Assembly (NCBI RefSeq): GCF_004006665.1
Contig: NZ_QOCL01000003.1
Location: 620,001 to 684,000, forward strand
From: Halobacteriovorax sp. HLS
GTDB taxonomy: Bacteria > Bdellovibrionota > Bacteriovoracia > Bacteriovoracales > Bacteriovoracaceae
DNA: 64,000 nt
Direction of reading: 5' to 3'
A model generated the notes under the pieces. The model saw nothing but the letters and a program-made list of their open reading frames with translations, was not told the DNA's origin and did not search any database. Within the stretch, counting starts at the first letter, position 1. Every line of letters starts with the position of its first letter. Positions 1 through 64,000 of this stretch are shown here, piece after piece. Made by a program: the position numbers and the translations under genes.

Positions 1-1
1 T

Positions 2-1951
2 AACGATACCGCAACTGCTAATGCTTCAAGTACTTACCTTGCAAGCTCTAATCAACCATTGAGCTTAATGGCATGGATAAAACCTACTTCTATCGGAACA
101 GGAAATGTGGTAAATAGAGTTATCAATTTGCATCGTGACACAACAGCTGGAACAACTGTTGCTCTGGCTCTAGGGTCAAATAATAGAATTCAATACTATA
201 ATCATGCTGACACAAGTGCGACTTCATTTGATTCATTAGCTATTTTAAATAAGTGGCAACATATTGCACTCGTTTATAATGGCACTTGTTTTCAACCTTA
301 TCTAAATGGTGTCAAAGATGGAGTATGCTCAACAAAGTCTTTAAGTGCTGGTGGATCTTACGAATTGACTATAGGTAGTTATAATGGTTCTTCAAACCAA
401 TATGCGGGAGAACTTGATGATGTCGCAGTCTTTAATACAAACCTAGACGAGGCGGAAATTAACCTCATTTACAATAGACAAAAACAAAAATCAGCGGCTC
501 ACTACGACTCACCTATTATAGACCTAGGGGCAGATACTAATATTCCATTTCTTGAAACAATAACACCTCTTCCATTTATGAAAGAAATTGTTGGTCCAGT
601 ATCTGAAAACTCAACCAGCTATTCTTCGTTAGTTGCAGATTTGAGTACTGGCCTAGTTGGTAACTGGCATTTTAATGAAACTTCATTTGGCACAGCTCCT
701 GGCGCAACCGACTTTGCAGATAGCTCAAGTTATGGCAACCATGGCGTGGGTGTTAACACACCTGTTCTTTCAACAAACTCAGTTCTTGGCGGAGCAGTCG
801 AATTGCAAGATACAGATATGGATACTATCAACTTTGGGAGTTCAGCATCACTAGACTTTGCCTCAGACTTTACAATTTCTACTTGGGTATATTTAGAAAG
901 CTATCCGACTGCAGCTCAGGATTACCTAATATCTAAAGGAAACTATAGCTCAGCAGGTTGGGCAGTAGGCATTATTGGAACAACTAGCAGCTGCGCAGGA
1001 CTAGATGGAGCAATTTACTTTAGTGATGGTGATGGTGGATTTCACGCGTGTACAAATACTGCGATACCATTGAATAAATGGTCACATATACTCGTTAGGT
1101 ATGAAAGTGGAACGGTTAATATCTATTTAAATGGAGTACTTGTAGGCCAAGAAAGTTCTATAACAGTGCAATTTGATTCTTCTTATGACGTAATTCTAGG
1201 GAAAAGGTCTCCTAATGATTATCACTATAACGGACTGGTTGATGAGCTGGCCATTTGGAATAGGGCCCTCTCCAATAGTGAAGTACTGCACCTCTACCAA
1301 AGAGTTGCAAATAGGATTAAGTATCAAGTACGATCATGTAATGATGCAAATTGTGATTCCGAAGTTTTTATAGGGCCAGACGGAACATCTAAAACCTATT
1401 TTTCAGAATATCATAACAATAGTGTGATAGATGCTAGCGGAAATCCTATTGGTTCTGTTGTTGCGAACTCGGCAAGGTTTACATTCACAGATTTTGTAAC
1501 AGCACCGGCAAGTAATCGATATTTTCAATATAGGCTATACCTTGAGAGTGACGATGAATCTGGTCTATGCGCTGGAAAGCTCTGTATGCCCGAAATAACT
1601 TCATTGAATCTGTCTTCTAGCAATATCTACTATGGAGACTCTCCATCAATTGTTACAAACACTCCTCTAAGCTATAGTAAAATTGAATCAATCTCTATAA
1701 CAGAGATTGGAACCTGCCAGATCGGTTACCAAATCTCAAACAATGGAACAGATTTTTACTTCTGGAATTCATCGACATGGACACCAGTTTCCTCTAGTGC
1801 TGATAGGAGTAACCTAAGTGTACTAGCTGAAAAGATTTCATTATTTCCAACCCAAGTCGGAGCAGGAAATCTCTATATAAAGGCATACCTAACCTCCGAC
1901 ACCACACAGTCGTGTTCTATTGATAAAATATCAGTTAAGACTATTAACTAA
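2..1951 (+). CDS. LamG-domain surface/secreted protein, 3' part only
   Basis: The frame is open from the first complete codon at position 2, so the gene begins outside the window; the TTG at 59 is not its start. Two concanavalin-A-like (LamG) domains are visible. The first is entered mid-domain and ends with the ELDDVAVFN motif; the second runs from GLVGNWHFNE to LVDELAIWNRALS, roughly residues 195-415 counted from position 59. Such domains usually bind carbohydrate or act in adhesion outside the cell. The last 200 residues are Ser/Thr-rich with paired cysteines and match no family I recognise. The role as an adhesin or glycan-binding surface protein is inferred from the domains only. Confidence 0.85.
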   Translation, partial: NDTATANASSTYLASSNQPLSLMAWIKPTSIGTGNVVNRVINLHRDTTAGTTVALALGSNNRIQYYNHADTSATSFDSLAILNKWQHIALVYNGTCFQPYLNGVKDGVCSTKSLSAGGSYELTIGSYNGSSNQYAGELDDVAVFNTNLDEAEINLIYNRQKQKSAAHYDSPIIDLGADTNIPFLETITPLPFMKEIVGPVSENSTSYSSLVADLSTGLVGNWHFNETSFGTAPGATDFADSSSYGNHGVGVNTPVLSTNSVLGGAVELQDTDMDTINFGSSASLDFASDFTISTWVYLESYPTAAQDYLISKGNYSSAGWAVGIIGTTSSCAGLDGAIYFSDGDGGFHACTNTAIPLNKWSHILVRYESGTVNIYLNGVLVGQESSITVQFDSSYDVILGKRSPNDYHYNGLVDELAIWNRALSNSEVLHLYQRVANRIKYQVRSCNDANCDSEVFIGPDGTSKTYFSEYHNNSVIDASGNPIGSVVANSARFTFTDFVTAPASNRYFQYRLYLESDDESGLCAGKLCMPEITSLNLSSSNIYYGDSPSIVTNTPLSYSKIESISITEIGTCQIGYQISNNGTDFYFWNSSTWTPVSSSADRSNLSVLAEKISLFPTQVGAGNLYIKAYLTSDTTQSCSIDKISVKTIN

Positions 1952-1982
1952 CATTTTCATGCAATATTTATAGAGTGTAATG

Positions 1983-1988
1983 TATAGT
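1983..1988 (+). promoter_or_regulatory. -10-like hexamer TATAGT before the SGNH-like gene
   Basis: TATAGT ends 8 nt before the ATG at 1997 and no purine-rich ribosome-binding site intervenes, so transcription could start at or next to the start codon. The -35 is not convincing. Confidence 0.35.
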
Positions 1989-1996
1989 ATTAGTAG

Positions 1997-3022
1997 ATGA
2001 ACAACTCTAAAAAGAAACAACTATTATTAATTTTAGTAAATACAGTTTTGCTATTTATTTTTACGCTTTGCTTGTTAATTTATATAGGAAAGATGGTAAC
2101 TAATGGCGACTCGGATAGTTCTATCGCGGACACTAAATGGGGATATCCAAGTGAAGGTATATTCCAAATAAAACTTCCCTCTCTAGATAAGAAAAAGATA
2201 ATTTACTACCCTCTAGATGCTAATCAATTCAGGCCAATACTTAATCAAACTGAAAAAGACAAATTTGATAAACACTTTATTATCTCTGGTGACTCAAATA
2301 TTTTTGGCTACCATTTAAGTGATGATCAAACAATTTCAAATAAACTTAGAAATGAAACACCTTTAATCAATTATGAAATAGTAAATATTTCATTTCCCGG
2401 TTGGTCATCATCCAATATTCTTGCTCAATTTGAATTCAAAGATATAAAAGCTATTATTCCACATCAAAAAGGCGTACATATTCATGCATTTTCATTATTT
2501 CACTTAAGAAGAGTATGCGGTTTTAACTCTAGCTTTACATGGAACAAAGGCTCATCGCCAAATTACATTTTAAGAAACAACAATTTATACTATGGAGGAC
2601 TCTATAGAGACTCTATCAAATTTCATCTATTTTTAGTGCGCTCCGCTTTAGAGAGCTTGTTCCCTAGAATACAAAGTGCAACAAGTGAGTACAAGTATGA
2701 TTCGGCTTGTATCTATAAGGCTGCAAGAATTATACTTGAGCTAAAGAAAAAATACTTAAGCCTATATAGTAAAGGAAAATTTGTCGCAGTCCTCATGCCT
2801 CTAGTAGAAAGTGGTGACGATCATTACACAAATGAATTGGTTACACTTCTAAGAAAATTCCAAATATCAACATTAATTGATAAGAAAAGAGTTCCTATAG
2901 ACGGTCTTTTTTCAGACAATCATCTAAATAATGAAGGAACAACATATTTTGTCAAATTCCTACTTGAGAACTTAGAGTTAGAGTCGGCAAAAGAAAACGA
3001 AAAGCTCAAACTATCATTGTAA
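1997..3022 (+). CDS. SGNH/GDSL-hydrolase-like membrane-anchored protein
   Basis: An N-terminal hydrophobic segment (about residues 8-30) would anchor the protein with the rest in the periplasm. A GDSN block (about residues 97-100, in ISGDSNIFGYHLSDDQT) resembles block I of SGNH hydrolases with the nucleophile Ser. Near the C-terminus SDNHLNNEG resembles block V, with Asp and His of the catalytic triad. The family contains esterases and O-acetyl/acyl-modifying enzymes; the substrate cannot be told. It overlaps the convergent dioxygenase gene by 17 nt. The hydrolase assignment rests on two short motifs and is moderate. Confidence 0.6.
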   Translation: MNNSKKKQLLLILVNTVLLFIFTLCLLIYIGKMVTNGDSDSSIADTKWGYPSEGIFQIKLPSLDKKKIIYYPLDANQFRPILNQTEKDKFDKHFIISGDSNIFGYHLSDDQTISNKLRNETPLINYEIVNISFPGWSSSNILAQFEFKDIKAIIPHQKGVHIHAFSLFHLRRVCGFNSSFTWNKGSSPNYILRNNNLYYGGLYRDSIKFHLFLVRSALESLFPRIQSATSEYKYDSACIYKAARIILELKKKYLSLYSKGKFVAVLMPLVESGDDHYTNELVTLLRKFQISTLIDKKRVPIDGLFSDNHLNNEGTTYFVKFLLENLELESAKENEKLKLSL

Positions 3023-3785
3023 TTTCTAAACTAATTCGGGTAGTACTTGCTGAGTTTAGTGCACCGACATGAACTAAGTCTTGATTAAAAATTACTATAT
3101 TACCAGCAGGAGTATTCAAAAGTTCGGTCTCTACTAAAGACTCATCACATAGTAATCGCGGCTTACTTGTATTTTCTATCTCTACAGATTTATACTGCCA
3201 CTTTGAGGGGTCCTTATGAGAATTAGGTACTATGGCCAGCCCATTTTTACCAGGCTCACAATAGATAGGAATCCATACTTTTAAAGCATGTGCCCCTTGC
3301 GGAAAAACACGTTCGCGTATCTTCATGGTATCATGAAACCACTTATCAGCATGTAGTGTTCCTACATCAGTAGGCTCATTAGGCCTTACTATACGCCAGT
3401 ACATCTCATCACGATCCCACTCAATATCTTTTTCATAAACGACTCGACCTAGCAAAAAAGGGCCAAAGTCATTTTCTAATTGCTTCCAAAAAGGAAGCTT
3501 CTTAATAGTTTCGCATGCTGGCTGTAATAAACAGCGAGTTTTCTTTGGCCATGTAGCTGAGTGGTCAATCTCATAAGATAACTCATGATAGAGAGCAAGA
3601 CCGTTTCGACTAAAGGAATCTAACTTTTCAGGGTACTCTTCTTCAATTACAGAGAAGAACTGAGCTTCAATAAGTTCTCTAAGTTTTTGAAGCTCATCAT
3701 CACCAATGGACATTTTTTGAGAATAACCCTGTGACTTAAAAATTCTTTCTTTTTCAATGTCATCAAATACTTTTTGCATATCCAC
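3006..3785 (-). CDS. Phytanoyl-CoA dioxygenase (PhyH)-like 2-oxoglutarate/Fe(II) oxygenase
   Basis: A double-stranded beta-helix oxygenase is indicated by the facial triad: HxD in LHADKWF, a distal His in LVHVGAL and an Arg in TTRIS expected to bind 2-oxoglutarate. KVWIPI and AGNIVIFNQD fit the core strands of PhyH-type enzymes. These hydroxylate small molecules or lipids in the cytoplasm using Fe(II), O2 and 2-oxoglutarate. There is no signal peptide. At 259 residues it has normal family length. The substrate is unknown and the neighbours do not help. It overlaps the end of the convergent SGNH-like gene. Confidence 0.75.
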   Translation of the reverse strand: MDMQKVFDDIEKERIFKSQGYSQKMSIGDDELQKLRELIEAQFFSVIEEEYPEKLDSFSRNGLALYHELSYEIDHSATWPKKTRCLLQPACETIKKLPFWKQLENDFGPFLLGRVVYEKDIEWDRDEMYWRIVRPNEPTDVGTLHADKWFHDTMKIRERVFPQGAHALKVWIPIYCEPGKNGLAIVPNSHKDPSKWQYKSVEIENTSKPRLLCDESLVETELLNTPAGNIVIFNQDLVHVGALNSASTTRISLEITMIV

Positions 3786-3820
3786 TCAGTCCAAGGTGAA
3801 AAAATCCATTTAACAAAGCC

Positions 3821-5014
3821 CTAAAAGTTATACATAAGCATTGTCTGAATTCTATTAGCATCACCCTTTTTACCATCGTTATTCTTTCTTTCTCCCCACA
3901 TATACTCTAAACCAGTTTTAGCCCTCTTAGAAAGTTGCTTGACTAAGTTGATGTGAAGAACTGATCCACCTATCATAGAGTTAGCACTTCTATGAGTTGA
4001 CTTCGTTAACTCAGTCCAGGCGTATGCTAGGTTGGCCGAGAGAGTCTCACTAATTGTATAGCCTTGACCAAGAGAGACACTAACAACCTTGTTTGTCGCT
4101 AACGTACCATCACTCTTTAAAACTGCGTTCGCATTACTACCTGCTAGCGCAATTACATTAGCAGCAGTTCCGTCTCCATATGAGATATTCCACGTAGAAA
4201 AAGTTCTCTTCTCAAGAAAGTACTGTCTACCTGCAAATACAGCTGACCATTGAAAAATTGAAGCGTCTTTACCAGTCCCCTGTCCATCCCAAGAAATCTC
4301 AGAAACAGAAGCTCCAAGCATATTAAATCCTCTCGAGTGACTAAAGTCTATTCTAGCAGATACTGAAGGGTTCTCAGCAATTGCGGCTCCTGCTAAATTA
4401 TAAGGATTATCGATTCCTGCTTCGGTAATTTGTTCAAAAGCAGCGGCCCATTTAAACTTACTATTAATTTTATCTTGCCAGCGAATTTGCTTTGTTCTTC
4501 CACCGTAGAGTGCATCCCCATAAGCAAAATCAATCATAAAAGGAAGGGAGTTAAGCTCACTTAAGTTTGTCCAAGTTTGTCCCACAACTAAATTACCGTA
4601 TTCAATATATGCATGTCTAAGGCGTGGAGAAGTATTAGTTGCATCAAAAAAGTCCATCTCAAGAAACACTCTTTCTTTTATGTCACTTTTAGTATTTCTA
4701 ATATCGAAGTTAAAACGGGTTTCTCTGACTGTGAAATGAAAGTATCCTTTATTATCAGAGTTAGGAGTTCCCTTTACTGGGATTTTACTAATTAAGAATT
4801 GATCTTTATCAGTCGTTCCATCAAAGTCTTTAATTAGATCAACTTTAAAGTAACCGCCAATTTTCATTCTTAGATCAGTTCCAAACATTGGCCAAGATCC
4901 CACAAAGCTATCATCAATTAATTCAGAAGAATCTTCTTTGGCACTAACTGAAAACTGAAACATCATAAGTACAGCAATATATACGACAAGTGATTTCGAA
5001 TAAAATTTATCCAT
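3821..5014 (-). CDS. DcaP-like outer-membrane porin
   Basis: A signal peptide (residues 1 to about 25, ending FSVSA) precedes a mature chain with MKIGGYFKVD and a RETRFNFDIR stretch, both typical of the DcaP trimeric porin family. Amphipathic strands continue to a terminal aromatic residue (ending MLMYNF), as expected for a beta-barrel recognised by the BAM complex. DcaP proteins take up small anionic substrates across the outer membrane. It is monocistronic, with its own AT-rich upstream region shared divergently with the gene at 5258. Family assignment is from motif memory; the substrate is unknown. Confidence 0.75.
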   Translation of the reverse strand: MDKFYSKSLVVYIAVLMMFQFSVSAKEDSSELIDDSFVGSWPMFGTDLRMKIGGYFKVDLIKDFDGTTDKDQFLISKIPVKGTPNSDNKGYFHFTVRETRFNFDIRNTKSDIKERVFLEMDFFDATNTSPRLRHAYIEYGNLVVGQTWTNLSELNSLPFMIDFAYGDALYGGRTKQIRWQDKINSKFKWAAAFEQITEAGIDNPYNLAGAAIAENPSVSARIDFSHSRGFNMLGASVSEISWDGQGTGKDASIFQWSAVFAGRQYFLEKRTFSTWNISYGDGTAANVIALAGSNANAVLKSDGTLATNKVVSVSLGQGYTISETLSANLAYAWTELTKSTHRSANSMIGGSVLHINLVKQLSKRAKTGLEYMWGERKNNDGKKGDANRIQTMLMYNF

Positions 5015-5257
5015 TATAAATCTCCATATTTAAAAGTATCTAATATGTTATGAGTATAGAACAAATGAGAAGTTATTATCAAATAATTATTTCGATACGC
5101 ATTCTTTATGAATTGATTATCGCACTGCTTCCGACAGAATTAACATTTTTTTTAGCTTCTTTTTATTTCAATAATATCTTTTAAAAAAATTATTTTAGCC
5201 TACAATTCAAAAAAATAATGGTAAAAATATTACAATATTTATAAATGAGGAGATCAT

Positions 5258-6091
5258 ATGCAACTGAAATTTACTTTAGTTCTTTTAGTAGTAAGTACTT
5301 TATTCACTTCTACTGCTTTTGCAGAAGGTGCTAGCTCAAGTGCGGACATTTCTAAAGAACTTTCAAATCCAAATACACCTTTGGCAACACTTAACTTTAG
5401 AACGACACATACTTCTTTTGACGGCAGTCTACCTACTGCTTCAGACCAAAGCTCTACATTAACTCTTTTCCAACCAGTTTTTCCTTTTCCATTAAGTAAA
5501 GAAGATAAGACAAATTTCTTTGTTAGACCTGCATTACCAATTGTATGGAATACTCCTACAACTACTGCAAATGGTACCTTCAAAGATGATGGTGGCATAG
5601 CTGATATTGGCTTTGATGTTGCGGTCGGAAAAACTTATAATAATGGGATCGTTGCAGTTACTGGTCTCCAAGGACTTATCCCTACAAAGACAGATATTTC
5701 AACAGAGCAGTGGAGATTAGGTCCAGAGCTTCTAGTTGCATATCTAACTAAAGATTACTACGTTGCTGTATTCCCAGCTCACCAATGGAACTTATCTGGT
5801 CCTGGTGGCTACTCTACAACACAGCTAGAGATATTTGCAGGAGTGTATCTAGACAATGCTTGGACAATCTTCACAAACCCAAAGAACTTCTATGACTGGA
5901 AAAATGATCAAGCAACAATTCCATTGAACTTATCAGTTAGAAAAGTAACTCAAATCAAAAAAGTTCCTGTTAAGTTTGAACTAGGTGTTGATCACTTTAT
6001 TGAAAAAAATGACCGTTTCGGACAAGAGTGGGCCGTAACATTAAATATAGTTCCAGTTGTTGATAACTTTATCTACAGCATGTTCAAATAA
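5258..6091 (+). CDS. Secreted outer-membrane transporter-like protein
   Basis: The start ATG follows a strong GAGGAG ribosome-binding site. A clear signal peptide (ending TAFAEGA, about residues 1-23) leads into a chain rich in alternating strands. TLTLFQPVFPFP, FFVRPALPIVW and GIVAVTGLQGLIPT resemble proteins annotated as MetA-pathway/phenol-degradation-like outer-membrane transporters. The C-terminus ends with an aromatic near the end (IYSMFK). It is followed by a good terminator, so it is probably monocistronic, with a promoter region shared with the divergent DcaP-like gene. Function is unproven. Confidence 0.65.
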   Translation: MQLKFTLVLLVVSTLFTSTAFAEGASSSADISKELSNPNTPLATLNFRTTHTSFDGSLPTASDQSSTLTLFQPVFPFPLSKEDKTNFFVRPALPIVWNTPTTTANGTFKDDGGIADIGFDVAVGKTYNNGIVAVTGLQGLIPTKTDISTEQWRLGPELLVAYLTKDYYVAVFPAHQWNLSGPGGYSTTQLEIFAGVYLDNAWTIFTNPKNFYDWKNDQATIPLNLSVRKVTQIKKVPVKFELGVDHFIEKNDRFGQEWAVTLNIVPVVDNFIYSMFK

Positions 6092-6115
6092 TCGATAAAA
6101 ACTTCTCGTTAGCTT

Positions 6116-6141
6116 GCCCTCATAGCATTCTTGCTGAGGGC
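6116..6141 (+). terminator. Rho-independent terminator after the 5258 gene
   Basis: Seven perfect base pairs, GCCCTCA (6116-6122) with TGAGGGC (6135-6141), form a hairpin 24 nt after the stop codon, followed by a T-rich GCTTTCTTTCG. Confidence 0.7.
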
Positions 6142-6265
6142 GCTTTCTTTCGCTAAAAATTAAAAACACTTATTAAAGAAAATAGCCCAAACATCTAGTG
6201 AACAGTCGTAAGGGGTACAAGAAGTATCTAGACTACTAAGTACTGAGTCTAGATACTATAAAAAC

Positions 6266-6643
6266 CTATTGCTGAAAAATAGTTGAAGATACTTCAGATA
6301 TCGTCACATAATCCATAAAATAGTCTAATTTAGATCTAGAGCTTTCACTGCCATATTGTTGCCTAAAATTTTCACAACTATTCCACGTCTCATATAACCT
6401 AAATGTTAAGAACTCTTTTTTCTTATCTGATAATGGATCTGTAACACTTTGAAGGATTAATCTTGTTCTACCTTTTACATTTACACCAACAAGATCTCTT
6501 AGTTTTTTAGTAAAGTTATCAAGTTCGCTAGGACCTACTTCAAACCAAAACTCGCTAAGGCAATTCGACTTATGTAATAAAGAGTGCTTAAGGGCCGTAT
6601 TAACCTTTCCTCTAGCGGTACTTTGTGTCGTTAGACCTTGATA
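6266..6643 (-). pseudogene. Start-less ABM (antibiotic biosynthesis monooxygenase)-like remnant, in frame after the LysR stop
   Basis: Directly after the LysR stop codon the same frame stays open for 125 codons to a TAG at 6266-6268. The translation reads like an ABM/YgiN-type ferredoxin-like domain: SEFWFEVGPSELDNF, GRTRLILQSVTDP and FRLYETWNSCENFRQQ. There is no ATG, GTG or TTG in this frame before the domain; the first ATG is near its end. It therefore cannot be translated alone from a normal start. It could be a decayed gene whose start was lost, or be made by readthrough of the UAA. The roughly 110-residue domain itself shows no internal stop. Confidence 0.55.
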
Positions 6644-7537
6644 TTACTGAACAAGTGACTTCAACTCTTTAATGAGATATGTCCTAAAAGAGTCATTTAC
6701 CCTATCAGGAAAATCATAAGCTGTTTGGGCCAGATATAAGTCAGTAACAAGAGGTTCTTTTCTTAGTTTCACAATACTTCCTTTTTTAAGTTCAACTCGA
6801 AGACTTAGTTCGGGTAGCACGGCCATAGAAGGAATTGATTGTAATGCCGTTAGCATACTCTTATGGGAATTCACTGCTAGAGTTGTATATAATTTTCCAT
6901 GGCGAATATGAGGCGCTGTTTTCTTTAGGTACATATCTAATAGTACGTCATCATCTCTGTACTTAATCATGGGTAACTCATTAAAAGTCTTTATTGATTG
7001 TGGTCGCCATTTAGACGAGCACACAAGAGAAATTCTTTCCTCTAAGATTTTGTAAGTTCGAATACTCTCTAGATCAATAGACTTAGCGATGATACCAAAA
7101 TCGAGCTCTCCTGCTTTAAGTAAATCAATTATCTCAAATGTCTTAATATATTTGAGCTCAACCCTAACACTAGGGTGTTTTTTCATAAACTTAACTATAA
7201 AAGGAAAGATCAATCTCTCTCCAACTTCTTGAAGACAACCTATTCTAATTATTCCAGAGAGTTCATCTGAAGCCTTTCTAAACTCTACAAACTCTCTGTT
7301 AATATTACCAAAAACGGGCCCCATTGACTTGTAAAGCTCAGCTCCTCGTTTAGTTAAAAATACCTTCTTGGCTTCTCTTAAAAAGAGTTGTGTTTGAAGC
7401 GATTCTTCAAATGATTTAATCTGCTTAGAGATTGCAGGTTGAGCGATACCAAGATCTTTTGCTGCTTTAGAGAAGCTTAGGCTCTTAGCTAGGGCCAAAA
7501 AAACTTCTAAGTGATTGAAATTAAGTTCAGTTCTCAT
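6644..7537 (-). CDS. LysR-family transcriptional regulator
   Basis: The N-terminal winged helix-turn-helix (FNHLEVFLALAKSLSFSKAA, then LGIAQPAISKQIKSFEESL) is classic LysR. It is followed by the linker helix and a periplasmic-binding-like effector domain (about residues 90-290). The 297-residue length is standard. The gene faces away from the secreted-protein gene at 7639, the usual arrangement for a LysR regulator and its target, but the ABM-like remnant just downstream may instead have been its partner. Effector unknown. Confidence 0.92.
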   Translation of the reverse strand: MRTELNFNHLEVFLALAKSLSFSKAAKDLGIAQPAISKQIKSFEESLQTQLFLREAKKVFLTKRGAELYKSMGPVFGNINREFVEFRKASDELSGIIRIGCLQEVGERLIFPFIVKFMKKHPSVRVELKYIKTFEIIDLLKAGELDFGIIAKSIDLESIRTYKILEERISLVCSSKWRPQSIKTFNELPMIKYRDDDVLLDMYLKKTAPHIRHGKLYTTLAVNSHKSMLTALQSIPSMAVLPELSLRVELKKGSIVKLRKEPLVTDLYLAQTAYDFPDRVNDSFRTYLIKELKSLVQ

Positions 7538-7638
7538 CTACACACTATAACAAAAAGTTATGGTGAATATAATATTAATATATTATTTTCATAGTAAATT
7601 ACTTGCTAGAAATGCCTCAACTAAACATCGGAGGCAGT

Positions 7639-8151
7639 ATGAAAAATGAATTAATAATCTCAACTTTACTATTAACATCACCAATAGCAAAAACTTTTGC
7701 TCAAAATGCATCAAGTATAATACATGAAGCAAACCTATCAACAGATCACCTTATTGATATTCAATTTATATCAAAGGCTACATCTTTAAATATTTATGAC
7801 AGAAAGACTGAAGTAACAGTCAAGGTATCATTCCATGAAGACGAAGACTTCTACTGGAATTCACAAGAGGAACTTCCTCCTACAATCGGAATGAATATAG
7901 AAGTAATTGACAACGAGACTGGTAGAAATATTTACTACTATGGTGATTCATTCTTTTTTGCTAAGAGAATTGGGCAGAACTTATATAGAGTATATGACTG
8001 CGATAGCACATCAAGCTGCTATGCAGATTATGGATATACGGATTTCTATATCTTCAATACTCCACAAGGGAAGTTAATAAAAGTTAAAAACAGTACTTCG
8101 AAAACCAATAATTTCTTAGTTGAATCTTTACTGGAAATTAAAGTTGATTAA
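7639..8151 (+). CDS. Secreted protein of unknown function
   Basis: I place the start at ATG 7639, not 7603, because GGAGG lies 5 nt upstream and a signal peptide then begins at once (MKNELIIST ... cut after TFAQ, about residue 22). The mature chain, about 150 residues, is acidic and aromatic, with a close cysteine pair (DCDSTSSC) that could form a disulfide in the periplasm. No family was recognised. Its stop lies within the reading frame of the following Fic gene, so the two are probably cotranscribed. Confidence 0.7.
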   Translation: MKNELIISTLLLTSPIAKTFAQNASSIIHEANLSTDHLIDIQFISKATSLNIYDRKTEVTVKVSFHEDEDFYWNSQEELPPTIGMNIEVIDNETGRNIYYYGDSFFFAKRIGQNLYRVYDCDSTSSCYADYGYTDFYIFNTPQGKLIKVKNSTSKTNNFLVESLLEIKVD

Positions 8152-8788
8152 TTCTAAGTTAAAATTTCTATATCGGGCCCTTAATAACGAGGAGCTCGAT
8201 ACTTTAAGTACAAAATTAATAGAATTGGATTCACTACGATCTAATATAAGTCTCACACCTGAGCTACTAGCAAGGTTAAATCTGCATAGAGTTGTCGCCT
8301 CATCTACTTTAAAGAGAAAAGGTGAATTGGAAAAATGGGATGATGCTAATAAATTTGTTTTTTCAAAGATCGGTCATCAATTAGATTTTCATTTAATAAC
8401 TCAAGTAAATGAGTGCTTAACAGAAAAATCTGGCATTAGAACAACAGAAGTGTTCGGTGCAGGACTAATGTATTTAAAAAAAGAGTTCCTTCAAGATGAA
8501 ATTAATAACTTTGAAAAGATTCTATCTATGAGAAACAACATTCACCCTATTGAATTTGCACTTAAAGTTTACATTTGGATTGTTTCAACTCATCCATTTA
8601 CAAATGGAAATGGTAGAACAGCAAGACTTATTGCAGATAAAATTCTTTTAGAAAGTAACTATCTCCCTCTATGCTTTGCTGACTCTCGAAGCGGTCACTG
8701 TGCCTACTTCGAAGAATTAGATAATGACGATCTTTGTTTAAAAATAAACTCATTTTTCAAAGGGCTCATAAGAAGCTATTGCTTATAA
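8120..8788 (+). CDS. Fic-domain protein (predicted AMP/nucleotide transferase)
   Basis: The Fic signature HPFTNGNGRTAR is at about residues 158-169, with the catalytic His and the phosphate-binding GNGR loop. Fic proteins transfer AMP or other phosphate-containing groups to Ser/Thr/Tyr of target proteins. The acidic residue usually found before GNGR is Asn here. Upstream, ASSTLKRKGE lies where class II Fic proteins carry the inhibitory SxxxE(G/N) helix, but Lys sits at the Glu position. No antitoxin gene is adjacent. Two TTG starts are possible (8120, or 8144 overlapping the previous stop); no ATG is available. The target is unknown. Confidence 0.8.
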   Translation: MNLYWKLKLINSKLKFLYRALNNEELDTLSTKLIELDSLRSNISLTPELLARLNLHRVVASSTLKRKGELEKWDDANKFVFSKIGHQLDFHLITQVNECLTEKSGIRTTEVFGAGLMYLKKEFLQDEINNFEKILSMRNNIHPIEFALKVYIWIVSTHPFTNGNGRTARLIADKILLESNYLPLCFADSRSGHCAYFEELDNDDLCLKINSFFKGLIRSYCL

Positions 8789-8849
8789 AGTAAAAAAGTC
8801 GATGCCCCTTCATCAACACGCAGGGCCTTTATCATCAGTTCTAACGAAA

Positions 8850-9197
8850 TTAATTATAATTATACAGACAACCAACTGAGCTAGGAATTTGCTTAAGTTC
8901 TTCTAACACTAATTGATAATCAAAAGGGTCAATTTTGCCATTCTCTTTAAGTGTTAATGTCATAATTGGCCATCTTGAATCATCCTCGTTAAGCACATCA
9001 AAGCCCTCTGAGTAGATTATATTATCAAGTTGTACATGAGCATGATCTGAGATCATAGACCAGTCGATAGTGACTTTATATTGGTGAAGCGACACATATC
9101 CTGTTGCATAGTATGCATTTTCACATTGTTCTCTAATTGATTGAGCAAAAATAGTAGTTGAAAGTACAAATAGAGCTGCTAAAGCTAATAATTTCAA
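8850..9197 (-). CDS. Small secreted protein, unknown
   Basis: A 115-residue protein with a clear signal peptide (MKLLALAALF ... cut after TIFA, about residue 18). Two cysteines (EQCENAYY near the mature N-terminus and VGCLYNYN at the C-terminus) could pair in the periplasm. No family was recognised. It is the last of three consecutive minus-strand genes for small exported proteins (8850, 9306, 9793), but a terminator separates it from the other two, so it is probably transcribed alone. Confidence 0.65.
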   Translation of the reverse strand: MKLLALAALFVLSTTIFAQSIREQCENAYYATGYVSLHQYKVTIDWSMISDHAHVQLDNIIYSEGFDVLNEDDSRWPIMTLTLKENGKIDPFDYQLVLEELKQIPSSVGCLYNYN

Positions 9198-9273
9198 AAT
9201 AATCCCCTATATATAAATTAGTCAATTATCTAACATTAGAGGTATAAAAAATCACTTAACTTTAGATAGGAAG

Positions 9274-9303
9274 GAAAAAAAGATAGGACTAGTCCTATCT
9301 TTT
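9274..9303 (-). terminator. Rho-independent terminator after the 9306 gene
   Basis: A 26-nt perfect palindrome (9278-9303, core AGATAGGACTAGTCCTATCT) is followed on the minus strand by a run of T. It lies 3 nt after the stop codon of the minus-strand gene at 9306. Confidence 0.85.
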
Positions 9304-9305
9304 AA

Positions 9306-9776
9306 CTATTTAATTTTACAATCAAGAGAAATAGTTCCACCAAAGTGATCATCCATAGAAGTTAAGATCAAATATGAAGTGAAACTCTCACTAGTAAAAC
9401 TTGTTATCTTATCACTTGGAACGATTAGCTCTAAGTATCCAAAACCTGGATACTCTTCCCTATCGTATCCATTTACTAGTACCGAAAATTTCAAATGACC
9501 GATATATTTGCGAGGTCTATAATTTAACTTATTAACGAGATTTGACAAAGTTTCTCTCCCCTTAGACCAAGAATAATGCTCACCTTCATCGATAGTGTAA
9601 TCAAAGGTAACATGAGTAAATATAACTTCTTTTTTAGAAACTACAGAAAAATCTCCATCGACTTCGGCCTTCACTAACATACCTTGAGTCTCTTGACCGT
9701 TTTGGACGCAGTTTAGAGTAGCTCCGTGTAAATTCATCGTTAATAGTATTGAAAATAGTATAAGTAATGCTTTCAT
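9306..9776 (-). CDS. Small secreted protein, unknown
   Basis: A 156-residue protein with a signal peptide (about 18 residues, ending LHGA). Mature cysteines near each end (TLNCVQNG and SLDCKIK) could form a disulfide. The pattern of short strands suggests a beta-sandwich-like periplasmic protein, but no family was recognised. It lies 16 nt downstream of the 9793 gene on the same strand and ends in a strong terminator, so the two probably form an operon. Confidence 0.65.
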   Translation of the reverse strand: MKALLILFSILLTMNLHGATLNCVQNGQETQGMLVKAEVDGDFSVVSKKEVIFTHVTFDYTIDEGEHYSWSKGRETLSNLVNKLNYRPRKYIGHLKFSVLVNGYDREEYPGFGYLELIVPSDKITSFTSESFTSYLILTSMDDHFGGTISLDCKIK

Positions 9777-9792
9777 ATATAGGTCCTTTTAA

Positions 9793-10200
9793 TTATTCTG
9801 AATAAATATTGTGTCTAATTCGATTATCATAATTGCCGGTATTAACATTAAGTTGAACAAACACTGAGTCAACTCCATACCCACTATAGTATTCTGAAGA
9901 TAGAGAAATAAGATACAATTCACAGGATTTTCTTTTTAAGCATCCAAATAGTTTGTCTTCTTCATCAAACTCTAAATTACTTTCATAATATTTACTTTGA
10001 GAAAGATACTCAACTAGTGAAGTTTTAGTCACATGTTCAATAGAAGAAACAACATTCTCATGTCCTTGAACCCATAGGCTTCTTCTTTCAGATTTTGCAA
10101 GACTTTCAATAATCTCAATCTGATCACTTTGCGTAAGATCTGAAGCTAAGATATTAGTATTAATTGTTAAAATAAGTAATATTAAAAACTTCACCGGCAT
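9793..10200 (-). CDS. Small secreted protein, unknown
   Basis: A 135-residue protein with a signal peptide (MPVKFLILLILTINTNILAS). The mature region carries a CLKRKSC motif (two Cys five residues apart) that may form a disulfide. No family was recognised. AGGAGAG lies just upstream of the ATG as a ribosome-binding site. It is the first gene of a probable two-gene unit with 9306. Confidence 0.65.
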   Translation of the reverse strand: MPVKFLILLILTINTNILASDLTQSDQIEIIESLAKSERRSLWVQGHENVVSSIEHVTKTSLVEYLSQSKYYESNLEFDEEDKLFGCLKRKSCELYLISLSSEYYSGYGVDSVFVQLNVNTGNYDNRIRHNIYSE

Positions 10201-10434
10201 CTCTCCTTTTTGATTTTTAAGACTTCTAACATTTTGGATGATAAACAGAAAACATAAAGATTATCTGAACTAAATATAATTATTAGATATCATAATATTT
10301 GTCTCAGCTGTGGCAGAGAAAATCCTAAGACCCATTAACCAAGTGTTTTCCTATACAATTCTATATATTTTCTTAACCTTTCTTTACTTAAATATCTAGA
10401 TTACTTACCGAGAAATATATATAGGAGAATATTT

Positions 10435-11946
10435 ATGCAATTTCTAGAAATACTGGATAGAAAAAATCTTGGAGCGATTGTTTTCTACTTACTATGTATG
10501 CTTGGAACATACTTCTTTAATCAAGAATTAAATAAGAGCTTTTACTTAATGAGTATATTAGCAGTCTTGCCATTTATTGGAATAAGTATAAAACAAAAAA
10601 TCCAACATAGAAAAATGACTAAATTATTTGAAGATCTAGAGAGAACAGGAGAGGTTATTAGCGGTACGAGCGATCAAATTCTCAATACTACTGATGAGCT
10701 AGAGCTTGGTTCTGTTGAACAGTCTGAGTCTCTTCATCAAACAGCGAGTGCTTTAGATGAAATATTTGCAACAGCCCAAAAAAATACTGATCATGCAAAG
10801 AATGCAACCACTGAAGTAAGCGAATGTGTTGAATCAACTTCAAAAGGCAGAAGTGCAGTTGAACACCTTCTTAAATCATTCTCAACAATCAAAGAGGGAA
10901 ACGAGGAATTCAGCTCTTTTATCTCTGAAACAAATAACAAGATTTTGCAAATTAGCGAAGTGATAAACGAGATAAATGAGAAAACTAAAATTATTAACGA
11001 CATTGTGTTTCAGACAAAACTGCTCTCCTTTAATGCCTCCGTTGAAGCGGCCAGAGCAGGCGAACACGGGAAAGGTTTTTCAGTTGTAGCTGAGGAAGTA
11101 GGAAATTTAGCAAACCTAAGTGGTAGGGCCGCAAATGAAATATCATCTATGCTTGAAGAATCTATAACAACGGTAAATAATATAGTTGAGGAAAACTCTA
11201 GCGAAATTAAATTAATATTAGAAAAAGGTGTAACAAGTATCGATGGGGGCCAAAGAGCTGTAGAAGAATGTAAATCATCTTTTGAAAGTATATCTCGAGG
11301 AGTTGAAGGTCTAAGACATTTAGTTCAAGACATATCTAGGGCCTCAACAGAGCAAACTATTGGCGTAGAAGAGATAACAGATGCAGTAAGACAACTTGAT
11401 CAAATTAATCAAAAAACAACTCTCATCTCTGGGCAAGCAAAGCAAGTAGCTTATAGCGTCTCCAAAGAATCAGAGTCTCTTGAAACTTTAATAGAAAGTT
11501 TCAGGTCAATTATTCCAAATATTTCAAAAGTTAAAAGTAACGATATCGATTTATTTATATGGAATGATAAACTTGAATTAAATGTAGCGGAAATGGATAA
11601 GGAACATAAAATTTTAGTAGATAAAATTAATGTTCTAGTTACCAATCTGAACTCAGCTCAAGAAGGAGCAATAATCGCAAGTTTTAATGATCTATTAGAT
11701 TACACTGAGATACATTTTAAAGATGAAGAAGAATATATGAAAAGTATTAGCTACCCAGAGTATGAGGCCCATAAAAAAATTCACAAAAATCTAATTCAAT
11801 TGCTAAATAAACATGGTGCAGACCTTCGAATTGGAACAATAAATAAAGATAAGGTCGTGGCATTCTTAAAAAATTGGCTTGTTACCCATATAATGGGAGT
11901 CGACATGAAATACGCAGACCATCATGCAACAAGTGTGAGATCATAA
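10435..11946 (+). CDS. Methyl-accepting chemotaxis protein with C-terminal hemerythrin domain
   Basis: Two membrane segments (about residues 13-30 and 36-52) are separated by only a few residues, so there is no periplasmic sensor domain. A long coiled-coil signalling domain follows, with the conserved hairpin tip ([18 protein letters not shown], about 193-210). Residues about 370-495 form a hemerythrin domain with all seven di-iron ligands visible: H391, H427, E431, H446, H450, H485 and D490. Related fusions (DcrH type) sense O2 or redox state and signal to CheA/CheW. No che genes lie nearby. An AGGAGAA ribosome-binding site precedes ATG 10435. Confidence 0.95.
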
Positions 11947-12047
11947 AAGACTAAACCAGCTAACTAAGATAAAACGCACTTATCCCGACCAATTAAATCA
12001 ACTTTAAAGGCATTTAATATTATATGGACTTATAGTATAATAAAACA

Positions 12048-12137
12048 GTGAAAACTATTGGTAAAATGTTCTATTCAGCAATCACTATTTTTGAACATAA
12101 CAATGATCAATTATACAAAGAAGTGATCAAGAATTGA
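12048..12137 (+). CDS. Possible 29-codon leader ORF
   Basis: A GTG-initiated ORF of 29 codons begins 6 nt after a TATAAT hexamer (12036-12041). Its TGA overlaps the TTG start of the gene at 12134, which is the arrangement expected for translational coupling. No Shine-Dalgarno sequence precedes it, so it would be read leaderless. The evidence is only position and spacing; it could be untranslated leader. Confidence 0.3.
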   Translation: MKTIGKMFYSAITIFEHNNDQLYKEVIKN

Positions 12138-12823
12138 AAAAGTTAGCCATCTCCATCACAATCATTTTGGCCTTAGGCATTGTTGCATACTATAGTATTT
12201 TCAGATCCTACAAAATAAAAGTCAATCAAGCCGTTTTCCATGAAAAAGAAAATATTTTATTAAAAATAGAGTTGTTTGATGTTCATTACCCTCTCCACTA
12301 TACAGGACCGGAGATAAAGGTGAAATGCAATTCAAGCTTAGAAAATAAGAAACATGAAAATTGGAGAGATATTTACATTGCTGACGAATTATCAAAACAA
12401 GTCTCTAGACTTAGCTTTAAAGAATTAGTAAAAAAAGCCGAAAATGCATACACAGTAACAGATAACGATTCAATTATTTTAAGAACCATTCAAAAAGGCC
12501 TGGCAATCTCCTGGGACAAGTGTAATTCTTTCAAGATCTGGAATCCTGTCGACATACCCAATAACTTAATCAATACAAATTTATATTTAAAATGTTTAGA
12601 AGAAAGTAAAGCAAAGGAAGTAAAAGGGTTGCTTCCAAGAAATTGGGCGAGAACGAATTGTTTATCTCAACAGTACAATGGTGAAAATAGCCCTATCTAT
12701 TCGATGATTACTTCTAAATCAAAAGGACATGTATCCTTTATCATTACTTCAAAAGCATTTATAAAACAAAAAGAATATAAAGTTGAAACTCAAGATTATG
12801 GGAAAAATTGGAAAATAGAATAA
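12134..12823 (+). CDS. Membrane-anchored or secreted protein, unknown
   Basis: The start is TTG at 12134, which places an N-terminal hydrophobic segment (KKLAISITIILALGIVAYYS) immediately at the start, an uncleaved anchor or signal peptide. The rest (about 200 residues) is basic, with four or five cysteines (KCNSS, KCNSFK, KCLEE, NCLSQ) likely facing the periplasm. No family was recognised. It converges with the GST gene, leaving 7 nt between the stop codons. Confidence 0.6.
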   Translation: MKKLAISITIILALGIVAYYSIFRSYKIKVNQAVFHEKENILLKIELFDVHYPLHYTGPEIKVKCNSSLENKKHENWRDIYIADELSKQVSRLSFKELVKKAENAYTVTDNDSIILRTIQKGLAISWDKCNSFKIWNPVDIPNNLINTNLYLKCLEESKAKEVKGLLPRNWARTNCLSQQYNGENSPIYSMITSKSKGHVSFIITSKAFIKQKEYKVETQDYGKNWKIE

Positions 12824-12830
12824 ACACTAT

Positions 12831-13505
12831 TCATTTTTGAGCATAGTCATATCTCCCCCCCTTATCCAGAGCTCTTATATATGCCGCTCTTTTTTGTATT
12901 TTATGAACAAATTTCAAAATAGAAGGGTAATCATTTTTATTTTCAATCCTTCCCATACCTGCTTCTAGCGGAAAACTCATTTGGATATCTGCTGCACTAA
13001 TCTCATTTCCTAAAAACCAGTCATTTTTCTTTAAATGGGCCTCTATAAAATCTAAATTACCTTTAATATTTGGACCAACAAAAGAAGTCATGACTTTATT
13101 AGCAATCATTCTAGCAACAGGCTTTACAAAAAAAGGCATAGGGCTGTTTTTTATTTTATCAAATACTAACTTCATTACAAAAGGAGGCATCAAAGAACCT
13201 TCAGCAAAATGTAGCCAATAACTTAACTTTTGTTTTAGCTTTTTATCGGAAGACTCCTTGAAACCATCTTTACCATATTCCCTGATTAAGAACTCGATAA
13301 TTGCCCCTGACTCAGCAATAACTATATCATCAACAGTAATTACTGGAGACTTCCCAAGAGGATGTACTTGCTTTAATTCTTCAGGTGCTAAATAGGTAAT
13401 TGGATCTCTTTCGTACTTTTTAATTTCATAAGCTAATCCCAACTCCTCCAGCAACCATAGGATACGCTGAGATCTTGAATTATTTAAGTGGTGCACAGTT
13501 ATCAC
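12831..13505 (-). CDS. Glutathione S-transferase family protein
   Basis: The N-terminal thioredoxin-fold domain contains SRSQRILWLLEELG (the Ser region that activates glutathione), HPLGKSPVI (cis-Pro) and ESGAIIEFL, where Glu-Ser bind the glutamyl moiety. An all-helical C-terminal domain (about residues 90-224) includes NEISAADIQMSF, the conserved N-cap motif. Length and order are typical of cytosolic bacterial GSTs that conjugate glutathione to electrophiles. The physiological substrate is unknown. It begins with ATG just after a TATAA-containing leader and may be transcribed alone. Confidence 0.9.
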   Translation of the reverse strand: MITVHHLNNSRSQRILWLLEELGLAYEIKKYERDPITYLAPEELKQVHPLGKSPVITVDDIVIAESGAIIEFLIREYGKDGFKESSDKKLKQKLSYWLHFAEGSLMPPFVMKLVFDKIKNSPMPFFVKPVARMIANKVMTSFVGPNIKGNLDFIEAHLKKNDWFLGNEISAADIQMSFPLEAGMGRIENKNDYPSILKFVHKIQKRAAYIRALDKGGRYDYAQK

Positions 13506-13586
13506 AATTTTATCCTTTTAATAAATTGGAATTCTATTAGTCTGAGAAAAATATTATAAAAAAGCTAGAAGTAGATAAATCTGTTT

Positions 13587-14006
13587 CTATTGATTCTCAC
13601 AATATAGTTTAAGACCTTCATTTTCCGCTGAAAGTATATTTTCGATTTTTCTTTTTAAAATAGGCCAAAGAAGAAAGGTCAAAAAGCCTTTTAATTCTAA
13701 AGATAGTATATTTATTGTGTGACTCTCGTCAATCTTTCGAATTTCATGACTTGCTATCATCCTTACTCCCAACTGAGCAGAATCCCAGGTAAAGCTATCT
13801 CTATTACTGAACGCCGTAACTTTCCATTTAGAAGCAGGAGTACCTGGCTGCTTTATAGTAGCAATACTACCAAGAGAAAATGTATCACCATCTAAAGATG
13901 AATACTCAACAGTTGGTGTCCATTGAGACCAATTATTTATATCAATAATTGTGTCCCAAACAAGATCAAAAGAAGCGTTTATTGTAATTTCATGTTCAAA
14001 TTTCAT
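13587..14006 (-). CDS. SRPBCC (polyketide cyclase/START-like) family protein
   Basis: I choose the internal ATG at 14006 (MKFEHEITINASFDLVW), because the family begins with this strand and the 12 codons upstream add only a hydrophobic tail. The ASFDLVWDTIIDINNWSQWTP pattern is typical of SRPBCC/polyketide-cyclase-like ligand-binding proteins, as is the long C-terminal helix that closes the cavity. These bind or modify hydrophobic ligands in the cytoplasm. The ligand is unknown and the neighbours are unrelated. Confidence 0.75.
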   Translation of the reverse strand: MKFEHEITINASFDLVWDTIIDINNWSQWTPTVEYSSLDGDTFSLGSIATIKQPGTPASKWKVTAFSNRDSFTWDSAQLGVRMIASHEIRKIDESHTINILSLELKGFLTFLLWPILKRKIENILSAENEGLKLYCENQ

Positions 14007-14133
14007 ATATTCAAACATAGCATATAGTAAAATTATTGTCATGATAGAAATTGATATATACTTATTTGAAAGAATAAATTTCTAAATAAGACACAATAAG
14101 CCTCTATCATTTGATACGCAAAGTTCAATTTAG

Positions 14134-15570
14134 CTAAAGCAAGAAGTCAAATAAACGCGCAAATGGAATAGCAGTATAGAATTTGACTCTTTGCTTAAAT
14201 GTAGATCCGACAAGTAAATTATCCAAAAATAATTCTTCATTCTGTACGATAGGCAATGAGTTTTTCACTCGTGCTGACATATCACTCATTGTATGTTCAA
14301 CCAACTCTACATTTCCTTTACAGACAATTATAAGTTCAGAGTTTAGATTAGCTGATCTAGGGTCTATATTATAGGTACCTATAACAAAAGTATCACTATC
14401 AATGATTGCTCTTTTAGAATGAGTTCCCCATCTAGTAGAGTTTTCGACCGGTAGTTCATATTTAATTGCAGGTCTTTTTCCATTATAAGAAAATAGGTTA
14501 ATTTTCGTATTCTCTAAATCATCTAGTACATTATATAAAGCTGAAATTGTATAATAAGCATCTGTTGAGTACAGACCGTTTGTTAAAACAGTTAGATTAA
14601 TATTTCTAGAGTCCATTTTTTGAAGAAGATCAAGACCATCCTTTCGTAATACAAAATATGGACTCTCAGCAAAAACTCTTGCCTCAGTTTTTTGTAACAA
14701 CACTTCTAAAGTTTTATAAACTCTTCTATTTTCCAAACTAACGCCAGGAAGGTCTGTTACAAAAGTAATATCATTACATGCAAAAGATTCTTCATTTTTT
14801 AATATATCTTTCTTTAAAATATTAACATTTTCATCTAAAGCTTTATCAGTTTCAGATATATTGATAAAAGCTTTTGCCTTTTGTAGTTCTTCATTTGTGA
14901 CCTTCGAAGTAAGGCCGCTATCTTCAGCAAGCTTAGAATTCCAATAAACATCGAAACTCTCTCTAATACTTTTAGAAATCTCACCCTCTAAATAAATATC
15001 CGAATCTAGAAAATTATAATTTTGAGATAAATTGAAATAGTCATTCGAGATATTTCGTCCACCAGTAATGACTTTAATATCATCCACAATTAACAGTTTC
15101 CTATGACTTCTATGCTGAACAGAGAATATTTTATAAAGCTCACTAGTATTGTAATACTTTACTTCAACTCCCCTCTCTTTTAAAAAGCTTGCATAAATAG
15201 GTTTTAGCTTAAAAACTGGTAAGGAAAAATCTATTAACATCCTTACCCTTACTCCTTCTTGTGCTTTTTTAATCAACGCCTTGGTTATTAATTGACTTGC
15301 AAAATCTAAGTCATAGATGAAAAATTCTAATTCAATTGAATTCTTAGCGCTTTCAATAATCTCTAACCGCTTAGCTAAAGACAATGGTCCTTCATTCAGC
15401 GGGATAATTCGGTGAGACATAGTAGAGTGACTTGAAATTGATTTATGAATAGCTTCATTATTTTCAATTTGTAACTCTTCCCATTTGTAGAATCCAACAA
15501 AACTTAAGTATATACCTCCCAAACAACTAAGAAAGAATATTGCAAAAAATTTAAATATTTTTTTAATCAT
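14134..15570 (-). CDS. Phospholipase D-family protein, cardiolipin-synthase (ClsC)-like
   Basis: Two HKD motifs are present: HRKLLIVDD (H156, K158, D163) and HSKRAIIDS (H384, K386, D391), the second followed by GTYNIDPRSANLNSE as in ClsC/YmdC enzymes. One N-terminal membrane segment (about residues 5-27) anchors it at the inner membrane. Cardiolipin synthases of this type join two phospholipids into cardiolipin; other PLD reactions remain possible. The gene overlaps the end of the LplT-PlsC fusion gene by 8 nt, so the two are translated as a phospholipid-remodelling operon. Confidence 0.85.
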   Translation of the reverse strand: MIKKIFKFFAIFFLSCLGGIYLSFVGFYKWEELQIENNEAIHKSISSHSTMSHRIIPLNEGPLSLAKRLEIIESAKNSIELEFFIYDLDFASQLITKALIKKAQEGVRVRMLIDFSLPVFKLKPIYASFLKERGVEVKYYNTSELYKIFSVQHRSHRKLLIVDDIKVITGGRNISNDYFNLSQNYNFLDSDIYLEGEISKSIRESFDVYWNSKLAEDSGLTSKVTNEELQKAKAFINISETDKALDENVNILKKDILKNEESFACNDITFVTDLPGVSLENRRVYKTLEVLLQKTEARVFAESPYFVLRKDGLDLLQKMDSRNINLTVLTNGLYSTDAYYTISALYNVLDDLENTKINLFSYNGKRPAIKYELPVENSTRWGTHSKRAIIDSDTFVIGTYNIDPRSANLNSELIIVCKGNVELVEHTMSDMSARVKNSLPIVQNEELFLDNLLVGSTFKQRVKFYTAIPFARLFDFLL

Positions 15571-17473
15571 AATCTTTGCTTGCTACACTCTGATCTAACA
15601 TATTACATGAGATTGTATAAAGATCGGAAGCCTTTAGCCCGTTTGGGTCTAAGACCTCACCAATATCTAAACAAACTCTAGATTTAATAGTTTTTAAAAT
15701 TATTAATGGCCTACTTGCGGCCTTACCATACTTTCGAGAAAAGAAACTTCCCCATAATCCTTTTAAGACCATTGGTACTACTGGTACTGGATTTCTATCA
15801 AGAATATTTTCAATCCCTTTTTTATATTCATTTAAACTGCCATCTTTTGTAATTTTTCCTTCTGGGAATATACATACAAGCTCACCATCCTCAAGGGCCT
15901 TACTAATCTGATCATATGCTTTATTAAGAGTATCATTACATTCTCTATATCCAGCAATGGGTATTACTTTAGCACCTATGAATAGAAGTCTCACAAGAGG
16001 AATCTTCATAAAACTATAGTGCATTACAAAACGAACAGGTCTTTTAATTGTTGCCGCAATTACTAACCAATCAACAAAACTCACATGATTACACACCAAG
16101 ATTGCTGCTCCTTCTTCAGGAATATTAACTAACCGTTTTGCCTGAACTCTATAAATGATTCTAGTCAAAACCATAGCGCAAAAACGCAATAAGAATTCGG
16201 GTAAGATTCTATAGATATAAAGAGAAACAATTGCATTTATTCCTCCGAAAATAAGAAATAAGGTAGGAATAGCATAATCAAGTGAATAAAAGTAAGTTAA
16301 AACAAGACTCCCTATGACCATAAATAATGCATTCATAATGTTATTACACGCGATAATTCGCGATCTAACACTATCATCTGATCTTTGTTGAATGAGTGTA
16401 TAGAGTGGAACTATAAACAAACCACTAAAGATAGAGAACATCAATATATCAAACATTATTCGATAAGAAATTGCATATGAAATAAACTTCGAAACAGTAA
16501 TAACCTCATTCAAACCAGAAGAGTCAAGCATACCAACAAAAAACAAATCTATTATAAAAATACTCATACCGATTGAACCAACAGGCACTAGACCAAGCTC
16601 CAATCTTTCTTTACTTAGTTTTTCACACAACATGCTGCCAATTGCAACACCAATACTAAATAGAGCGAGTAACAGCGTAACAACTTCTTGAGTACCACTT
16701 AAAACATCTTTAACATAGACAGGAAAAATAGATAACAAAACGGCTCCGAGAAACCAGAACCAAGATATACCTAATATTGACAACCAAACAGATTTTTCTT
16801 TCTTCCCAATTTTTAAAATATTAAAAGTAGGTCTAAAAAATCCTATCTCTAACTTTAACTCTGGATTAACTGGAGATAGATTTTGAACTTTCTTAGAAAA
16901 AAAAGTCCCCACTAGAGCAAGTATGATAACCGTAATTGAAACGTACATTTTCCCAGTATCTGGAATCGATATTATCAGTCCACCTACAATAGTACCTATC
17001 AAAATAGATAGAAATGTTCCCATTTCAATTAAGGCGTTTCCTTGTATAAGTTCATCGTCATTAATCAGCTCAGGAAGAATACTAAATTTAACAGGTCCAA
17101 AAAATGTCGACTGAAGACCCATTAGAAAAAGTGACATCATAAGTAAGTAAATATTTTCAGATAAAAAGCCAATGCTGCCAAAAATCATAACAACAACTTC
17201 CAAACATTTAATCCAAAACATTAACTTGTTCTTTGAAAACTTATCAGCAATTTGTCCAGCGAAAGCTGAAAATACAAAAAATGGAACTATGAATATACCT
17301 CCACAAAGTGCAACCATCTGCTCAGAGGAAAAACTACTTATAGAAAAAGATTTATATGTTATAAGAATTATGAGTGCATTCTTAAAAACATTATCATTAA
17401 AAGCACCCCAAAACTGAGTCCAAAAAGCAGGCAAAAACCTTTTATCTTTCATTAAATGTTTTACGTAATTCAT
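15563..17473 (-). CDS. LplT-like lysophospholipid flippase fused to PlsC-type acyltransferase
   Basis: Residues 1 to about 425 are an MFS transporter of the LplT type (FWTQFWGAFNDNVFKNAL at the start, about twelve membrane segments). Residues about 440-636 are a 1-acyl-glycerophosphate acyltransferase domain with NHVSFVD (462-468, catalytic H and D) and FPEGKI (536-541). The fused acyl-ACP synthetase found in the longest family members is missing. The predicted role is to flip lysophospholipids inward and re-acylate them. It is the first gene of the operon with the PLD gene at 14134. Confidence 0.9.
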   Translation of the reverse strand: MNYVKHLMKDKRFLPAFWTQFWGAFNDNVFKNALIILITYKSFSISSFSSEQMVALCGGIFIVPFFVFSAFAGQIADKFSKNKLMFWIKCLEVVVMIFGSIGFLSENIYLLMMSLFLMGLQSTFFGPVKFSILPELINDDELIQGNALIEMGTFLSILIGTIVGGLIISIPDTGKMYVSITVIILALVGTFFSKKVQNLSPVNPELKLEIGFFRPTFNILKIGKKEKSVWLSILGISWFWFLGAVLLSIFPVYVKDVLSGTQEVVTLLLALFSIGVAIGSMLCEKLSKERLELGLVPVGSIGMSIFIIDLFFVGMLDSSGLNEVITVSKFISYAISYRIMFDILMFSIFSGLFIVPLYTLIQQRSDDSVRSRIIACNNIMNALFMVIGSLVLTYFYSLDYAIPTLFLIFGGINAIVSLYIYRILPEFLLRFCAMVLTRIIYRVQAKRLVNIPEEGAAILVCNHVSFVDWLVIAATIKRPVRFVMHYSFMKIPLVRLLFIGAKVIPIAGYRECNDTLNKAYDQISKALEDGELVCIFPEGKITKDGSLNEYKKGIENILDRNPVPVVPMVLKGLWGSFFSRKYGKAASRPLIILKTIKSRVCLDIGEVLDPNGLKASDLYTISCNMLDQSVASKDYD

Positions 17474-17647
17474 AAATAGTCCTTTTTATTCATATCGGAT
17501 TATCAGGAAGTTGGATCAATATTTATTTATAAATAATTAAACCATTGATATTTATTCCTATTCACTTAAAAAAGTTACATTGTTACCGATAAGAATATTA
17601 AGCTGTAATTACTTATACTTACAAGACTACACAAAGGTTACAAAGTT

Positions 17648-18454
17648 ATGCCAAGAACTGATGCATTCTATGACAAACATTCTCTATTCATTAATTCGGC
17701 GCTAATTGCTTGCCACGCGAACACGCAAAATTCTATCTTTCGACAAAAGGATTTAAAATTCTTTATTGAGCTACTATCAAACTGGATGGAAACAACTTTA
17801 AAAGGTCATTGTCTAGAAGTTCAAAATACGCAAATTCAAAGAATATTAGAGTCCTTGAAAGAAGAGGGTTTACTTAAGAAAAACCTTATAAAGAACAGAC
17901 CAACATATCAATTTACAAGTATTGGCCTACTCGAAATAATAACAAGAATTGTAAGTGACGACTCTACTCATGATCTTCAAAATTTTTATTTTCTATATCA
18001 TTTTGTGTCTTTATATAGAGATAAAATGAATGCCTTAATAGTTGGACAAAAAACAACCATTCCTACAAGTTATTCAATAGAAATAAAGCATCTATTAAAC
18101 CCTCATAATTTGATAGAGAGACAAACAAGAAAAATAGAACTTGAAGTTGAGAAGCTTATAAAGAGAATTTCAGAAGCAGAAGAAATGTCAAACTTATCAA
18201 AAAGTTTAATAGACAAGAATATTCCAATTAAAGAAATTATTAAAAAGATAGAAACTCGCTATCCGTACCAACTTAACAATCAAAGAAATATGACTGAACT
18301 TTTCAAAACATTGTCTCCAGATGTTCAATTGATTGAATTAGTAGATGCACCAATTTATAGAGCGAAAACATTGTGGACTCCACTACTAAATCATTACAAT
18401 AACTACTTAAATTCTCTAAGGGACTTGTTAAAGTTACATAGTTACAAATTATAA
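17648..18454 (+). CDS. Putative winged-helix protein, unknown
   Basis: A soluble 268-residue protein. Residues about 65-105 (IQRILESLKEEGLLKK followed by RPTYQFTSIGLLEI) look like the recognition helix and wing of a winged-helix domain. The middle (about residues 150-190) is a charged helix that may form a coiled coil. No signal peptide or membrane segment is seen. Possible DNA-binding regulator; the call is from pattern only and no family was recognised. It stands alone, with a TATACT-containing region upstream. Confidence 0.5.
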   Translation: MPRTDAFYDKHSLFINSALIACHANTQNSIFRQKDLKFFIELLSNWMETTLKGHCLEVQNTQIQRILESLKEEGLLKKNLIKNRPTYQFTSIGLLEIITRIVSDDSTHDLQNFYFLYHFVSLYRDKMNALIVGQKTTIPTSYSIEIKHLLNPHNLIERQTRKIELEVEKLIKRISEAEEMSNLSKSLIDKNIPIKEIIKKIETRYPYQLNNQRNMTELFKTLSPDVQLIELVDAPIYRAKTLWTPLLNHYNNYLNSLRDLLKLHSYKL

Positions 18455-18588
18455 GAAGCACAACCCACTAAAATAACTGAACTACATAACTAGGCATAAC
18501 ATTGTAACATCTTAAGCAGTAAGATTGAATAGTTTCCCTTTAAAATAATATAAAACAAAGTATTAACGACAACAAAGAGAGCAATTCA

Positions 18589-19023
18589 ATGAAATACATA
18601 CAAGAAGAAACAAAAATAGAAGTAGAAACAACAGAAACATCTCTAAAAACCAGCACCAGCTATTTTGAAAAGGCCGGAATACTGAACAGAAAAGAATTTT
18701 TTATTTTCTTATTAAAGGCTTACTTATCAACAGTACTACTTATAGCCATCTTACACCTAACAACAAGTCATGATAAGGGTTTAGCTTTCTTATCAACCCT
18801 CCCTCTAATGTTGTATTTCTTTGCATTCGTTGTAATTATCTACATGAATGCGATAAAAAGAATTAGAGACATTAGAAAATCTTGCAAAAATGAATATGTC
18901 ATAATTTGTGTACTTGTAATAACTTTCTTAATACCTGGTTCCCTCATCGCTATTCAAATACTTGGATGCATTATTCCATCTGACTTCTTCAAAAAGTCAA
19001 ATGTGATTAACAAAGATAATTAA
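18589..19023 (+). CDS. DUF805-like inner-membrane protein
   Basis: After a 25-residue polar N-terminus, three to four membrane segments follow. The opening GILNRKEFFIFLL and the cytoplasmic IKRIRDIRKS loop correspond to the GR(I/L)xRxxFW start and the RRLHD-like loop of DUF805 proteins. The function of that family is not known to me. A GAGAG ribosome-binding site precedes ATG 18589. Confidence 0.65.
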   Translation: MKYIQEETKIEVETTETSLKTSTSYFEKAGILNRKEFFIFLLKAYLSTVLLIAILHLTTSHDKGLAFLSTLPLMLYFFAFVVIIYMNAIKRIRDIRKSCKNEYVIICVLVITFLIPGSLIAIQILGCIIPSDFFKKSNVINKDN

Positions 19024-19144
19024 AAAACTTAATAAAGTATCTCTTTTCTAAAATGATTTCATACAGAGCATTTGTTATGCAAAGAAGCTTTTCTATAATT
19101 TTTAAAACTATGGCCCTTACATTTCAAGTAAGTAAAACTACCTA

Positions 19145-20569
19145 CTAATTAAGACCTCTTATAATATCAATCAACCTATTCACTTCGGCCAACTCTCTTT
19201 CATAAGAAAATCTTGTCTCAGAAAGATCTACAAACTCACGATGAGAGTCTTCTTTTAGTTTTTCAAATTTTGGCAACTCATCACTGTGATAATTATAAAT
19301 ACGATCAAGTTCAGCCTCATCTTTTACAATCATATCAACTAAAGGACTAAGTGTTCTTGTAAGAAATAAATGATTATCCTGATAGCGCTTAAGCTTTACA
19401 AAACTAAGACCAAGATCTTTTAATTGTTGCTTTGCTCGCGATCTTTCAACTTTAAGTATAGATAACTCTCCAACAATAGATTCTTCTCTTTCTAAGAGTG
19501 GTCCTAAAGGAGCTACTAGCTGTGAATATCCAGGATAGGTTTTTGAGAGCTTCTTATCTAGCGATGAAAGATCACTCTTCAAATTCATTTTAACTTTTTC
19601 CCATGTAATTAGTCGTCTATAGAAATTGTTAACTTTTCTCTTATCTGATTCTACTTTAGCGATTATTGTATCCATTTCCTTAACTATAGAAGAACGATCC
19701 ATCCTTGTTTGATTATAGTCATTTGTTGCGACAATATGGAGTCCTTCCTTTGCTTCACTAGAAATATTTGAAAATTCTTGCTCATTTAAACACAAGTCAA
19801 TTAATGCATTTGCAAACTGCCTTGAATGAGACGACAGATGTTGACTAGAGCGGAACTCAGTCAGATCTTTTTTAAAGCTTTCTAAAAGAATTCCATAATT
19901 TAGAAAAAACTCTTTATCCTTTCCTCGAAAAAATAAAATATTTTCAAGCGTAACAACACGTTGTCGTAAAACATCACTTAGAGCATCCAGGTTCGCTAGA
20001 GAATAAGTCCATCTTAAAAGTTCCTCCTCATGTCTAGGAATCTTACTTATTAGATCTAACTGAGAAGCATTATACAGGCGAATATTCTTAATCAGAAGCT
20101 CTCTTTCGATACGGTGCTGAGAATGACTACTAAGAAAATTCGAGATTTCTATATGATGGACATCTTTTTGTTTTTCGATTAAAACTAGCTCAGCGTAATT
20201 GGCATCAACTTTTTTTACAATTGATTCAAGAAAGCTAGAGACGATTTGTTTTTCTTTTACATTATCAGCTAAATCTTCAGTGGTACTAGTATACCCGGCT
20301 TGATTATCTGCAAGCTTCGACTGAGCAAAGTCCAAAAACTCTTTATTCATTTGATTCAGTTTCTCATCAAAGAAACGTAGCTGATGATCAGAATGAGAAA
20401 AAATGCTTTTGCGGAAACTATATTCAAATTGTGCAGAAAGCTCAGATTCTCGTATGACCTCTATTTTCGCTTCAAGCAGTTGCTTTCTCTTTAATAACTC
20501 ATTAAGTTCAGACGAATAAGTCGTAAACGAAAGTGAAAAAAGCAAAGTGAACATAATTTTACCAAACAT
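19145..20569 (-). CDS. Secreted coiled-coil protein, unknown
   Basis: The start is placed at ATG 20569: GGAG lies 6 nt upstream, and the TTG four codons earlier would put that GGAG inside the gene. A signal peptide (MFGKIMFTLLFSLSFTTYSS) precedes about 450 residues that are almost all charged heptad-like helix (ELNELLKRKQLLEAKI and so on), predicting a long periplasmic coiled coil. No catalytic motif is seen. Possible envelope scaffold or spacer; the function is unknown. Confidence 0.65.
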   Translation of the reverse strand: MFGKIMFTLLFSLSFTTYSSELNELLKRKQLLEAKIEVIRESELSAQFEYSFRKSIFSHSDHQLRFFDEKLNQMNKEFLDFAQSKLADNQAGYTSTTEDLADNVKEKQIVSSFLESIVKKVDANYAELVLIEKQKDVHHIEISNFLSSHSQHRIERELLIKNIRLYNASQLDLISKIPRHEEELLRWTYSLANLDALSDVLRQRVVTLENILFFRGKDKEFFLNYGILLESFKKDLTEFRSSQHLSSHSRQFANALIDLCLNEQEFSNISSEAKEGLHIVATNDYNQTRMDRSSIVKEMDTIIAKVESDKRKVNNFYRRLITWEKVKMNLKSDLSSLDKKLSKTYPGYSQLVAPLGPLLEREESIVGELSILKVERSRAKQQLKDLGLSFVKLKRYQDNHLFLTRTLSPLVDMIVKDEAELDRIYNYHSDELPKFEKLKEDSHREFVDLSETRFSYERELAEVNRLIDIIRGLN

Positions 20570-20863
20570 AAGAATCTCCAAAATTGATTTCCAGTTTTAT
20601 ATCACTAAATTTTAGTTATGTATTGCTCTATCTGTATTAATTATACAAGCGTGGCACTACGGGCCGACACATAAGAAATATATGGCGATAGGTTTAGGAC
20701 TAATTCGATCACTCACACATATTGTAAGATAATTTCTTCTACTTCTATCTTTTAGCAGGCGTAATGAACACCTAGAGCTAAACTACCCCATAGTGATAAG
20801 TAACTGAAAAAACGAGAAATATGAGCATTAATCTAGAAAGAAGACTTTATTTTATTGCACAAA
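20570..20863. other. Intergenic region between 20569(-) and the SDR-TetR promoter
   Basis: No ORF, tRNA or stable terminator is seen in this AT-rich stretch. It must hold the promoter of the minus-strand coiled-coil gene and the upstream part of the promoter of the SDR-TetR operon. Confidence 0.5.
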
Positions 20864-20876
20864 TGACCAACGGTCA
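20864..20876. promoter_or_regulatory. Palindromic TetR-type operator 1
   Basis: TGACCAACGGTCA is an inverted repeat (TGACC/GGTCA with a 3-nt centre). It is nearly identical to the second site 29 nt downstream. A TetR-family regulator is encoded in the same operon, making autoregulation likely. Confidence 0.8.
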
Positions 20877-20892
20877 GTAACATACCAACAAC

Positions 20893-20905
20893 TGACCGAC
20901 GGTCA
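20893..20905. promoter_or_regulatory. Palindromic TetR-type operator 2
   Basis: TGACCGACGGTCA is a perfect inverted repeat except at the central base. It lies 24 nt before the SDR start codon, where a bound repressor would block transcription. The consensus of the two sites is TGACCRACGGTCA. Confidence 0.8.
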
Positions 20906-20929
20906 CTTAATCTAATCAATGGAGATTTT

Positions 20930-21943
20930 ATGCAAAAAAAAAGCAAAGTTGTAGTTACAGGCGCAAATGGGCATGTTGGAAATAATCTTGTAAGAGAACT
21001 TGTAAAGCAAGGCTATGATGTTAGGGCCACTGTTAGAAATATTAATGACCCAAAGAAAACAAAAGTTCTAAAGGAACTAGGAGTAGAAATTGTTCAAGCA
21101 GACCTTTTAGACAAAGAGTCACTAGTAAAAGCATTCACAGGTTGTGAAGGTCTATTTCAAATTGCAGCGGGTTTTAAGATGCACACAAAAGATCTAGACC
21201 TAGATGTAAGAAAGCCAGCTATAGATGGAACAATAAATGCATTAGAGGCCGCAAAAGAAGCAATGATAAAGAAAATTGTCTATACCTCATCAGTTGCAGC
21301 GATTGGATCTTCAAAAGTTAATGAACAAAAAGATGAATCTCACTGGAATGACAATGCAAGTGAGTTCTATGCCCAATGTAAAAATGAAGCTGAAAAGCTA
21401 CTTTGGAAGAAAGCTAAAGAGTTAAACTTAGATGTCGTAACGATACTACCAGGTATGATTATTGGCCCTAACTTCTATCAACATACTCCTTCAACGTACT
21501 TCTTTAAAAAGCTACTAAATGGAAAAATACCGATGATGCTCCCAGTTTCGTTTTCGTATGTAGATGTAAGAGATGTTGTTAGTGCTCACATAAAGGCCTA
21601 TGAGACCAAACACTCTGCAGGTAGATACATAGCTTGCGGTGATTTAATCTCAATGAAAGACGTTATGGGAATATTTAGAGATCACGACCCAAGCCTAAAA
21701 CTACCAACGAAACAAGCTCCGAAGTTTCTCATCCCTCTCCTTCCATGCTTAGATGCTATTGAAAATAAATTAACGGGAAATATGAGAACAATGACTAAAG
21801 GAGTTATTGACGATTACCTTAATGGCACGGTACAAAATTTTAATAAGAAAAAAATAAAAAGTGATCTTGGCTGGCAGGCAAGACCGATTAATGAAACACT
21901 TATTGATACACTAAACTGGATAAAACTAAATAATATCCCCTAA
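20930..21943 (+). CDS. NAD(P)-dependent epimerase/dehydratase (dihydroflavonol-4-reductase-like extended SDR)
   Basis: The N-terminal Rossmann motif VTGANGHVGNNLVREL (about residues 8-23, GxxGxxG) binds NAD(P). The active-site region contains TSSVAAIG (Ser) and Y152-x-x-x-K (YAQCKNEAEK), the SDR Tyr/Lys pair. At 337 residues it matches dihydroflavonol-4-reductase/cinnamoyl-CoA-reductase-like enzymes, which reduce aldehydes or ketones. The substrate is unknown. It is the first gene of an operon with a TetR regulator 9 nt downstream, under two TetR-type operators, which suggests induction by a toxic or xenobiotic ligand. Confidence 0.9.
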   Translation: MQKKSKVVVTGANGHVGNNLVRELVKQGYDVRATVRNINDPKKTKVLKELGVEIVQADLLDKESLVKAFTGCEGLFQIAAGFKMHTKDLDLDVRKPAIDGTINALEAAKEAMIKKIVYTSSVAAIGSSKVNEQKDESHWNDNASEFYAQCKNEAEKLLWKKAKELNLDVVTILPGMIIGPNFYQHTPSTYFFKKLLNGKIPMMLPVSFSYVDVRDVVSAHIKAYETKHSAGRYIACGDLISMKDVMGIFRDHDPSLKLPTKQAPKFLIPLLPCLDAIENKLTGNMRTMTKGVIDDYLNGTVQNFNKKKIKSDLGWQARPINETLIDTLNWIKLNNIP

Positions 21944-21952
21944 GGAGTCTTT

Positions 21953-22585
21953 ATCTCAAGAGCATATTCACAAGAAGAAAAAGATATAAAGAGAGATACG
22001 ATAATAGCTGCAGCGGAGGAGTTACTTGAAAAAGGTAACTTCCCGCTTCCATCAGTTAATCAAATAATTAAAAAGGCCTCTGTTGCGAAGGGGACTGTTT
22101 ATCTTTATTTTGAAAGTAAAGAAGAGATTTACTTAAGCCTACTTGAGCAATACTTTGTTCAATTTGAAGTAAATATGTTGGCACTATTAGATTCGAGTGA
22201 AAAAGATAATATTATTGAAAAAATTCTGAAGGCCTATATGGATCTAGCAACAAATACTCCGAAAGCAGTCTACCTATCAAGTATCGCTCCATTAATTTTA
22301 GAAAATGGTCTTTCTGATGAATATATCCTTAAGTTCAAAAGTAAAGTGAAAGATATTACGATGAAAATTGTAACAAAAATTGCAGAGATCTTAGAAACTA
22401 AGGATATCAAGAAAGTTAGTTCTACATTTCTAGTCTCCTATAATTTTTTTCTAGGCTCTTGGCAGCACTGCAATCCACCGGAAAATGTTAAAAGAGTACT
22501 ATCGCAGAATGATCTTAGCGATTTAATTTATGACTTTGAAAAAGAACTTAGTACTGCCTTTAGAATCCTTTGGAAAAACATGTAG
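21953..22585 (+). CDS. TetR-family regulator with apparent AUC start codon
   Basis: A complete TetR protein of about 210 residues is encoded if translation begins at ATC 21953. The helix-turn-helix (AAAEELLEKGNFPLPSVNQI, then KASVAKGTVYLYFESKEE) lies upstream of the first in-frame ATG (22175), so the 136-residue version from that ATG would lack the DNA-binding domain. The frame upstream of ATC closes 9 nt earlier at the SDR stop codon and contains no ATG, GTG or TTG. AAGGAG lies 5 nt before the ATC, an ideal Shine-Dalgarno spacing. AUC initiation is rare and weak, so repressor levels may be kept low. A mutated start or a sequence error is the alternative. Confidence 0.8.
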   Translation: MSRAYSQEEKDIKRDTIIAAAEELLEKGNFPLPSVNQIIKKASVAKGTVYLYFESKEEIYLSLLEQYFVQFEVNMLALLDSSEKDNIIEKILKAYMDLATNTPKAVYLSSIAPLILENGLSDEYILKFKSKVKDITMKIVTKIAEILETKDIKKVSSTFLVSYNFFLGSWQHCNPPENVKRVLSQNDLSDLIYDFEKELSTAFRILWKNM

Positions 22586-22817
22586 ACTCAGTATCTAAAA
22601 ACAGCTTGCAATAGACTTCCTGAACACCAGAGAAATATTTTTCATACTAATACATACAACTACATTTTTAAGAATTATTTCAAACTCATGAAAAATAGTA
22701 CACAATTGGACTAGCTCTATACTCTCCCATCTTTTATATCTTCTTCTAAACCAAAAATCCTGATATCATAAACGCCTACAGGCAATATAGTTAAAATACA
22801 TTTTAGAGAGATTTGAA

Positions 22818-23507
22818 GTGAATAATAAGATACCTAAAAAGATACATTCATTTGTAGTTGATGATGATTCTCTATTGTTTTATGCAGATATAGCTATTTA
22901 TCAAAGATATGCACTCTACGTAATCATCTTTATAGAAATTTTTATCATGATACAAATGAAATTGTCAGGATTCCTCAACAGCTTTAGCGAATTAATCTAT
23001 AGCTTACTTGGTTCACTAGCATTTATTTTGATAATTTTATTTTTTGCGCATATTTTAAACAACACTAAAAGCTATAGGTATTTAGTTATAAATCGAGATT
23101 CTATCTATTTTCAAAAATACTCTAAATTCTTCGGAGTGGGAAAACGAATTAAATTAGACAAAAAGAATATAACTGAGGTTTCAATAGTATTTAATGATAC
23201 AGAAATAAGTACTCAAACGATAAGAAATTCATACCTAAGTATTGTAGATAAAAAATATAACAGATATGAAATAGATTTAACGTTTTCTTCGTCTACTAGC
23301 ATTGTTGCTCACCTCCCTATGGACCTAGTAAGAGCTCCAGTAGTTTTACTTCGTAAAAAAATTAGCCCAAAGAATATAAAAGATGACTTCTCTTTTGCTG
23401 AAATGCTGCTCCTTCATTTACGTAACCTTGGTTACTCTGGTCAGATTTTTAATAATTCATCTACAAACAACTCAGATAGTGTAGAAAATTTCACCTTTGA
23501 AGAATAA
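22818..23507 (+). CDS. Two-TM membrane protein with PH-like cytoplasmic domain, unknown
   Basis: The GTG start follows GAGAG. Two membrane segments (about residues 30-50 and 60-85) are followed by about 140 cytoplasmic residues with the strand pattern of bacterial PH-like domains: YRYLVINRDSIYFQK, RIKLDKKNITEVSI and NRYEIDLTFSS. No catalytic residues were recognised. The family is unknown; the PH-like call is inferred from the pattern only. Confidence 0.55.
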   Translation: MNNKIPKKIHSFVVDDDSLLFYADIAIYQRYALYVIIFIEIFIMIQMKLSGFLNSFSELIYSLLGSLAFILIILFFAHILNNTKSYRYLVINRDSIYFQKYSKFFGVGKRIKLDKKNITEVSIVFNDTEISTQTIRNSYLSIVDKKYNRYEIDLTFSSSTSIVAHLPMDLVRAPVVLLRKKISPKNIKDDFSFAEMLLLHLRNLGYSGQIFNNSSTNNSDSVENFTFEE

Positions 23508-23544
23508 ATATCAATACTAAAGATCAGGCCTTCGACCTTACTTG

Positions 23545-23559
23545 AAGGATAGGACAAAT
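23545..23559 (+). repeat. 15-nt match to the end of the 144-bp repeat
   Basis: AAGGATAGGACAAAT is identical to the first bases of the repeats at 27426, 28455 (inverted) and 32571. The similarity stops after this motif. A chance 15-mer match is unlikely in a window of this size, so it may be a residual element end. Confidence 0.4.
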
Positions 23560-23801
23560 ATATATTTCTAATCCAAAAAAGCTTAAAATGCTTTATAGTA
23601 GAGATCCTCTGATGAAATTAAATAAGTAATAGTAAGATATCTCAATAAACCTGTGTTAGCTATGGAGTTAAACGAAAAGAGATGCACCGAAAGTCCTTTG
23701 AAGGAACATATGGTCGCAGAAAGTAAACGGATACATATTTCTTTTATTTAATATATAATTAGCCTGAGAATATAAAGTAAAGAAGGAAAAGGGCGGGCGT
23801 A

Positions 23802-24020
23802 ATGAGTAAAGTAAGAAAAATGAATATAGATCTACACTGTAGAAATGAGCCTAATGAATGCATTACATTAACATTAAGTCAGTACAACAACTTAGAGAGT
23901 CAGTTTCATCTCAACCCAAAATCCATTACAGGCTTATTCAGTATTGCAATGCTAGTTCTTGGGTATTTTACTTTTTTAAGATTTCTTTACAGAAAACTAC
24001 GTAAAAAACTCCGTCGGTAA
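23802..24020 (+). CDS. Small single-pass membrane protein, unknown
   Basis: A 72-residue protein with a polar N-terminus containing two cysteines (LHCRNEPNEC), one membrane segment (about residues 43-63) and a strongly basic tail (RKLRKKLRR), which predicts a C-terminus in the cytoplasm. GGAAAAGGG precedes the ATG. A terminator-like structure follows. No family was recognised. Confidence 0.5.
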   Translation: MSKVRKMNIDLHCRNEPNECITLTLSQYNNLESQFHLNPKSITGLFSIAMLVLGYFTFLRFLYRKLRKKLRR

Positions 24021-24047
24021 TACTAACCCCACGGAGTGCTTCGCACT
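24008..24047 (+). terminator. Terminator-like double hairpin
   Basis: ACTCCGT (24008-24014) can pair with ACGGAGT (24031-24037), and the overlapping AGTGC-TTC-GCACT (24035-24047) forms a compact alternative hairpin, followed by a T/A-rich stretch. The two stems share bases and are mutually exclusive. Confidence 0.5.
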
Positions 24048-24156
24048 TATATTTATGCATCAGCCTAGGACTTCTGGAAGAGGTCTTCTTCTTTGAGAAA
24101 TAAAATAGAAGAGTATTAAAGTTGTTTGAGCATAAAAAAGTACAAAATGTAATGAC

Positions 24157-24972
24157 TTATCTCTTGAAAGATTTAATGACGTCAACTAAATAAGAGAATC
24201 CGCGGGACCTTGGGCGATCAGATCGATAAACCAAAGAAACATTCATATCTTTACTTATTTTCTTCACTAGTTTTAGCTTCTTGCTATTTTCAGCAATTGG
24301 ACTTGGTAGAAGACCCATGAAATCATTATTTCTTTTTAAAATTGAGTTAATAACTTTGTAGTCATTAATATTTGTTTTACTAGTATTTTCGAATTCAGCG
24401 AGAGTACTAAATGCTGTAATCATTTCTTCGTTGTATAGAATATGTTCCTTCTCTTTGCCATCAATAGAATACAATCCAATAAACTCTTTCCAAAGAGGAG
24501 TAATAACAAGGTCTAGATATTTTGTAGGATTAATAGCAATACAAAGATCTGCACTTAGGTCGTTAACAAGTTCAACACTAGCTTTAGAACTACAGAACTC
24601 TGTTGAAATACTTATGGCAGGGTACTTCGTAAGCTTCTTCAATACTGTAGGAAGAAGGTATGTTGCAAAAATATTATGACAGGCGAAGTGGAAAGAACCA
24701 CTCGCGATCGTATCTAAAGAATTAATTTCAGTTAAACACTTTGAAGAGAGATGCGTAATATCATTTAGATGTTTTAGAAATACCTTGCCAGCATCAGTTA
24801 AAACAAGTTTCCTAGCTCCTCTAATAAATAGAGTTGCTCCGACTTCTTGCTCAAGTCTTTTAATCGATTTAGATAGTCCAGATTGCTTGCAGCCCAGATA
24901 GTCCGCGGCCTTAGAGAAGTTTTCATACTCAGCAACGACAAGAAAATCTGTAAACTCTTTTCTATTCTTCAT
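24157..24972 (-). CDS. LysR-family transcriptional regulator
   Basis: The N-terminal winged helix (FTDFLVVAEYENFSKAADYLG, then CKQSGLSKSIKRLEQEVG) is typical LysR, followed by a short effector-binding domain. At 271 residues it is slightly short for the family. It is transcribed divergently from the secreted/YceI/cytochrome cluster beginning at 25086, with only 113 nt between, so it is the likely regulator of that cluster. The inducer is unknown. Confidence 0.9.
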   Translation of the reverse strand: MKNRKEFTDFLVVAEYENFSKAADYLGCKQSGLSKSIKRLEQEVGATLFIRGARKLVLTDAGKVFLKHLNDITHLSSKCLTEINSLDTIASGSFHFACHNIFATYLLPTVLKKLTKYPAISISTEFCSSKASVELVNDLSADLCIAINPTKYLDLVITPLWKEFIGLYSIDGKEKEHILYNEEMITAFSTLAEFENTSKTNINDYKVINSILKRNNDFMGLLPSPIAENSKKLKLVKKISKDMNVSLVYRSDRPRSRGFSYLVDVIKSFKR

Positions 24973-25085
24973 ATTCCAACAAAGAATATCAGTTAATCCT
25001 CTACAGGACTAGCAACTATAGTAATTATTACGCTAAAACACAGAAAGTCTAATAAGAGACGAAACCATCAAAGAAGGATAAGTTT

Positions 25086-25463
25086 ATGAAAAAACAACTA
25101 GTTACAATTTTTGCGCTCTTAATATCTCAAGTGAGTCTAGCAAGCTTCATTCAAGTAAACCTTGTAGAGCAAGAAGAGGCCCTGATAAGTATTCTTACAG
25201 ATTCTAATGGAATGACGCTTTATACTTTCGACGTAAATTCTGAAAATCAATCAAATTGCCATGGAGCTTGTCTTGTAACTTGGCCTGCTTTTACAACAGA
25301 GCACGAAACTCTTCCTACACCATTTGGTGTTCATCTAAGAGACAATGGGGAGTTGCAAGTAACTTTAAATGGCGAGCCTCTGTACTTCTTTATAGGAGAT
25401 AAAAAGATCGGAGATATTAACGGTGATAATATTGGGCAAGTTTGGCACATTATCAATTTTTAA
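25086..25463 (+). CDS. Secreted PF03640-type (Lipoprotein_15/COG4315) protein
   Basis: A signal peptide (about residues 1-19, ending VSLA) precedes a domain with LTDSNGMTLYTFDV and SNCHGACLVTWPAF. These are the repeat motifs of the secreted family PF03640, including the CxxxC pair (C58, C62) and the WP. The family is often found with electron-transfer or stress proteins, but its chemistry is not established. An AGGATAAG ribosome-binding site precedes the ATG. It is the first gene of a four-gene cluster with a YceI protein and two cytochrome-like proteins. Confidence 0.85.
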   Translation: MKKQLVTIFALLISQVSLASFIQVNLVEQEEALISILTDSNGMTLYTFDVNSENQSNCHGACLVTWPAFTTEHETLPTPFGVHLRDNGELQVTLNGEPLYFFIGDKKIGDINGDNIGQVWHIINF

Positions 25464-25487
25464 ATTTATTAAAGTTAGGAGAAAGTA

Positions 25488-25982
25488 ATGAAATTGTTTT
25501 TTATTTTAGTTTTAATGATTAATACAACTTATGCAGCAACTATGAATATGAAAATCAATTTCAATGCTTCTACTAATGTACCTGGTATGAATATCAGCGG
25601 AGAGGCCCTACAAGAAATAAGCGGGAATATTGAATTAACTGATAAAAAGATTAATAAAGTTAATGTTTCATTTGAGTCAACTTCATTAACAACTGGAATG
25701 CAATTAAGAGATGAACATCTGCACAAGATGTTAAAAAAATCAAAATTGGAATTTATAAATACTTCTGAATGTCTATTTGAGGATTCAAAGTGCGAGATGG
25801 AAGGAACTTTTAGTATTGCATATAAAAAAATCAAATCTAAATTCTTAATTACTAGAGAAGGAGAAACTCTTTTATGCTCAATCATAATTAAGCTTAGTGA
25901 CTTATTTCTAAAGAAACCAAGCTTTGCAGGAGTTAGCGTTAATGACGAGGTAAATGTCACAATAGAAGGTACAGTGAAATGA
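25488..25982 (+). CDS. YceI-family periplasmic protein
   Basis: A signal peptide (ending TTYA, about residue 17) is followed by a YceI-like lipocalin fold: SGNIELTDKKINKVNVSFESTSLTTGMQLRDEHL is reminiscent of the family core in which small ions separate a long amphiphile-binding tunnel. YceI proteins bind polyisoprenoid lipids such as octaprenyl derivatives or quinones, which fits a redox cluster. One Cys pair (ECLFEDSKC) is present. Its stop overlaps the start of the next gene (ATGA). Confidence 0.8.
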   Translation: MKLFFILVLMINTTYAATMNMKINFNASTNVPGMNISGEALQEISGNIELTDKKINKVNVSFESTSLTTGMQLRDEHLHKMLKKSKLEFINTSECLFEDSKCEMEGTFSIAYKKIKSKFLITREGETLLCSIIIKLSDLFLKKPSFAGVSVNDEVNVTIEGTVK

Positions 25983-27028
25983 AATCATTATTAGTACTTC
26001 TTTTAACACTATCAGCTCATGGATATGAAAACATGATAGTAAAAGGGTACTCAAGTTGCATTGCTTGTCATAAGTCAGCTGAAGGAGGCGGGCTTCTTAC
26101 GGAATATGGTAAGTATATTTCAAATACCAGCTCTTATATTAGTTCAAAAAACTTTAAAACTGATCAATCTCGTTTCAATTACGCACTTCAGTTTAGATAT
26201 GCAAAGATTGATGCAAATGGTTCAAAGAGAAGTTTTCCAATGCAATCTGATATTTTAACAAATATAAACTTCAAAGAAGCTGGTGAAGTCTTTATTGATA
26301 TTGCGAGAGCACCAGAGTCTCAAGCTATTGCATCTGGTATAGAGGAGCCTAAACAATCAGATTTATGGTTCTTTAGAAAAGCAATATATCATTATAAAAA
26401 CTTCTTCATAGGGAGACAGAGATTTAATCTTGGATTAAACCTTGTCGATCACACAACTCTAAATAAATCACTAAATAGAATGAATGTTAGTGATCTTGCA
26501 TCAACTATAGGCTTATTGAAAGTGACTAAAGACTCTAGTAAAAAAGTATTTCTCTTTGGACCAAGTTTTCAAGAAAACCGGATTAATAAGGAGACTGGTA
26601 TCGCAGTTGATTACAGAAAGTATATATCTAAGAATCTTAACGTAGGTGGCTTCTCTTACTACAGCTTAGGAGAGACAATTGACAGAGGTAGCATAGGCCT
26701 TAACTTCAAAGCAACTATTTCGAAATGGGCACTATTTTATGAAGGTGTTTATAGCAGACGAGAGTTTAAAAAAGGAAGCAGTTTAGATCAGAACTCAAGT
26801 TTAATAAGACTAAGTTTTTTTCCTTATATGAGTACGTTAATATTTATAAATTATGAATTTGCAAATCGTAACAAAAACTTTGAGCTAGAAGAAACAAGAG
26901 TTGGATTTGGAACGAGATTAAAGATCTGGAAATGGATTTCTTTTCAATATGATCTGAAGAAAATTGAACGAAATAGTGTCGAGGAAAATATTTCAATAGC
27001 GCAACTATTTTTAAACATATGGGGATAA
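25979..27028 (+). CDS. Outer-membrane beta-barrel with N-terminal c-type heme motif
   Basis: A short signal peptide (about residues 1-15) is followed almost at once by CIACH (C27-H31), a c-type heme-binding motif, in a short region with conserved Gly residues (EGGGLLTEYGKY). The remaining roughly 290 residues alternate in the manner of an outer-membrane barrel (FNYALQFRYAKID, FFIGRQRFNLGL, ISFQYDLKKIE). A monoheme segment joined to a barrel could pass electrons across or at the outer membrane. It is translationally coupled to yceI (ATGA overlap), and the next gene follows after 1 nt. Confidence 0.75.
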   Translation: MKSLLVLLLTLSAHGYENMIVKGYSSCIACHKSAEGGGLLTEYGKYISNTSSYISSKNFKTDQSRFNYALQFRYAKIDANGSKRSFPMQSDILTNINFKEAGEVFIDIARAPESQAIASGIEEPKQSDLWFFRKAIYHYKNFFIGRQRFNLGLNLVDHTTLNKSLNRMNVSDLASTIGLLKVTKDSSKKVFLFGPSFQENRINKETGIAVDYRKYISKNLNVGGFSYYSLGETIDRGSIGLNFKATISKWALFYEGVYSRREFKKGSSLDQNSSLIRLSFFPYMSTLIFINYEFANRNKNFELEETRVGFGTRLKIWKWISFQYDLKKIERNSVEENISIAQLFLNIWG

Positions 27029-27029
27029 A

Positions 27030-27365
27030 ATGAAAAAGAATATTTTCATAATTTTAAGCTCTTTATTTATATCATGTTCTGAACAAGGGACAAATGAAGC
27101 TGCTCAGTTTGTCAGAATTAATCTGGAAGAGATTGAGAAAATAGAGCTTTCTTTTATAAAAGAAAAGATACTTATGCCAAAGTGTATCAGTTGCCATGGC
27201 TGGATAAGTGACGATTCAAAGATATTAAGTCGAGTTGTCGCAGGTGAGCCAGAGAGTTCAATGTTATATAGAAGAACGAATGATGGAACGATGCCCTTCG
27301 GTGGTCCACCCCTAACGAAGGATGAAGTGACTTTGATCTATAAATATATTAAAGATTTAGAATAG
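27030..27365 (+). CDS. Cytochrome c lipoprotein
   Basis: A lipobox (LFISC, C16) anchors this 111-residue protein in a membrane. It carries one heme motif, CISCH (C52-H56), and a distal GTMPFGGP (M88) that is the likely sixth heme ligand, giving a standard class I cytochrome c of minimal size. It ends the LysR-linked cluster and could exchange electrons with the heme-barrel encoded just upstream. Confidence 0.85.
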   Translation: MKKNIFIILSSLFISCSEQGTNEAAQFVRINLEEIEKIELSFIKEKILMPKCISCHGWISDDSKILSRVVAGEPESSMLYRRTNDGTMPFGGPPLTKDEVTLIYKYIKDLE

Positions 27366-27425
27366 TTTAGATACGAAAAGGTCAAAGAAGAAGTGTAACG
27401 TCTTATACAATGAACAATAAATCGT

Positions 27426-27569
27426 AAAAAGGATAGGACAAATTAAGCACCTTATTCAAGAAATTTACAGTATCAATCTCCCCTACAGAGAACTCTCTTT
27501 TTAAGCATATAAATCAAATTCATGTTAAAATAATTTAAACGGTGAAGAACTCTCCAATCTTCTTAGGTA
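27426..27569 (+). repeat. 144-bp dispersed repeat, copy 1
   Basis: This segment, beginning AAAAAGGATAGGACAAATTA and ending TCTTCTTAGGTA, recurs at 32571-32714 with the same length and about six mismatches. A shorter inverted copy is at 28455-28550. The flanks differ, so the unit is defined. In one frame it could encode DKLSTLFKKF... ending in a stop, but substitutions between copies are mostly non-synonymous, arguing against a selected peptide. Confidence 0.85.
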
Positions 27570-27621
27570 AGCAAGTATCTATTCAGAAGATAAAAGAATA
27601 AGAAACGGGGTATATTATTTT

Positions 27622-28283
27622 ATGGCCGGTGGAATCATCACCATTATCACAACCTTACTTTACACTTATAACTTTGCGATTAAACATATAGAAGAAAGAT
27701 CAAAGCAGATTATATCTAAAAGCTTAAATGAAAAAAATATTAAAAAAAAATACAAGATGCACTTGATAAATACGTTAAGACAAAAGTTGAACATAAAATT
27801 GATATAAAAGTAGACGAGGTTTCCAAAGAAATTTCACAAAGAATTTATACACAACGACTTGGGTTACAACAAGAAATTGTAGACCTAAAGGAAGAAGGAA
27901 AGAGAAACATTAAATATACACTGAGTTTTAATAAGATTTTCTCTAAAATAAAGAGCTATTCATCAAAGTCGAGGTCAACAGAAGGGTACAAAAACTATCT
28001 GGAACTATGTAAAATAAAAGAGAACTCAGAAATATCTAATGACCTAAGAATACTCGCCAAGAGTGAGTTATATATAATTGATATGGAATTAGCTAGCTTA
28101 GACTACAAATATGTTAATCCTAATCTACAGTACCACAGCAGTTTATATAACAAGCTCTCCAACGAACTAAATAACAATCAATTGATTAGCCAAATTTTAA
28201 TTTCTAAAACAGACGAAGAACTTATAGTCATGAAGAAAAATTTTAAAGGAAGCCTAGAAAAGACAGCAGCCCAAAAAGTTTAA
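27622..28283 (+). pseudogene. Membrane-anchored coiled-coil protein interrupted at an A9 tract
   Basis: From ATG 27622 the frame encodes a membrane segment (AGGIITIITTLLYTYNF) and a charged helix, then leaves frame at nine A residues (27742-27750) and stops at 27807. One added A restores an uninterrupted frame to the TAA at 28281-28283, giving about 220 residues: one N-terminal membrane helix and a long charged coiled-coil-like region. The split could be a real inactivating deletion, a homopolymer sequencing error, or polymerase slippage on A9. No family was recognised. It lies between two inverted copies of the dispersed repeat. Confidence 0.6.
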
Positions 28284-28542
28284 AAAAGCGTTCAATAACT
28301 GAATTTGACTGTTCAAAATCTTTCTTATCTTTAAAGTGACTAGTATCATCCACTGTGTTCACTTCTGGTTCTTTATCATGATTAGGATTGATTACAATAT
28401 CATCCTTCCTCTCTCTTTTAGTCGTAATTTTATAAAGATAACCTATAAATATGGCATGAATTTGATTTATATTCTTAAAAAGAGAGTTGTCTGTAGTGGA
28501 GATTGAAGCTTTAGATTTCTTGAAGAAGGTGTTTAATTTGTC
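28243..28542 (-). pseudogene. Start-less ORF remnant beginning in the inverted repeat copy
   Basis: A 99-codon minus-strand frame begins after a stop codon within the inverted repeat copy and ends at 28243, overlapping the 3' end of the convergent coiled-coil gene. It has no ATG, GTG or TTG near its beginning. A predicted membrane-like patch (IHAIFIGYLY) is followed by a charged stretch (KRERKDD). It may be the remnant of a gene that once carried the repeat sequence near its 5' end. Confidence 0.3.
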
Positions 28543-28550
28543 CTATCCTT
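28455..28550 (-). repeat. Dispersed repeat, inverted partial copy 3
   Basis: The minus strand matches the first 96 bp of copies 1 and 2 with about seven differences, then diverges. With copy 1 it forms an imperfect inverted repeat bracketing the A9-interrupted gene. Confidence 0.8.
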
Positions 28551-28694
28551 ATACTTCGCCATTATAAAAGGTTTTTAAAACTGAATAACTCGGTTTTTTA
28601 AGATTACCTAATTATAACAAATGTTTTATTTGTTTTGTGTAAATAACAGCCTAGGTTTATAATTTTATTACAAAATATAATAAAGAGGTTGTTT

Positions 28695-28898
28695 ATGAAG
28701 TTGATATTTTGCATCTTGTTTATCTCAGTGTCGTCATGTGCGAATGTAGAACAAATTGATAGAGGTCTATTGTCGAAAAAAATTATGCAACTTGACCCCC
28801 ACCCTGAAGAGTCTGTTTTCAGGAATGAAGTGAGAAGTTTTAGAGAAGGTGCAATTGGTGGAAGTGAAGCCGTTGGTGGTGGTTGTGGTTGTAATTAA
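28695..28898 (+). CDS. DUF4266 lipoprotein with Gly-Cys C-terminus
   Basis: The start is ATG 28695 behind AAAGAGG. A lipobox (SVSSC, C15) predicts a small lipoprotein of 67 residues. The body (LSKKIMQLDPHPEES) and the end (EGAIGG..., GGGCGCN) match DUF4266, whose members end in a glycine-rich tail with CGCN. The two cysteines may bind metal or form a redox pair; this is inference. It is the first gene of an operon with DUF3570, thioredoxin-like and ApbE proteins, and its tail region overlaps the start of the DUF3570 gene. Confidence 0.85.
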   Translation: MKLIFCILFISVSSCANVEQIDRGLLSKKIMQLDPHPEESVFRNEVRSFREGAIGGSEAVGGGCGCN

Positions 28899-30063
28899 GT
28901 TTTTAAAAAATAACTGGAAAGAAATATTTCTAGCTTTTTTAACACTACAGAACGCTTTTGCTGAAATGATGGAGAAGGGGAAAACAAGAGTTAAGAAGGT
29001 TTTCAATCTTTATCACCAAAATAGTAATGATGGAAGACAGGTCATAGATGGTACAGGTCGTGAAGAAGCTAATGTAATTGAACCTATGGTCTTTATCGAA
29101 CATCAAATTACAGAAGATACTGCAATTAATGGAAGAGTTGTCTTTGATGCCTGGACTGCTGCAAGTGATACGAAACTTGATAACTATACTGGTGCAAGTG
29201 GAACACCAATTATGGGCCAAACGAGAGTCGCAGCTAACGTAGGTGTTCAAAGTGAGAAAAAGGTTTTAGCAAATAGATGGACTTATGGTGCTAATCTTGG
29301 ATTTTCTAGTGAGTATGATTATCGATCATTAAATGGAAGTTTGAATATTTCAAGGTCGTTTGCCAAAGATAATTTTACTCTCGGAGTTAGTGTTCAATAT
29401 TTCTTAGACGAAGTGGACCTATTTCAAGATTTATCAAACCCACAAAACGCTGTGATATCGACAGGGCTTGAGCGTAAGATATTTGCTACAAGCCTAACTG
29501 CAAGTCAAATCCTAACGATAAGAGATATTGTTCAATTTGGAGTTACTTTTGCGCGAGCTTCGGGAGTTCTTGAGTCTACAGCAAGTACTGTTGATATCTC
29601 AGGAGTTAGAGCAGTTGAGAGCTTACCAGATACAAGAAGTCGTTATGCACTTTCCTCTAAGTGGGTGCATGGACTAAGCCAAACAAGTTCTATTAATTTA
29701 AGTTATCGCTACTATTGGGATCAGTGGGATTTAACGTCTCATACATTTAGAGGTGCTTACTTATTTGATATCGAAGAGGATGAGTCTTATATAGAAATCT
29801 TTGGGCGTGTTCACGATCAGAGCTCTGTTGAATTCTATGCCGATAATTTTAGTCAGGCTCAAACTAATATGACAAGTGACTCAGACCTACAAGAATTTAC
29901 AAGTTATGAAACGGGGATCTTTTACGAATCATCACTTGAAGATCGAAAAGTATTTGGTTTTGATCTTGAAGATGTAAACATCTCGCATAGTATTGTTGGT
30001 GGTTATCGTACAAACGGTATGCGCTATGGTTACTATCAAATGGGATTAAATTACAGTTTTTAG
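28885..30063 (+). CDS. DUF3570 outer-membrane beta-barrel with ApbE-type flavinylation motif
   Basis: The start is uncertain among GTG codons at 28876, 28879 and 28885. I use 28885, which gives a signal peptide (IKFLKNNWKEIFLAF ... QNAFA) directly. The frame overlaps the DUF4266 gene end, so translation is coupled. The protein is a DUF3570 barrel ending in MGLNYSF. Near the mature N-terminus it has DNYTGAS (D99 to S105; T102 encoded at 29188-29190), which matches DxxTGA[TS], the ApbE target motif in which Thr receives FMN through a phosphoester bond. An apbE gene lies two genes downstream. A covalently flavinylated barrel is the inference. Confidence 0.85.
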   Translation: MVVIKFLKNNWKEIFLAFLTLQNAFAEMMEKGKTRVKKVFNLYHQNSNDGRQVIDGTGREEANVIEPMVFIEHQITEDTAINGRVVFDAWTAASDTKLDNYTGASGTPIMGQTRVAANVGVQSEKKVLANRWTYGANLGFSSEYDYRSLNGSLNISRSFAKDNFTLGVSVQYFLDEVDLFQDLSNPQNAVISTGLERKIFATSLTASQILTIRDIVQFGVTFARASGVLESTASTVDISGVRAVESLPDTRSRYALSSKWVHGLSQTSSINLSYRYYWDQWDLTSHTFRGAYLFDIEEDESYIEIFGRVHDQSSVEFYADNFSQAQTNMTSDSDLQEFTSYETGIFYESSLEDRKVFGFDLEDVNISHSIVGGYRTNGMRYGYYQMGLNYSF

Positions 30064-30071
30064 GAATAATC

Positions 30072-30497
30072 ATGAATAAAGTACTTTTAATAGTTTTATT
30101 AGTTTTAGTATTCAGTCTTGAACTCAGTGCAAAAACTCTTCAAAGCTTTTCATTACCAGTTTATAAACAAGAAAAATCTTTTACGTACAAAGCAGGAAAA
30201 AAGACCCTTATTAATTTTTGGGCCAGTTGGTGTACAAGTTGCATCCAAGAGATACCTATTTTAGAAGAGCTTAAAAGAAAGAATCCAAATGTCACTTTTA
30301 TCGCGATTAATGCAGGAGATAGTCAGAAGAAGATTAAAAAATTTCTTAAAAAAACAGGGTTCTCTTACACCGTTTTGATGGATAAATCTAAGAAGGTCTC
30401 AAAAGAGATGGGGATTTTAAGCCTTCCTCAGACAATTGTTGTTGATGAAAACGGCAACATTTTTTTTCATGAGAATATCCCTCCAGAGTCACTATGA
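30072..30497 (+). CDS. TlpA/ResA-like thioredoxin, periplasmic
   Basis: A signal peptide (about residues 1-20) precedes a thioredoxin fold with WASWCTSC (C54, C57) and the cis-Pro region LSLPQTIVVD. It belongs to the TlpA/ResA type, usually thiol-disulfide reductants in the periplasm. At 141 residues it is short but complete. Its likely clients are the cysteines of the DUF4266 protein or a cytochrome maturation step. Its stop overlaps the ApbE start (ATGA). Confidence 0.88.
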   Translation: MNKVLLIVLLVLVFSLELSAKTLQSFSLPVYKQEKSFTYKAGKKTLINFWASWCTSCIQEIPILEELKRKNPNVTFIAINAGDSQKKIKKFLKKTGFSYTVLMDKSKKVSKEMGILSLPQTIVVDENGNIFFHENIPPESL

Positions 30498-31414
30498 ATA
30501 ATTTATGTGAACTCTCTTTTAAGGCTATGGGCGGGACTTTTACTTATAAAGGCTATCTTGAAAGTAGTATGTCAAAAGAAAAGGCGATAGCTCTTTTTAA
30601 AGATGCTCACAATGAAGTTTTAAGAATTGAAAAAAAGTTTACTGAGTTTGCTCCTTCTTTGATTACAAAGATAAATGACTCGGCTGGATGTGATAAAGTT
30701 TCAATTGATGATGAACTCATCTACCTTCTTGAAAAAAGTGGAGATTACTTTAAGAAGTCTAAAGGTCTATTTGATCCAACTTACGCTAGTTACTTGAGTG
30801 TATGGCGACAAAAAGAAAAACTTGGATTATTAGAGAAGCACAGACTTAAAGCTCTCGTTGATTTTTCTAGAGTTCAAATTAATTTGGATGACAAAACTAT
30901 TTATCTGCCTTTTAAAGATCAAAAAATTGGATTAGGTGGTATTGGTAAAGGATATGCTGTTGATAGAGCATTTAATTTTTTAAAAGAAAATGGGTTTAGA
31001 AACTTCTCAGTTAACGGATCTGGAGATATGAGGGTTCACTCATCTGAAAACGCACCAAGAAAGTGGAAAGTTGGAATTAGAAACCCTTTTTCAATGGATA
31101 GCAGTAAGTCCGCAGGTATAGTTCAAATTGCTAATGGGAGCGTTTCTACGTCAGGTTCATATATTCAGAATAAAAATGATAATTTAAGAGATCACCATAT
31201 CGTAGCAAAACAATATGACGAAACAATTCCAGTAAGTGTTACAGTTGTTGCTGATACTTGTATGGATACAGATGTTTGGGCAACAATTTCTATGGCCCAA
31301 GGAATAGCAGATAGTTTGAAGTCGCTCAATGAACAAAATATTTTTGGAGTTCTTATAGACTCTAGTGGGACATCTCATTTATCAAATAAGGCAATGGCAC
31401 AGTTTGGTTTATGA
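30494..31414 (+). CDS. ApbE-like FAD:protein FMN transferase
   Basis: ApbE motifs are present in order: GGIGKGYAVDRA (148-159), VNGSGDMR (173-180), STSGSYIQ and DHHIV (233-237), and a C-terminal DTDVWATISMAQG, where Asp residues bind Mg2+. The enzyme moves FMN from FAD onto Thr/Ser of a target motif. No signal peptide or lipobox is visible (MNNLCELSFKAMGG), unlike most ApbE proteins, which act in the periplasm. Export may use another route, a start site may be missed, or modification may occur in the cytoplasm. It overlaps both neighbours by ATGA. Confidence 0.9.
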   Translation: MNNLCELSFKAMGGTFTYKGYLESSMSKEKAIALFKDAHNEVLRIEKKFTEFAPSLITKINDSAGCDKVSIDDELIYLLEKSGDYFKKSKGLFDPTYASYLSVWRQKEKLGLLEKHRLKALVDFSRVQINLDDKTIYLPFKDQKIGLGGIGKGYAVDRAFNFLKENGFRNFSVNGSGDMRVHSSENAPRKWKVGIRNPFSMDSSKSAGIVQIANGSVSTSGSYIQNKNDNLRDHHIVAKQYDETIPVSVTVVADTCMDTDVWATISMAQGIADSLKSLNEQNIFGVLIDSSGTSHLSNKAMAQFGL

Positions 31415-32316
31415 AAATATTTTTACTATTAATAATCTTCTTAAACTCTAGTAGTGTCCTTGCACTATCAACGGTGACTCTTCAGATAAAAAAACCAAAT
31501 CATTCGATTTTATTACGATCTAATAAAAACGTATTAGAGTTTAGGCCTAACGCCAGTCTTCATTGGGGAGTAAAGTATTCTACTGACTACTTTTATTTTG
31601 AGTACGGAGGGAAAATTAAAGATACAAACTATGGAAATAGTGACGTAGGCAACAACTCATATAAGAGTTTTAGGATTGGGCTGCCAATAAAGAATTTTTT
31701 TATAAGGCTTTATTATCAAGAGTGGATAGGTTTTAGTAGTGATGAAAGAGATGAGTCTTCTTGTGAATACTGCTTAGAAAGAGAAAGACTGACAAGTAGA
31801 GAAAGTAGTATAAATCTCACGTACGCTTTAAATTCAGACTTTGATATGAGAGCACTTAACTCTGATGGATCAAGAGGTGTTAAACCTTCATCTTCATGGT
31901 TGTTTTTAGGTTTTTACGACAGATTTAGAGTCCACGATTCAGGTGGTCTAATCCAAGAAGACTCGCAAAATAAGTTTACATTTTTTAGCACCTTACAAAC
32001 AATTGAAGCTCAACAATTTGGGGTAGGACTTGGGTATGCCTTTCTCTATCCTTTCAGTACCTTTTATTTAGGATTATCTGGAAACTTAGGTGTCGGTTAT
32101 CAAGAGAATCGTCTTGATGAAATGATTAATAACAGAGAAGTGAAAAAAGCAGCACTAAGTCACTGGAGCCTGAAAGTAAACTTAGGTACTCAAGGCGATG
32201 GTTTAAATGTTGGTCTAAAAGGATATCTTTTTTCTAACGTGTATAAAGTTGGTGATAGCCAAAATGTAGCTAATTTAAATTATAGTATTTACTCTTACAT
32301 GAGCTATAGCTATTAA
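31411..32316 (+). CDS. Outer-membrane beta-barrel-like protein, unknown
   Basis: A signal peptide (about residues 1-19, ending VLAL) is followed by strand-rich sequence ending in aromatic residues (YSYMSYSY), a barrel-type C-terminus. A CEYC pair (in ESSCEYCLERE) lies in the middle and could be a disulfide or metal-binding loop. It is the last gene of the DUF4266-DUF3570-Tlp-ApbE operon (ATGA overlap), so it likely works with the DUF3570 barrel. No family name was recognised. Confidence 0.65.
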   Translation: MKIFLLLIIFLNSSSVLALSTVTLQIKKPNHSILLRSNKNVLEFRPNASLHWGVKYSTDYFYFEYGGKIKDTNYGNSDVGNNSYKSFRIGLPIKNFFIRLYYQEWIGFSSDERDESSCEYCLERERLTSRESSINLTYALNSDFDMRALNSDGSRGVKPSSSWLFLGFYDRFRVHDSGGLIQEDSQNKFTFFSTLQTIEAQQFGVGLGYAFLYPFSTFYLGLSGNLGVGYQENRLDEMINNREVKKAALSHWSLKVNLGTQGDGLNVGLKGYLFSNVYKVGDSQNVANLNYSIYSYMSYSY

Positions 32317-32517
32317 CCACTCGCCAATGAATTAGTAAAAAGTGATAAGTCTTTTAAGGCCTACCTCATTATCAAGTGCTGAACCCGAAAGAACCCCAAA
32401 AAACCAAAAAAACACTAAAACATATCAATTAATCGTGGAAAAACCGAGAATTCGGAAGCCGAGTGACGAATTTTCGTCAGTATAAGACCATTAAAATTAA
32501 CAAAGAAGGAGGACCCT

Positions 32518-32613
32518 ATGGCGTATGGGAAGTACGATCCTATGGTTAAAAAGATGATCATTGAAAGTGGAAAAAGGATAGGACAAATTAAGCAACTTAT
32601 TCAAGAAATCTAA
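32518..32613 (+). pseudogene. Transposase-like N-terminal fragment joined to the repeat
   Basis: An ATG with a very strong AAGGAGGA ribosome-binding site begins MAYGKYDPMVKKMIIESG, which resembles the first residues of IS transposases of the integrase-core type. The frame then runs into the 144-bp repeat and stops after 31 codons. Upstream lies a GACGAATTTTCGTC palindrome (from 32465). I take it as the 5' end of an insertion sequence truncated by deletion. The transposase resemblance is from memory and covers only 18 residues. Confidence 0.4.
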
Positions 32614-32714
32614 AGTATCAATCTCCCCTACAGACAACTCTCTTTTTAAAAATATAAATCAAATTCATGTTAAAATAATTTAAACGGTGAAGAACTCTCC
32701 AATCTTCTTAGGTA
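32571..32714 (+). repeat. 144-bp dispersed repeat, copy 2
   Basis: Same length and ends as copy 1 at 27426, with six base differences by direct comparison. It lies downstream of the ApbE operon in the same orientation, so copies 1 and 2 are direct repeats flanking that operon. Confidence 0.85.
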
Positions 32715-32750
32715 GATAATTCAATAAAATTTACTCTTTTAATTTATACT

Positions 32751-33800
32751 CTAGAGATCTCTATAGTAGCGAGAATAGTCGTAATCTGATTCATCATCGC
32801 ACATCTTGAATTTATAATTTCTTTCTTTCATTGCTCTAAAAGCTATTGAAATCACGCGATCTTCCTCCTCTGGGCTATGGTAGACAGTGTGAATCAGGCG
32901 ATAGAATAGAGTACACTTTCCATAAGCGCTACTCCAATCCATATGTAGTTTTGCTCCATTTTTTACCAAGTAAAGAAAAATATCTAATTTATTCTGATCA
33001 GTCAGACTAGTCACCTCTAATATGGGAGTCACAACTTTATTTGGCACTTTTTGAACAAAATTTACGTCAGCTCCACCTTCAACAAGGGCCCTAACAGCTC
33101 CAAAATTATTCTTAGAGACTTGCATATAGAGAGGAGTGTAGCCAAAATTATTGACGTGATCAGTCTTAATTCCAAAATTTCTAATTAAGACCTTTGTCGC
33201 TTCATAGTCATTTTCATAACCCCCTGCCATCCAATGCAAGAAGGTGCTATTGTACTCATCAAACTCTCCGCCCAGGCAACTATACTGAGGATGCAATCCC
33301 CCTTTGATGCCTAATTTTCTTGAAGAGTAAGAAGTGATCTTTTTAATTAATTCAATTGAGCGGTACTCTTTATTATTATAACCATCTATACGGTAAATCA
33401 ATTGCTGACAGAACTCAAAATCACTTGTAAAGGCCCATTTCTTACCTTTTTGAGAAACCTTTCCCTCAAGTAGCCAATCGAGATCAGCGCCATACTTAAT
33501 GAGTAGATCTATAACCTGAGATCTCTTCTTAGTGATTGGAGCTTTGAGGGCCTCTCCTAAGAGAGTCATTCTCTCCTCGTCTCCATAATTAAAGTCTGGG
33601 TTCAATCCTCCGACACGCCCTTCCGAACGATTAGAGTATGTTAGATACTTTTCTAGAAACTCTGGGTCAGCATCAAATCGACTGTCGCCAAGCGCTCTGT
33701 AGAAAACGTCAAAGGCCTCGTCTAGGTCTGTGAAGTCCCATTTTGCAAAAGATGTAGTAGTGGTGATTAATAGTGCCAGGGTTAGAACGTATCTCATCAA
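32751..33800 (-). CDS. Secreted ankyrin-repeat protein
   Basis: A signal peptide (about residues 1-18, ending TSFA) is followed by several ankyrin-type helix pairs. NFGYTPLYMQVSKNNFGAV followed by LVEGGADVNF is the clearest; others include STFLHWMAGGYENDYEAT and KNGAKLHMDW. Ankyrin repeats mediate protein-protein binding, here probably in the periplasm or outside the cell. The partner is unknown. It is monocistronic. Confidence 0.8.
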   Translation of the reverse strand: MMRYVLTLALLITTTTSFAKWDFTDLDEAFDVFYRALGDSRFDADPEFLEKYLTYSNRSEGRVGGLNPDFNYGDEERMTLLGEALKAPITKKRSQVIDLLIKYGADLDWLLEGKVSQKGKKWAFTSDFEFCQQLIYRIDGYNNKEYRSIELIKKITSYSSRKLGIKGGLHPQYSCLGGEFDEYNSTFLHWMAGGYENDYEATKVLIRNFGIKTDHVNNFGYTPLYMQVSKNNFGAVRALVEGGADVNFVQKVPNKVVTPILEVTSLTDQNKLDIFLYLVKNGAKLHMDWSSAYGKCTLFYRLIHTVYHSPEEEDRVISIAFRAMKERNYKFKMCDDESDYDYSRYYRDL

Positions 33801-34121
33801 TATTCCTTATAAAATAATATTTAGCGAAACAATACCTTTTGTGGATCATTTTTCAATATATTTAGGTGTATAATGAAAAAAGTTTACTACTTATTAAGTT
33901 ACTCGCTATACCACTTCAAAACTATGGACCTTAATAACTCAAGCCTTCGTTATTAGAACAACGAGGTACTTTTTTAAATAACGTATTAAGTTGATTTATG
34001 AAAATTTCAACAACTTACAACCTGTCTATATTCTATACGGCCTATATAGAATATTCAGCTGACACTCGTTAATCCTCAAATACAATTACTATCTTCGTAT
34101 TATTAAATTTAGGAGTAAATT
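33801..34121. other. 321-nt intergenic region with an inverted repeat
   Basis: No ORF was recognised. It contains the promoter regions of the divergent genes on each side and a perfect 10-nt inverted repeat, ATATTCTATA (34028-34037) and TATAGAATAT (34045-34054), with a 7-nt loop. This could be an operator or an RNA hairpin in the leader of the 34122 gene. Confidence 0.45.
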
Positions 34122-34619
34122 ATGAAATCCACTATTTCAATACTATTTATGTTACTAACATTCTCTTCAAATGCGTCAGTAAATTCAAAAGAGTTCGTTG
34201 AATGTTTTGTCAAAGCGTCTAATGAAATCATTCAAGAGATCCAAAAAAGTGACATAAAAAGTGAAAAAAAACGAATGTGTGATCATCTTTCTCAAGAAAC
34301 AATAGATAATTACCTCTCTATGTTTTCTGAGATTCAAAATGGAAGATTAGTTTACTACTCTAAAGAATCAATGGGTGCTGAAAAAATTGGTAAACTCTAT
34401 GATTATATGAAAGATGAGATGGATTGCTATAAAGCGAAGGGAAATACAGCGAGTCTCTTTGGAGCAATAGCCAATAGCCCTACTTACCATAGAAATCTTG
34501 ATCTCGTTGAGAGTGCAATTAATAGAATGATTGGTTTTGAGATGTGGGATAGCTTTTTTAACCCAAATGCCTATATTCAATTAAAAGATATTGATTTCTC
34601 GTACTGCTCTAAGGAATAA
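34122..34619 (+). CDS. Small secreted protein, unknown
   Basis: A good AGGAG ribosome-binding site precedes the ATG. The signal peptide (MKSTISILFMLLTFSSNAS) is followed by about 145 helical residues with four cysteines (FVECFVK, RMCDHLS, DCYKAK and a C-terminal YCSKE), likely two disulfides in the periplasm. No family was recognised. It stands alone upstream of prfC. Confidence 0.6.
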   Translation: MKSTISILFMLLTFSSNASVNSKEFVECFVKASNEIIQEIQKSDIKSEKKRMCDHLSQETIDNYLSMFSEIQNGRLVYYSKESMGAEKIGKLYDYMKDEMDCYKAKGNTASLFGAIANSPTYHRNLDLVESAINRMIGFEMWDSFFNPNAYIQLKDIDFSYCSKE

Positions 34620-34718
34620 CACGACATAAATTATTGAATTAGTATAAATCCTTCATTTACGCTCAATGAGTTTTAAGTTATAAATACTTAAAATAAAACA
34701 ATTATACTGGATATATAG

Positions 34719-36326
34719 ATGAATCAAATACAGCCACGATGTACCTTCGCCATCATTTCTCACCCCGATGCAGGTAAAACAACAATGACGGAGAAACTTC
34801 TGTGGTTCGGACGCGTTGTTAGAGATGCAGGTATGGTTAAATCAAAGCATGGAAACTACGCAAAGTCAGATTGGATGGAAATGGAAAAAGAAAGAGGGAT
34901 TTCAATTACTTCTTCCGTTATGTCTTTTCCTTATAATGATCGTGCCATGCACTTACTAGATACGCCAGGACATAAAGACTTCTCTGAAGATACCTACAGG
35001 ACTTTAACTGCAGTAGAGTCCGTTCTTATGATGATCGATTCTGCAAAGGGTGTGGAAGAGCAAACTAAGAAGCTTATGGAAGTTTGTCGCCTACGTGATA
35101 CCCCTATTGTGACGTTTATGAATAAGTTCGACCGTGATGCTATTAACCCATTTGAATTGATCGATAATGTTGAAGAAATTTGTTCTATTCAATGCGTGCC
35201 AATGACATGGCCAGTTGGAAGTGGTGTGGACTTCAAGGGTGTTTACGATATTAAATCTAAGACCATTAGAAGTTTCTCAGAAGGAAATGATCCAGACAAG
35301 GCAAGGGTTATCGATGCAAGTGATCTAAGATCAGCCGAAGTTGTCGACTATGTAGGAAATGCTCTCATCGATCAACTTGAAGAAGACCTAGAGATGATTG
35401 CGGCCATGATGCCAACATTTGATGAAGAAGAGTTTCTTGCAGGAATCATGACTCCAGTTTTCTTTGGTACTGCCCTTCATAACTTTGGTGTAAAAGAAAC
35501 ATTAGATATGATCTCAACGAAATCACCTGGACCAGGGCCAAGAGAAGTTAAACTTTCTCCTTTTGATGAAAATGCAAAAGTAAGAACTCTTGATCCAAAA
35601 GAGAAAACGTTCTCAGGTTTTATTTTTAAAATTCAAGCAAATATGGACAAGAAGCACAGAGATAGAGTTGCTTTCATGAGAGTTTGTTCAGGAGTCTTTA
35701 CAAGAAATACAAAGATACATCATGTTAGAACTGGAAAAGATATTAAAATACCTTCTCCACTTATTTTCCAAGCTCAAGATAGAGAGATAACTGAAACTGC
35801 CTATGCTGGAGATATTATCGGTCTTCACGACACAGGTAAGTTTCAAATTGGAGATACATTCTCAGATGGAGAGAAAATCGAATTCACAGGTATTCCTAAC
35901 TTTGCGCCAGAAATCTTTAGAAAAGTGATTCTAAAAGATCCTATGAAGGCAAAGCAGCTTGATAAGGGACTTCAGCAATTATCTGAAGAAGGAACAGTTC
36001 AATTATTTAAGCGTCACACTACTCCTGAGAAAATTCTTGGAGCTGTTGGAGTTCTTCAATTTGAAGTTGTTAAGCACAGACTTGAGACGGAATACGGCGT
36101 TCGAGGGGAATATGAAGGCTATGGTTTTGTTGGAGTAAGATGGCTTAAGTTTAAAAATGATCATCAAAGAGAGCTCTTTATACAAAAGAATGGTAATAAT
36201 ATTGTCTATGATAATAAAGATAGAACTTGCTTTGCAGTTAGATCTGAGTGGGACTTAAAGCTAGTCATGGAAAAGAATGAAGACGTTGAATTCTTCAGTA
36301 CATCTGATTATAAAAAAGGTCACTAA
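34719..36326 (+). CDS. prfC: Peptide chain release factor 3 (RF3)
   Basis: RF3 is the GTPase that removes RF1/RF2 from the ribosome after termination. The G domain has SHPDAGKTTMTE (P-loop), GISITSSV (switch I), DTPGHKDFSEDT (switch II) and MNKFDRDA (NKxD). Domains II and III follow in the usual order, and the 535-residue length is standard. A TATACT (34703-34708) lies 10 nt before the ATG with no clear Shine-Dalgarno, so the transcript may have almost no leader. Confidence 0.97.
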   Translation: MNQIQPRCTFAIISHPDAGKTTMTEKLLWFGRVVRDAGMVKSKHGNYAKSDWMEMEKERGISITSSVMSFPYNDRAMHLLDTPGHKDFSEDTYRTLTAVESVLMMIDSAKGVEEQTKKLMEVCRLRDTPIVTFMNKFDRDAINPFELIDNVEEICSIQCVPMTWPVGSGVDFKGVYDIKSKTIRSFSEGNDPDKARVIDASDLRSAEVVDYVGNALIDQLEEDLEMIAAMMPTFDEEEFLAGIMTPVFFGTALHNFGVKETLDMISTKSPGPGPREVKLSPFDENAKVRTLDPKEKTFSGFIFKIQANMDKKHRDRVAFMRVCSGVFTRNTKIHHVRTGKDIKIPSPLIFQAQDREITETAYAGDIIGLHDTGKFQIGDTFSDGEKIEFTGIPNFAPEIFRKVILKDPMKAKQLDKGLQQLSEEGTVQLFKRHTTPEKILGAVGVLQFEVVKHRLETEYGVRGEYEGYGFVGVRWLKFKNDHQRELFIQKNGNNIVYDNKDRTCFAVRSEWDLKLVMEKNEDVEFFSTSDYKKGH

Positions 36327-36439
36327 TACTCATAATCATCTGAATTTATACGGATTTGTCTCTGTATAGGTTCGAAACACCATGAGAAAATATTACACTT
36401 TTTCTGTTTAGTTTACAGTTAAAAACTATACTTTACTCT

Positions 36440-37615
36440 ATGAAAGTAAAGTATCTATTGACCATATCTATACTGCTTAGCGGCCTTTATTCATTTGCTC
36501 ATGCAGATGAAGTAAAAGTCTCAACAAATGAGATTATAGAGCGACTTAAGTGTGACTCGATTACAGAAGTTAAAACTAAAGAAAGGCTTTACGATCTATT
36601 AGACCAAATTTCACTCGAGCTTTCAAAGTATCAAAGTAATGATCGTCACTCTTTGAGCAGATCACTCAATTCTTGCACCCCAAACAAGAACTCAAAGGCA
36701 CTCATGATTGCATTTGAAGGAACTGGAGCATTTGAACCAAAAGTCGCGACGACACAGGCCATAGCTATAAAGTGCTTGGCCTCAAAAGTTCACCCTTCTC
36801 TCATTAATTCAATTTATAATATAACCAAAGAAGTTGTTGCAAAGAATGAATCTAAAGAAGACCTACTTTGGTCAGGTCTTAATACAGGAGTACAATTAGA
36901 GCTTTTTAAACATGAAAGTTTTAAAGATGTAGACTGGTATAGTTTTCCTTCAGAAGAGTCAGAGGCCTTAGCAGATATTAAGTTATTAAAGAATTACAAT
37001 TTAGAACAGCTCATTGAAGATGTGCAAAACTCAGTAAATGGAAATCCTAAGGGAATTAGTAATGCTACGATCTGTTTAATAAATTATTTTCACAAGGCCA
37101 AACAGTTAAACATAACTCCTAAAATAATTCTGACATCTCATAGCTCAGGGGCGAGATCCCTTGTTAAATTTTCGCAGAAGATGAAGCAGCTCAATTTCAA
37201 AGTAGAGCTGGCCTTTACGATTGACCCCGTTATTGAGGCCCATGAAACACTTAAGGAAGTTCTCCCTCAAAAGCTAGGAGAACCTGCAAGATGGGCGCAA
37301 TACAAACTTGATAGACTTTTAGGAAAGAATCCAAATTATCCCTATTCAAGAGTTTGGTCTAGGTCGTATCCAACTAAGTTATATAAATCTTCAAATGTAT
37401 TAAAATTAATAAACTTCTATCAACAAAGTGATAACTTAGGTTTGAAAATTGGAGGCGACGCTCTTAAATTCGGAATCTATGGAAGTCCAATACATGGGGC
37501 CGATTCTAATGAACTCATAAAAGGGCTAAGCGACAGTGGTCACGGAGAAGTTACTTATCACAAAGAAGTGCTTAGAAGCTTTAGAAATAATTTAAAATTA
37601 TCCCTCGATAACTAA
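36440..37615 (+). CDS. Predicted secreted alpha/beta-hydrolase-like protein, unknown
   Basis: The signal peptide (about residues 1-22, ending FAHADE) is followed by a chain with FEGTGAFEP, where an oxyanion-type loop would be, and TSHSSGARS (a GxSxG-like nucleophile elbow with Ser in the first Gly position). Late His residues (IHGAD, SGHGEV) could complete a triad. This suggests a lipase/esterase-like periplasmic enzyme. The call is motif-based and uncertain. A TATACT ends 7 nt before the ATG and no Shine-Dalgarno is seen, so it is a leaderless candidate. Confidence 0.5.
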   Translation: MKVKYLLTISILLSGLYSFAHADEVKVSTNEIIERLKCDSITEVKTKERLYDLLDQISLELSKYQSNDRHSLSRSLNSCTPNKNSKALMIAFEGTGAFEPKVATTQAIAIKCLASKVHPSLINSIYNITKEVVAKNESKEDLLWSGLNTGVQLELFKHESFKDVDWYSFPSEESEALADIKLLKNYNLEQLIEDVQNSVNGNPKGISNATICLINYFHKAKQLNITPKIILTSHSSGARSLVKFSQKMKQLNFKVELAFTIDPVIEAHETLKEVLPQKLGEPARWAQYKLDRLLGKNPNYPYSRVWSRSYPTKLYKSSNVLKLINFYQQSDNLGLKIGGDALKFGIYGSPIHGADSNELIKGLSDSGHGEVTYHKEVLRSFRNNLKLSLDN

Positions 37616-37645
37616 GATGTGATAAAATGTCTCTATAGGATATTT

Positions 37646-38041
37646 ATGAGCACATTAGACTTATCAGAATTAAATTTTAATTACGCAAGATCATCTGGAA
37701 AAGGTGGTCAAAATGTGAACAAGACAAATACGAAGGCCTACCTTTCTTGGGATATTACTAATACGCAATGTATCTATCCAAATCATAAGAAGAGATTTAT
37801 CGAAAAGTATTCAAACTTCATAAATGCTAATGGAGAATTTCAAATTTTCTCTCAAGAGTTTCGAACTCAAACACTAAATCGAGAAGATTGTATTAAGAAG
37901 CTAAAACAAATGCTTGAGAGTACAAGATTTGCACCTAAGCAAAGACGTGCAACAAAACCTACAAAGAATTCTGTAAATCGTCGCATAAAAACAAAGAAGA
38001 TGAAGGGACTGACTAAGAAGCTTCGGCGAGAGAAGTTCTAA
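37646..38041 (+). CDS. arfB: Alternative ribosome-rescue factor ArfB (YaeJ-type)
   Basis: ArfB hydrolyses peptidyl-tRNA on stalled ribosomes. The GGQ motif is present in SSGKGGQNVNKTNTK, within the class I release-factor catalytic domain, without codon-recognition domains. The C-terminal tail is highly basic (KPTKNSVNRRIKTKKMKG), as needed to sit in the empty mRNA channel. I use ATG 37646 (TAGGA upstream; MSTLDLSELNF fits the family start), not 37619. It overlaps the convergent protease gene by 4 nt. Confidence 0.92.
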   Translation: MSTLDLSELNFNYARSSGKGGQNVNKTNTKAYLSWDITNTQCIYPNHKKRFIEKYSNFINANGEFQIFSQEFRTQTLNREDCIKKLKQMLESTRFAPKQRRATKPTKNSVNRRIKTKKMKGLTKKLRREKF

Positions 38042-39114
38042 AGCTTCACTGGAATATGAAAGAACGTCCCAAAATCATGAGCATACTTCTGCGTAATCAT
38101 TCCATATCCAGGATAACTAACACCATCTAATTCAAATCTCTTACCAGAACCTCTAACACCCCATGAGTTTTTAAAGTAATAGACGCCTTTATAAGTAAAG
38201 TCTTTCCAAGTACCATCTTCCATCAACATTCTACTTGTCACTTCTTTTTCGTCATCATAACCAACGATAATAAGAGAATGTCCTCCACCAAGCTCAGAAG
38301 ATATTCTTCTATCTCTTGATCCTCGCTCAGGATAAGTCACGATACCTTCATACCATTTAGACTTATCTCTAGGTTGAATATCAAGCTTATCAGTTTTACT
38401 ATGATTCCACGATCCGTAATAGAGCTTTGCTCCCATAATGACTGGAGAGCCCTTAACAAGAAGCTCCTTTACCTTTGAAAGTGTTTTTAGGCGATAAGAG
38501 CTCTTCTTAACAAGAAGATCTCTAATTTGAGGACGATTATCCTTCGCAGCTTTCAAGATAGGTAGAAACTCTGGGTCTACATCATTAACAAGCTCTTCAC
38601 TAGCAGTTAATAAACGAGGATCTCTATGCCCTAAAAAACAGCTTTGTAATTGATTCCCCCTTAGATGAGAACACCTAGATGCTGCTAAAGGAGACTCTTC
38701 TATAGAAGTCCATTTTTTACCAAGATATGGCCACTCGGCTTCGCTAACATAAGCATTCTCTATTAAGGCCTTGAAGTTTTTTGACGTAGAAGATCCTTCA
38801 GAAGTTTTCTTAGTCATTATGACATACTCCATCCACTCCTCTGATAGATCAATTTCTTTTGAAAGGCCTCTATATTTAACTAAGTAGTGTTCTAATAAAC
38901 CAATAGTCGTAAACATTGTACATGTTCCACGAGATTTCTGAGACTTCACTGATGTCTGCAAGTCTATTACACTCAGCACATCTGATTGCTTTGGTAGATC
39001 CGTCTTTTCAAGAAGATCATTTATTGCTGGTTTAGATTCTATATAAGGAGATTCGAATCCCTCACCCATTGAATAAATATTAAAACAAAGTAAGAAAATA
39101 AATATATATTTCAT
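38038..39114 (-). CDS. Papain-like (C1) cysteine protease, secreted
   Basis: A signal peptide (about 16 residues) precedes a C1-type peptidase: Q59 and C65 in SQKSRGTCTMF, H279 in GGGHSLIIVGYDD and N316 in YFKNSWG give the oxyanion Gln and Cys-His-Asn triad. No long inhibitory propeptide is obvious; about 40 residues precede the catalytic domain. It likely degrades proteins in the periplasm or outside the cell. Extra cysteines (SRCSH, QSCFLG) may form a disulfide. Confidence 0.9.
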   Translation of the reverse strand: MKYIFIFLLCFNIYSMGEGFESPYIESKPAINDLLEKTDLPKQSDVLSVIDLQTSVKSQKSRGTCTMFTTIGLLEHYLVKYRGLSKEIDLSEEWMEYVIMTKKTSEGSSTSKNFKALIENAYVSEAEWPYLGKKWTSIEESPLAASRCSHLRGNQLQSCFLGHRDPRLLTASEELVNDVDPEFLPILKAAKDNRPQIRDLLVKKSSYRLKTLSKVKELLVKGSPVIMGAKLYYGSWNHSKTDKLDIQPRDKSKWYEGIVTYPERGSRDRRISSELGGGHSLIIVGYDDEKEVTSRMLMEDGTWKDFTYKGVYYFKNSWGVRGSGKRFELDGVSYPGYGMITQKYAHDFGTFFHIPVKL

Positions 39115-39192
39115 GATGGTCCTTGAATAAAAATTGGCGTCATTGTCTCGATAGAAGAAGCGATATACAAGGAAAAAGTTGTGATTTTATAC

Positions 39193-39220
39193 AAAAAAAA
39201 AGGCCACTATCAGTGGCCTT
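39193..39220 (-). terminator. Rho-independent terminator after the 39238 gene
   Basis: AAGGCCACT-ATC-AGTGGCCTT (39200-39220) is a perfect 9-bp hairpin, followed on the minus strand by at least eight T residues. Confidence 0.92.
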
Positions 39221-39237
39221 ACTATAGAAACAATATC

Positions 39238-39975
39238 TTATTGCATTGCTTGAATTCTTCCGAGACCATTTACATGAAATGACTCAGAAGTTGAAATCTG
39301 TCTCAACACACTCTTAGCAGTATATTCAATTCTAACCATTGCACCGGCCACTGGGCTATCTTTAGTTCCATGGTTTACAATGGACATTAATTGAGACTTA
39401 GCATCAAAGTTAAATCCCCAGCTTACAGAAGTATTGCTAGCTTGAACATTTAGACCAGTGATGTAAGCACCTTTATCATTGTACTTTCCACCGTATTGAA
39501 AATTAACAGTGTAATCAAAGGAAATAACATTCATTCCAAAACCATTCTTATACTCAACTTTATAAGTCTTTGCCATTGGCATATTCCAAGAGTCCATATC
39601 GTAGAAAGCAACAGCATCACCGTCTTCAGTTTTTGGAAGGACACTGATTGGTGCTCCCATATTTACATTTACTACTGGCTTTCCGGCCTCAACAATTGTC
39701 CAAATCTTCTTACCAAGAGCAATGAGCTTATCTACAACCATAATCACTTCTCCAAGGTTTTTATCAAAACCTAAGTATTGTGGGGCCCAAACAAGTTCAT
39801 CATTGATTTCAATTTCAGTTACTGTAATTTTCGAAATTGTGAAATAGTCTTCATCATAACTTTTTGAATCGTCAACATTTTCAAGAACAGTTTGAGAGAA
39901 AGAAAGCTCTCTTGTTGCTCCTTGAACTGAAAGAGTAATAAAAGTGAACAAAGATACTAATAGTAAATTTTTCAT
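39238..39975 (-). CDS. Secreted protein, unknown
   Basis: A signal peptide (about residues 1-19, ending VQGA) is followed by about 225 residues of strand-rich sequence without cysteine (YKVEYKNGFGMNVISFDYT, ITGLNVQASNTSVSWGFN). It may be a periplasmic or extracellular beta-sandwich. No family was recognised. It is monocistronic, ending in a strong terminator. Confidence 0.65.
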   Translation of the reverse strand: MKNLLLVSLFTFITLSVQGATRELSFSQTVLENVDDSKSYDEDYFTISKITVTEIEINDELVWAPQYLGFDKNLGEVIMVVDKLIALGKKIWTIVEAGKPVVNVNMGAPISVLPKTEDGDAVAFYDMDSWNMPMAKTYKVEYKNGFGMNVISFDYTVNFQYGGKYNDKGAYITGLNVQASNTSVSWGFNFDAKSQLMSIVNHGTKDSPVAGAMVRIEYTAKSVLRQISTSESFHVNGLGRIQAMQ

Positions 39976-40095
39976 AACCGCTCCATAAAGTTAGGTAATT
40001 TTTATAGGTGATAGATACAAAGGCTGTCTAACAAAGTCAACTTAAAAAATACTTACACCTAATAGATTGTATTAGAATGGCTAATAACTAATCAT

Positions 40096-40941
40096 TTAAC
40101 CATTTGAAATTTGTGTTATATAGGCGTCAGATGTAAGAAAGTCTTTGAGAATTCTTTGCTCAACTCTTCCCTTCATAGCTGCAGGAGCTGTAATTCTTAC
40201 AATGAGATCAATCCTCTTTGGAGTTATAATATTGATGTGAACTCTTGGCTTCAAAATAGGCAATTCAAGATGAGATCTCCTATGAAGTGCATTGAAGTGC
40301 TCTTGAGCTTGTTCGAAATAGTCACTACAGTGTATCTCACAAAGCTCTAATAATTTCTTTTCACTTCTGGCCCAATCAGCTTTCATCTGCAAAGGAATTT
40401 TAAACGTGTGAAGAACATAGTTTTTGGAATAAGACTCATTAATTAGTGTATTAGTAAGAAAGATACTATTTGGAACAATAACAGACCTACCAGTCAATTG
40501 ATGTGTTTCCATTCCAGGACCTACTTCTAATAAAGTTGTAGAAAATAAAGTCCTATCGATGACATCCCCTCTTATTCCGGCCACCTCAATTCGATCTCCA
40601 ACATGAAAAGAATTCTGAGTAAGTTTAAAGATCCCACCCATAAAGTTTAAGATAAGCTCCTTACAAGCAAGGACAATCGCAACAAGAATTGCTGCCAAAG
40701 AAAATGCCAAGGAACGAATTTCTTCATTCCAAATGAATAAGGCCGTAAAGACAATCAGAAAAGTTGTTGCTGAGTTTACATTAACGAAATACTTACGCTT
40801 TCTATCTACACTCATACTTTTAGAGTTATTTAGAATTGACGACAAAACTGCTCGCAAAACAAAAATGCAAACTATAAAAAAGATGCTCAAAGTGAGTTTA
40901 TTTAATGTTAAATCGTCAAAAAGTAAGTTTCTTAAGTCCAT
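40096..40941 (-). CDS. MscS-family mechanosensitive channel
   Basis: N-terminal membrane segments (about residues 15-35, 55-70 and 75-90) lead into the pore helix and the MscS beta domain: ILNFMGGIFKLTQNSFHVGDRIEVAG, then GDVIDRTLFSTTLLE and the VPNSIF motif. The C-terminal alpha/beta domain (HINIITPKRIDLIVRI) is shortened. Such channels open under membrane tension to release solutes on hypo-osmotic shock. A second MscS gene lies at 45624. It is divergent from lexA. Confidence 0.88.
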   Translation of the reverse strand: MDLRNLLFDDLTLNKLTLSIFFIVCIFVLRAVLSSILNNSKSMSVDRKRKYFVNVNSATTFLIVFTALFIWNEEIRSLAFSLAAILVAIVLACKELILNFMGGIFKLTQNSFHVGDRIEVAGIRGDVIDRTLFSTTLLEVGPGMETHQLTGRSVIVPNSIFLTNTLINESYSKNYVLHTFKIPLQMKADWARSEKKLLELCEIHCSDYFEQAQEHFNALHRRSHLELPILKPRVHINIITPKRIDLIVRITAPAAMKGRVEQRILKDFLTSDAYITQISNG

Positions 40942-40997
40942 GATCCATTCTCTAACACTATAGAATAATTAAAAAGAGAAAACATTTTCCGCTATTG

Positions 40998-41025
40998 TTG
41001 ACTTACGCAAAACTTACGCTAATAT
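40998..41025 (+). promoter_or_regulatory. lexA promoter with tandem direct repeats
   Basis: TTGACT (40998-41003) and TATAAT-like TAATAT (41020-41025) are 16 nt apart. The spacer holds two ACTTACGC repeats (41001-41008 and 41012-41019) exactly 11 nt apart, one helical turn, a good candidate operator. The -10 ends 6 nt before the lexA ATG, so the mRNA is probably leaderless. Confidence 0.7.
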
Positions 41026-41031
41026 AGATAT

Positions 41032-41658
41032 ATGGGAATAACTAAGAAACAAAAAGAAGTACTAGATTTTATCACTAATTACTGGAAAGAGCATGAAGTC
41101 GCTCCTACCCAAAAAGAAATCAAAGAGGCCTTTCAACTGAAGTCCTATGGATCTGTTCAAAGATATTTAAAATATTTGAAAGATAGTGGTCATATCGAAA
41201 ATGACTGGAATGCTAGACGAGGTTTAAAGCCTGTAGATGAAAATGAAAAGGCCCTACAGACTGAAGCAGGTATTGAAATTCCTCTTCTTGGTGATGTGGC
41301 GGCAGGAATTCCTATTGAGGCCATTGAGAACCCAGACAATACTATCCAAGTGCCGAGTCATATGATTCATGGAAATCATAAATTCTACGCTTTAAATGTT
41401 AAAGGTGACTCGATGATTGAAGATGGGATTTTTGAAAGAGATATCATCATCTGCAAGCATCAAACTACGGCCAATAGAGGTCAAACAATTATCGCCCTTG
41501 TTGACGGAGAGGCAACAGTAAAACGCTACCAACCAAGAGATGGAAAAATTGAACTCATCCCTGCTAACAGTAGCATGTCTCCAATTGTAGTAGACCCACG
41601 TCTTTCGCAGTTTTCAATAGCAGGCGTACTTGTTGGCCTAATGAGATCTTACGAGTAA
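41032..41658 (+). CDS. lexA: LexA repressor
   Basis: LexA represses SOS genes and cleaves itself when RecA is active. The N-terminal winged helix (TKKQKEVLDFI, PTQKEIKEAF, GSVQRYLKYL) and the S24 peptidase domain are intact: cleavage site A91-G92 (VAAGIP), nucleophile S127 (GDSMIEDG) and K164 (ATVKRY). It is followed 3 nt after its stop by dinB, a typical SOS gene. Direct repeats in the promoter suggest autoregulation. No Shine-Dalgarno sequence is present. Confidence 0.96.
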   Translation: MGITKKQKEVLDFITNYWKEHEVAPTQKEIKEAFQLKSYGSVQRYLKYLKDSGHIENDWNARRGLKPVDENEKALQTEAGIEIPLLGDVAAGIPIEAIENPDNTIQVPSHMIHGNHKFYALNVKGDSMIEDGIFERDIIICKHQTTANRGQTIIALVDGEATVKRYQPRDGKIELIPANSSMSPIVVDPRLSQFSIAGVLVGLMRSYE

Positions 41659-41661
41659 CAA

Positions 41662-42774
41662 ATGAGCAGTAGAAAAATAATTCACATAGATATGGATTGT
41701 TTCTATGCTGCTGTAGAGATGAGAGATAACCCTCAGCTTAAAAACAAGCCTATTGCTGTGGGTGGAAAGCCTGGTGAGCGCAGTGTTCTTTGCACAAGTA
41801 ACTACCTTGCCCGTAAGTTCGGTGTTCGTTCAGCAATGCCAGCAGCTCTTGCAATCAAACTATGTCCTGATCTTACTATTATCCATCCCAACATGAAGAA
41901 ATATAAAGAAGCATCTGAGATAGTTCAAAATATTTTTAGAGAATATACTGAGCTGATTGAGCCTCTTAGCTTAGACGAAGCCTATCTTGATGTAACGGAC
42001 TGCAAGAAGTGCTATGGCAGCGCCACTTTAATCGCCAAAGAAATTCGAGAAAAGATTTTTCAAAGAACACAACTTACAGCTTCAGCCGGAATTGCTCCAA
42101 ATAAATTTATCGCTAAAGTTGCCAGTGATTGGAAAAAGCCAAATGGACAATTTGTTGTCACTCCTAATGAAGTAGAACAATTTGTTCTTCAACTAGATGT
42201 TAAGAAAATTCCTGGGATTGGAAAAGTAAGTGCTCAAAAGCTCTACGATCATGGAATACATACATGTGCAGACGCGAGACAATGGAGCTTCGAGAAGCTA
42301 GAGATGTGTTTTGGGAAACTTGGAAGATCTTTGTACCAAAAAAGCCGTGGCATTGATGAAAGACCAGTTAATATTGATCACGATAGGAAATCAATATCTG
42401 TTGAACATACTTTCTCCAGCGACCTTTTGGAAATACAGACATGTATTGATCAAATCCCACGAATTTCTACCGAACTTATAACGAGACTTGCTCGCTATCA
42501 ACAAAAGTATGGAAATGACAAACGTATCTGCAAAGCATTTATTAAAATGAAATTTCACGATTTTCAAACTGTTACAGTTGAAAAGAAAAGAGAGATAGAG
42601 TTCTATGAGGATATCTGGAATCATCATGAGATGGGAACAGAATTCTCAGTGCACCTTGAAGAGCTCACAAAAATTGCATATCAAAGAGGCAATAGACCGG
42701 TCAGGTTACTTGGTGTAGGCTTAAGACTTGATAATATTGTCCCACAACATGATATGCAGCTAAAACTAATATAA
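41662..42774 (+). CDS. dinB: DNA polymerase IV (Y-family)
   Basis: A Y-family translesion polymerase: IHIDMDCFYAAVE (catalytic Asp), SLDEAYLDVT (second catalytic acids), the thumb HhH region IPGIGKVSAQKLYDHG, and a little-finger domain (about residues 235-360). Length is standard. A β-clamp-binding motif may lie near the end (QLKLI). It is cotranscribed with lexA, so SOS control is expected. Its stop shares a base with the start of the next gene (TAATG). Confidence 0.96.
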   Translation: MSSRKIIHIDMDCFYAAVEMRDNPQLKNKPIAVGGKPGERSVLCTSNYLARKFGVRSAMPAALAIKLCPDLTIIHPNMKKYKEASEIVQNIFREYTELIEPLSLDEAYLDVTDCKKCYGSATLIAKEIREKIFQRTQLTASAGIAPNKFIAKVASDWKKPNGQFVVTPNEVEQFVLQLDVKKIPGIGKVSAQKLYDHGIHTCADARQWSFEKLEMCFGKLGRSLYQKSRGIDERPVNIDHDRKSISVEHTFSSDLLEIQTCIDQIPRISTELITRLARYQQKYGNDKRICKAFIKMKFHDFQTVTVEKKREIEFYEDIWNHHEMGTEFSVHLEELTKIAYQRGNRPVRLLGVGLRLDNIVPQHDMQLKLI

Positions 42775-44840
42775 TGATAAAAGATTTACTTGATAGCGAT
42801 CACCTATTTATAGAAAAAGAAAAACTCTCCTATCGAGATTTCTACAAATTGTGCCTAGAAAATGCCCATACAATTTCTAATAGGAGTAAGTTAGTTTCGA
42901 TACAAGTTACAAATGACTTACAATCACTTATAGACATATTTTCACTATGGATTATTGGTAAAGAGATTATACTCTACTCGGCACAAGAGCCTCAAAGTTC
43001 ACTATTAAAGTATAATAAAGAACTTGGTGCTACTCCTATTGAAAAAAATGGAAACCATTTTAATAATACACTTGAATCAACGAATTCACTATTAGATACG
43101 GCCTGTTATATTTTTACTTCAGGTTCTACTTCTAGACCTGTTGCCATACCTCTAAGCTTTGAAAACCTTTTTTCAAGTGCTGATCAATTTAATGATTTCT
43201 ACCATGTAGAACATGGACATTATCTTCCAATTACTTTGCCCCTTTATCATATTGGTGGCCTTATGATAGCCATGAGAGTAGTTAGGGCCAAAGCATCTTT
43301 GGATCTGTGCCAAGCTTCGAATATGAAAGAGGCCGAATTTTCTCGAAGACCAAGCTTTCTATCAGTGGTTCCCCTACAATTAGATCGAATATTAAATTCA
43401 ACTGAAAAGTTTTTTTTTAAAGATACTATCTTTATTCTTGGTGGTGCCAAAACTAAGATGAAAATCTTAGAAGAAATTCAAAAGAATAACTTCTTAGCAT
43501 CGAGTACGTATGGAATGACTGAAACAAGTGCAATGTGTTTTGCAACTGAAGTAACAAGCTCTCCAGAAGTTCTTGAGTCTGTCGGAAAACCTTTAAGAGA
43601 AACAACTTGTTCAATATCTAAAAATGGGACTCTAGTACTTTCTGGAAAATGTATTTCATCACTCTTTCCTAATGGCAAAATTCAGACCAAAGACCTAGTA
43701 CGCATCGATGAACATGGAAACTATCATATTCAAGGTAGGGCCGATGATGTATTTATCAGTGGAGGAGAAAATATAAATCCTCATGAAATAGAAGAAACTC
43801 TTTTTAACAATGGAGTTAAAGAAGCTTATATCATAGGTGTTGAAGATGAAAAATTTCAACATGTAAGCGTTCTATTCTACGATGATTCCTTTAGCGAATC
43901 AGAAATTATTTCTCTTTGTAAAAAGACACTTCACCCTCATAAAGTACCAAGACACTTCTTCAAGCTAGAAAGGTGTACACAGGGAATTAAAGTCAAGAAG
44001 TCCAACCTTCATAAAATGGCCCAGGCACTCATACTTATAAAACAAAAAGCAAAGAGTATTCCCTTTATAACAGCTGGAGACCCTGAAAAAGATTGGATAA
44101 TTTTTCTTCATGGTTTTATGGGTCAAAAAGAAGATTGGTTAGGGACGTTTGAATTTTTAAAAGATGATTTCTTTCTTATTGCACTAGATTGCCCAGGTCA
44201 TGGTGACTACTTGCAGGACGATCAAGACTATATTCAAGATTTTATCTCAAATTTTTGCAATTTTATTCGTGAACTGAAAAGACCCATACATCTGGTAGGA
44301 TACTCTCAAGGAGCTAGGCTCGCTCTAAGTTGTGCTTTAAAAGGACTTAATTTATCTTCACTTGTTTTAGAAAGCGGTAGTATCGGAATAGTCGACGAAG
44401 ATGAGAGAAAAAAGCGCCTAGCGAGTGATCAATCGATGTTTAAGAATATTAAAACCAAAGAGCAACTCTATGACTTCTTAGATTATTGGTATTCTAATCC
44501 TATTTTTGGCACAATAAAGTCTCATCCAGATTTTATTTCAATGCTAAAGAATAAGCTCAAGCATAACCCTAAATACTGGCAAGATGCTTTGAATGTGTTC
44601 AGCGTCGGGAACCAAGCTGATTTTAGGGATAAGATGAAGAATTTATCTATGCCACGACTCACTATCACAGGAGTTCATGATCATAAGTACTACGCTCAAT
44701 CCAAAGAGTTAGAAACAAAGTTTGGCTTTGCTTTCACTCCAATCACTGATGCTTCCCACAATACCCATCTGCAAAGAACTGAACAATTCTCAAATGCTCT
44801 AAAAATTTTTCTAAGTTCAACAATTTCCTATAAAAAGTAA
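42774..44840 (+). CDS. MenE-MenH-like fusion (o-succinylbenzoate-CoA ligase plus alpha/beta hydrolase)
   Basis: Residues 1 to about 425 are an acyl-CoA ligase of the MenE type: FTSGSTSRP (P-loop), STYGMTET, GRADDVFISGGENINPHEIEE and the terminal Lys region QGIKVKKS. Residues about 438-688 are a MenH-like hydrolase: LHGFMGQKEDW, DCPGHG, nucleophile S511 in GYSQGAR, D636 and H662 (SHNTHLQ). These enzymes act in the classical menaquinone pathway, MenH on SEPHCHC formation and MenE on OSB-CoA formation. No other men genes are in the window. It is coupled to dinB, an unusual setting. Confidence 0.85.
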   Translation: MIKDLLDSDHLFIEKEKLSYRDFYKLCLENAHTISNRSKLVSIQVTNDLQSLIDIFSLWIIGKEIILYSAQEPQSSLLKYNKELGATPIEKNGNHFNNTLESTNSLLDTACYIFTSGSTSRPVAIPLSFENLFSSADQFNDFYHVEHGHYLPITLPLYHIGGLMIAMRVVRAKASLDLCQASNMKEAEFSRRPSFLSVVPLQLDRILNSTEKFFFKDTIFILGGAKTKMKILEEIQKNNFLASSTYGMTETSAMCFATEVTSSPEVLESVGKPLRETTCSISKNGTLVLSGKCISSLFPNGKIQTKDLVRIDEHGNYHIQGRADDVFISGGENINPHEIEETLFNNGVKEAYIIGVEDEKFQHVSVLFYDDSFSESEIISLCKKTLHPHKVPRHFFKLERCTQGIKVKKSNLHKMAQALILIKQKAKSIPFITAGDPEKDWIIFLHGFMGQKEDWLGTFEFLKDDFFLIALDCPGHGDYLQDDQDYIQDFISNFCNFIRELKRPIHLVGYSQGARLALSCALKGLNLSSLVLESGSIGIVDEDERKKRLASDQSMFKNIKTKEQLYDFLDYWYSNPIFGTIKSHPDFISMLKNKLKHNPKYWQDALNVFSVGNQADFRDKMKNLSMPRLTITGVHDHKYYAQSKELETKFGFAFTPITDASHNTHLQRTEQFSNALKIFLSSTISYKK

Positions 44841-44909
44841 GTTTCAATAGCAAGACAAACTCAAATTTTCGTTGTAGTGTTCCCAAAAACTTTACTAAGG
44901 GATCAACCA

Positions 44910-45614
44910 ATGAAAAATCTATTTTTATTAGTCTCATTACTATTATCAGCGAACTCTTTTGCACAATTTACTTCAGAAGATGAAGTTTCATTACTCACAA
45001 CTGGTGGAAATACCGACGTTAAGACCTATGATATTCAATCAGATAATAAATATATCTTAGACAAGAACTCATTTAGAATGAAAGGTCACTATACTTTCAG
45101 TGAGTCAGAAACTGTAACTAACGCTGAGAACTGGGATCTTACATTACGCTTTGACAGGGCCTTGACAGAAACAATTGAAGGGTTCCTTGGCCAAGGAGTT
45201 GAATCAAATCGTTTCTCTGGTTTCTCTAGAAGATATAATAGTGACCTTGGTGTTAAGTATACTTATTTAAAAACAACTAAGAACGAAACTTTCTCTGAAT
45301 TAGGTCTAAGATACTCTATCGAAGAAGATGTTAATGACAGTATTGCAGACACTAAGGACTTTAAAGGACGAGTTTATGTAGAAACTAAGCAGAAGTTCAA
45401 TGATTCTGTAAGTGGCAAACTGTGGATTGAATATATTCCAAACTTTAGCGAGTCCGAGAAGTACTTAGCAAATATTGAGCCTTCATTAGCTGTAAGTATG
45501 ACAAAGGTATTTTCACTTAAACTTGCCTACCAATGGAATTACAACAACGCTCCACCAACTGGAAATTCAAAAACAGATTACAAATATACAACTGGCCTAT
45601 TGGCAAACTTCTAG
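44910..45614 (+). CDS. DUF481-like (YdiY) outer-membrane protein
   Basis: I place the start at ATG 44910 (AAGG upstream), giving a signal peptide (MKNLFLLVSLLLSANSFAQF). EVSLLTTGGNTDVKTY and the repeated strands (NSFRMKGHYTFSESE, GVKYTYLKT, KLAYQWNYNN) fit DUF481 salt-induced/YdiY-like barrels. The ending TGLLANF is a barrel signature. The function of the family is unclear. An MscS gene follows 9 nt downstream, so they may be cotranscribed. Confidence 0.75.
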   Translation: MKNLFLLVSLLLSANSFAQFTSEDEVSLLTTGGNTDVKTYDIQSDNKYILDKNSFRMKGHYTFSESETVTNAENWDLTLRFDRALTETIEGFLGQGVESNRFSGFSRRYNSDLGVKYTYLKTTKNETFSELGLRYSIEEDVNDSIADTKDFKGRVYVETKQKFNDSVSGKLWIEYIPNFSESEKYLANIEPSLAVSMTKVFSLKLAYQWNYNNAPPTGNSKTDYKYTTGLLANF

Positions 45615-45623
45615 GACTTACAA

Positions 45624-46460
45624 ATGCAAGACTACACTAAACTTATAGAACAAATTAAAGAAGTATCTACGGAATATGGAATCCTTGCACTCAAGGCAAT
45701 CATTGTTCTGATTATTGGTTTGAAAGTAATTAGCATGATTGCTAAGCTTGTCGATCGACTACTAACTAAGAGTGATCTTGATAACTCTTTGCGATCATTT
45801 CTTGGCTCACTTCTAAGAATAGCTCTTAAGGCGGCGCTCTTTGTCTCTGTCATAGAAATGGTAGGAGTTAAGACAACAAGCTTTGTAGCAATCTTAGGTG
45901 CTGCTGGCCTTGCCATTGGTATGAGCTTACAAGGTGCCTTAGGGAATCTTGCAGGTGGTGTGATGATCCTTCTATTTAGACCTTTTAAAGTTGGAGATGT
46001 TATCGAGGCCCAAGGTCATATTGGAACAGTTAAAGAAATTCAAATATTCTGCACAGTTCTTTTAACTCCCGACTTGAAGACAATTATTCTTCCAAATAGT
46101 CCATTGTCTTCAAATAGTATTGTGAATTATTCTAAAGAACCAATTAGAAGAGTAGATATGGTCTTTGGTATTGGATATGGCGACGACATCAAACTTGCCA
46201 AAGAAGTTCTTATTGCTCTACTGAAAAGTGATGAGCGAGTTCTAGAGAGTCCAGCATTATCAGTAAATGTTGGGGCCCTTGCTGATAGCTCAGTTAATTT
46301 TAATGTTCGCCCTTACGTTAAATCAGTTCATTATTGGGATGTTTACTTTGATATGCAAGAAAAGGTTAAGCTGGCCTTCGATGAAAAAGGAATATCAATT
46401 CCTTTCCCTCAAAGAGAAATGCATATTATTAATAAGACAGACTCAAAATCTTCATTATAA
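45624..46460 (+). CDS. mscS: MscS mechanosensitive channel
   Basis: A compact 278-residue E. coli MscS-type channel. Membrane segments at about 20-40, 60-85 and a pore helix (ILGAAGLAIGMSLQGALGNLAGG, rich in packed Gly/Ala) lead into LFRPFKVGDVIEAQGHIGTVKEI, the hallmark of the beta domain, then PNSPLSSNSIVNYS and a C-terminal alpha/beta domain. The channel releases solutes on hypo-osmotic shock. It follows the DUF481-like gene closely. Confidence 0.93.
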   Translation: MQDYTKLIEQIKEVSTEYGILALKAIIVLIIGLKVISMIAKLVDRLLTKSDLDNSLRSFLGSLLRIALKAALFVSVIEMVGVKTTSFVAILGAAGLAIGMSLQGALGNLAGGVMILLFRPFKVGDVIEAQGHIGTVKEIQIFCTVLLTPDLKTIILPNSPLSSNSIVNYSKEPIRRVDMVFGIGYGDDIKLAKEVLIALLKSDERVLESPALSVNVGALADSSVNFNVRPYVKSVHYWDVYFDMQEKVKLAFDEKGISIPFPQREMHIINKTDSKSSL

Positions 46461-46531
46461 TATCAACAACTTAGACGACTGGCGGAGTATTTTCCTCAAG
46501 AAATATACTTCGTCAACCGATGAGTTGAATT

Positions 46532-46870
46532 ATGAAAATACCTTCTATAAATTCATCACAAAATGTCGCCAAAGGAAGCTCTATTCAAAAAGATGTTGTG
46601 AGTGAGTTATCTCAAGTGTCTAGCGAGTTGGCAGAACTTAACCAATACAATAGAGATAAGCGAAGGGCACAGACTGCCGAAAATAATTCTCCCTATCCTA
46701 CTGATCGCCCTTCACATAATCCAACACAAATTTTCGGTACAGAAAGAGAAAAAGAGTGGAAGAAAGTTAGTATCTCAAGAGAAGCGGACTTAAAGAAGGT
46801 CGATACAGAAACAGCAGCGCAAAAAGAAGAGTATATTCAAGATCTTAAAAATAAGCTTAATATTATCTAA
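46532..46870 (+). CDS. Small polar protein, unknown
   Basis: A 112-residue polar protein, Ser/Asn-rich at the start and coiled-coil-like later (EKEWKKVSISREADLKKVDTE). No signal peptide or membrane segment is seen. No family was recognised. A strong bidirectional terminator follows at 46906. Upstream there is no clear ribosome-binding site, so the start is uncertain. Confidence 0.5.
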   Translation: MKIPSINSSQNVAKGSSIQKDVVSELSQVSSELAELNQYNRDKRRAQTAENNSPYPTDRPSHNPTQIFGTEREKEWKKVSISREADLKKVDTETAAQKEEYIQDLKNKLNII

Positions 46871-46905
46871 GAAGATTTAAATATTGATTTACAAATTAAT
46901 ATAAA

Positions 46906-46931
46906 AAAAAGGCCTCTTAAGAGGCCTTTTT
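46906..46931. terminator. Bidirectional rho-independent terminator
   Basis: The perfect palindrome AAAAAGGCCTCTTAAGAGGCCTTTTT spans 46906-46931, with A- and T-tracts on its sides. It serves the convergent genes ending at 46870 (+) and 46936 (-). Confidence 0.95.
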
Positions 46932-46935
46932 ACTA

Positions 46936-47703
46936 TTATGATTTCTTAGTTTTCTTCTTTTTCTTTTTCTTTTTCTTACCGGCCTTAAGCTTATATAATC
47001 CAAAGCCAACAGCTCCTGCAACGACTATGTAGATCAGATAATCAGCAGCTCCACCACCAGCACCTTTTCTTCCTTGTCTCTTATTCGCTGATATATCGAA
47101 GTCTGAGTCAGGTCCCTCAATAAGTGCACTTGCATTATCTAGAGCAGAACCACCCTTAGAAGCTTGCTTCCAAGTACCAGAATCTTTCTTCTGTCTAAAC
47201 ACTTTAAGAGTCTCGATAATTTTATCAAAGACTGGCTTATAAGATGCGTAGTGATCTTTAGCAACCGAGAAAGTAACGGCAATACCTAAGTCGGCCTTAA
47301 CAGTTGCCATATATCTTGTATAGAATCCAGGAACTTCTGAGGCCATATGTAAGGCCTCAATCCATTGTTGATTATTAACATTTTTCTTCTTAGCGTACAC
47401 AGATTCTGAAACCTGAGTCTTTCCACCTGGTAGAGTAAATGTTTTAGTTTTCTTTAAATAGGCCTGATATTGTTCTAGAGAATCTTGATTGCCTCTAATC
47501 TTTGCAGCAAGAATGATAATCGCTTCACGTTTTCTATCTTTATTAGAAGACTGACATACCCACTCAGTTCCTTCTAAGTAACAATCCCATCCAGGAGGTA
47601 GTTCAAATTGAGAGTACTGATTTGAAAATGCTTTACCCCATGACAGGTTTGTACTTAGAGCAAATAGCATGAGCAATTGTACTGATTTTTTCAGAAAAAT
47701 CAT
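46936..47703 (-). CDS. Secreted/membrane protein with polylysine C-terminal tail, unknown
   Basis: A signal peptide (about residues 1-23) leads to a periplasmic domain of about 150 residues (FELPPGWDCYLEGTEWVC, with a Cys pair), then a Gly/Ser linker, one membrane segment (ADYLIYIVVAGAVGFGLYKL) and a cytoplasmic tail containing nine consecutive Lys residues. The topology is type I. No family was recognised. The lysine tail could bind anionic lipids or a cytoplasmic partner. A strong terminator abuts the stop codon. Confidence 0.65.
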   Translation of the reverse strand: MIFLKKSVQLLMLFALSTNLSWGKAFSNQYSQFELPPGWDCYLEGTEWVCQSSNKDRKREAIIILAAKIRGNQDSLEQYQAYLKKTKTFTLPGGKTQVSESVYAKKKNVNNQQWIEALHMASEVPGFYTRYMATVKADLGIAVTFSVAKDHYASYKPVFDKIIETLKVFRQKKDSGTWKQASKGGSALDNASALIEGPDSDFDISANKRQGRKGAGGGAADYLIYIVVAGAVGFGLYKLKAGKKKKKKKKKTKKS

Positions 47704-47792
47704 GTGCGTCGTCCTTATTAAGAAATATAGTTAAACTATATATATTTTAACCTAGCTAGCTGAAATTACAAAAAAGAAAATAATTCCCTTCG

Positions 47793-48965
47793 TTATTTCT
47801 CAAGCCCTCTGGCGGTAAAACCAGACTTTATTGCAATTTTCTTGAATTTTTTTGATAACTTAACTATCGCCCAATCTGCGGCCAATTCCTGAACGAATCC
47901 TTGTGCCACCAATGTGTTACCGCCAAAATAATCTGTCTGATAGATATCGAATCTTTGACCTTTTTCGACATCCTGAGATAGGCCTTTATCTATCTTTAGA
48001 AATTTCCCTCTTGGAGAAACCTTTATAACAGAAGCTTCAATGTCATATTCTTTAAATTTAGAAAGTTTTCTATCTACTACAGTTTCGCCACGTGAATTCC
48101 AAGCAAGATTAACTAAAATCTCCGAACCAAGATCCGTAGAAACACCACTCATAACCTGAGCATACTTTAATCCCCAACGTGTTTTACCAAATGTTTTATA
48201 CAGACCAATATACGGTTTCATATAAGATCTATTAATTGAATTGTATAAAGCTGTTTCACCTCTACCTTGAGGAGGCTTTGTTGTGGGCTCAGATGTATAT
48301 GGATCAGTCCCCATGGAGTTCACGCCCTCAACGCCTGCATAGAGAGCAAAACTCTCCCATACTAAATGCCCATTTATATCGTAGACTAGCTCACTACTAA
48401 GATTATTCGGCATTCCAACATAGGCAAGAGAGCCATTAATGTGATTACCAGACAATGACTTATAAGAAAGCGTTCCTCTAGCATGATATCCACTTCCTGA
48501 GTCACCCAGAACCATTTCCCCATCAGGAATCTCAGAAGTTGTTGTGTAATCTGTATTTGTATAAAGTGTAGATTTGTAACCAACGTCAACTGAATACTTC
48601 CATCTAGTGCGAGAATCGAATTGATACTTTGCTCCCAATCTAAAACTCTCACCACCTGACTTGCTTGCTTCTAATGACGTTGACTTAACTTGTCTAAAAA
48701 GTGCTCCTAAATTAAGCTCCAGCTTTTTTGAATAACCATACCGAAAATTTAAGTCTCCCTCTAGCTTTGAAAAACCTTCATTATCTGAGAACTCAACGGC
48801 ATTACCATCTACATCTACCGTCGACGAAGATGCCCATGAACCTGCCTCTAGTTCAATTTGATAACTCTTCTTATTTAGAACTTCTGCATTAGATTTTGAG
48901 ATTAGGTCATTAGCAAAACTTTGCCCAGACACGAGTATGATAATTGTAGATGAAATCCATTTCAT
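47793..48965 (-). CDS. Outer-membrane barrel-like protein with C-terminal domain, unknown
   Basis: A signal peptide (about residues 1-18, ending SFAND) is followed by barrel-like strands to about residue 290 (LNFRYGYSKKLELNLGALFR, WKYSVDVGYKSTLY, WESFALYAGVEG). A C-terminal globular part (about 300-390) contains FDIYQTDYFGGNTLVAQGFVQELAADWAIVK, which looks like a small beta domain. The end is not aromatic, so the C-terminal part probably lies in the periplasm. No family was recognised. Confidence 0.6.
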   Translation of the reverse strand: MKWISSTIIILVSGQSFANDLISKSNAEVLNKKSYQIELEAGSWASSSTVDVDGNAVEFSDNEGFSKLEGDLNFRYGYSKKLELNLGALFRQVKSTSLEASKSGGESFRLGAKYQFDSRTRWKYSVDVGYKSTLYTNTDYTTTSEIPDGEMVLGDSGSGYHARGTLSYKSLSGNHINGSLAYVGMPNNLSSELVYDINGHLVWESFALYAGVEGVNSMGTDPYTSEPTTKPPQGRGETALYNSINRSYMKPYIGLYKTFGKTRWGLKYAQVMSGVSTDLGSEILVNLAWNSRGETVVDRKLSKFKEYDIEASVIKVSPRGKFLKIDKGLSQDVEKGQRFDIYQTDYFGGNTLVAQGFVQELAADWAIVKLSKKFKKIAIKSGFTARGLEK

Positions 48966-49024
48966 TAATTAGCTCACAAGTTAGTTTGCTAATAGGATAA
49001 CTTCTTAGTCCATTTTAAACAAGA

Positions 49025-50320
49025 TTATATAGCAATGGATTTGCTTTCCCCATTAGGTCTAGGAAAATAGATTTCAGAAACCCAGAACTCACCTTCAATT
49101 GAGAACCTGAACTCTCCATCTATGTGCTGGATAAGACTTGAAATACTCTCTAGCCCAACTCCTGAGCCTCTTTCTTTAAATTCTAAAACATTTGATTCTA
49201 AAATGATCTTACTAAGATCTTTTTCAACTTCATCACGATTATCTTTTAGAGAGAGTATCTTATTTTTTATATTTACATGGAGACCATCTTCTTCATAGGA
49301 GAAAGTGAATTCAATGAGTTTAGAATTTTGCTCAGAAATATTCTTTATGAGGTTATTTAATACTCGATAAAAAGTTGGGTAATGAACGAGAGCTCTATTT
49401 CTACTTTCAAATGAGATATCACTAGCGATATCTCCTTTGAAAACAAAGTGACAAACAATATCATCCGCATCTAAGAAATTTTCAACTAGATTGAAAAGAC
49501 CCATCTTTGCAAAATCAAATTTTACATATTCATAACTATCTTGCAGATCTTTATGACCATAACCAAAGTGATCTTTGATCAAGCTTTGTAGCAGCTTAAC
49601 TTCACTATGAATTCGAGTTGTGTCTAGAGCACTAATACCAACTCCATCTGAGATTTTTGATGAGAGAAAGAGATTTATCCCATGAGTTTGGTTAATAATA
49701 TCATGAAAGAAGTATCTCTCCTTATTAGCAAAACTTTCTTGAAATTCTTGATGACCAGACTTAATTCTTTTAAATAGATTCTTTCTCTCTGTAAGAAAGA
49801 ATTCATTTCCAAAGAAAACCGTGGTCAATGACCAGATTGTAAATATGGCCAGGAACATTCCTTCTTGAATGCTCAAAGAATGAGAACTGCTAACAGTTTG
49901 AGAGATAATAAAGAGGCTCATTCCAATGGCCATCAGGGCCCAAGACTTTCTCTCACCTCTTTCCGGGGTTCTCCCATCTTGATAAAGGAAGTAATACATT
50001 CCTGCCACACAAGGCATAACTGACACAAAGAGTGGTCCGTTAAGACCTAAATTATGGGCCAGTCCCATAAAGGAAGCAATTTGAAATACAAATAGGATTG
50101 GTAAATGCCAACTCCATGCTACTTTTTCAAGTTGGCCAGCGGCATTGGTGAAAAATAAGTAATGAACAGCAAGAAGACAGCTTGAAAAGAATTCTATGCC
50201 CTGATCGAGACCACGATAGTGAAGTCCAATCCAAAGAGCAAGACTGACAAAGAAAGACTGCACTAAGTACAGATCAATTAATTTAAATGTTCTTTGTAAG
50301 TCTCTTCTAAAGTAATTCAT
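49025..50320 (-). CDS. Membrane sensor histidine kinase
   Basis: About six N-terminal membrane segments (residues about 15-175) precede a linker helix and a phosphoacceptor-like helix (FFHDIINQTHG, with candidate His in FFHD or QTHG). The C-terminal part is an HATPase: RVLNNLIKNISEQ (N box) and GSGVGLESISSL (G box). The canonical D box is not evident. No response regulator is adjacent, so it is an orphan kinase here. It starts 2 nt after the T-tract of the eno terminator on the same strand, so its mRNA likely comes from readthrough of that terminator, or from a promoter within the end of eno. Confidence 0.75.
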   Translation of the reverse strand: MNYFRRDLQRTFKLIDLYLVQSFFVSLALWIGLHYRGLDQGIEFFSSCLLAVHYLFFTNAAGQLEKVAWSWHLPILFVFQIASFMGLAHNLGLNGPLFVSVMPCVAGMYYFLYQDGRTPERGERKSWALMAIGMSLFIISQTVSSSHSLSIQEGMFLAIFTIWSLTTVFFGNEFFLTERKNLFKRIKSGHQEFQESFANKERYFFHDIINQTHGINLFLSSKISDGVGISALDTTRIHSEVKLLQSLIKDHFGYGHKDLQDSYEYVKFDFAKMGLFNLVENFLDADDIVCHFVFKGDIASDISFESRNRALVHYPTFYRVLNNLIKNISEQNSKLIEFTFSYEEDGLHVNIKNKILSLKDNRDEVEKDLSKIILESNVLEFKERGSGVGLESISSLIQHIDGEFRFSIEGEFWVSEIYFPRPNGESKSIAI

Positions 50321-50321
50321 T

Positions 50322-50350
50322 AAAAAAAAGGCCTCTATATTGAGGCCTTT
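50322..50350 (-). terminator. Rho-independent terminator after eno, abutting the kinase start
   Basis: AAAGGCCTC (50327-50335) and GAGGCCTTT (50342-50350) form a 9-bp stem with a 6-nt loop. On the minus strand it is followed by eight T residues, then the kinase ATG. Confidence 0.9.
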
Positions 50351-50359
50351 AATTTGTGA

Positions 50360-51640
50360 TTACTTTACGCAGTCATAAATGGCTTTATCGCCAAGGGCCT
50401 CTTCAATTCTTAGAAGTTGATTGTATTTTTCCATACGATCTGATCTAGAAGCTGAACCAGTCTTTATATGTCCACACCCACAAGCTACAGCGAGATCAGC
50501 AATGAATGCATCTCCAGTTTCACCTGAGCGATGAGAAATAACCGCTTTGTAATTATTTTCGAAAGCTAGTCCAATTGCCTCAAAAGTTTCAGTTAAAGAT
50601 CCAATTTGGTTTACTTTAACTAAAATTGCGTTGGCCCAAGACTTTTCTATACCTTCTTTTAAGATCACTTTATTCGTTACAAATAAGTCATCTCCAATAA
50701 TAGCGATTTTATCACCTAAAGCTTTATTCATCAGTATCCAACCATTATAGTCGGATTCATCTAAACCATCTTCTATAGAATATATCGGATACTTTTGACA
50801 TAAATCTGAGTAGTAATTAACCATTTCTTCGCTAGAATATTCCTTATTTTGCATCTTATAAGTTCCATCCTTATAGAACTCACTAGCTGCAGCATCTAAT
50901 GAAATTGAGATCTCTTCACCAGGCTTATATCCAGCATTTTTTATGGCAGTAAGAATGCAATCAATGGCCTCTTCATGACTTTTTAAGTTAGGTGCAAATC
51001 CACCTTCATCACCAACATTTGTAGAGTAGTTCTTAGAGCTAAGTACTGATTTTAGAGCATGGAATGTTTCTACGCCCGCTCTAAAGTTTTCTGCAAAACT
51101 ACTTTTTAAGTGTGGAACGATCATGAACTCTTGAATATCTAAATTATTTGAAGCGTGCTCTCCTCCATTGATAATATTCATCAGTGGAGTTGGAAGACTC
51201 ATCTTATTTATAGGATTTGGAATAGTGAGGTTTTCTCTTAAGTATAAGTATAACTCTTTTCCTTCATCTAATGCTGCTGCTCTACAGGCCGCCATTGAAA
51301 CAGCTAAAATTGCATTGGCCCCAAGCTTGGCCTTATTCTCAGTTCCATCGAGCTCTAGCATAGCGAGGTCTAATCCTCTTTGGTCTGTAACCTCTTTTCC
51401 AACAATTACTGTTTTAATGAGTTCATTAACATTTTTAACGGCATTTCTAACAGACTTACCGACAAAGTAGCTCTTATCTCCATCTCGAAGCTCTAAGGCC
51501 TCTCTAGAGCCAGTTGAAGCTCCACTTGGAACAGCTGCTCTTCCCATATTTCCTTTTTCAGTAAATACGTCTACCTCAACAGTAGGGTTTCCTCTTGAAT
51601 CAAGAATTTGTCTTGCATGAATATTTGTAATCTTTGACAT
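50360..51640 (-). CDS. eno: Enolase
   Basis: Converts 2-phosphoglycerate to phosphoenolpyruvate in glycolysis. Standard length (426) with [17 protein letters not shown] at the N-terminus, [18 protein letters not shown] (Mg ligand) and the signature [13 protein letters not shown], followed by [10 protein letters not shown] strong terminator lies 10 nt after its stop. It lies downstream of murI on the same strand. Confidence 0.97.
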
Positions 51641-51683
51641 ATTGCCCCCAAATTTAAAGAAAATTTAAGGAATTTTAACGAGT

Positions 51684-51703
51684 CCCTAGCAGTATTGCTA
51701 GGG
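51684..51703 (-). terminator. Hairpin overlapping the murI stop codon
   Basis: CCCTAGCA-GTAT-TGCTAGGG is a perfect 8-bp hairpin that contains the murI stop codon (51698-51700). On the minus strand it is followed by ACTCGTTAAAATT, not a clean T-run, so it may terminate weakly or stabilise the 3' end. It lies between murI and eno. Confidence 0.5.
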
Positions 51704-52474
51704 TAAACTTGAGAAATCTTTGGACACAAAGCGCAGAGGAGATGAAGCTTTAGTAGTAGTAAACTCGAAGCTTGAACTCTCAGCAGTCTCATTGCCGTCC
51801 AATCCAATGAGGGAAACGACCCTACGGGCCACATATGGACATGGAGAGATTACCGCAAGGCCTGTTATGGCCTCGATTTCACGCCCGATGAGTGGATAAT
51901 GAGTACATCCCAAAATAATATACTTATAGGCCGATTTATCAAAAATTGAAAACTCATCTTCGAGTGAGGCCATAAGCTCTTGCTTATCAAGCTGTGAAAA
52001 ATACTTTTCTATTATTGTTGCTAGGTTCTTAGTAACAAAGTAATCCAGTTGATTAAATTTATCATACCTGAGCTTTAAATCATTAAACCTAACGCTTTTT
52101 GACATTAACTCAGTAGTAATAACGCAAGATTTATCCTCTCTAGTCCAATTAAATTTATCAATAGCATTTAAAAACGGCTCAACTCCTACAAAGCTAACAC
52201 TATAGTGATCTCGTAAGTAATCGATTGCAAAAGCTGTAGCAGTGTTACAAGCAACAACGATGAGCTCTACGTCAAACTTCAAGAGTTCTTCAACAATATA
52301 CTTACTTCTTTGGATAATCTCATCAGCTGATTTGCTACCATATGGTGCAAAAGCGTCGTCAGCAATATAGTAGGCCTTTAGATGAGGAGCACTTTTATGA
52401 ATTTCTTTGAGAATAGAAAATCCTCCTATTCCCGAATCAAAAATACCTATACGTTGTTCTTTTTTTTGGCCCAT
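51698..52474 (-). CDS. murI: Glutamate racemase
   Basis: MurI supplies D-glutamate for peptidoglycan. IGIFDSGIGGFS (D13, S14) opens the family, with catalytic cysteines C76 (VACNTAT) and C190 (LGCTHYP). The 258-residue length is standard. A TATATT hexamer lies 6 nt upstream of the ATG on the minus strand with no Shine-Dalgarno, so its transcript may be leaderless. It is divergent from the thioesterase gene. Confidence 0.95.
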   Translation of the reverse strand: MGQKKEQRIGIFDSGIGGFSILKEIHKSAPHLKAYYIADDAFAPYGSKSADEIIQRSKYIVEELLKFDVELIVVACNTATAFAIDYLRDHYSVSFVGVEPFLNAIDKFNWTREDKSCVITTELMSKSVRFNDLKLRYDKFNQLDYFVTKNLATIIEKYFSQLDKQELMASLEDEFSIFDKSAYKYIILGCTHYPLIGREIEAITGLAVISPCPYVARRVVSLIGLDGNETAESSSFEFTTTKASSPLRFVSKDFSSLP

Positions 52475-52524
52475 TGAATTAATATAGCCTAATATGGTGG
52501 ATTATTTCAACAAGGTTTCTATTA

Positions 52525-52959
52525 ATGGAAAGAGTTAAGTTCAAATTACCCCAAACCCATCTATACACGACATCAATTAAATTGATGGTAATGCATATGA
52601 ACTATGGGAATCATCTAGGTAATGATAGTGTTCTTAGCCTGGCCCAAGAGCTTAGGGTGAACTGGCTAAACTCCCTTGGTCATAGTGAGCTTGATGTTGA
52701 TGGTATTGGTCTAATTCAAACAGATGCTATGGTTATATATAAATCAGAAGCCCATCTAGCAGATGAAATTAGAATGGATTTATATCTTGGAGATTTTAAC
52801 TCAAAAGCAATGGATCTATACTGCCAATTGACAAGAATTTCTGATAACCAAGAAGTTGCCAGAGTTAAAACAGGCCTGCTCTTTTTCGATTATCAAACAA
52901 GGAAAATAGCAAGTATGAGTGAGAGTTTTTCGACATATTTAGGAAGTAGAAATGTTTAA
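52525..52959 (+). CDS. Hotdog-fold acyl-CoA thioesterase (4HBT/YbgC-like)
   Basis: A 144-residue hotdog protein. HMNYGNHLGNDSVLSLAQELRVNWL corresponds to the DxxGHVNNxxY helix region of 4HBT thioesterases, here with Asn in place of the usual Asp. The later strands AHLADEIRMDLYLGDF and ARVKTGLLFFDY fit the family. It likely hydrolyses an acyl-CoA. The gene overlaps the next one by 8 nt. Confidence 0.8.
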   Translation: MERVKFKLPQTHLYTTSIKLMVMHMNYGNHLGNDSVLSLAQELRVNWLNSLGHSELDVDGIGLIQTDAMVIYKSEAHLADEIRMDLYLGDFNSKAMDLYCQLTRISDNQEVARVKTGLLFFDYQTRKIASMSESFSTYLGSRNV

Positions 52960-53626
52960 GTTCTTTAAATCCAAAGAAGATAAATTTAATCAATTTGTAA
53001 ACGACATCCAATTAAAAGATCTCAAATGCTTTGCTTTAAATATTTCTAATACAATGAGTGCAATGTGGGACTTCCCGGACACTAAGTTAGCTCTAGAAAT
53101 TAAAGAGAACAAAATAACATTCACACAGGGTGATAGAAATACTTTTACAACTCCAATTGATGAGTTTAAGCAAAAGGTCCTACTACTCATTCAACAATCC
53201 CTGCTCTATCAGTTTGAAAGCTCTAAGGAGCAAATTCACCGCTTTCCAAATATTACAACACCTCAAGAAGGAGAGCTAAAAGGAGAAGAGTGGATAAAGG
53301 TCACTAGTAAAGTTCTTAAAGAGTCCTACTTAAAGGCCAGTAAAGAAGATAATCTTATAGTTGAAGGGTCAGTATTTATTGGAATGATTAATAGCAGTGA
53401 GTTCTCTATACGTTTTCAATCATATAACTTAGATTATAACTATATCTTTAAAGATAGTGGACTTCTCAATATACATATTTACGATGATAAGAATAAGCAA
53501 AGAGGTTCATCGAAAGAAGCATCATATATTGGTGAATTTCGAAATAATAGACACATACTTCTCGATGAGTTACTGCAAGTCATAAGCGAACTTATAAAGA
53601 AGTCAGAGTTTAGAATTTTTTCGTAA
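52952..53626 (+). CDS. Cytoplasmic protein, unknown
   Basis: A soluble 224-residue protein with no signal peptide, membrane segment or motif I recognise. It begins inside the thioesterase gene (8-nt overlap), so the two are coupled. Its 3' end overlaps the convergent barrel gene by 17 nt. Features seen are a charged N-terminus and an alternating strand/helix pattern. Confidence 0.55.
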   Translation: MFKFFKSKEDKFNQFVNDIQLKDLKCFALNISNTMSAMWDFPDTKLALEIKENKITFTQGDRNTFTTPIDEFKQKVLLLIQQSLLYQFESSKEQIHRFPNITTPQEGELKGEEWIKVTSKVLKESYLKASKEDNLIVEGSVFIGMINSSEFSIRFQSYNLDYNYIFKDSGLLNIHIYDDKNKQRGSSKEASYIGEFRNNRHILLDELLQVISELIKKSEFRIFS

Positions 53627-55028
53627 TCGTGAGTCCAATATGACTTTGAGGTTCAATTTTACGAGACTGGCTTTGAGTAAAGTACGCATCTTCTTTTTCA
53701 TACTCTAAAGACATACCAATTGAAGGCTCAATTCTCCAAGAACTAACCTCTATAGGAAATTTAACATTTACTCCCGTTCCATGCTGATTAGTTCCTTGAT
53801 TTTCAACTGAGGCCTCTGCCCACATTGATACAATAAACCAAGGGTTGTCTTCATCACCGTCAAAGAGCTTATTGCTATTTAAGTCAATCTCACCTCTTGC
53901 CTTAACAAAGGAATCTTCCATGTCTAATACGTTAACTCCCGCAGTAAATTCAGCTCTGGTACGACACTTCCAATTACCAAGATCACTTAACCATTCCTTA
54001 CCCACTCCACCATATAGAGTTAAATCGACATCATTTTTCATGAAATCTTGGTTAGTGTATTGAATAACATTATTATTTTCATATAATCCGTGCCAAGCAT
54101 CTTGAAGAGGACCTGCTACAGAACCATCATCAGTTAATTGCTGAAGCTCAAATCCAGAGATAACGTATGTATTAGTACCTTCAATATTTCTTAGTAACTT
54201 TAAATCTAGACGATTTCTCTCTAATTGGTCTTGCAAGAACTTATTGTCGCCATCAATATAGAAATAACCCGAACCTGGACTAGTTTCTCTCATCTGAGTG
54301 AAAATTTCAGACTCGTAAGAAATTTGCAACTCACCTTTAGAGCCTACTGCCTTAAAGTCTAGATTAATTCCAAAAGTTCTACCACGATCGTTTCCATCTA
54401 ATTCAGGCGAAGCTATATTTCTCCAAAGACCATGTAAGTGATTGTCATTAGTTGTATCTAATCCAAAAGAAATCTCTTCAATCTCTCCTAAGAGACTAAA
54501 GTCATTCCAATACTTATCTTCATTACTTGGAGTAAGTTTAAATATATCCTCATCTGAAAGCTTCATATTATTAGGAAGCTCACATTCGCAGTAAATTTCT
54601 TGGGTCTTTTTTGCAGGAGCTGCTTTTTTCTTTTGAGAAATATCTTTAGAATTCTTTAAGCAATCTTCTTTAATCTCTTCGCTAATAATTTTCTGAGCTG
54701 TTCTACCTATTTCAAGTGAGGCCTTAAGAAGGTCTTCTTCTGAAGCCCCTTTTAGTGAGTTATCAAAATCAGAATTAAGGTAATTAAATAACTTAGTCTT
54801 TTGTTTATCATCTAGGCCATAGTCCGAAATGGCCATAGCGGCGCTACGAATATCAGATCTACTCGTTACTGGAATGAAGTGAACTAATTTGTCGTTTAGA
54901 TAGACATTGTGTCCACGACCATCAATAGGTGCAACCTTCAACTGCTGAGACCTAACACTGAAAACGATATCTTCAGCTGCGACGGACTGACATAGTATTA
55001 AAACTAAGATTAACTTTAAAAATTTCAA
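53610..55028 (-). CDS. Outer-membrane protein, unknown
   Basis: A signal peptide (about residues 1-18, ending AAED) precedes a helical region of about 140 residues (with CLKN and a CEC pair, and a Lys/Ala-rich linker KKKAAPAKK). A C-terminal barrel follows (FGINLDFKAVGSKGELQISY, NRLDLKLLRNI, SWRIEPSIGMSLEYE), ending in GLTITKKF. The barrel part vaguely recalls lipid A deacylase-type proteins but I could not confirm this. No family is claimed. Confidence 0.6.
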   Translation of the reverse strand: MKFLKLILVLILCQSVAAEDIVFSVRSQQLKVAPIDGRGHNVYLNDKLVHFIPVTSRSDIRSAAMAISDYGLDDKQKTKLFNYLNSDFDNSLKGASEEDLLKASLEIGRTAQKIISEEIKEDCLKNSKDISQKKKAAPAKKTQEIYCECELPNNMKLSDEDIFKLTPSNEDKYWNDFSLLGEIEEISFGLDTTNDNHLHGLWRNIASPELDGNDRGRTFGINLDFKAVGSKGELQISYESEIFTQMRETSPGSGYFYIDGDNKFLQDQLERNRLDLKLLRNIEGTNTYVISGFELQQLTDDGSVAGPLQDAWHGLYENNNVIQYTNQDFMKNDVDLTLYGGVGKEWLSDLGNWKCRTRAEFTAGVNVLDMEDSFVKARGEIDLNSNKLFDGDEDNPWFIVSMWAEASVENQGTNQHGTGVNVKFPIEVSSWRIEPSIGMSLEYEKEDAYFTQSQSRKIEPQSHIGLTITKKF

Positions 55029-55234
55029 TTTTGACCTCTCTACCTATTTCAACCTATCGGTATCCGAGGATTTTAATTGAGTAAAAAAGTTCACTAATAC
55101 GTATTATTAGACACTTAGGTATTACTTTATAGCTAACAGAGTATGTAAATAATACAATCGGAATGCATCGCGTCACTAATTTAGATAAAATCAGTCAAAC
55201 AATTTTTATTAGAATTTATAGATTGGAGAACATC

Positions 55235-56272
55235 GTGAAGAAGAAATTACTCATTCCATTATTGCTAGGTGGATTAACATTAAGTGCACAGAGTTTTGCT
55301 CAAGAAGATGATGCTGGCCTATTAGGAGAGGATTTTAAAATTGAATATGATGCTGAAATAAACACCAATGTTGTTGATTCAAAGCATGATTCTTCGGGTG
55401 TAAATCTAAATGGATCATACGTTTCTCTTTCAGTTGAATGGAAAGAAAAAATAAGAATGGTTCTTACCGGAAAACTAGAAGAACTTTTTCAAAATAATAA
55501 AGTAGAATTCAATGATGATTTCGATGTTGAAAAATTTGTTGAAGAGGCCTATATCGAAATCAGAGAAGTTGGTGGAACTCCAATCGCAATAATTGTTGGT
55601 AAGCAACCAATCCCATTTGGTCAAAATGTTCAGGCCATGCCTATGTTTGCGAGCAATCCTCTTGCGAATCTACAAGAAATTGATGAAGTCTTTGGTCTAA
55701 CAGTAGATCTTACAGAAGGTCTATTAGGATTATTTGATCAAGTAGAGCTCTCGACTTTTGAGACAAGGGCCGGTGATCTTGAAATTGGTAGAATTGATGG
55801 GATGTCTATCAGAATGAGTAAGATGTTAACTGAGCAGTGGCTCTTAACTCTTTCACATGCCGAACTAGGAAATAATCACTTAAATAGTGGTGAAGAAAGA
55901 AGAACAAGTGTTGGTCTAATTGGTGAGACGGAAGATGGAAGTCTTGTCGGATGGGTTGAAGGAATCCTTTTTTCAAATAACCCAGAGTATCCAAATTCAA
56001 AATTTGCAATAACTGTTGGTGGACAATATCAAGTATCAGAGTCAACGGCAGTGGTTGTTGAGTATAACTACATACAAGATGAGATGCATGAAATTGGAGC
56101 AGGAGTTAAAACTGAACTAACAAGAAACCTATCAGTTGGAGCAGAAGTTCGTTATAGAGATTATGTAACAGACAGAGATAACGATGTCCTTTTTGGAATC
56201 GTTTTCACTTATAAGTTTGGTAACACAGGATATAGTGAAAATGAAAATTACCTCTTTGGTAGTGAAGAATAA
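55235..56272 (+). CDS. Outer-membrane porin-like protein (LbtU-like)
   Basis: The start is GTG 55235, with GGAG 6 nt upstream; the earlier ATG at 55163 would add 24 residues before the signal peptide. The signal peptide is KKLLIPLLLGGLTLSAQSFA. The mature protein is a porin: EAYIEIREVGGTPIAIIVGKQPIPFGQN and FASNPLANLQEIDEVFGLT resemble LbtU/siderophore-type porins, and later strands end in LFGIVFTYKF. The substrate is unknown. A hairpin at 56282 separates it from the next gene. Confidence 0.7.
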   Translation: MKKKLLIPLLLGGLTLSAQSFAQEDDAGLLGEDFKIEYDAEINTNVVDSKHDSSGVNLNGSYVSLSVEWKEKIRMVLTGKLEELFQNNKVEFNDDFDVEKFVEEAYIEIREVGGTPIAIIVGKQPIPFGQNVQAMPMFASNPLANLQEIDEVFGLTVDLTEGLLGLFDQVELSTFETRAGDLEIGRIDGMSIRMSKMLTEQWLLTLSHAELGNNHLNSGEERRTSVGLIGETEDGSLVGWVEGILFSNNPEYPNSKFAITVGGQYQVSESTAVVVEYNYIQDEMHEIGAGVKTELTRNLSVGAEVRYRDYVTDRDNDVLFGIVFTYKFGNTGYSENENYLFGSEE

Positions 56273-56281
56273 TTAAACCTT

Positions 56282-56300
56282 GCCCAGCTTCAGGCTGGGC
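56282..56300 (+). terminator. Hairpin between porin and 56317 gene, possibly attenuator
   Basis: GCCCAGC-TTCAG-GCTGGGC is a perfect 7-bp hairpin 9 nt after the porin stop. It lacks a T-tract and is followed directly by GAGGAGAAG, the ribosome-binding site of the next gene. It may act as a weak terminator, processing or 3'-end structure, or leader hairpin. Confidence 0.45.
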
Positions 56301-56316
56301 CATTGAGGAGAAGAGT

Positions 56317-57816
56317 ATGAAGAAAATCGCCACAATCCTTATAGTCCTTCTTAGCTTTTGTAGCGCCACGGCAGTGGCGTCCCAAAAAAGACTTGTCGCC
56401 TGGACAGTCGCGAGCTTTGGAAGAGAAGCCATCACTAACTTTGATGTTGAAAAATACGTTGAACAGACTCAAATAAGTGATGCCATGAAAGCGGCACTAT
56501 ACAAACAGGCCGAAGGTGATTTTCAAAAGTATTCAGACCTTAAGTCTCAAGTCATTCAAAAATATTTTAAAAAAGGCGCCTCTCAATTAATCTATGCGAA
56601 GCTAATGGAGAGGCAACATAATGCAAATCATTCAAAGAAGAGAGTTGCATTTAAAACAAGTGAGCGTGAATTCTACGACAAAGTAGAGCAAACTGAAGAT
56701 AAGGTTTTAAAAGAGCTCTTAGATACGAGAATTGGTATTGTAAAAGCAAGACAAAAGTATGGTCAATTTCTAATATCACAGAACTACCCTCACAAATCAT
56801 CAGAAAGTGCCTCTGAAGTGTATTGGCGCTGGTATGAAGATCAAAAAAGTCGAATCAAGACTGAGTTCTACTTAAGAGAAGTCAAAAATTATGAAGCATA
56901 CGTTTCATTAAAGAATGAGAGATACTACTTTGAGTCCCCTGTTGCAGTTCACGATTTCTATAATGAAGTAAAAGAAGATATAGAACAGAATTTGGCCACA
57001 AAGAAACTAGATAATGCTCAGTTATATAAACTAATGTCAAACAACAAAAAGTGGTCGATACTAATCAAAAGTGTAACTAACTCTCAATTAAGTCATTCTA
57101 CTGTAAAAGAGCTTTCGCAAGATAAGTTGCTAACTAATAGTGCAATTGAGGCGATTGACTTTGCCCTTTCTAAAGAAGACGATATTAGAAGCTATAGTGC
57201 TAAAGCGCTTCAGCTAAAAAAGAAATACCAAGATCTATCTATTCTAGAGAAGAAATCAAAAGACTACTTAGCTAAATTCATTCAAAACAAGAATGATCAT
57301 ACCAGCTACATGTTAAGTTTACTATTTAAGCTGGCTTCAAAAATTTCAAATAATGAGTTAAACACTAATCTTCATGACACATTATTAGAGAATTTACTGA
57401 CAACAACAAGAGCATTTAAACAAGACTTACTAAAATCAGATTCAGATTCAACTCTTGAAAAAGAGTTAGAAACAAGACTTCTTAGTAGTATCGAATATAG
57501 CTCACTTGATGATTTAGAAAGAGCTTATGCGGAACTTCTTATTTTCTCTATAAAATTTCAAGTTAAGAAATATACACTTACAACCGTACATCCTGTAAGA
57601 GTTCACTTAAATGAGTACAAAGATATAAATCTACATCGTAAGGTAAGAAGCTTTTTAAAGTACGAATGGATGCAAAAAGAGTACAGAGATTTCGTAAAAG
57701 AGAATCTACTTTGGAAAATTGATTACCTAACAATTAGACTTGACGCTGAAACTTACTTAACAGGTAGAGATGCCCAAGAGTTCTTACTTGGTAAAGAATT
57801 AGTTGATTCTTTATAA
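56317..57816 (+). CDS. Secreted helical protein with SurA-N-like start, unknown
   Basis: The signal peptide (about residues 1-22, ending VASQ) is followed by VAWTVASFGREAITNFDVEKYVEQ, which resembles the SurA N-terminal pattern (V..vG.e.It..Dv). The rest, to residue 499, is highly helical and charged with no PPIase domain motif recognised. It could be a periplasmic chaperone-like protein for outer-membrane proteins. Strong GAGGAG ribosome-binding site. Confidence 0.55.
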   Translation: MKKIATILIVLLSFCSATAVASQKRLVAWTVASFGREAITNFDVEKYVEQTQISDAMKAALYKQAEGDFQKYSDLKSQVIQKYFKKGASQLIYAKLMERQHNANHSKKRVAFKTSEREFYDKVEQTEDKVLKELLDTRIGIVKARQKYGQFLISQNYPHKSSESASEVYWRWYEDQKSRIKTEFYLREVKNYEAYVSLKNERYYFESPVAVHDFYNEVKEDIEQNLATKKLDNAQLYKLMSNNKKWSILIKSVTNSQLSHSTVKELSQDKLLTNSAIEAIDFALSKEDDIRSYSAKALQLKKKYQDLSILEKKSKDYLAKFIQNKNDHTSYMLSLLFKLASKISNNELNTNLHDTLLENLLTTTRAFKQDLLKSDSDSTLEKELETRLLSSIEYSSLDDLERAYAELLIFSIKFQVKKYTLTTVHPVRVHLNEYKDINLHRKVRSFLKYEWMQKEYRDFVKENLLWKIDYLTIRLDAETYLTGRDAQEFLLGKELVDSL

Positions 57817-57866
57817 AAATTTAAAATAAGTATTTTCTTCTTTAAAAAGTTGAGTATAATAATTTT

Positions 57867-58115
57867 ATGTTAGTAGATATTGATATAGATAAATTCAGCA
57901 TGTCCTATCTTTTGAAGTACAAAGTAGAAGACTTTCAAAAGCCGGAAGACTACAAGATGGCAGTTACAATTGTAACTTGTTTCTCAAATGACTATGATCT
58001 CGATCCTGAATTAGATAATAATGACATGCGAGAAATTGTTGAAAAAACAATTGAGTTAGAAAAAGACTTCTTCACCTTTGAAATTAACGAAGATGGAATC
58101 GAAGTAGATATATAG
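57867..58115 (+). CDS. Small acidic protein, unknown
   Basis: An 82-residue acidic protein (many Asp/Glu) with no membrane segment. TATAAT (57855-57860) lies 6 nt before the ATG and there is no Shine-Dalgarno sequence, so it is probably leaderless. It is followed by a strong terminator at 58144. No family was recognised. Confidence 0.6.
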   Translation: MLVDIDIDKFSMSYLLKYKVEDFQKPEDYKMAVTIVTCFSNDYDLDPELDNNDMREIVEKTIELEKDFFTFEINEDGIEVDI

Positions 58116-58143
58116 AACCCAATACAAATTTTAAGATTAGAAT

Positions 58144-58169
58144 AAACAGGGATAATATATCCCTGTTTT
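58144..58169. terminator. Bidirectional rho-independent terminator
   Basis: AAACAGGGA (58144-58152) and TCCCTGTTT (58160-58168) form a perfect 9-bp hairpin, flanked by a T-tract on the right and AT-rich sequence on the left, between the convergent genes at 57867 and 58179. Confidence 0.85.
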
Positions 58170-58178
58170 ACTTTGATT

Positions 58179-59315
58179 CTAGGCCGCTGCCTTTTTTAAC
58201 TCTTTAAGCCAATCAGGTGCTAAGAAATTACTCTTTGGAAATGGTAGTTTATTAACAACTATATCTTCAAAGAAAGTTGGAACGTAGTTACAAGGAACCA
58301 TCTCACCAATATACTTTCCTGTTTCAGGATCTTTTCCTGTTTGTACCCAACGGAAAATATCTTTACTTATATAATTACCATTATTATCAAGCCCAATTAT
58401 CTCAGAGATATGGGAGGTTCTACGTCCACCATCATGATATCTACTACATTGAACAACTATCTGCATTGCTGAACCAACCATTTTTCTAACAGCGTCTGGA
58501 GGTATTTTTGTATCTCCCATCAAACATAGTGTCTCAAGTCTAGTACAAGCATCTTCTGGATTATTAGCATGAACAGTTCCCATACTTCCATCGTGACCAG
58601 TATTCATAACCTGAATAAGATCTAGGGCCTCTTCACCCCTAACTTCACCAACAATTATTCTATCTGGTCTAAGTCTCATTGAACTAATGACAAGATCTCT
58701 AATCGTTACTTCAGTTGTCCCTTTAGTTGGATCTGCTTTTCTTGTTTCGAAGTTAACAACATGTTCGGCCTTAACTTGTAGCTCTGCCGCATCTTCAATA
58801 ATAATAAGTCTCTGTGTTTTTGGAATTCTTGATCCTAGAACATTAAGCATTGTTGTTTTACCAGAACCTGTCCCCCCGGAAACAATTAAGTTCTTACCAA
58901 GATAGATACAAATATCTAGAAATCTAGCTGCATCTTTTGAAAGAGAACCAAATTTAACAAGATCAGTAATCGTTAACTTTTCTTGAGAAAATTTTCTAAT
59001 GGCCACAGTTGTACCATTCTTTGACATTGGAGGTAGAACTGCATGAATCCTAGAACCGTCTGGAAGTCTCGCATCCAGTCTCGGATTGTCGTCATCAAAT
59101 ACTCTTCCAACAGATTGAGCAATTGCTCTCATTGCTGAAATAAGTGCATCTTCATTGTGAAAAGTATTTGGAACTTTGAAAACAAGCCCTTTTTGTTCCA
59201 CAAAGATTTCTTGTGGCCCATTGATCATAACCTCAGAAACAGACTCATCCGAAAGCAAATCAGCAATCGGAGCAAGAAAAGAAGAAATAGCATCATTAAA
59301 TACTGATGAAGACAT
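58179..59315 (-). CDS. CpaF/TadA-type secretion ATPase
   Basis: A type II/IV secretion traffic ATPase: Walker A GGTGSGKT (147-154), IIEDAAELQ, the His/Arg boxes (ETRKADP, RLRPDRIIVGEVRG) and the GHDGSMGTVHANN region. CpaF drives Tad pilus assembly or related secretion. No other tad or pil genes are present in the window; only a secreted cupredoxin-like protein lies upstream. At 378 residues it is compact for CpaF. It is well recognised but isolated. Confidence 0.93.
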   Translation of the reverse strand: MSSSVFNDAISSFLAPIADLLSDESVSEVMINGPQEIFVEQKGLVFKVPNTFHNEDALISAMRAIAQSVGRVFDDDNPRLDARLPDGSRIHAVLPPMSKNGTTVAIRKFSQEKLTITDLVKFGSLSKDAARFLDICIYLGKNLIVSGGTGSGKTTMLNVLGSRIPKTQRLIIIEDAAELQVKAEHVVNFETRKADPTKGTTEVTIRDLVISSMRLRPDRIIVGEVRGEEALDLIQVMNTGHDGSMGTVHANNPEDACTRLETLCLMGDTKIPPDAVRKMVGSAMQIVVQCSRYHDGGRRTSHISEIIGLDNNGNYISKDIFRWVQTGKDPETGKYIGEMVPCNYVPTFFEDIVVNKLPFPKSNFLAPDWLKELKKAAA

Positions 59316-59330
59316 TGTTACCCTTTTAAA

Positions 59331-59765
59331 TTACTCGTCTCTAGGACGCCATATTTTTATACGCTTCTCTGAAGCGATCTCTCTTTTTATTCTTTCACGT
59401 CGCTCTACAGGATGTTCCCGAACAACGATTCTTCCCTTCACTCCACCGGCAGGACAGTTAAACTCGTGAACCCCTGGCTTAGTAAAGAACACAACACTTT
59501 CAGAAATTTCACCTTGATTAACAGGCAAAAATATATTCTTATCTGGCATAGTAAAACAGCTAGGCTTAGTGGTAGTGGATGTAATAAAGAGCTTTATCTT
59601 TTCGCCACTAAAAGCGTGAATAACGTTTGGATAATATCCAGAGTCAGAGACAATGATTGACTGCTGTCTTACAGGATTTTGATATTTTTCCCCTTGAAGA
59701 TAGGTATCTTCAATAGAAAAAACATTAATCGAAAATATAAGAGCAATTAGTAAAATTTTGTTCAA
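59331..59765 (-). CDS. Secreted cupredoxin-like protein
   Basis: The signal peptide (about residues 1-17) precedes a domain with VIHAFSGEKIKLFITSTT and EFNCPAGGVKGRIVV. The latter resembles the C-terminal copper-site loop of cupredoxins (C..H....G.I.V), but the usual His after Cys is absent (Cys-Pro-Ala-Gly). A charged helical tail (ERRERIKREIASEKRIK) follows. It lies 15 nt upstream of cpaF on the same strand, likely in one operon, suggesting a role in secretion or in the exported structure. Copper binding is doubtful. Confidence 0.5.
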   Translation of the reverse strand: MNKILLIALIFSINVFSIEDTYLQGEKYQNPVRQQSIIVSDSGYYPNVIHAFSGEKIKLFITSTTTKPSCFTMPDKNIFLPVNQGEISESVVFFTKPGVHEFNCPAGGVKGRIVVREHPVERRERIKREIASEKRIKIWRPRDE

Positions 59766-59853
59766 AATACGACCCTCGTTTAGTTTATTATCGACTAAAA
59801 AGGTTAAATACTTTAATTTAAGTGGCCTATGCCTATATTCAAATACTTATGCA

Positions 59854-60126
59854 TTAGAGAAGTGCCCCGTATTTTGGTGTTTCATCTATAACCTTGGCCG
59901 TATACCAACAAGTTGGAATAACCTTGAGACCATTTTCAAGAGCAAAATCTAGAACAAACACTGTCAGAACTTTCGCCAATCCCTGACCTCTTAAATTGTC
60001 AGGAGTGTAGGTTCTTTGAATATCCATCTTTCCATCCAAACTAAATTCATATAAGAGCTCACACTCTCCATCACCTACTTCAAGAACAAATTTTTTTTCA
60101 TCTTCTCTATGTTTTATATTTTTCAT
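59854..60126 (-). CDS. GNAT-type N-acetyltransferase (COG2388-like)
   Basis: A short 90-residue protein with YTPDNLRGQGLAKVL (the acetyl-CoA-binding Q/RxxGxG/A motif) and a C-terminal VIPTCWYTAKVIDE, both typical of small YjdJ-type GNAT enzymes. The substrate is unknown. It overlaps the upstream glutamate-synthase-like gene by 4 nt, so the two are coupled. Confidence 0.85.
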   Translation of the reverse strand: MKNIKHREDEKKFVLEVGDGECELLYEFSLDGKMDIQRTYTPDNLRGQGLAKVLTVFVLDFALENGLKVIPTCWYTAKVIDETPKYGALL

Positions 60127-61676
60127 GCACTTTCTTTGTTTTTCATATTCTTAAGTAGACTACCAACCTTTCTAACTGGAAATATTTCATTATAACTTTT
60201 TACTTCCACAGGGCTAATTCTACGATACAGATGAGAGCGATTAAGTTTACTTGGATGTGGTGTCTTTGAAGCACATAGTAATTCATGAACACTATCAATT
60301 GTACTCTTGTGATAATTTGCAACACGTACACCCTTATCGTCAGGATCAAGCCCTTTGGCCAATGAAGGGTCTTGAGTAGCAACACCTGTTGGACATTTAT
60401 TATTATTACATAGCAGGGCCTGAATGCATCCCAGGGCAAGCATCATGCCACGAGCACTATAACAAGCATCAGCACCAAGTGCTATGGCCTTAATAATATC
60501 AAAACCAGTTAGAATTTTACCACTAGCTAAAATCTTTAAATCATCTCTTAGATCATATCCCCTGAGAATATTATTAACTTTGATAAGTCCTTCTTTAAGA
60601 GGAGTACCAACTGAGTCCGAAAACTCAACAGGCGCAGCTCCTGTTCCACCTTCAGAACCATCAATAGTGATAAAGTCTGGCTTAATTCCTGTCTCCACCA
60701 TTTGCTGACAGAGATCGTGAAATTCTAGTCTAGAACCAAAGCACAGCTTAATTCCAATAGGCTTTCCTCCAGAAAGACTACGAAGCTTTTTAATAAAGTG
60801 AAGTAGCTCGAAGTTATTTTTAAATGCTTTATGACAGGCCGGAGATTCGACAGTAGTCCACGGAGTAACGTCACGAATAGCAGCAATTTCTTCAGTATTC
60901 TTACCACCTGGAAGTATTCCCCCATGACCTGGCTTCGCACCTTGAGACAGTTTGATTTCAATCATTTTTACTTCTTCTCTACTAGATCTTATTTTGAATT
61001 TTTCAGAGTCAAAATTTCCATCTTCAGTTCTACAGCCAAAGTATCCAGTTCCAATTTGCCATATGAGATCTCCACCATGCTTCAAATGATACGGACTAAT
61101 TGAACCCTCTCCTGTATTATGGGCAAAGTTTCCTAGCTTGGCCCCTTTATTTAGGGCCTCGATGGCCGTATTGCTCAAAGCTCCAAAACTCATGGCCGAA
61201 ACATTTAGTAAACTTAGGGAGTAGGGCCTTTTACAATCTTTTCCACCAATATTAACTCTTAAATCTTCATGAGAAATCTCATCAAGTCCTAGTGGGTACA
61301 TACTATGATTAATCCACTCATGCCCTTCAGCATATACATCGTCTTGAGTTCCATACGGTTTTGTTGCCAATGAATTCTTGGCCCTTTGATAAACAACGGA
61401 GCGTTTTACACGATTAATAGGAGTTCCATCAATATCTGATTCAATGAAGTATTGATAAATCTTGGGTCTAAGCTCTTCCATCCAATATCTCATTCTTCCA
61501 AATAGTGGATAGTTTCTTCTTATAGATTGCTTCTTTTGCAGTATATCAGCGTAACCAATAAATAAAATGGGTGCTACAAAGACAATAGAAATATAGAAGA
61601 GACTTCTAAAGTAAATAAAAGCTGCCACCTCAAGTAAGGCCACAACTAGGGATACGAAGATAAACTCTCTTCTCAT
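60123..61676 (-). CDS. FMN-binding glutamate-synthase-family protein
   Basis: I use ATG 61676, which has GGAG 8 nt upstream, not 61688. One or two membrane segments (about residues 5-45) precede a GltB-like FMN domain: SLLNVSAMSFGALSNTAIEALN, NTGEGSISPYH, GAKPGHGGILPG and DGSEGGTGAAPVEF, and a cysteine region (LLCNNNKCPTG) like the Fe-S ligands of GltB. It lacks the glutaminase domain. The membrane-anchored class is poorly characterised. The neighbouring GNAT gene is coupled. Confidence 0.85.
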   Translation of the reverse strand: MRREFIFVSLVVALLEVAAFIYFRSLFYISIVFVAPILFIGYADILQKKQSIRRNYPLFGRMRYWMEELRPKIYQYFIESDIDGTPINRVKRSVVYQRAKNSLATKPYGTQDDVYAEGHEWINHSMYPLGLDEISHEDLRVNIGGKDCKRPYSLSLLNVSAMSFGALSNTAIEALNKGAKLGNFAHNTGEGSISPYHLKHGGDLIWQIGTGYFGCRTEDGNFDSEKFKIRSSREEVKMIEIKLSQGAKPGHGGILPGGKNTEEIAAIRDVTPWTTVESPACHKAFKNNFELLHFIKKLRSLSGGKPIGIKLCFGSRLEFHDLCQQMVETGIKPDFITIDGSEGGTGAAPVEFSDSVGTPLKEGLIKVNNILRGYDLRDDLKILASGKILTGFDIIKAIALGADACYSARGMMLALGCIQALLCNNNKCPTGVATQDPSLAKGLDPDDKGVRVANYHKSTIDSVHELLCASKTPHPSKLNRSHLYRRISPVEVKSYNEIFPVRKVGSLLKNMKNKESA

Positions 61677-61907
61677 AAAATACTCCATTATATACTTTTA
61701 TTTACTGCTTTTCGTCCAATGAGTAATAACCTTAATAGAGCAAGTATAATTTAAGGTAAATATTTGTGCGTTGCTATCCGATGATTTCTTAAATTACAGA
61801 ACAGAAAATATAAAAACACTCAAAATTGGTGCAATTAATCTCATCAAATTGCTGACAAATGTACCAATGATGTTTAAGCTACAAAAAATTTAAGATTAGG
61901 AAGAACC

Positions 61908-63563
61908 ATGGAAGCATTTAAGATTATCTACTCAGTTCTAGGCGGGCTTGGAATATTTTTCTACGGAATGAAGAATATGTCTGAATCACTACAGTCTGTT
62001 GCAGGAGATGTTGTTAAAAATACTATTAGTAAAATAACGACAAATAGAATTTCTGCAGTAGGAGTTGGGATTATCGTTACGATGCTCGTGCAAAGCTCTT
62101 CAGTTACAACCGTTATGGTAGTTGGCTTTGTTAACGCAGGTCTTATGAATCTTGCCCAGGCCATAGGTGTGATCTTTGGTGCAAATATTGGAACAACTAT
62201 CACAGGCTGGATCATTTCAATAAAGATTGGAAAGTACGGATTACTTCTCATCGGAATGGGTATCTTTCCGCTCTTATTTGGAAAAACGAATAAGACCAGA
62301 CAAATTGGCCGCATGTTCTTTGCAATAGGTATGATCTTCTTTGGACTAAAAATCATGTCTGATTCATTTAAGCCTCTTAGGTCAATGCCTGAATTTTTAG
62401 ATATGATCTCCTACTTTTCAGAGCAGAACTACGGTTCATACTTTGCTTGTATTGTAGTTGGTTGTATTTTAACAATGGTTATTCAGTCATCATCTGCAAT
62501 GCTGGGAATAACAATCGCTCTAGCAAGTACTGGCGTTATACAATTTCATACAGCAGCAGCTCTAGTTCTCGGTGAAAATATCGGAACAACAATTACCGCC
62601 TTATTAGCTAGTGTTGGGGCAAATATCACGGCCAAAAGAGCGGCAAGGGCCCATGCTATTTTCAATATGTTCGGTGTAATAGTCGTCTTTGCCTTCTTCC
62701 CTCTTTACGTCACATTTATTGACTGGGTAGTTCCGGGAGCAAGTAACTTAACAAATGAGGCCGGTGAATATGTAAATATTGCTGTTCATATAGCTACTGG
62801 TCATACAATTTTCAATGTGACTGCTACAATTTTATTCATTCCTCTATTAAATGTTCTAGCAAATGTTGTAACCAAGATAACACCAGATCATGGACAAAAA
62901 GAACAGCATCACCTTGTCATGCTAGGTGATCCAAGCACAATGATTCCTGCGACTGCCCTTGCCCAAGCACAGGCCGAGATCATGAAAATGAGAGACGTCG
63001 TAGGAAGACAGTATAAACTGGCCGAGGAAATTTTCTTAAATTCAACTAGTGAAAATATGTCAGAACATATTATCAAGTGTAAGCACTACGAAGATATAAC
63101 TGATAATATGCAAAAAGAGATAACCGTGTTTATCGTAAAACTTATGGTAAGTCCTCTAAGTGAGCATGAATCAGAATTAGCAAGATCAGTTCTTAAAGAG
63201 GCCGATGAGCTTGAGAGTATCTCTGATTATATTGATAGACTTGTAAGTTACACGGAAAGAACACCTATTAAAGATATTTTAAAAGACGATGCAAAGGTAG
63301 ATTTTGAAGACTTCTTCAATAGTGTCAAATCTTACTATGACTTAGTTTCAAAACAAATCCTTTCTAATACTGTTGATAAGGCCGTCATTCAGAGAACTTC
63401 TGAAGAGTTACGACTTAGAGCGGAAGTCATAAGAACAAATCATTTAAAAAGAGTATCCTCTGGTACATATGACGCTCTTTCTGCTTTGACTTATTCAGAT
63501 ATGATTGTGGCCCTTAGAAAAATTAGAAGCCACACTCAAAATGCAGCTGAAGCACATGTCTAA
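61908..63563 (+). CDS. Na/Pi cotransporter family protein with PhoU-like tail
   Basis: Two PF02690 repeats are seen: VTMLVQSSSVTTVMVVGFV with GVIFGANIGTTITGW, and VIQSSSAMLGITIALA with LVLGENIGTTITA. The QSSS motifs form the substrate/Na+ site. The C-terminal region (about residues 345-551) is a PhoU-like four-helix domain. These proteins import phosphate with sodium across the inner membrane. AGGAAGAACC precedes ATG 61908. No pho regulator lies nearby. Confidence 0.93.
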   Translation: MEAFKIIYSVLGGLGIFFYGMKNMSESLQSVAGDVVKNTISKITTNRISAVGVGIIVTMLVQSSSVTTVMVVGFVNAGLMNLAQAIGVIFGANIGTTITGWIISIKIGKYGLLLIGMGIFPLLFGKTNKTRQIGRMFFAIGMIFFGLKIMSDSFKPLRSMPEFLDMISYFSEQNYGSYFACIVVGCILTMVIQSSSAMLGITIALASTGVIQFHTAAALVLGENIGTTITALLASVGANITAKRAARAHAIFNMFGVIVVFAFFPLYVTFIDWVVPGASNLTNEAGEYVNIAVHIATGHTIFNVTATILFIPLLNVLANVVTKITPDHGQKEQHHLVMLGDPSTMIPATALAQAQAEIMKMRDVVGRQYKLAEEIFLNSTSENMSEHIIKCKHYEDITDNMQKEITVFIVKLMVSPLSEHESELARSVLKEADELESISDYIDRLVSYTERTPIKDILKDDAKVDFEDFFNSVKSYYDLVSKQILSNTVDKAVIQRTSEELRLRAEVIRTNHLKRVSSGTYDALSALTYSDMIVALRKIRSHTQNAAEAHV

Positions 63564-63573
63564 ACTAATTTAT

Positions 63574-63603
63574 CCCTAAGAGAGTTAGTCCTCTTTCTTA
63601 GGG
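63574..63603. terminator. Terminator-like hairpin between convergent genes
   Basis: CCCTAAG-A-GAG (63574-63584) can pair with CTC-TT-TCTTAGGG (63591-63603), an imperfect stem with a bulge. It overlaps the stop codon and last codons of the 63585 gene. No clean T-tract is seen. Confidence 0.5.
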
Positions 63604-63980
63604 AGTTTCGAATTTTGTTCATCTAAACCAATAGCACGAAGATCTTTGTCTAATTGTGCGTTAGCACTTTTAATTGGATCTGCTCCAAGATCTAAGGGGA
63701 CAATATTTCGTCTTTCTAGATCTTTATAGTCCTCAGCTGAACCTACTTTAGAAAAGTCATTATGAAATTCGTCACCTATTTTCCACGGCTCTATATCAAC
63801 TTGTACCTTTTGTTGCTTGCTTTTTTTCTTAGAAATAGATGGCCCAATAAAGAGGGCCACAACAGCTCCAATAACCATAAATCCTAGCAATACTCTCCTT
63901 TCGGAATGAGAATAGAAATCCGCACTCATAAAATAAAAGAGGATCAAAAATGAATAGATAGAAGCAAATACTTTGAACAT
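63585..63980 (-). CDS. Two-TM membrane protein, unknown
   Basis: A 131-residue protein with two membrane segments (about residues 4-20 and 29-48, FMVIGAVVALFIGPSIS) and a polar tail rich in Lys then Asp/Glu (KKKSKQQKVQVD, ending KLPKKED), predicted cytoplasmic. No family was recognised. The gene lies at the window edge; the ATG at 63980 is complete, but no upstream sequence is available to check the start. Confidence 0.55.
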   Translation of the reverse strand: MFKVFASIYSFLILFYFMSADFYSHSERRVLLGFMVIGAVVALFIGPSISKKKSKQQKVQVDIEPWKIGDEFHNDFSKVGSAEDYKDLERRNIVPLDLGADPIKSANAQLDKDLRAIGLDEQNSKLPKKED

Positions 63981-64000
63981 TAGACTACTGGTCTTAGTTT

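Follow-up and report, generated by a model that had tools for sequence, protein, structure and literature searches.

Whether a protein predicted to sit in the outer membrane can carry covalently bound FMN, and in which compartment the flavin would be attached, is the question raised by a gene cluster of Halobacteriovorax sp. HLS (Bdellovibrionota), located on the + strand at positions 28689–32316 of the window, meaning here the whole stretch of 64,000 nucleotides that was analysed. Pfam and sequence analysis found its genes where the initial annotation had put them. The first (28689–28898, with the ATG at 28695 as the likely start) encodes a DUF4266 lipoprotein (PF14086, 57.6 bits for a cut-off of 27) with a lipobox (SSC) and a C-terminal GGGCGCN containing a CxC, and the CGCN end is kept in every homologue except one damaged plasmid copy. 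Within the CxC codons lies the GTG start of the DUF3570 gene (28885–30063; PF12094, 107.2 bits, cut-off 25), a GTG at a 14-nt overlap being found in 29/29 loci of family f1. Downstream come a TlpA/ResA-like periplasmic thioredoxin with a signal peptide and a CTSC motif at 30231–30242 (30072–30497; Redoxin 79 bits, AhpC-TSA 69 bits), an ApbE FAD:protein FMN transferase (30494–31414), and a secreted barrel-like protein (31411–32316) that matched no Pfam family, a lineage-specific accessory present elsewhere in only three surveyed loci, all from genus g13. The genes had been described as coupled by overlaps, which holds for DUF4266/DUF3570 (14 nt), TlpA/ApbE (4 nt) and ApbE/second barrel (4 nt), but not for DUF3570/TlpA, where there is an 8-nt gap. 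An Rfam search of the cluster gave no match, and a promoter search gave none that was convincing.

This gene content is that of a known type of cluster. Meheust et al. 2021 (PMC8238504) describe ApbE, DUF3570 (PF12094), a thioredoxin-like protein and DUF4266 (PF14086, C-terminal CxC) in one operon, as here, and report 316 such clusters without DsbD. DsbD is likewise absent from the present cluster, the only DsbD_TM match of the genome (G000:C1:306512) being unlinked; it adjoins the corresponding loci in the genome G251 and in Vibrio. According to the same paper, ApbE flavinylates the DUF3570 protein of Chlorobium luteolum at two serines, so that the DUF3570 of the window belongs to a known substrate family rather than to a new one, and its own flavinylation by ApbE is very likely. 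The proposal that the barrel itself carries FMN is partly supported, albeit for a family already known as a substrate and with another acceptor residue than the one proposed.

The motif DNYTGAS is present at 29179–29199 (D99–S105 when the GTG at 28885 is taken as residue 1), as had been noted, and T102 had been taken as its acceptor. Since the residue that closes D-x-x-[ST]-G-A-[ST] is the one to receive FMN (PMC12052999), the predicted acceptor is instead S105 (codon 29197–29199). Alignment also revealed a site that the initial annotation had missed: D88-A-W-T-A-A-S94 (29146–29166), of the form DxWTAAS, occupies the position of the canonical DSLTGAS, an Ala standing in for the Gly, and is followed 11 residues further on by the perfect TGAS. 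D88, S94, D99 and S105 are invariant in 29/29 DUF3570 homologues of family f1 (median identity 40%), and D88 and S94 remain so in 40/40 aligned DUF3570 sequences. At the level of sequence, the DUF3570 site in f1 homologues is therefore a tandem of an imperfect DxWTAAS and a perfect TGAS, with Asp and Ser invariant in both, which extends the published picture: whereas PMC8238504 describes two [S/T]GA[S/T] motifs, the window protein has one canonical motif together with a TAAS at the classical site.

The initial annotation had tied its proposal to conservation of the motif and to its linkage with apbE. Linkage was borne out in full, as DUF3570 and its ApbE co-occur in every f1 genome having DUF3570, and conservation for the most part: 26/32 linked homologues keep the motif, but six read TGES, TGQS, TGTS or TSAS, all of them retaining Asp and Ser. 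These six deviations could be taken to mean that DUF3570 is not flavinylated at all, its TGAS being incidental or serving the structure, and the invariance of the site 1 Asp and Ser even where the motif reads TSAS makes such a structural role conceivable. We nevertheless regard this reading as very improbable in view of the two flavinylated serines reported for the C. luteolum homologue in PMC8238504, of the strict apbE linkage, and of the 0.003 matches to D..[ST]GA[ST] expected from the composition of the protein. Two further patterns were considered and set aside. Co-evolution of the TGES/TGQS variants with ApbE (MNC or MNS replacing MGG) concerns one clade of four and two single cases, which is too few. 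The 11 DUF3570 proteins of families f8, f9 and f12, all without TGAS, had seemed to offer an apbE-less contrast, which we withdrew, a secreted ApbE that groups within the DUF3570-type ApbE clade being encoded 2–10 kb away in 7/7 genomes with a long enough contig (G271 excluded). Moreover, the f8, f9 and f12 proteins form one clade, so that motif presence against linkage does not amount to many independent observations.

With regard to the location of the flavin, the DUF3570 protein starts with a 26-residue signal peptide (28885–28962, ending LQNAFA|EMM), hydrophobic N-termini being found across the linked DUF3570 set, and it has amphipathic strands and a C-terminal Phe, the latter shared by 43/44 DUF3570 sequences; a signal peptide, strands and a C-terminal aromatic residue are the features expected of outer-membrane barrels. 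An AlphaFold2 model made from two sequences only shows about 14 strands at a pLDDT of 36, and no solved structural relative of DUF3570 was found. The putative barrel fold thus draws its support from the C-terminal Phe and the amphipathic strands and not from a good model, and on the same features plus the signal peptide it is plausible that DUF3570 is a redox protein at the outer membrane. The word "barrel" is absent from the main text of PMC8238504, and the passages found in that paper do not state an outer-membrane location.

The enzyme, for its part, is an ApbE (PF02424, 170 bits for a cut-off of 25.6): it matches solved ApbEs, for example 7esa (1e-21), with which its blocks GGIGKGYA 148, TSGSY 219–223, HHI 234 and TD 259–260 align. 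The initial annotation had recognized an ApbE-like enzyme but missed that it is leaderless, a feature that changes where the modification would take place. Its N-terminus, MNNLCELSFKAMGG, shows neither a signal peptide nor a lipobox, and there is no room for a signal peptide upstream because the open frame, at 313 codons, is only 7 codons longer than the 306-aa ORF. Across our survey of the phylum, in which signal peptides were scored by hydrophobicity rather than by a trained predictor, 33/33 DUF3570-linked ApbEs lack a signal peptide whereas 29/30 of the other ApbEs sampled have one. In family f1, the DUF3570-type ApbE is adjacent in 31/31 genomes with a DUF3570 match, and otherwise occurs in two genomes only, at contig ends, one of them beside a truncated DUF3570. 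A leaderless ApbE also adjoins DUF3570 on a Vibrio chromid and in the genomes G207 and G251; a scan of genome contigs returned a single locus, from a genome already in the survey. DUF3570-type ApbEs are secreted in f8, f9, f12 and Hymenobacter relatives, so that members of the family could be modified in the periplasm; the tree favors two separate events in which ApbE lost its signal, a single origin of leaderless ApbE not being rejected (p-AU 0.32). In this regard, our case differs from the genome survey of Meheust et al. (PMC8238504), framed on extracytosolic ApbE. It resembles the cytosolic ApbE of the Klebsiella soluble fumarate reductase (PMC12052999) in that a signal-less ApbE has beside it, within one genome, a second ApbE that is a lipoprotein, but the Klebsiella target stays cytosolic, whereas here the sole candidate target starts with a signal peptide and its predicted destination is the outer membrane.

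That second enzyme (G000:C1:12551 in the window's genome) could flavinylate DUF3570 in trans in the periplasm, which is the textbook route, with the leaderless neighbor acting as an accessory or on some other cytosolic target. We judge this unlikely. Lipoprotein ApbEs follow FMN_bind (NqrC-like) proteins and form a clade separate from DUF3570-type ApbE; such a pair, found separately in this genome, shares with the DUF3570 system the enzyme family and the D-x-x-[ST]-G-A-[ST] rule, but there FMN is attached in the periplasm to an FMN_bind domain, as for NqrC and RnfG. Moreover, in five genomes with DUF3570 (G004, G005, G007, G040 and G041, 91–100% complete), the leaderless ApbE is the sole ApbE and FMN_bind proteins are absent, and no f1 leaderless ApbE was found away from DUF3570, bar one contig-edge case. 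Alternatively, the window ApbE might reach the periplasm without a recognizable signal and modify the barrel there, as its secreted f8 and Hymenobacter homologues could hint; this is quite improbable, as a hydrophobic N-terminus is found in 0/33 linked ApbEs, upstream room is lacking, and cysteine is richer in the leaderless enzyme in 20/23 within-genome pairs.

Taken with the missing signal, these observations suggest loading in the cytosol before export, and we consider it reasonably probable that the cluster is a DUF3570-type flavin electron-transfer system in which the barrel precursor receives FMN in the cytosol and is then exported by Sec. The leaderless ApbE would attach FMN to S105, and perhaps to S94 as well, of the unfolded precursor; the flavinylated chain would pass SecYEG, and BAM would insert the barrel. 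In PMC8238504, C. luteolum DUF3570 and ApbE constructs with truncated signals were expressed in E. coli, and DUF3570 was found in the pellet, so that a nonexported, probably unfolded chain is a substrate. FMN would also fit SecYEG by size, as the lumen can open to about 2.4 nm with rigid-tailed substrates (PMC6028853). On the fuller version, in which this ApbE is dedicated to the barrel, the flavin, borne by the unfolded chain, crosses both SecYEG and BAM, and the flavins end in a surface or lumen loop, we are evenly divided. In the envelope, electrons may then be supplied by a DsbD-family protein whose gene lies at another place in the genome, and flow by way of the thioredoxin and the DUF4266 lipoprotein with its CxC to the barrel flavin and on to an acceptor, for which iron has been proposed in relatives.

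The flavinylation of DUF3570 being already known, what is new here is the mismatch of compartments between a leaderless ApbE and an exported barrel; a literature search combining apbE, flavin and Bdellovibrio found nothing. Flavinylation of periplasmic and surface flavoproteins is generally held to be extracytosolic, carried out by secreted ApbE, and to need FAD export. If our reading is true, the use of a leaderless ApbE for an exported barrel would avoid FAD export, the Sec and BAM machineries would be able to handle a chain bearing a bulky covalent cofactor, and the phylum would offer a simple, testable system for flavin redox at the outer membrane.

The operon at 28689-32316 is composed as the initial annotation had described it: DUF4266, DUF3570, a Redoxin/AhpC-TSA thioredoxin and ApbE all exceed the Pfam cut-offs, and the last gene (31411-32316), encoding a second barrel-like protein, had no match in the Pfam search. 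Apart from the window, only three genomes, all of genus g13, have this gene 3' of ApbE. DUF3570 occurs in 43 of the 369 genomes surveyed in the phylum, 31 of them in the family of the window (f1), and the expected linkage with apbE holds in all f1 carriers, where ApbE, DUF4266 and a TlpA-like protein adjoin DUF3570, contig permitting. The f1 clusters come in either of two orders (TlpA-ApbE or ApbE-TlpA) and the remaining neighbors vary, and this constant core within variable surroundings indicates a self-contained unit. Another possible redox group, not conserved with this unit, lies 5' of the operon (25086-27365); it comprises Lipoprotein_15 and YceI-like members, a barrel-like protein (25979-27028) whose N-terminus bears a CIACH heme motif and, at 27030-27365, a cytochrome-like lipoprotein that contains CISCH. 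Within the operon, DUF3570 starts at a GTG (28885) located inside the CxC codons of DUF4266, and the identical GTG with a 14-nt overlap is found in 29/29 f1 loci where both genes are readable, which implies that the translational coupling of lipoprotein and predicted barrel is strictly kept. In these 29 loci, the GTG spans the first Cys and Gly codons (TGT GGN) of the CxC tail of DUF4266; the Gly codons 5' of it read GGAGG in many f1 loci and could act as its ribosome-binding site, such that a single stretch (28875-28901) would encode a motif and at the same time supply a start codon and perhaps also a Shine-Dalgarno sequence.

The proposal that ApbE flavinylates DUF3570 is supported but is already published: Meheust et al. 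2021 (PMC8238504) named DUF3570 an ApbE substrate, demonstrated in E. coli that two Ser of the C. luteolum protein become flavinylated, and described gene clusters in which ApbE is joined by DUF3570, thioredoxin-like and DUF4266 proteins, with or without DsbD. DUF3570 is not described as a barrel in the main text of that study or in a later survey (PMC11334425). What has to be revised is the acceptor residue, initially taken to be T102 of D99-NYTGA-S105 (29179-29199), a type of motif expected 0.003 times in this protein by composition: since FMN is carried by the Ser/Thr that ends D-x-x-[ST]-G-A-[ST] (PMC12052999), the acceptor would be S105. Among 29 f1 DUF3570 proteins (median pairwise identity 40%), D88, S94, D95, D99, S105 and G106 are invariant. 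A first site, D88-x-W-T-A-A-S94 (29146-29166), aligns in position with the canonical DSLTGAS of genomes G207 and G251, and neither its Asp nor its Ser varies among the 40 aligned DUF3570 proteins. Judging from this alignment, the perfect motif of f1 sits 11 residues C-terminal to the canonical position; the canonical site itself has Ala in place of Gly, a change that lowers flavinylation in another ApbE target (PMC12052999, review); this makes S105 a firm prediction as FMN acceptor and S94 a possible second site. Conservation of the motif across ApbE-linked DUF3570 proteins is partial, [ST]GA[ST] being present in 26 of the 32 readable ones, but the six others (TGES, TGQS, TGTS or TSAS) all retain the Asp and the Ser. 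In one clade (L069, L070, L071, L074), TGES or TGQS replaces TGAS, and the ApbEs are shortened, with the conserved MGG turned into MNC or MNS, a possible enzyme-substrate co-change.

All 33 DUF3570-adjacent ApbEs lack a hydrophobic N-terminus (their best 10-residue stretches average 0.39-1.86 on the Kyte-Doolittle scale); most DUF3570, DUF4266 and TlpA proteins of the same operons have one. In contrast, 29 of 30 unlinked ApbEs, mostly taken from the same genomes, carry a signal sequence, often with a lipobox, the lone exception being shortened by a contig end (Mann-Whitney p = 1e-10, relatedness ignored). The ApbE open frames leave little or no space for an overlooked signal. Leaderless ApbEs also hold more cysteines (mean 2.6 versus 1.1; higher in 20/23 within-genome pairs). 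Lipoprotein ApbE goes together with FMN_bind proteins; in five genomes (G004, G005, G007, G040 and G041; 91-100% complete), the leaderless enzyme is the sole ApbE and FMN_bind is absent. The other weak or unlinked f1 ApbEs examined harbor signal or membrane sequences, save those of G019, which adjoins a truncated DUF3570, and G056, which is cut by a contig end.

In three other families (f8, f9 and f12), the gene order is DUF3570-TlpA-DUF4266, CxxCH cytochrome-like proteins adjoin the clusters, site 1 reads DxLTSAS, DxVTSAS or DxxTSSS, and, G271 apart, the seven genomes whose contig is long enough encode a secreted ApbE 2-10 kb off on the other strand. Eleven loci (L035, L036, L037, L038, L039, L040, L042, L044, L045, L057 and L073) encode a TSAS/TSSS DUF3570, not TGAS, and a c-type cytochrome-like lipoprotein (CxxCH) adjoins their DUF4266; the secreted ApbE of TSAS/TSSS loci is likewise 2-10 kb distant on the opposite strand, contigs permitting. 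ApbE is leaderless in a Vibrio chromid cluster (TlpA, DUF4266, DUF3570, ApbE, DsbD) and secreted in a Hymenobacter cluster. Two Hymenobacter plasmid clusters (L080:3476-4839 and L081:4866-6130) look damaged, one with ApbE and the DUF4266 end frame-disrupted, the other with DUF3570 split in two. In the ApbE tree, the secreted f8/f9/f12 and Hymenobacter enzymes group with the leaderless f1 ones, apart from NqrC-type lipoprotein ApbEs (SH-aLRT 96), so ApbE has a DUF3570-specific lineage, whose f1 branch is devoid of signal. The best tree places G207, G251 and Vibrio in a second leaderless group, and a single origin of leaderless ApbE is not rejected (p-AU 0.32).

A signal-bearing substrate paired with a signal-less enzyme, in genomes without any other ApbE, points to flavinylation of DUF3570 before export: the leaderless ApbE would attach FMN to DUF3570 ahead of its translocation. 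In the published test, ApbE and DUF3570 were both expressed from signal-truncated constructs in E. coli and flavinylated DUF3570 was recovered from the pellet (PMC8238504), so a never-exported chain can be a substrate. The SecYEG channel can widen to about 2.4 nm with rigid-tailed substrates (PMC6028853). On both counts, flavinylation before export is feasible. Strand order weakly suggests, the model being poor, that both sites lie in a loop after the third strand, which may be extracellular or folded into the lumen. Two points go beyond the open-licence literature searched, absence from which is no proof of novelty: the exported, predicted barrel has a leaderless ApbE dedicated to it, and the tandem site is shifted. 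On the basis of the protein families and of Meheust et al., BAM would insert the flavinylated DUF3570, and electrons would run from the genome's single, unlinked DsbD by way of TlpA and the CxC of DUF4266.
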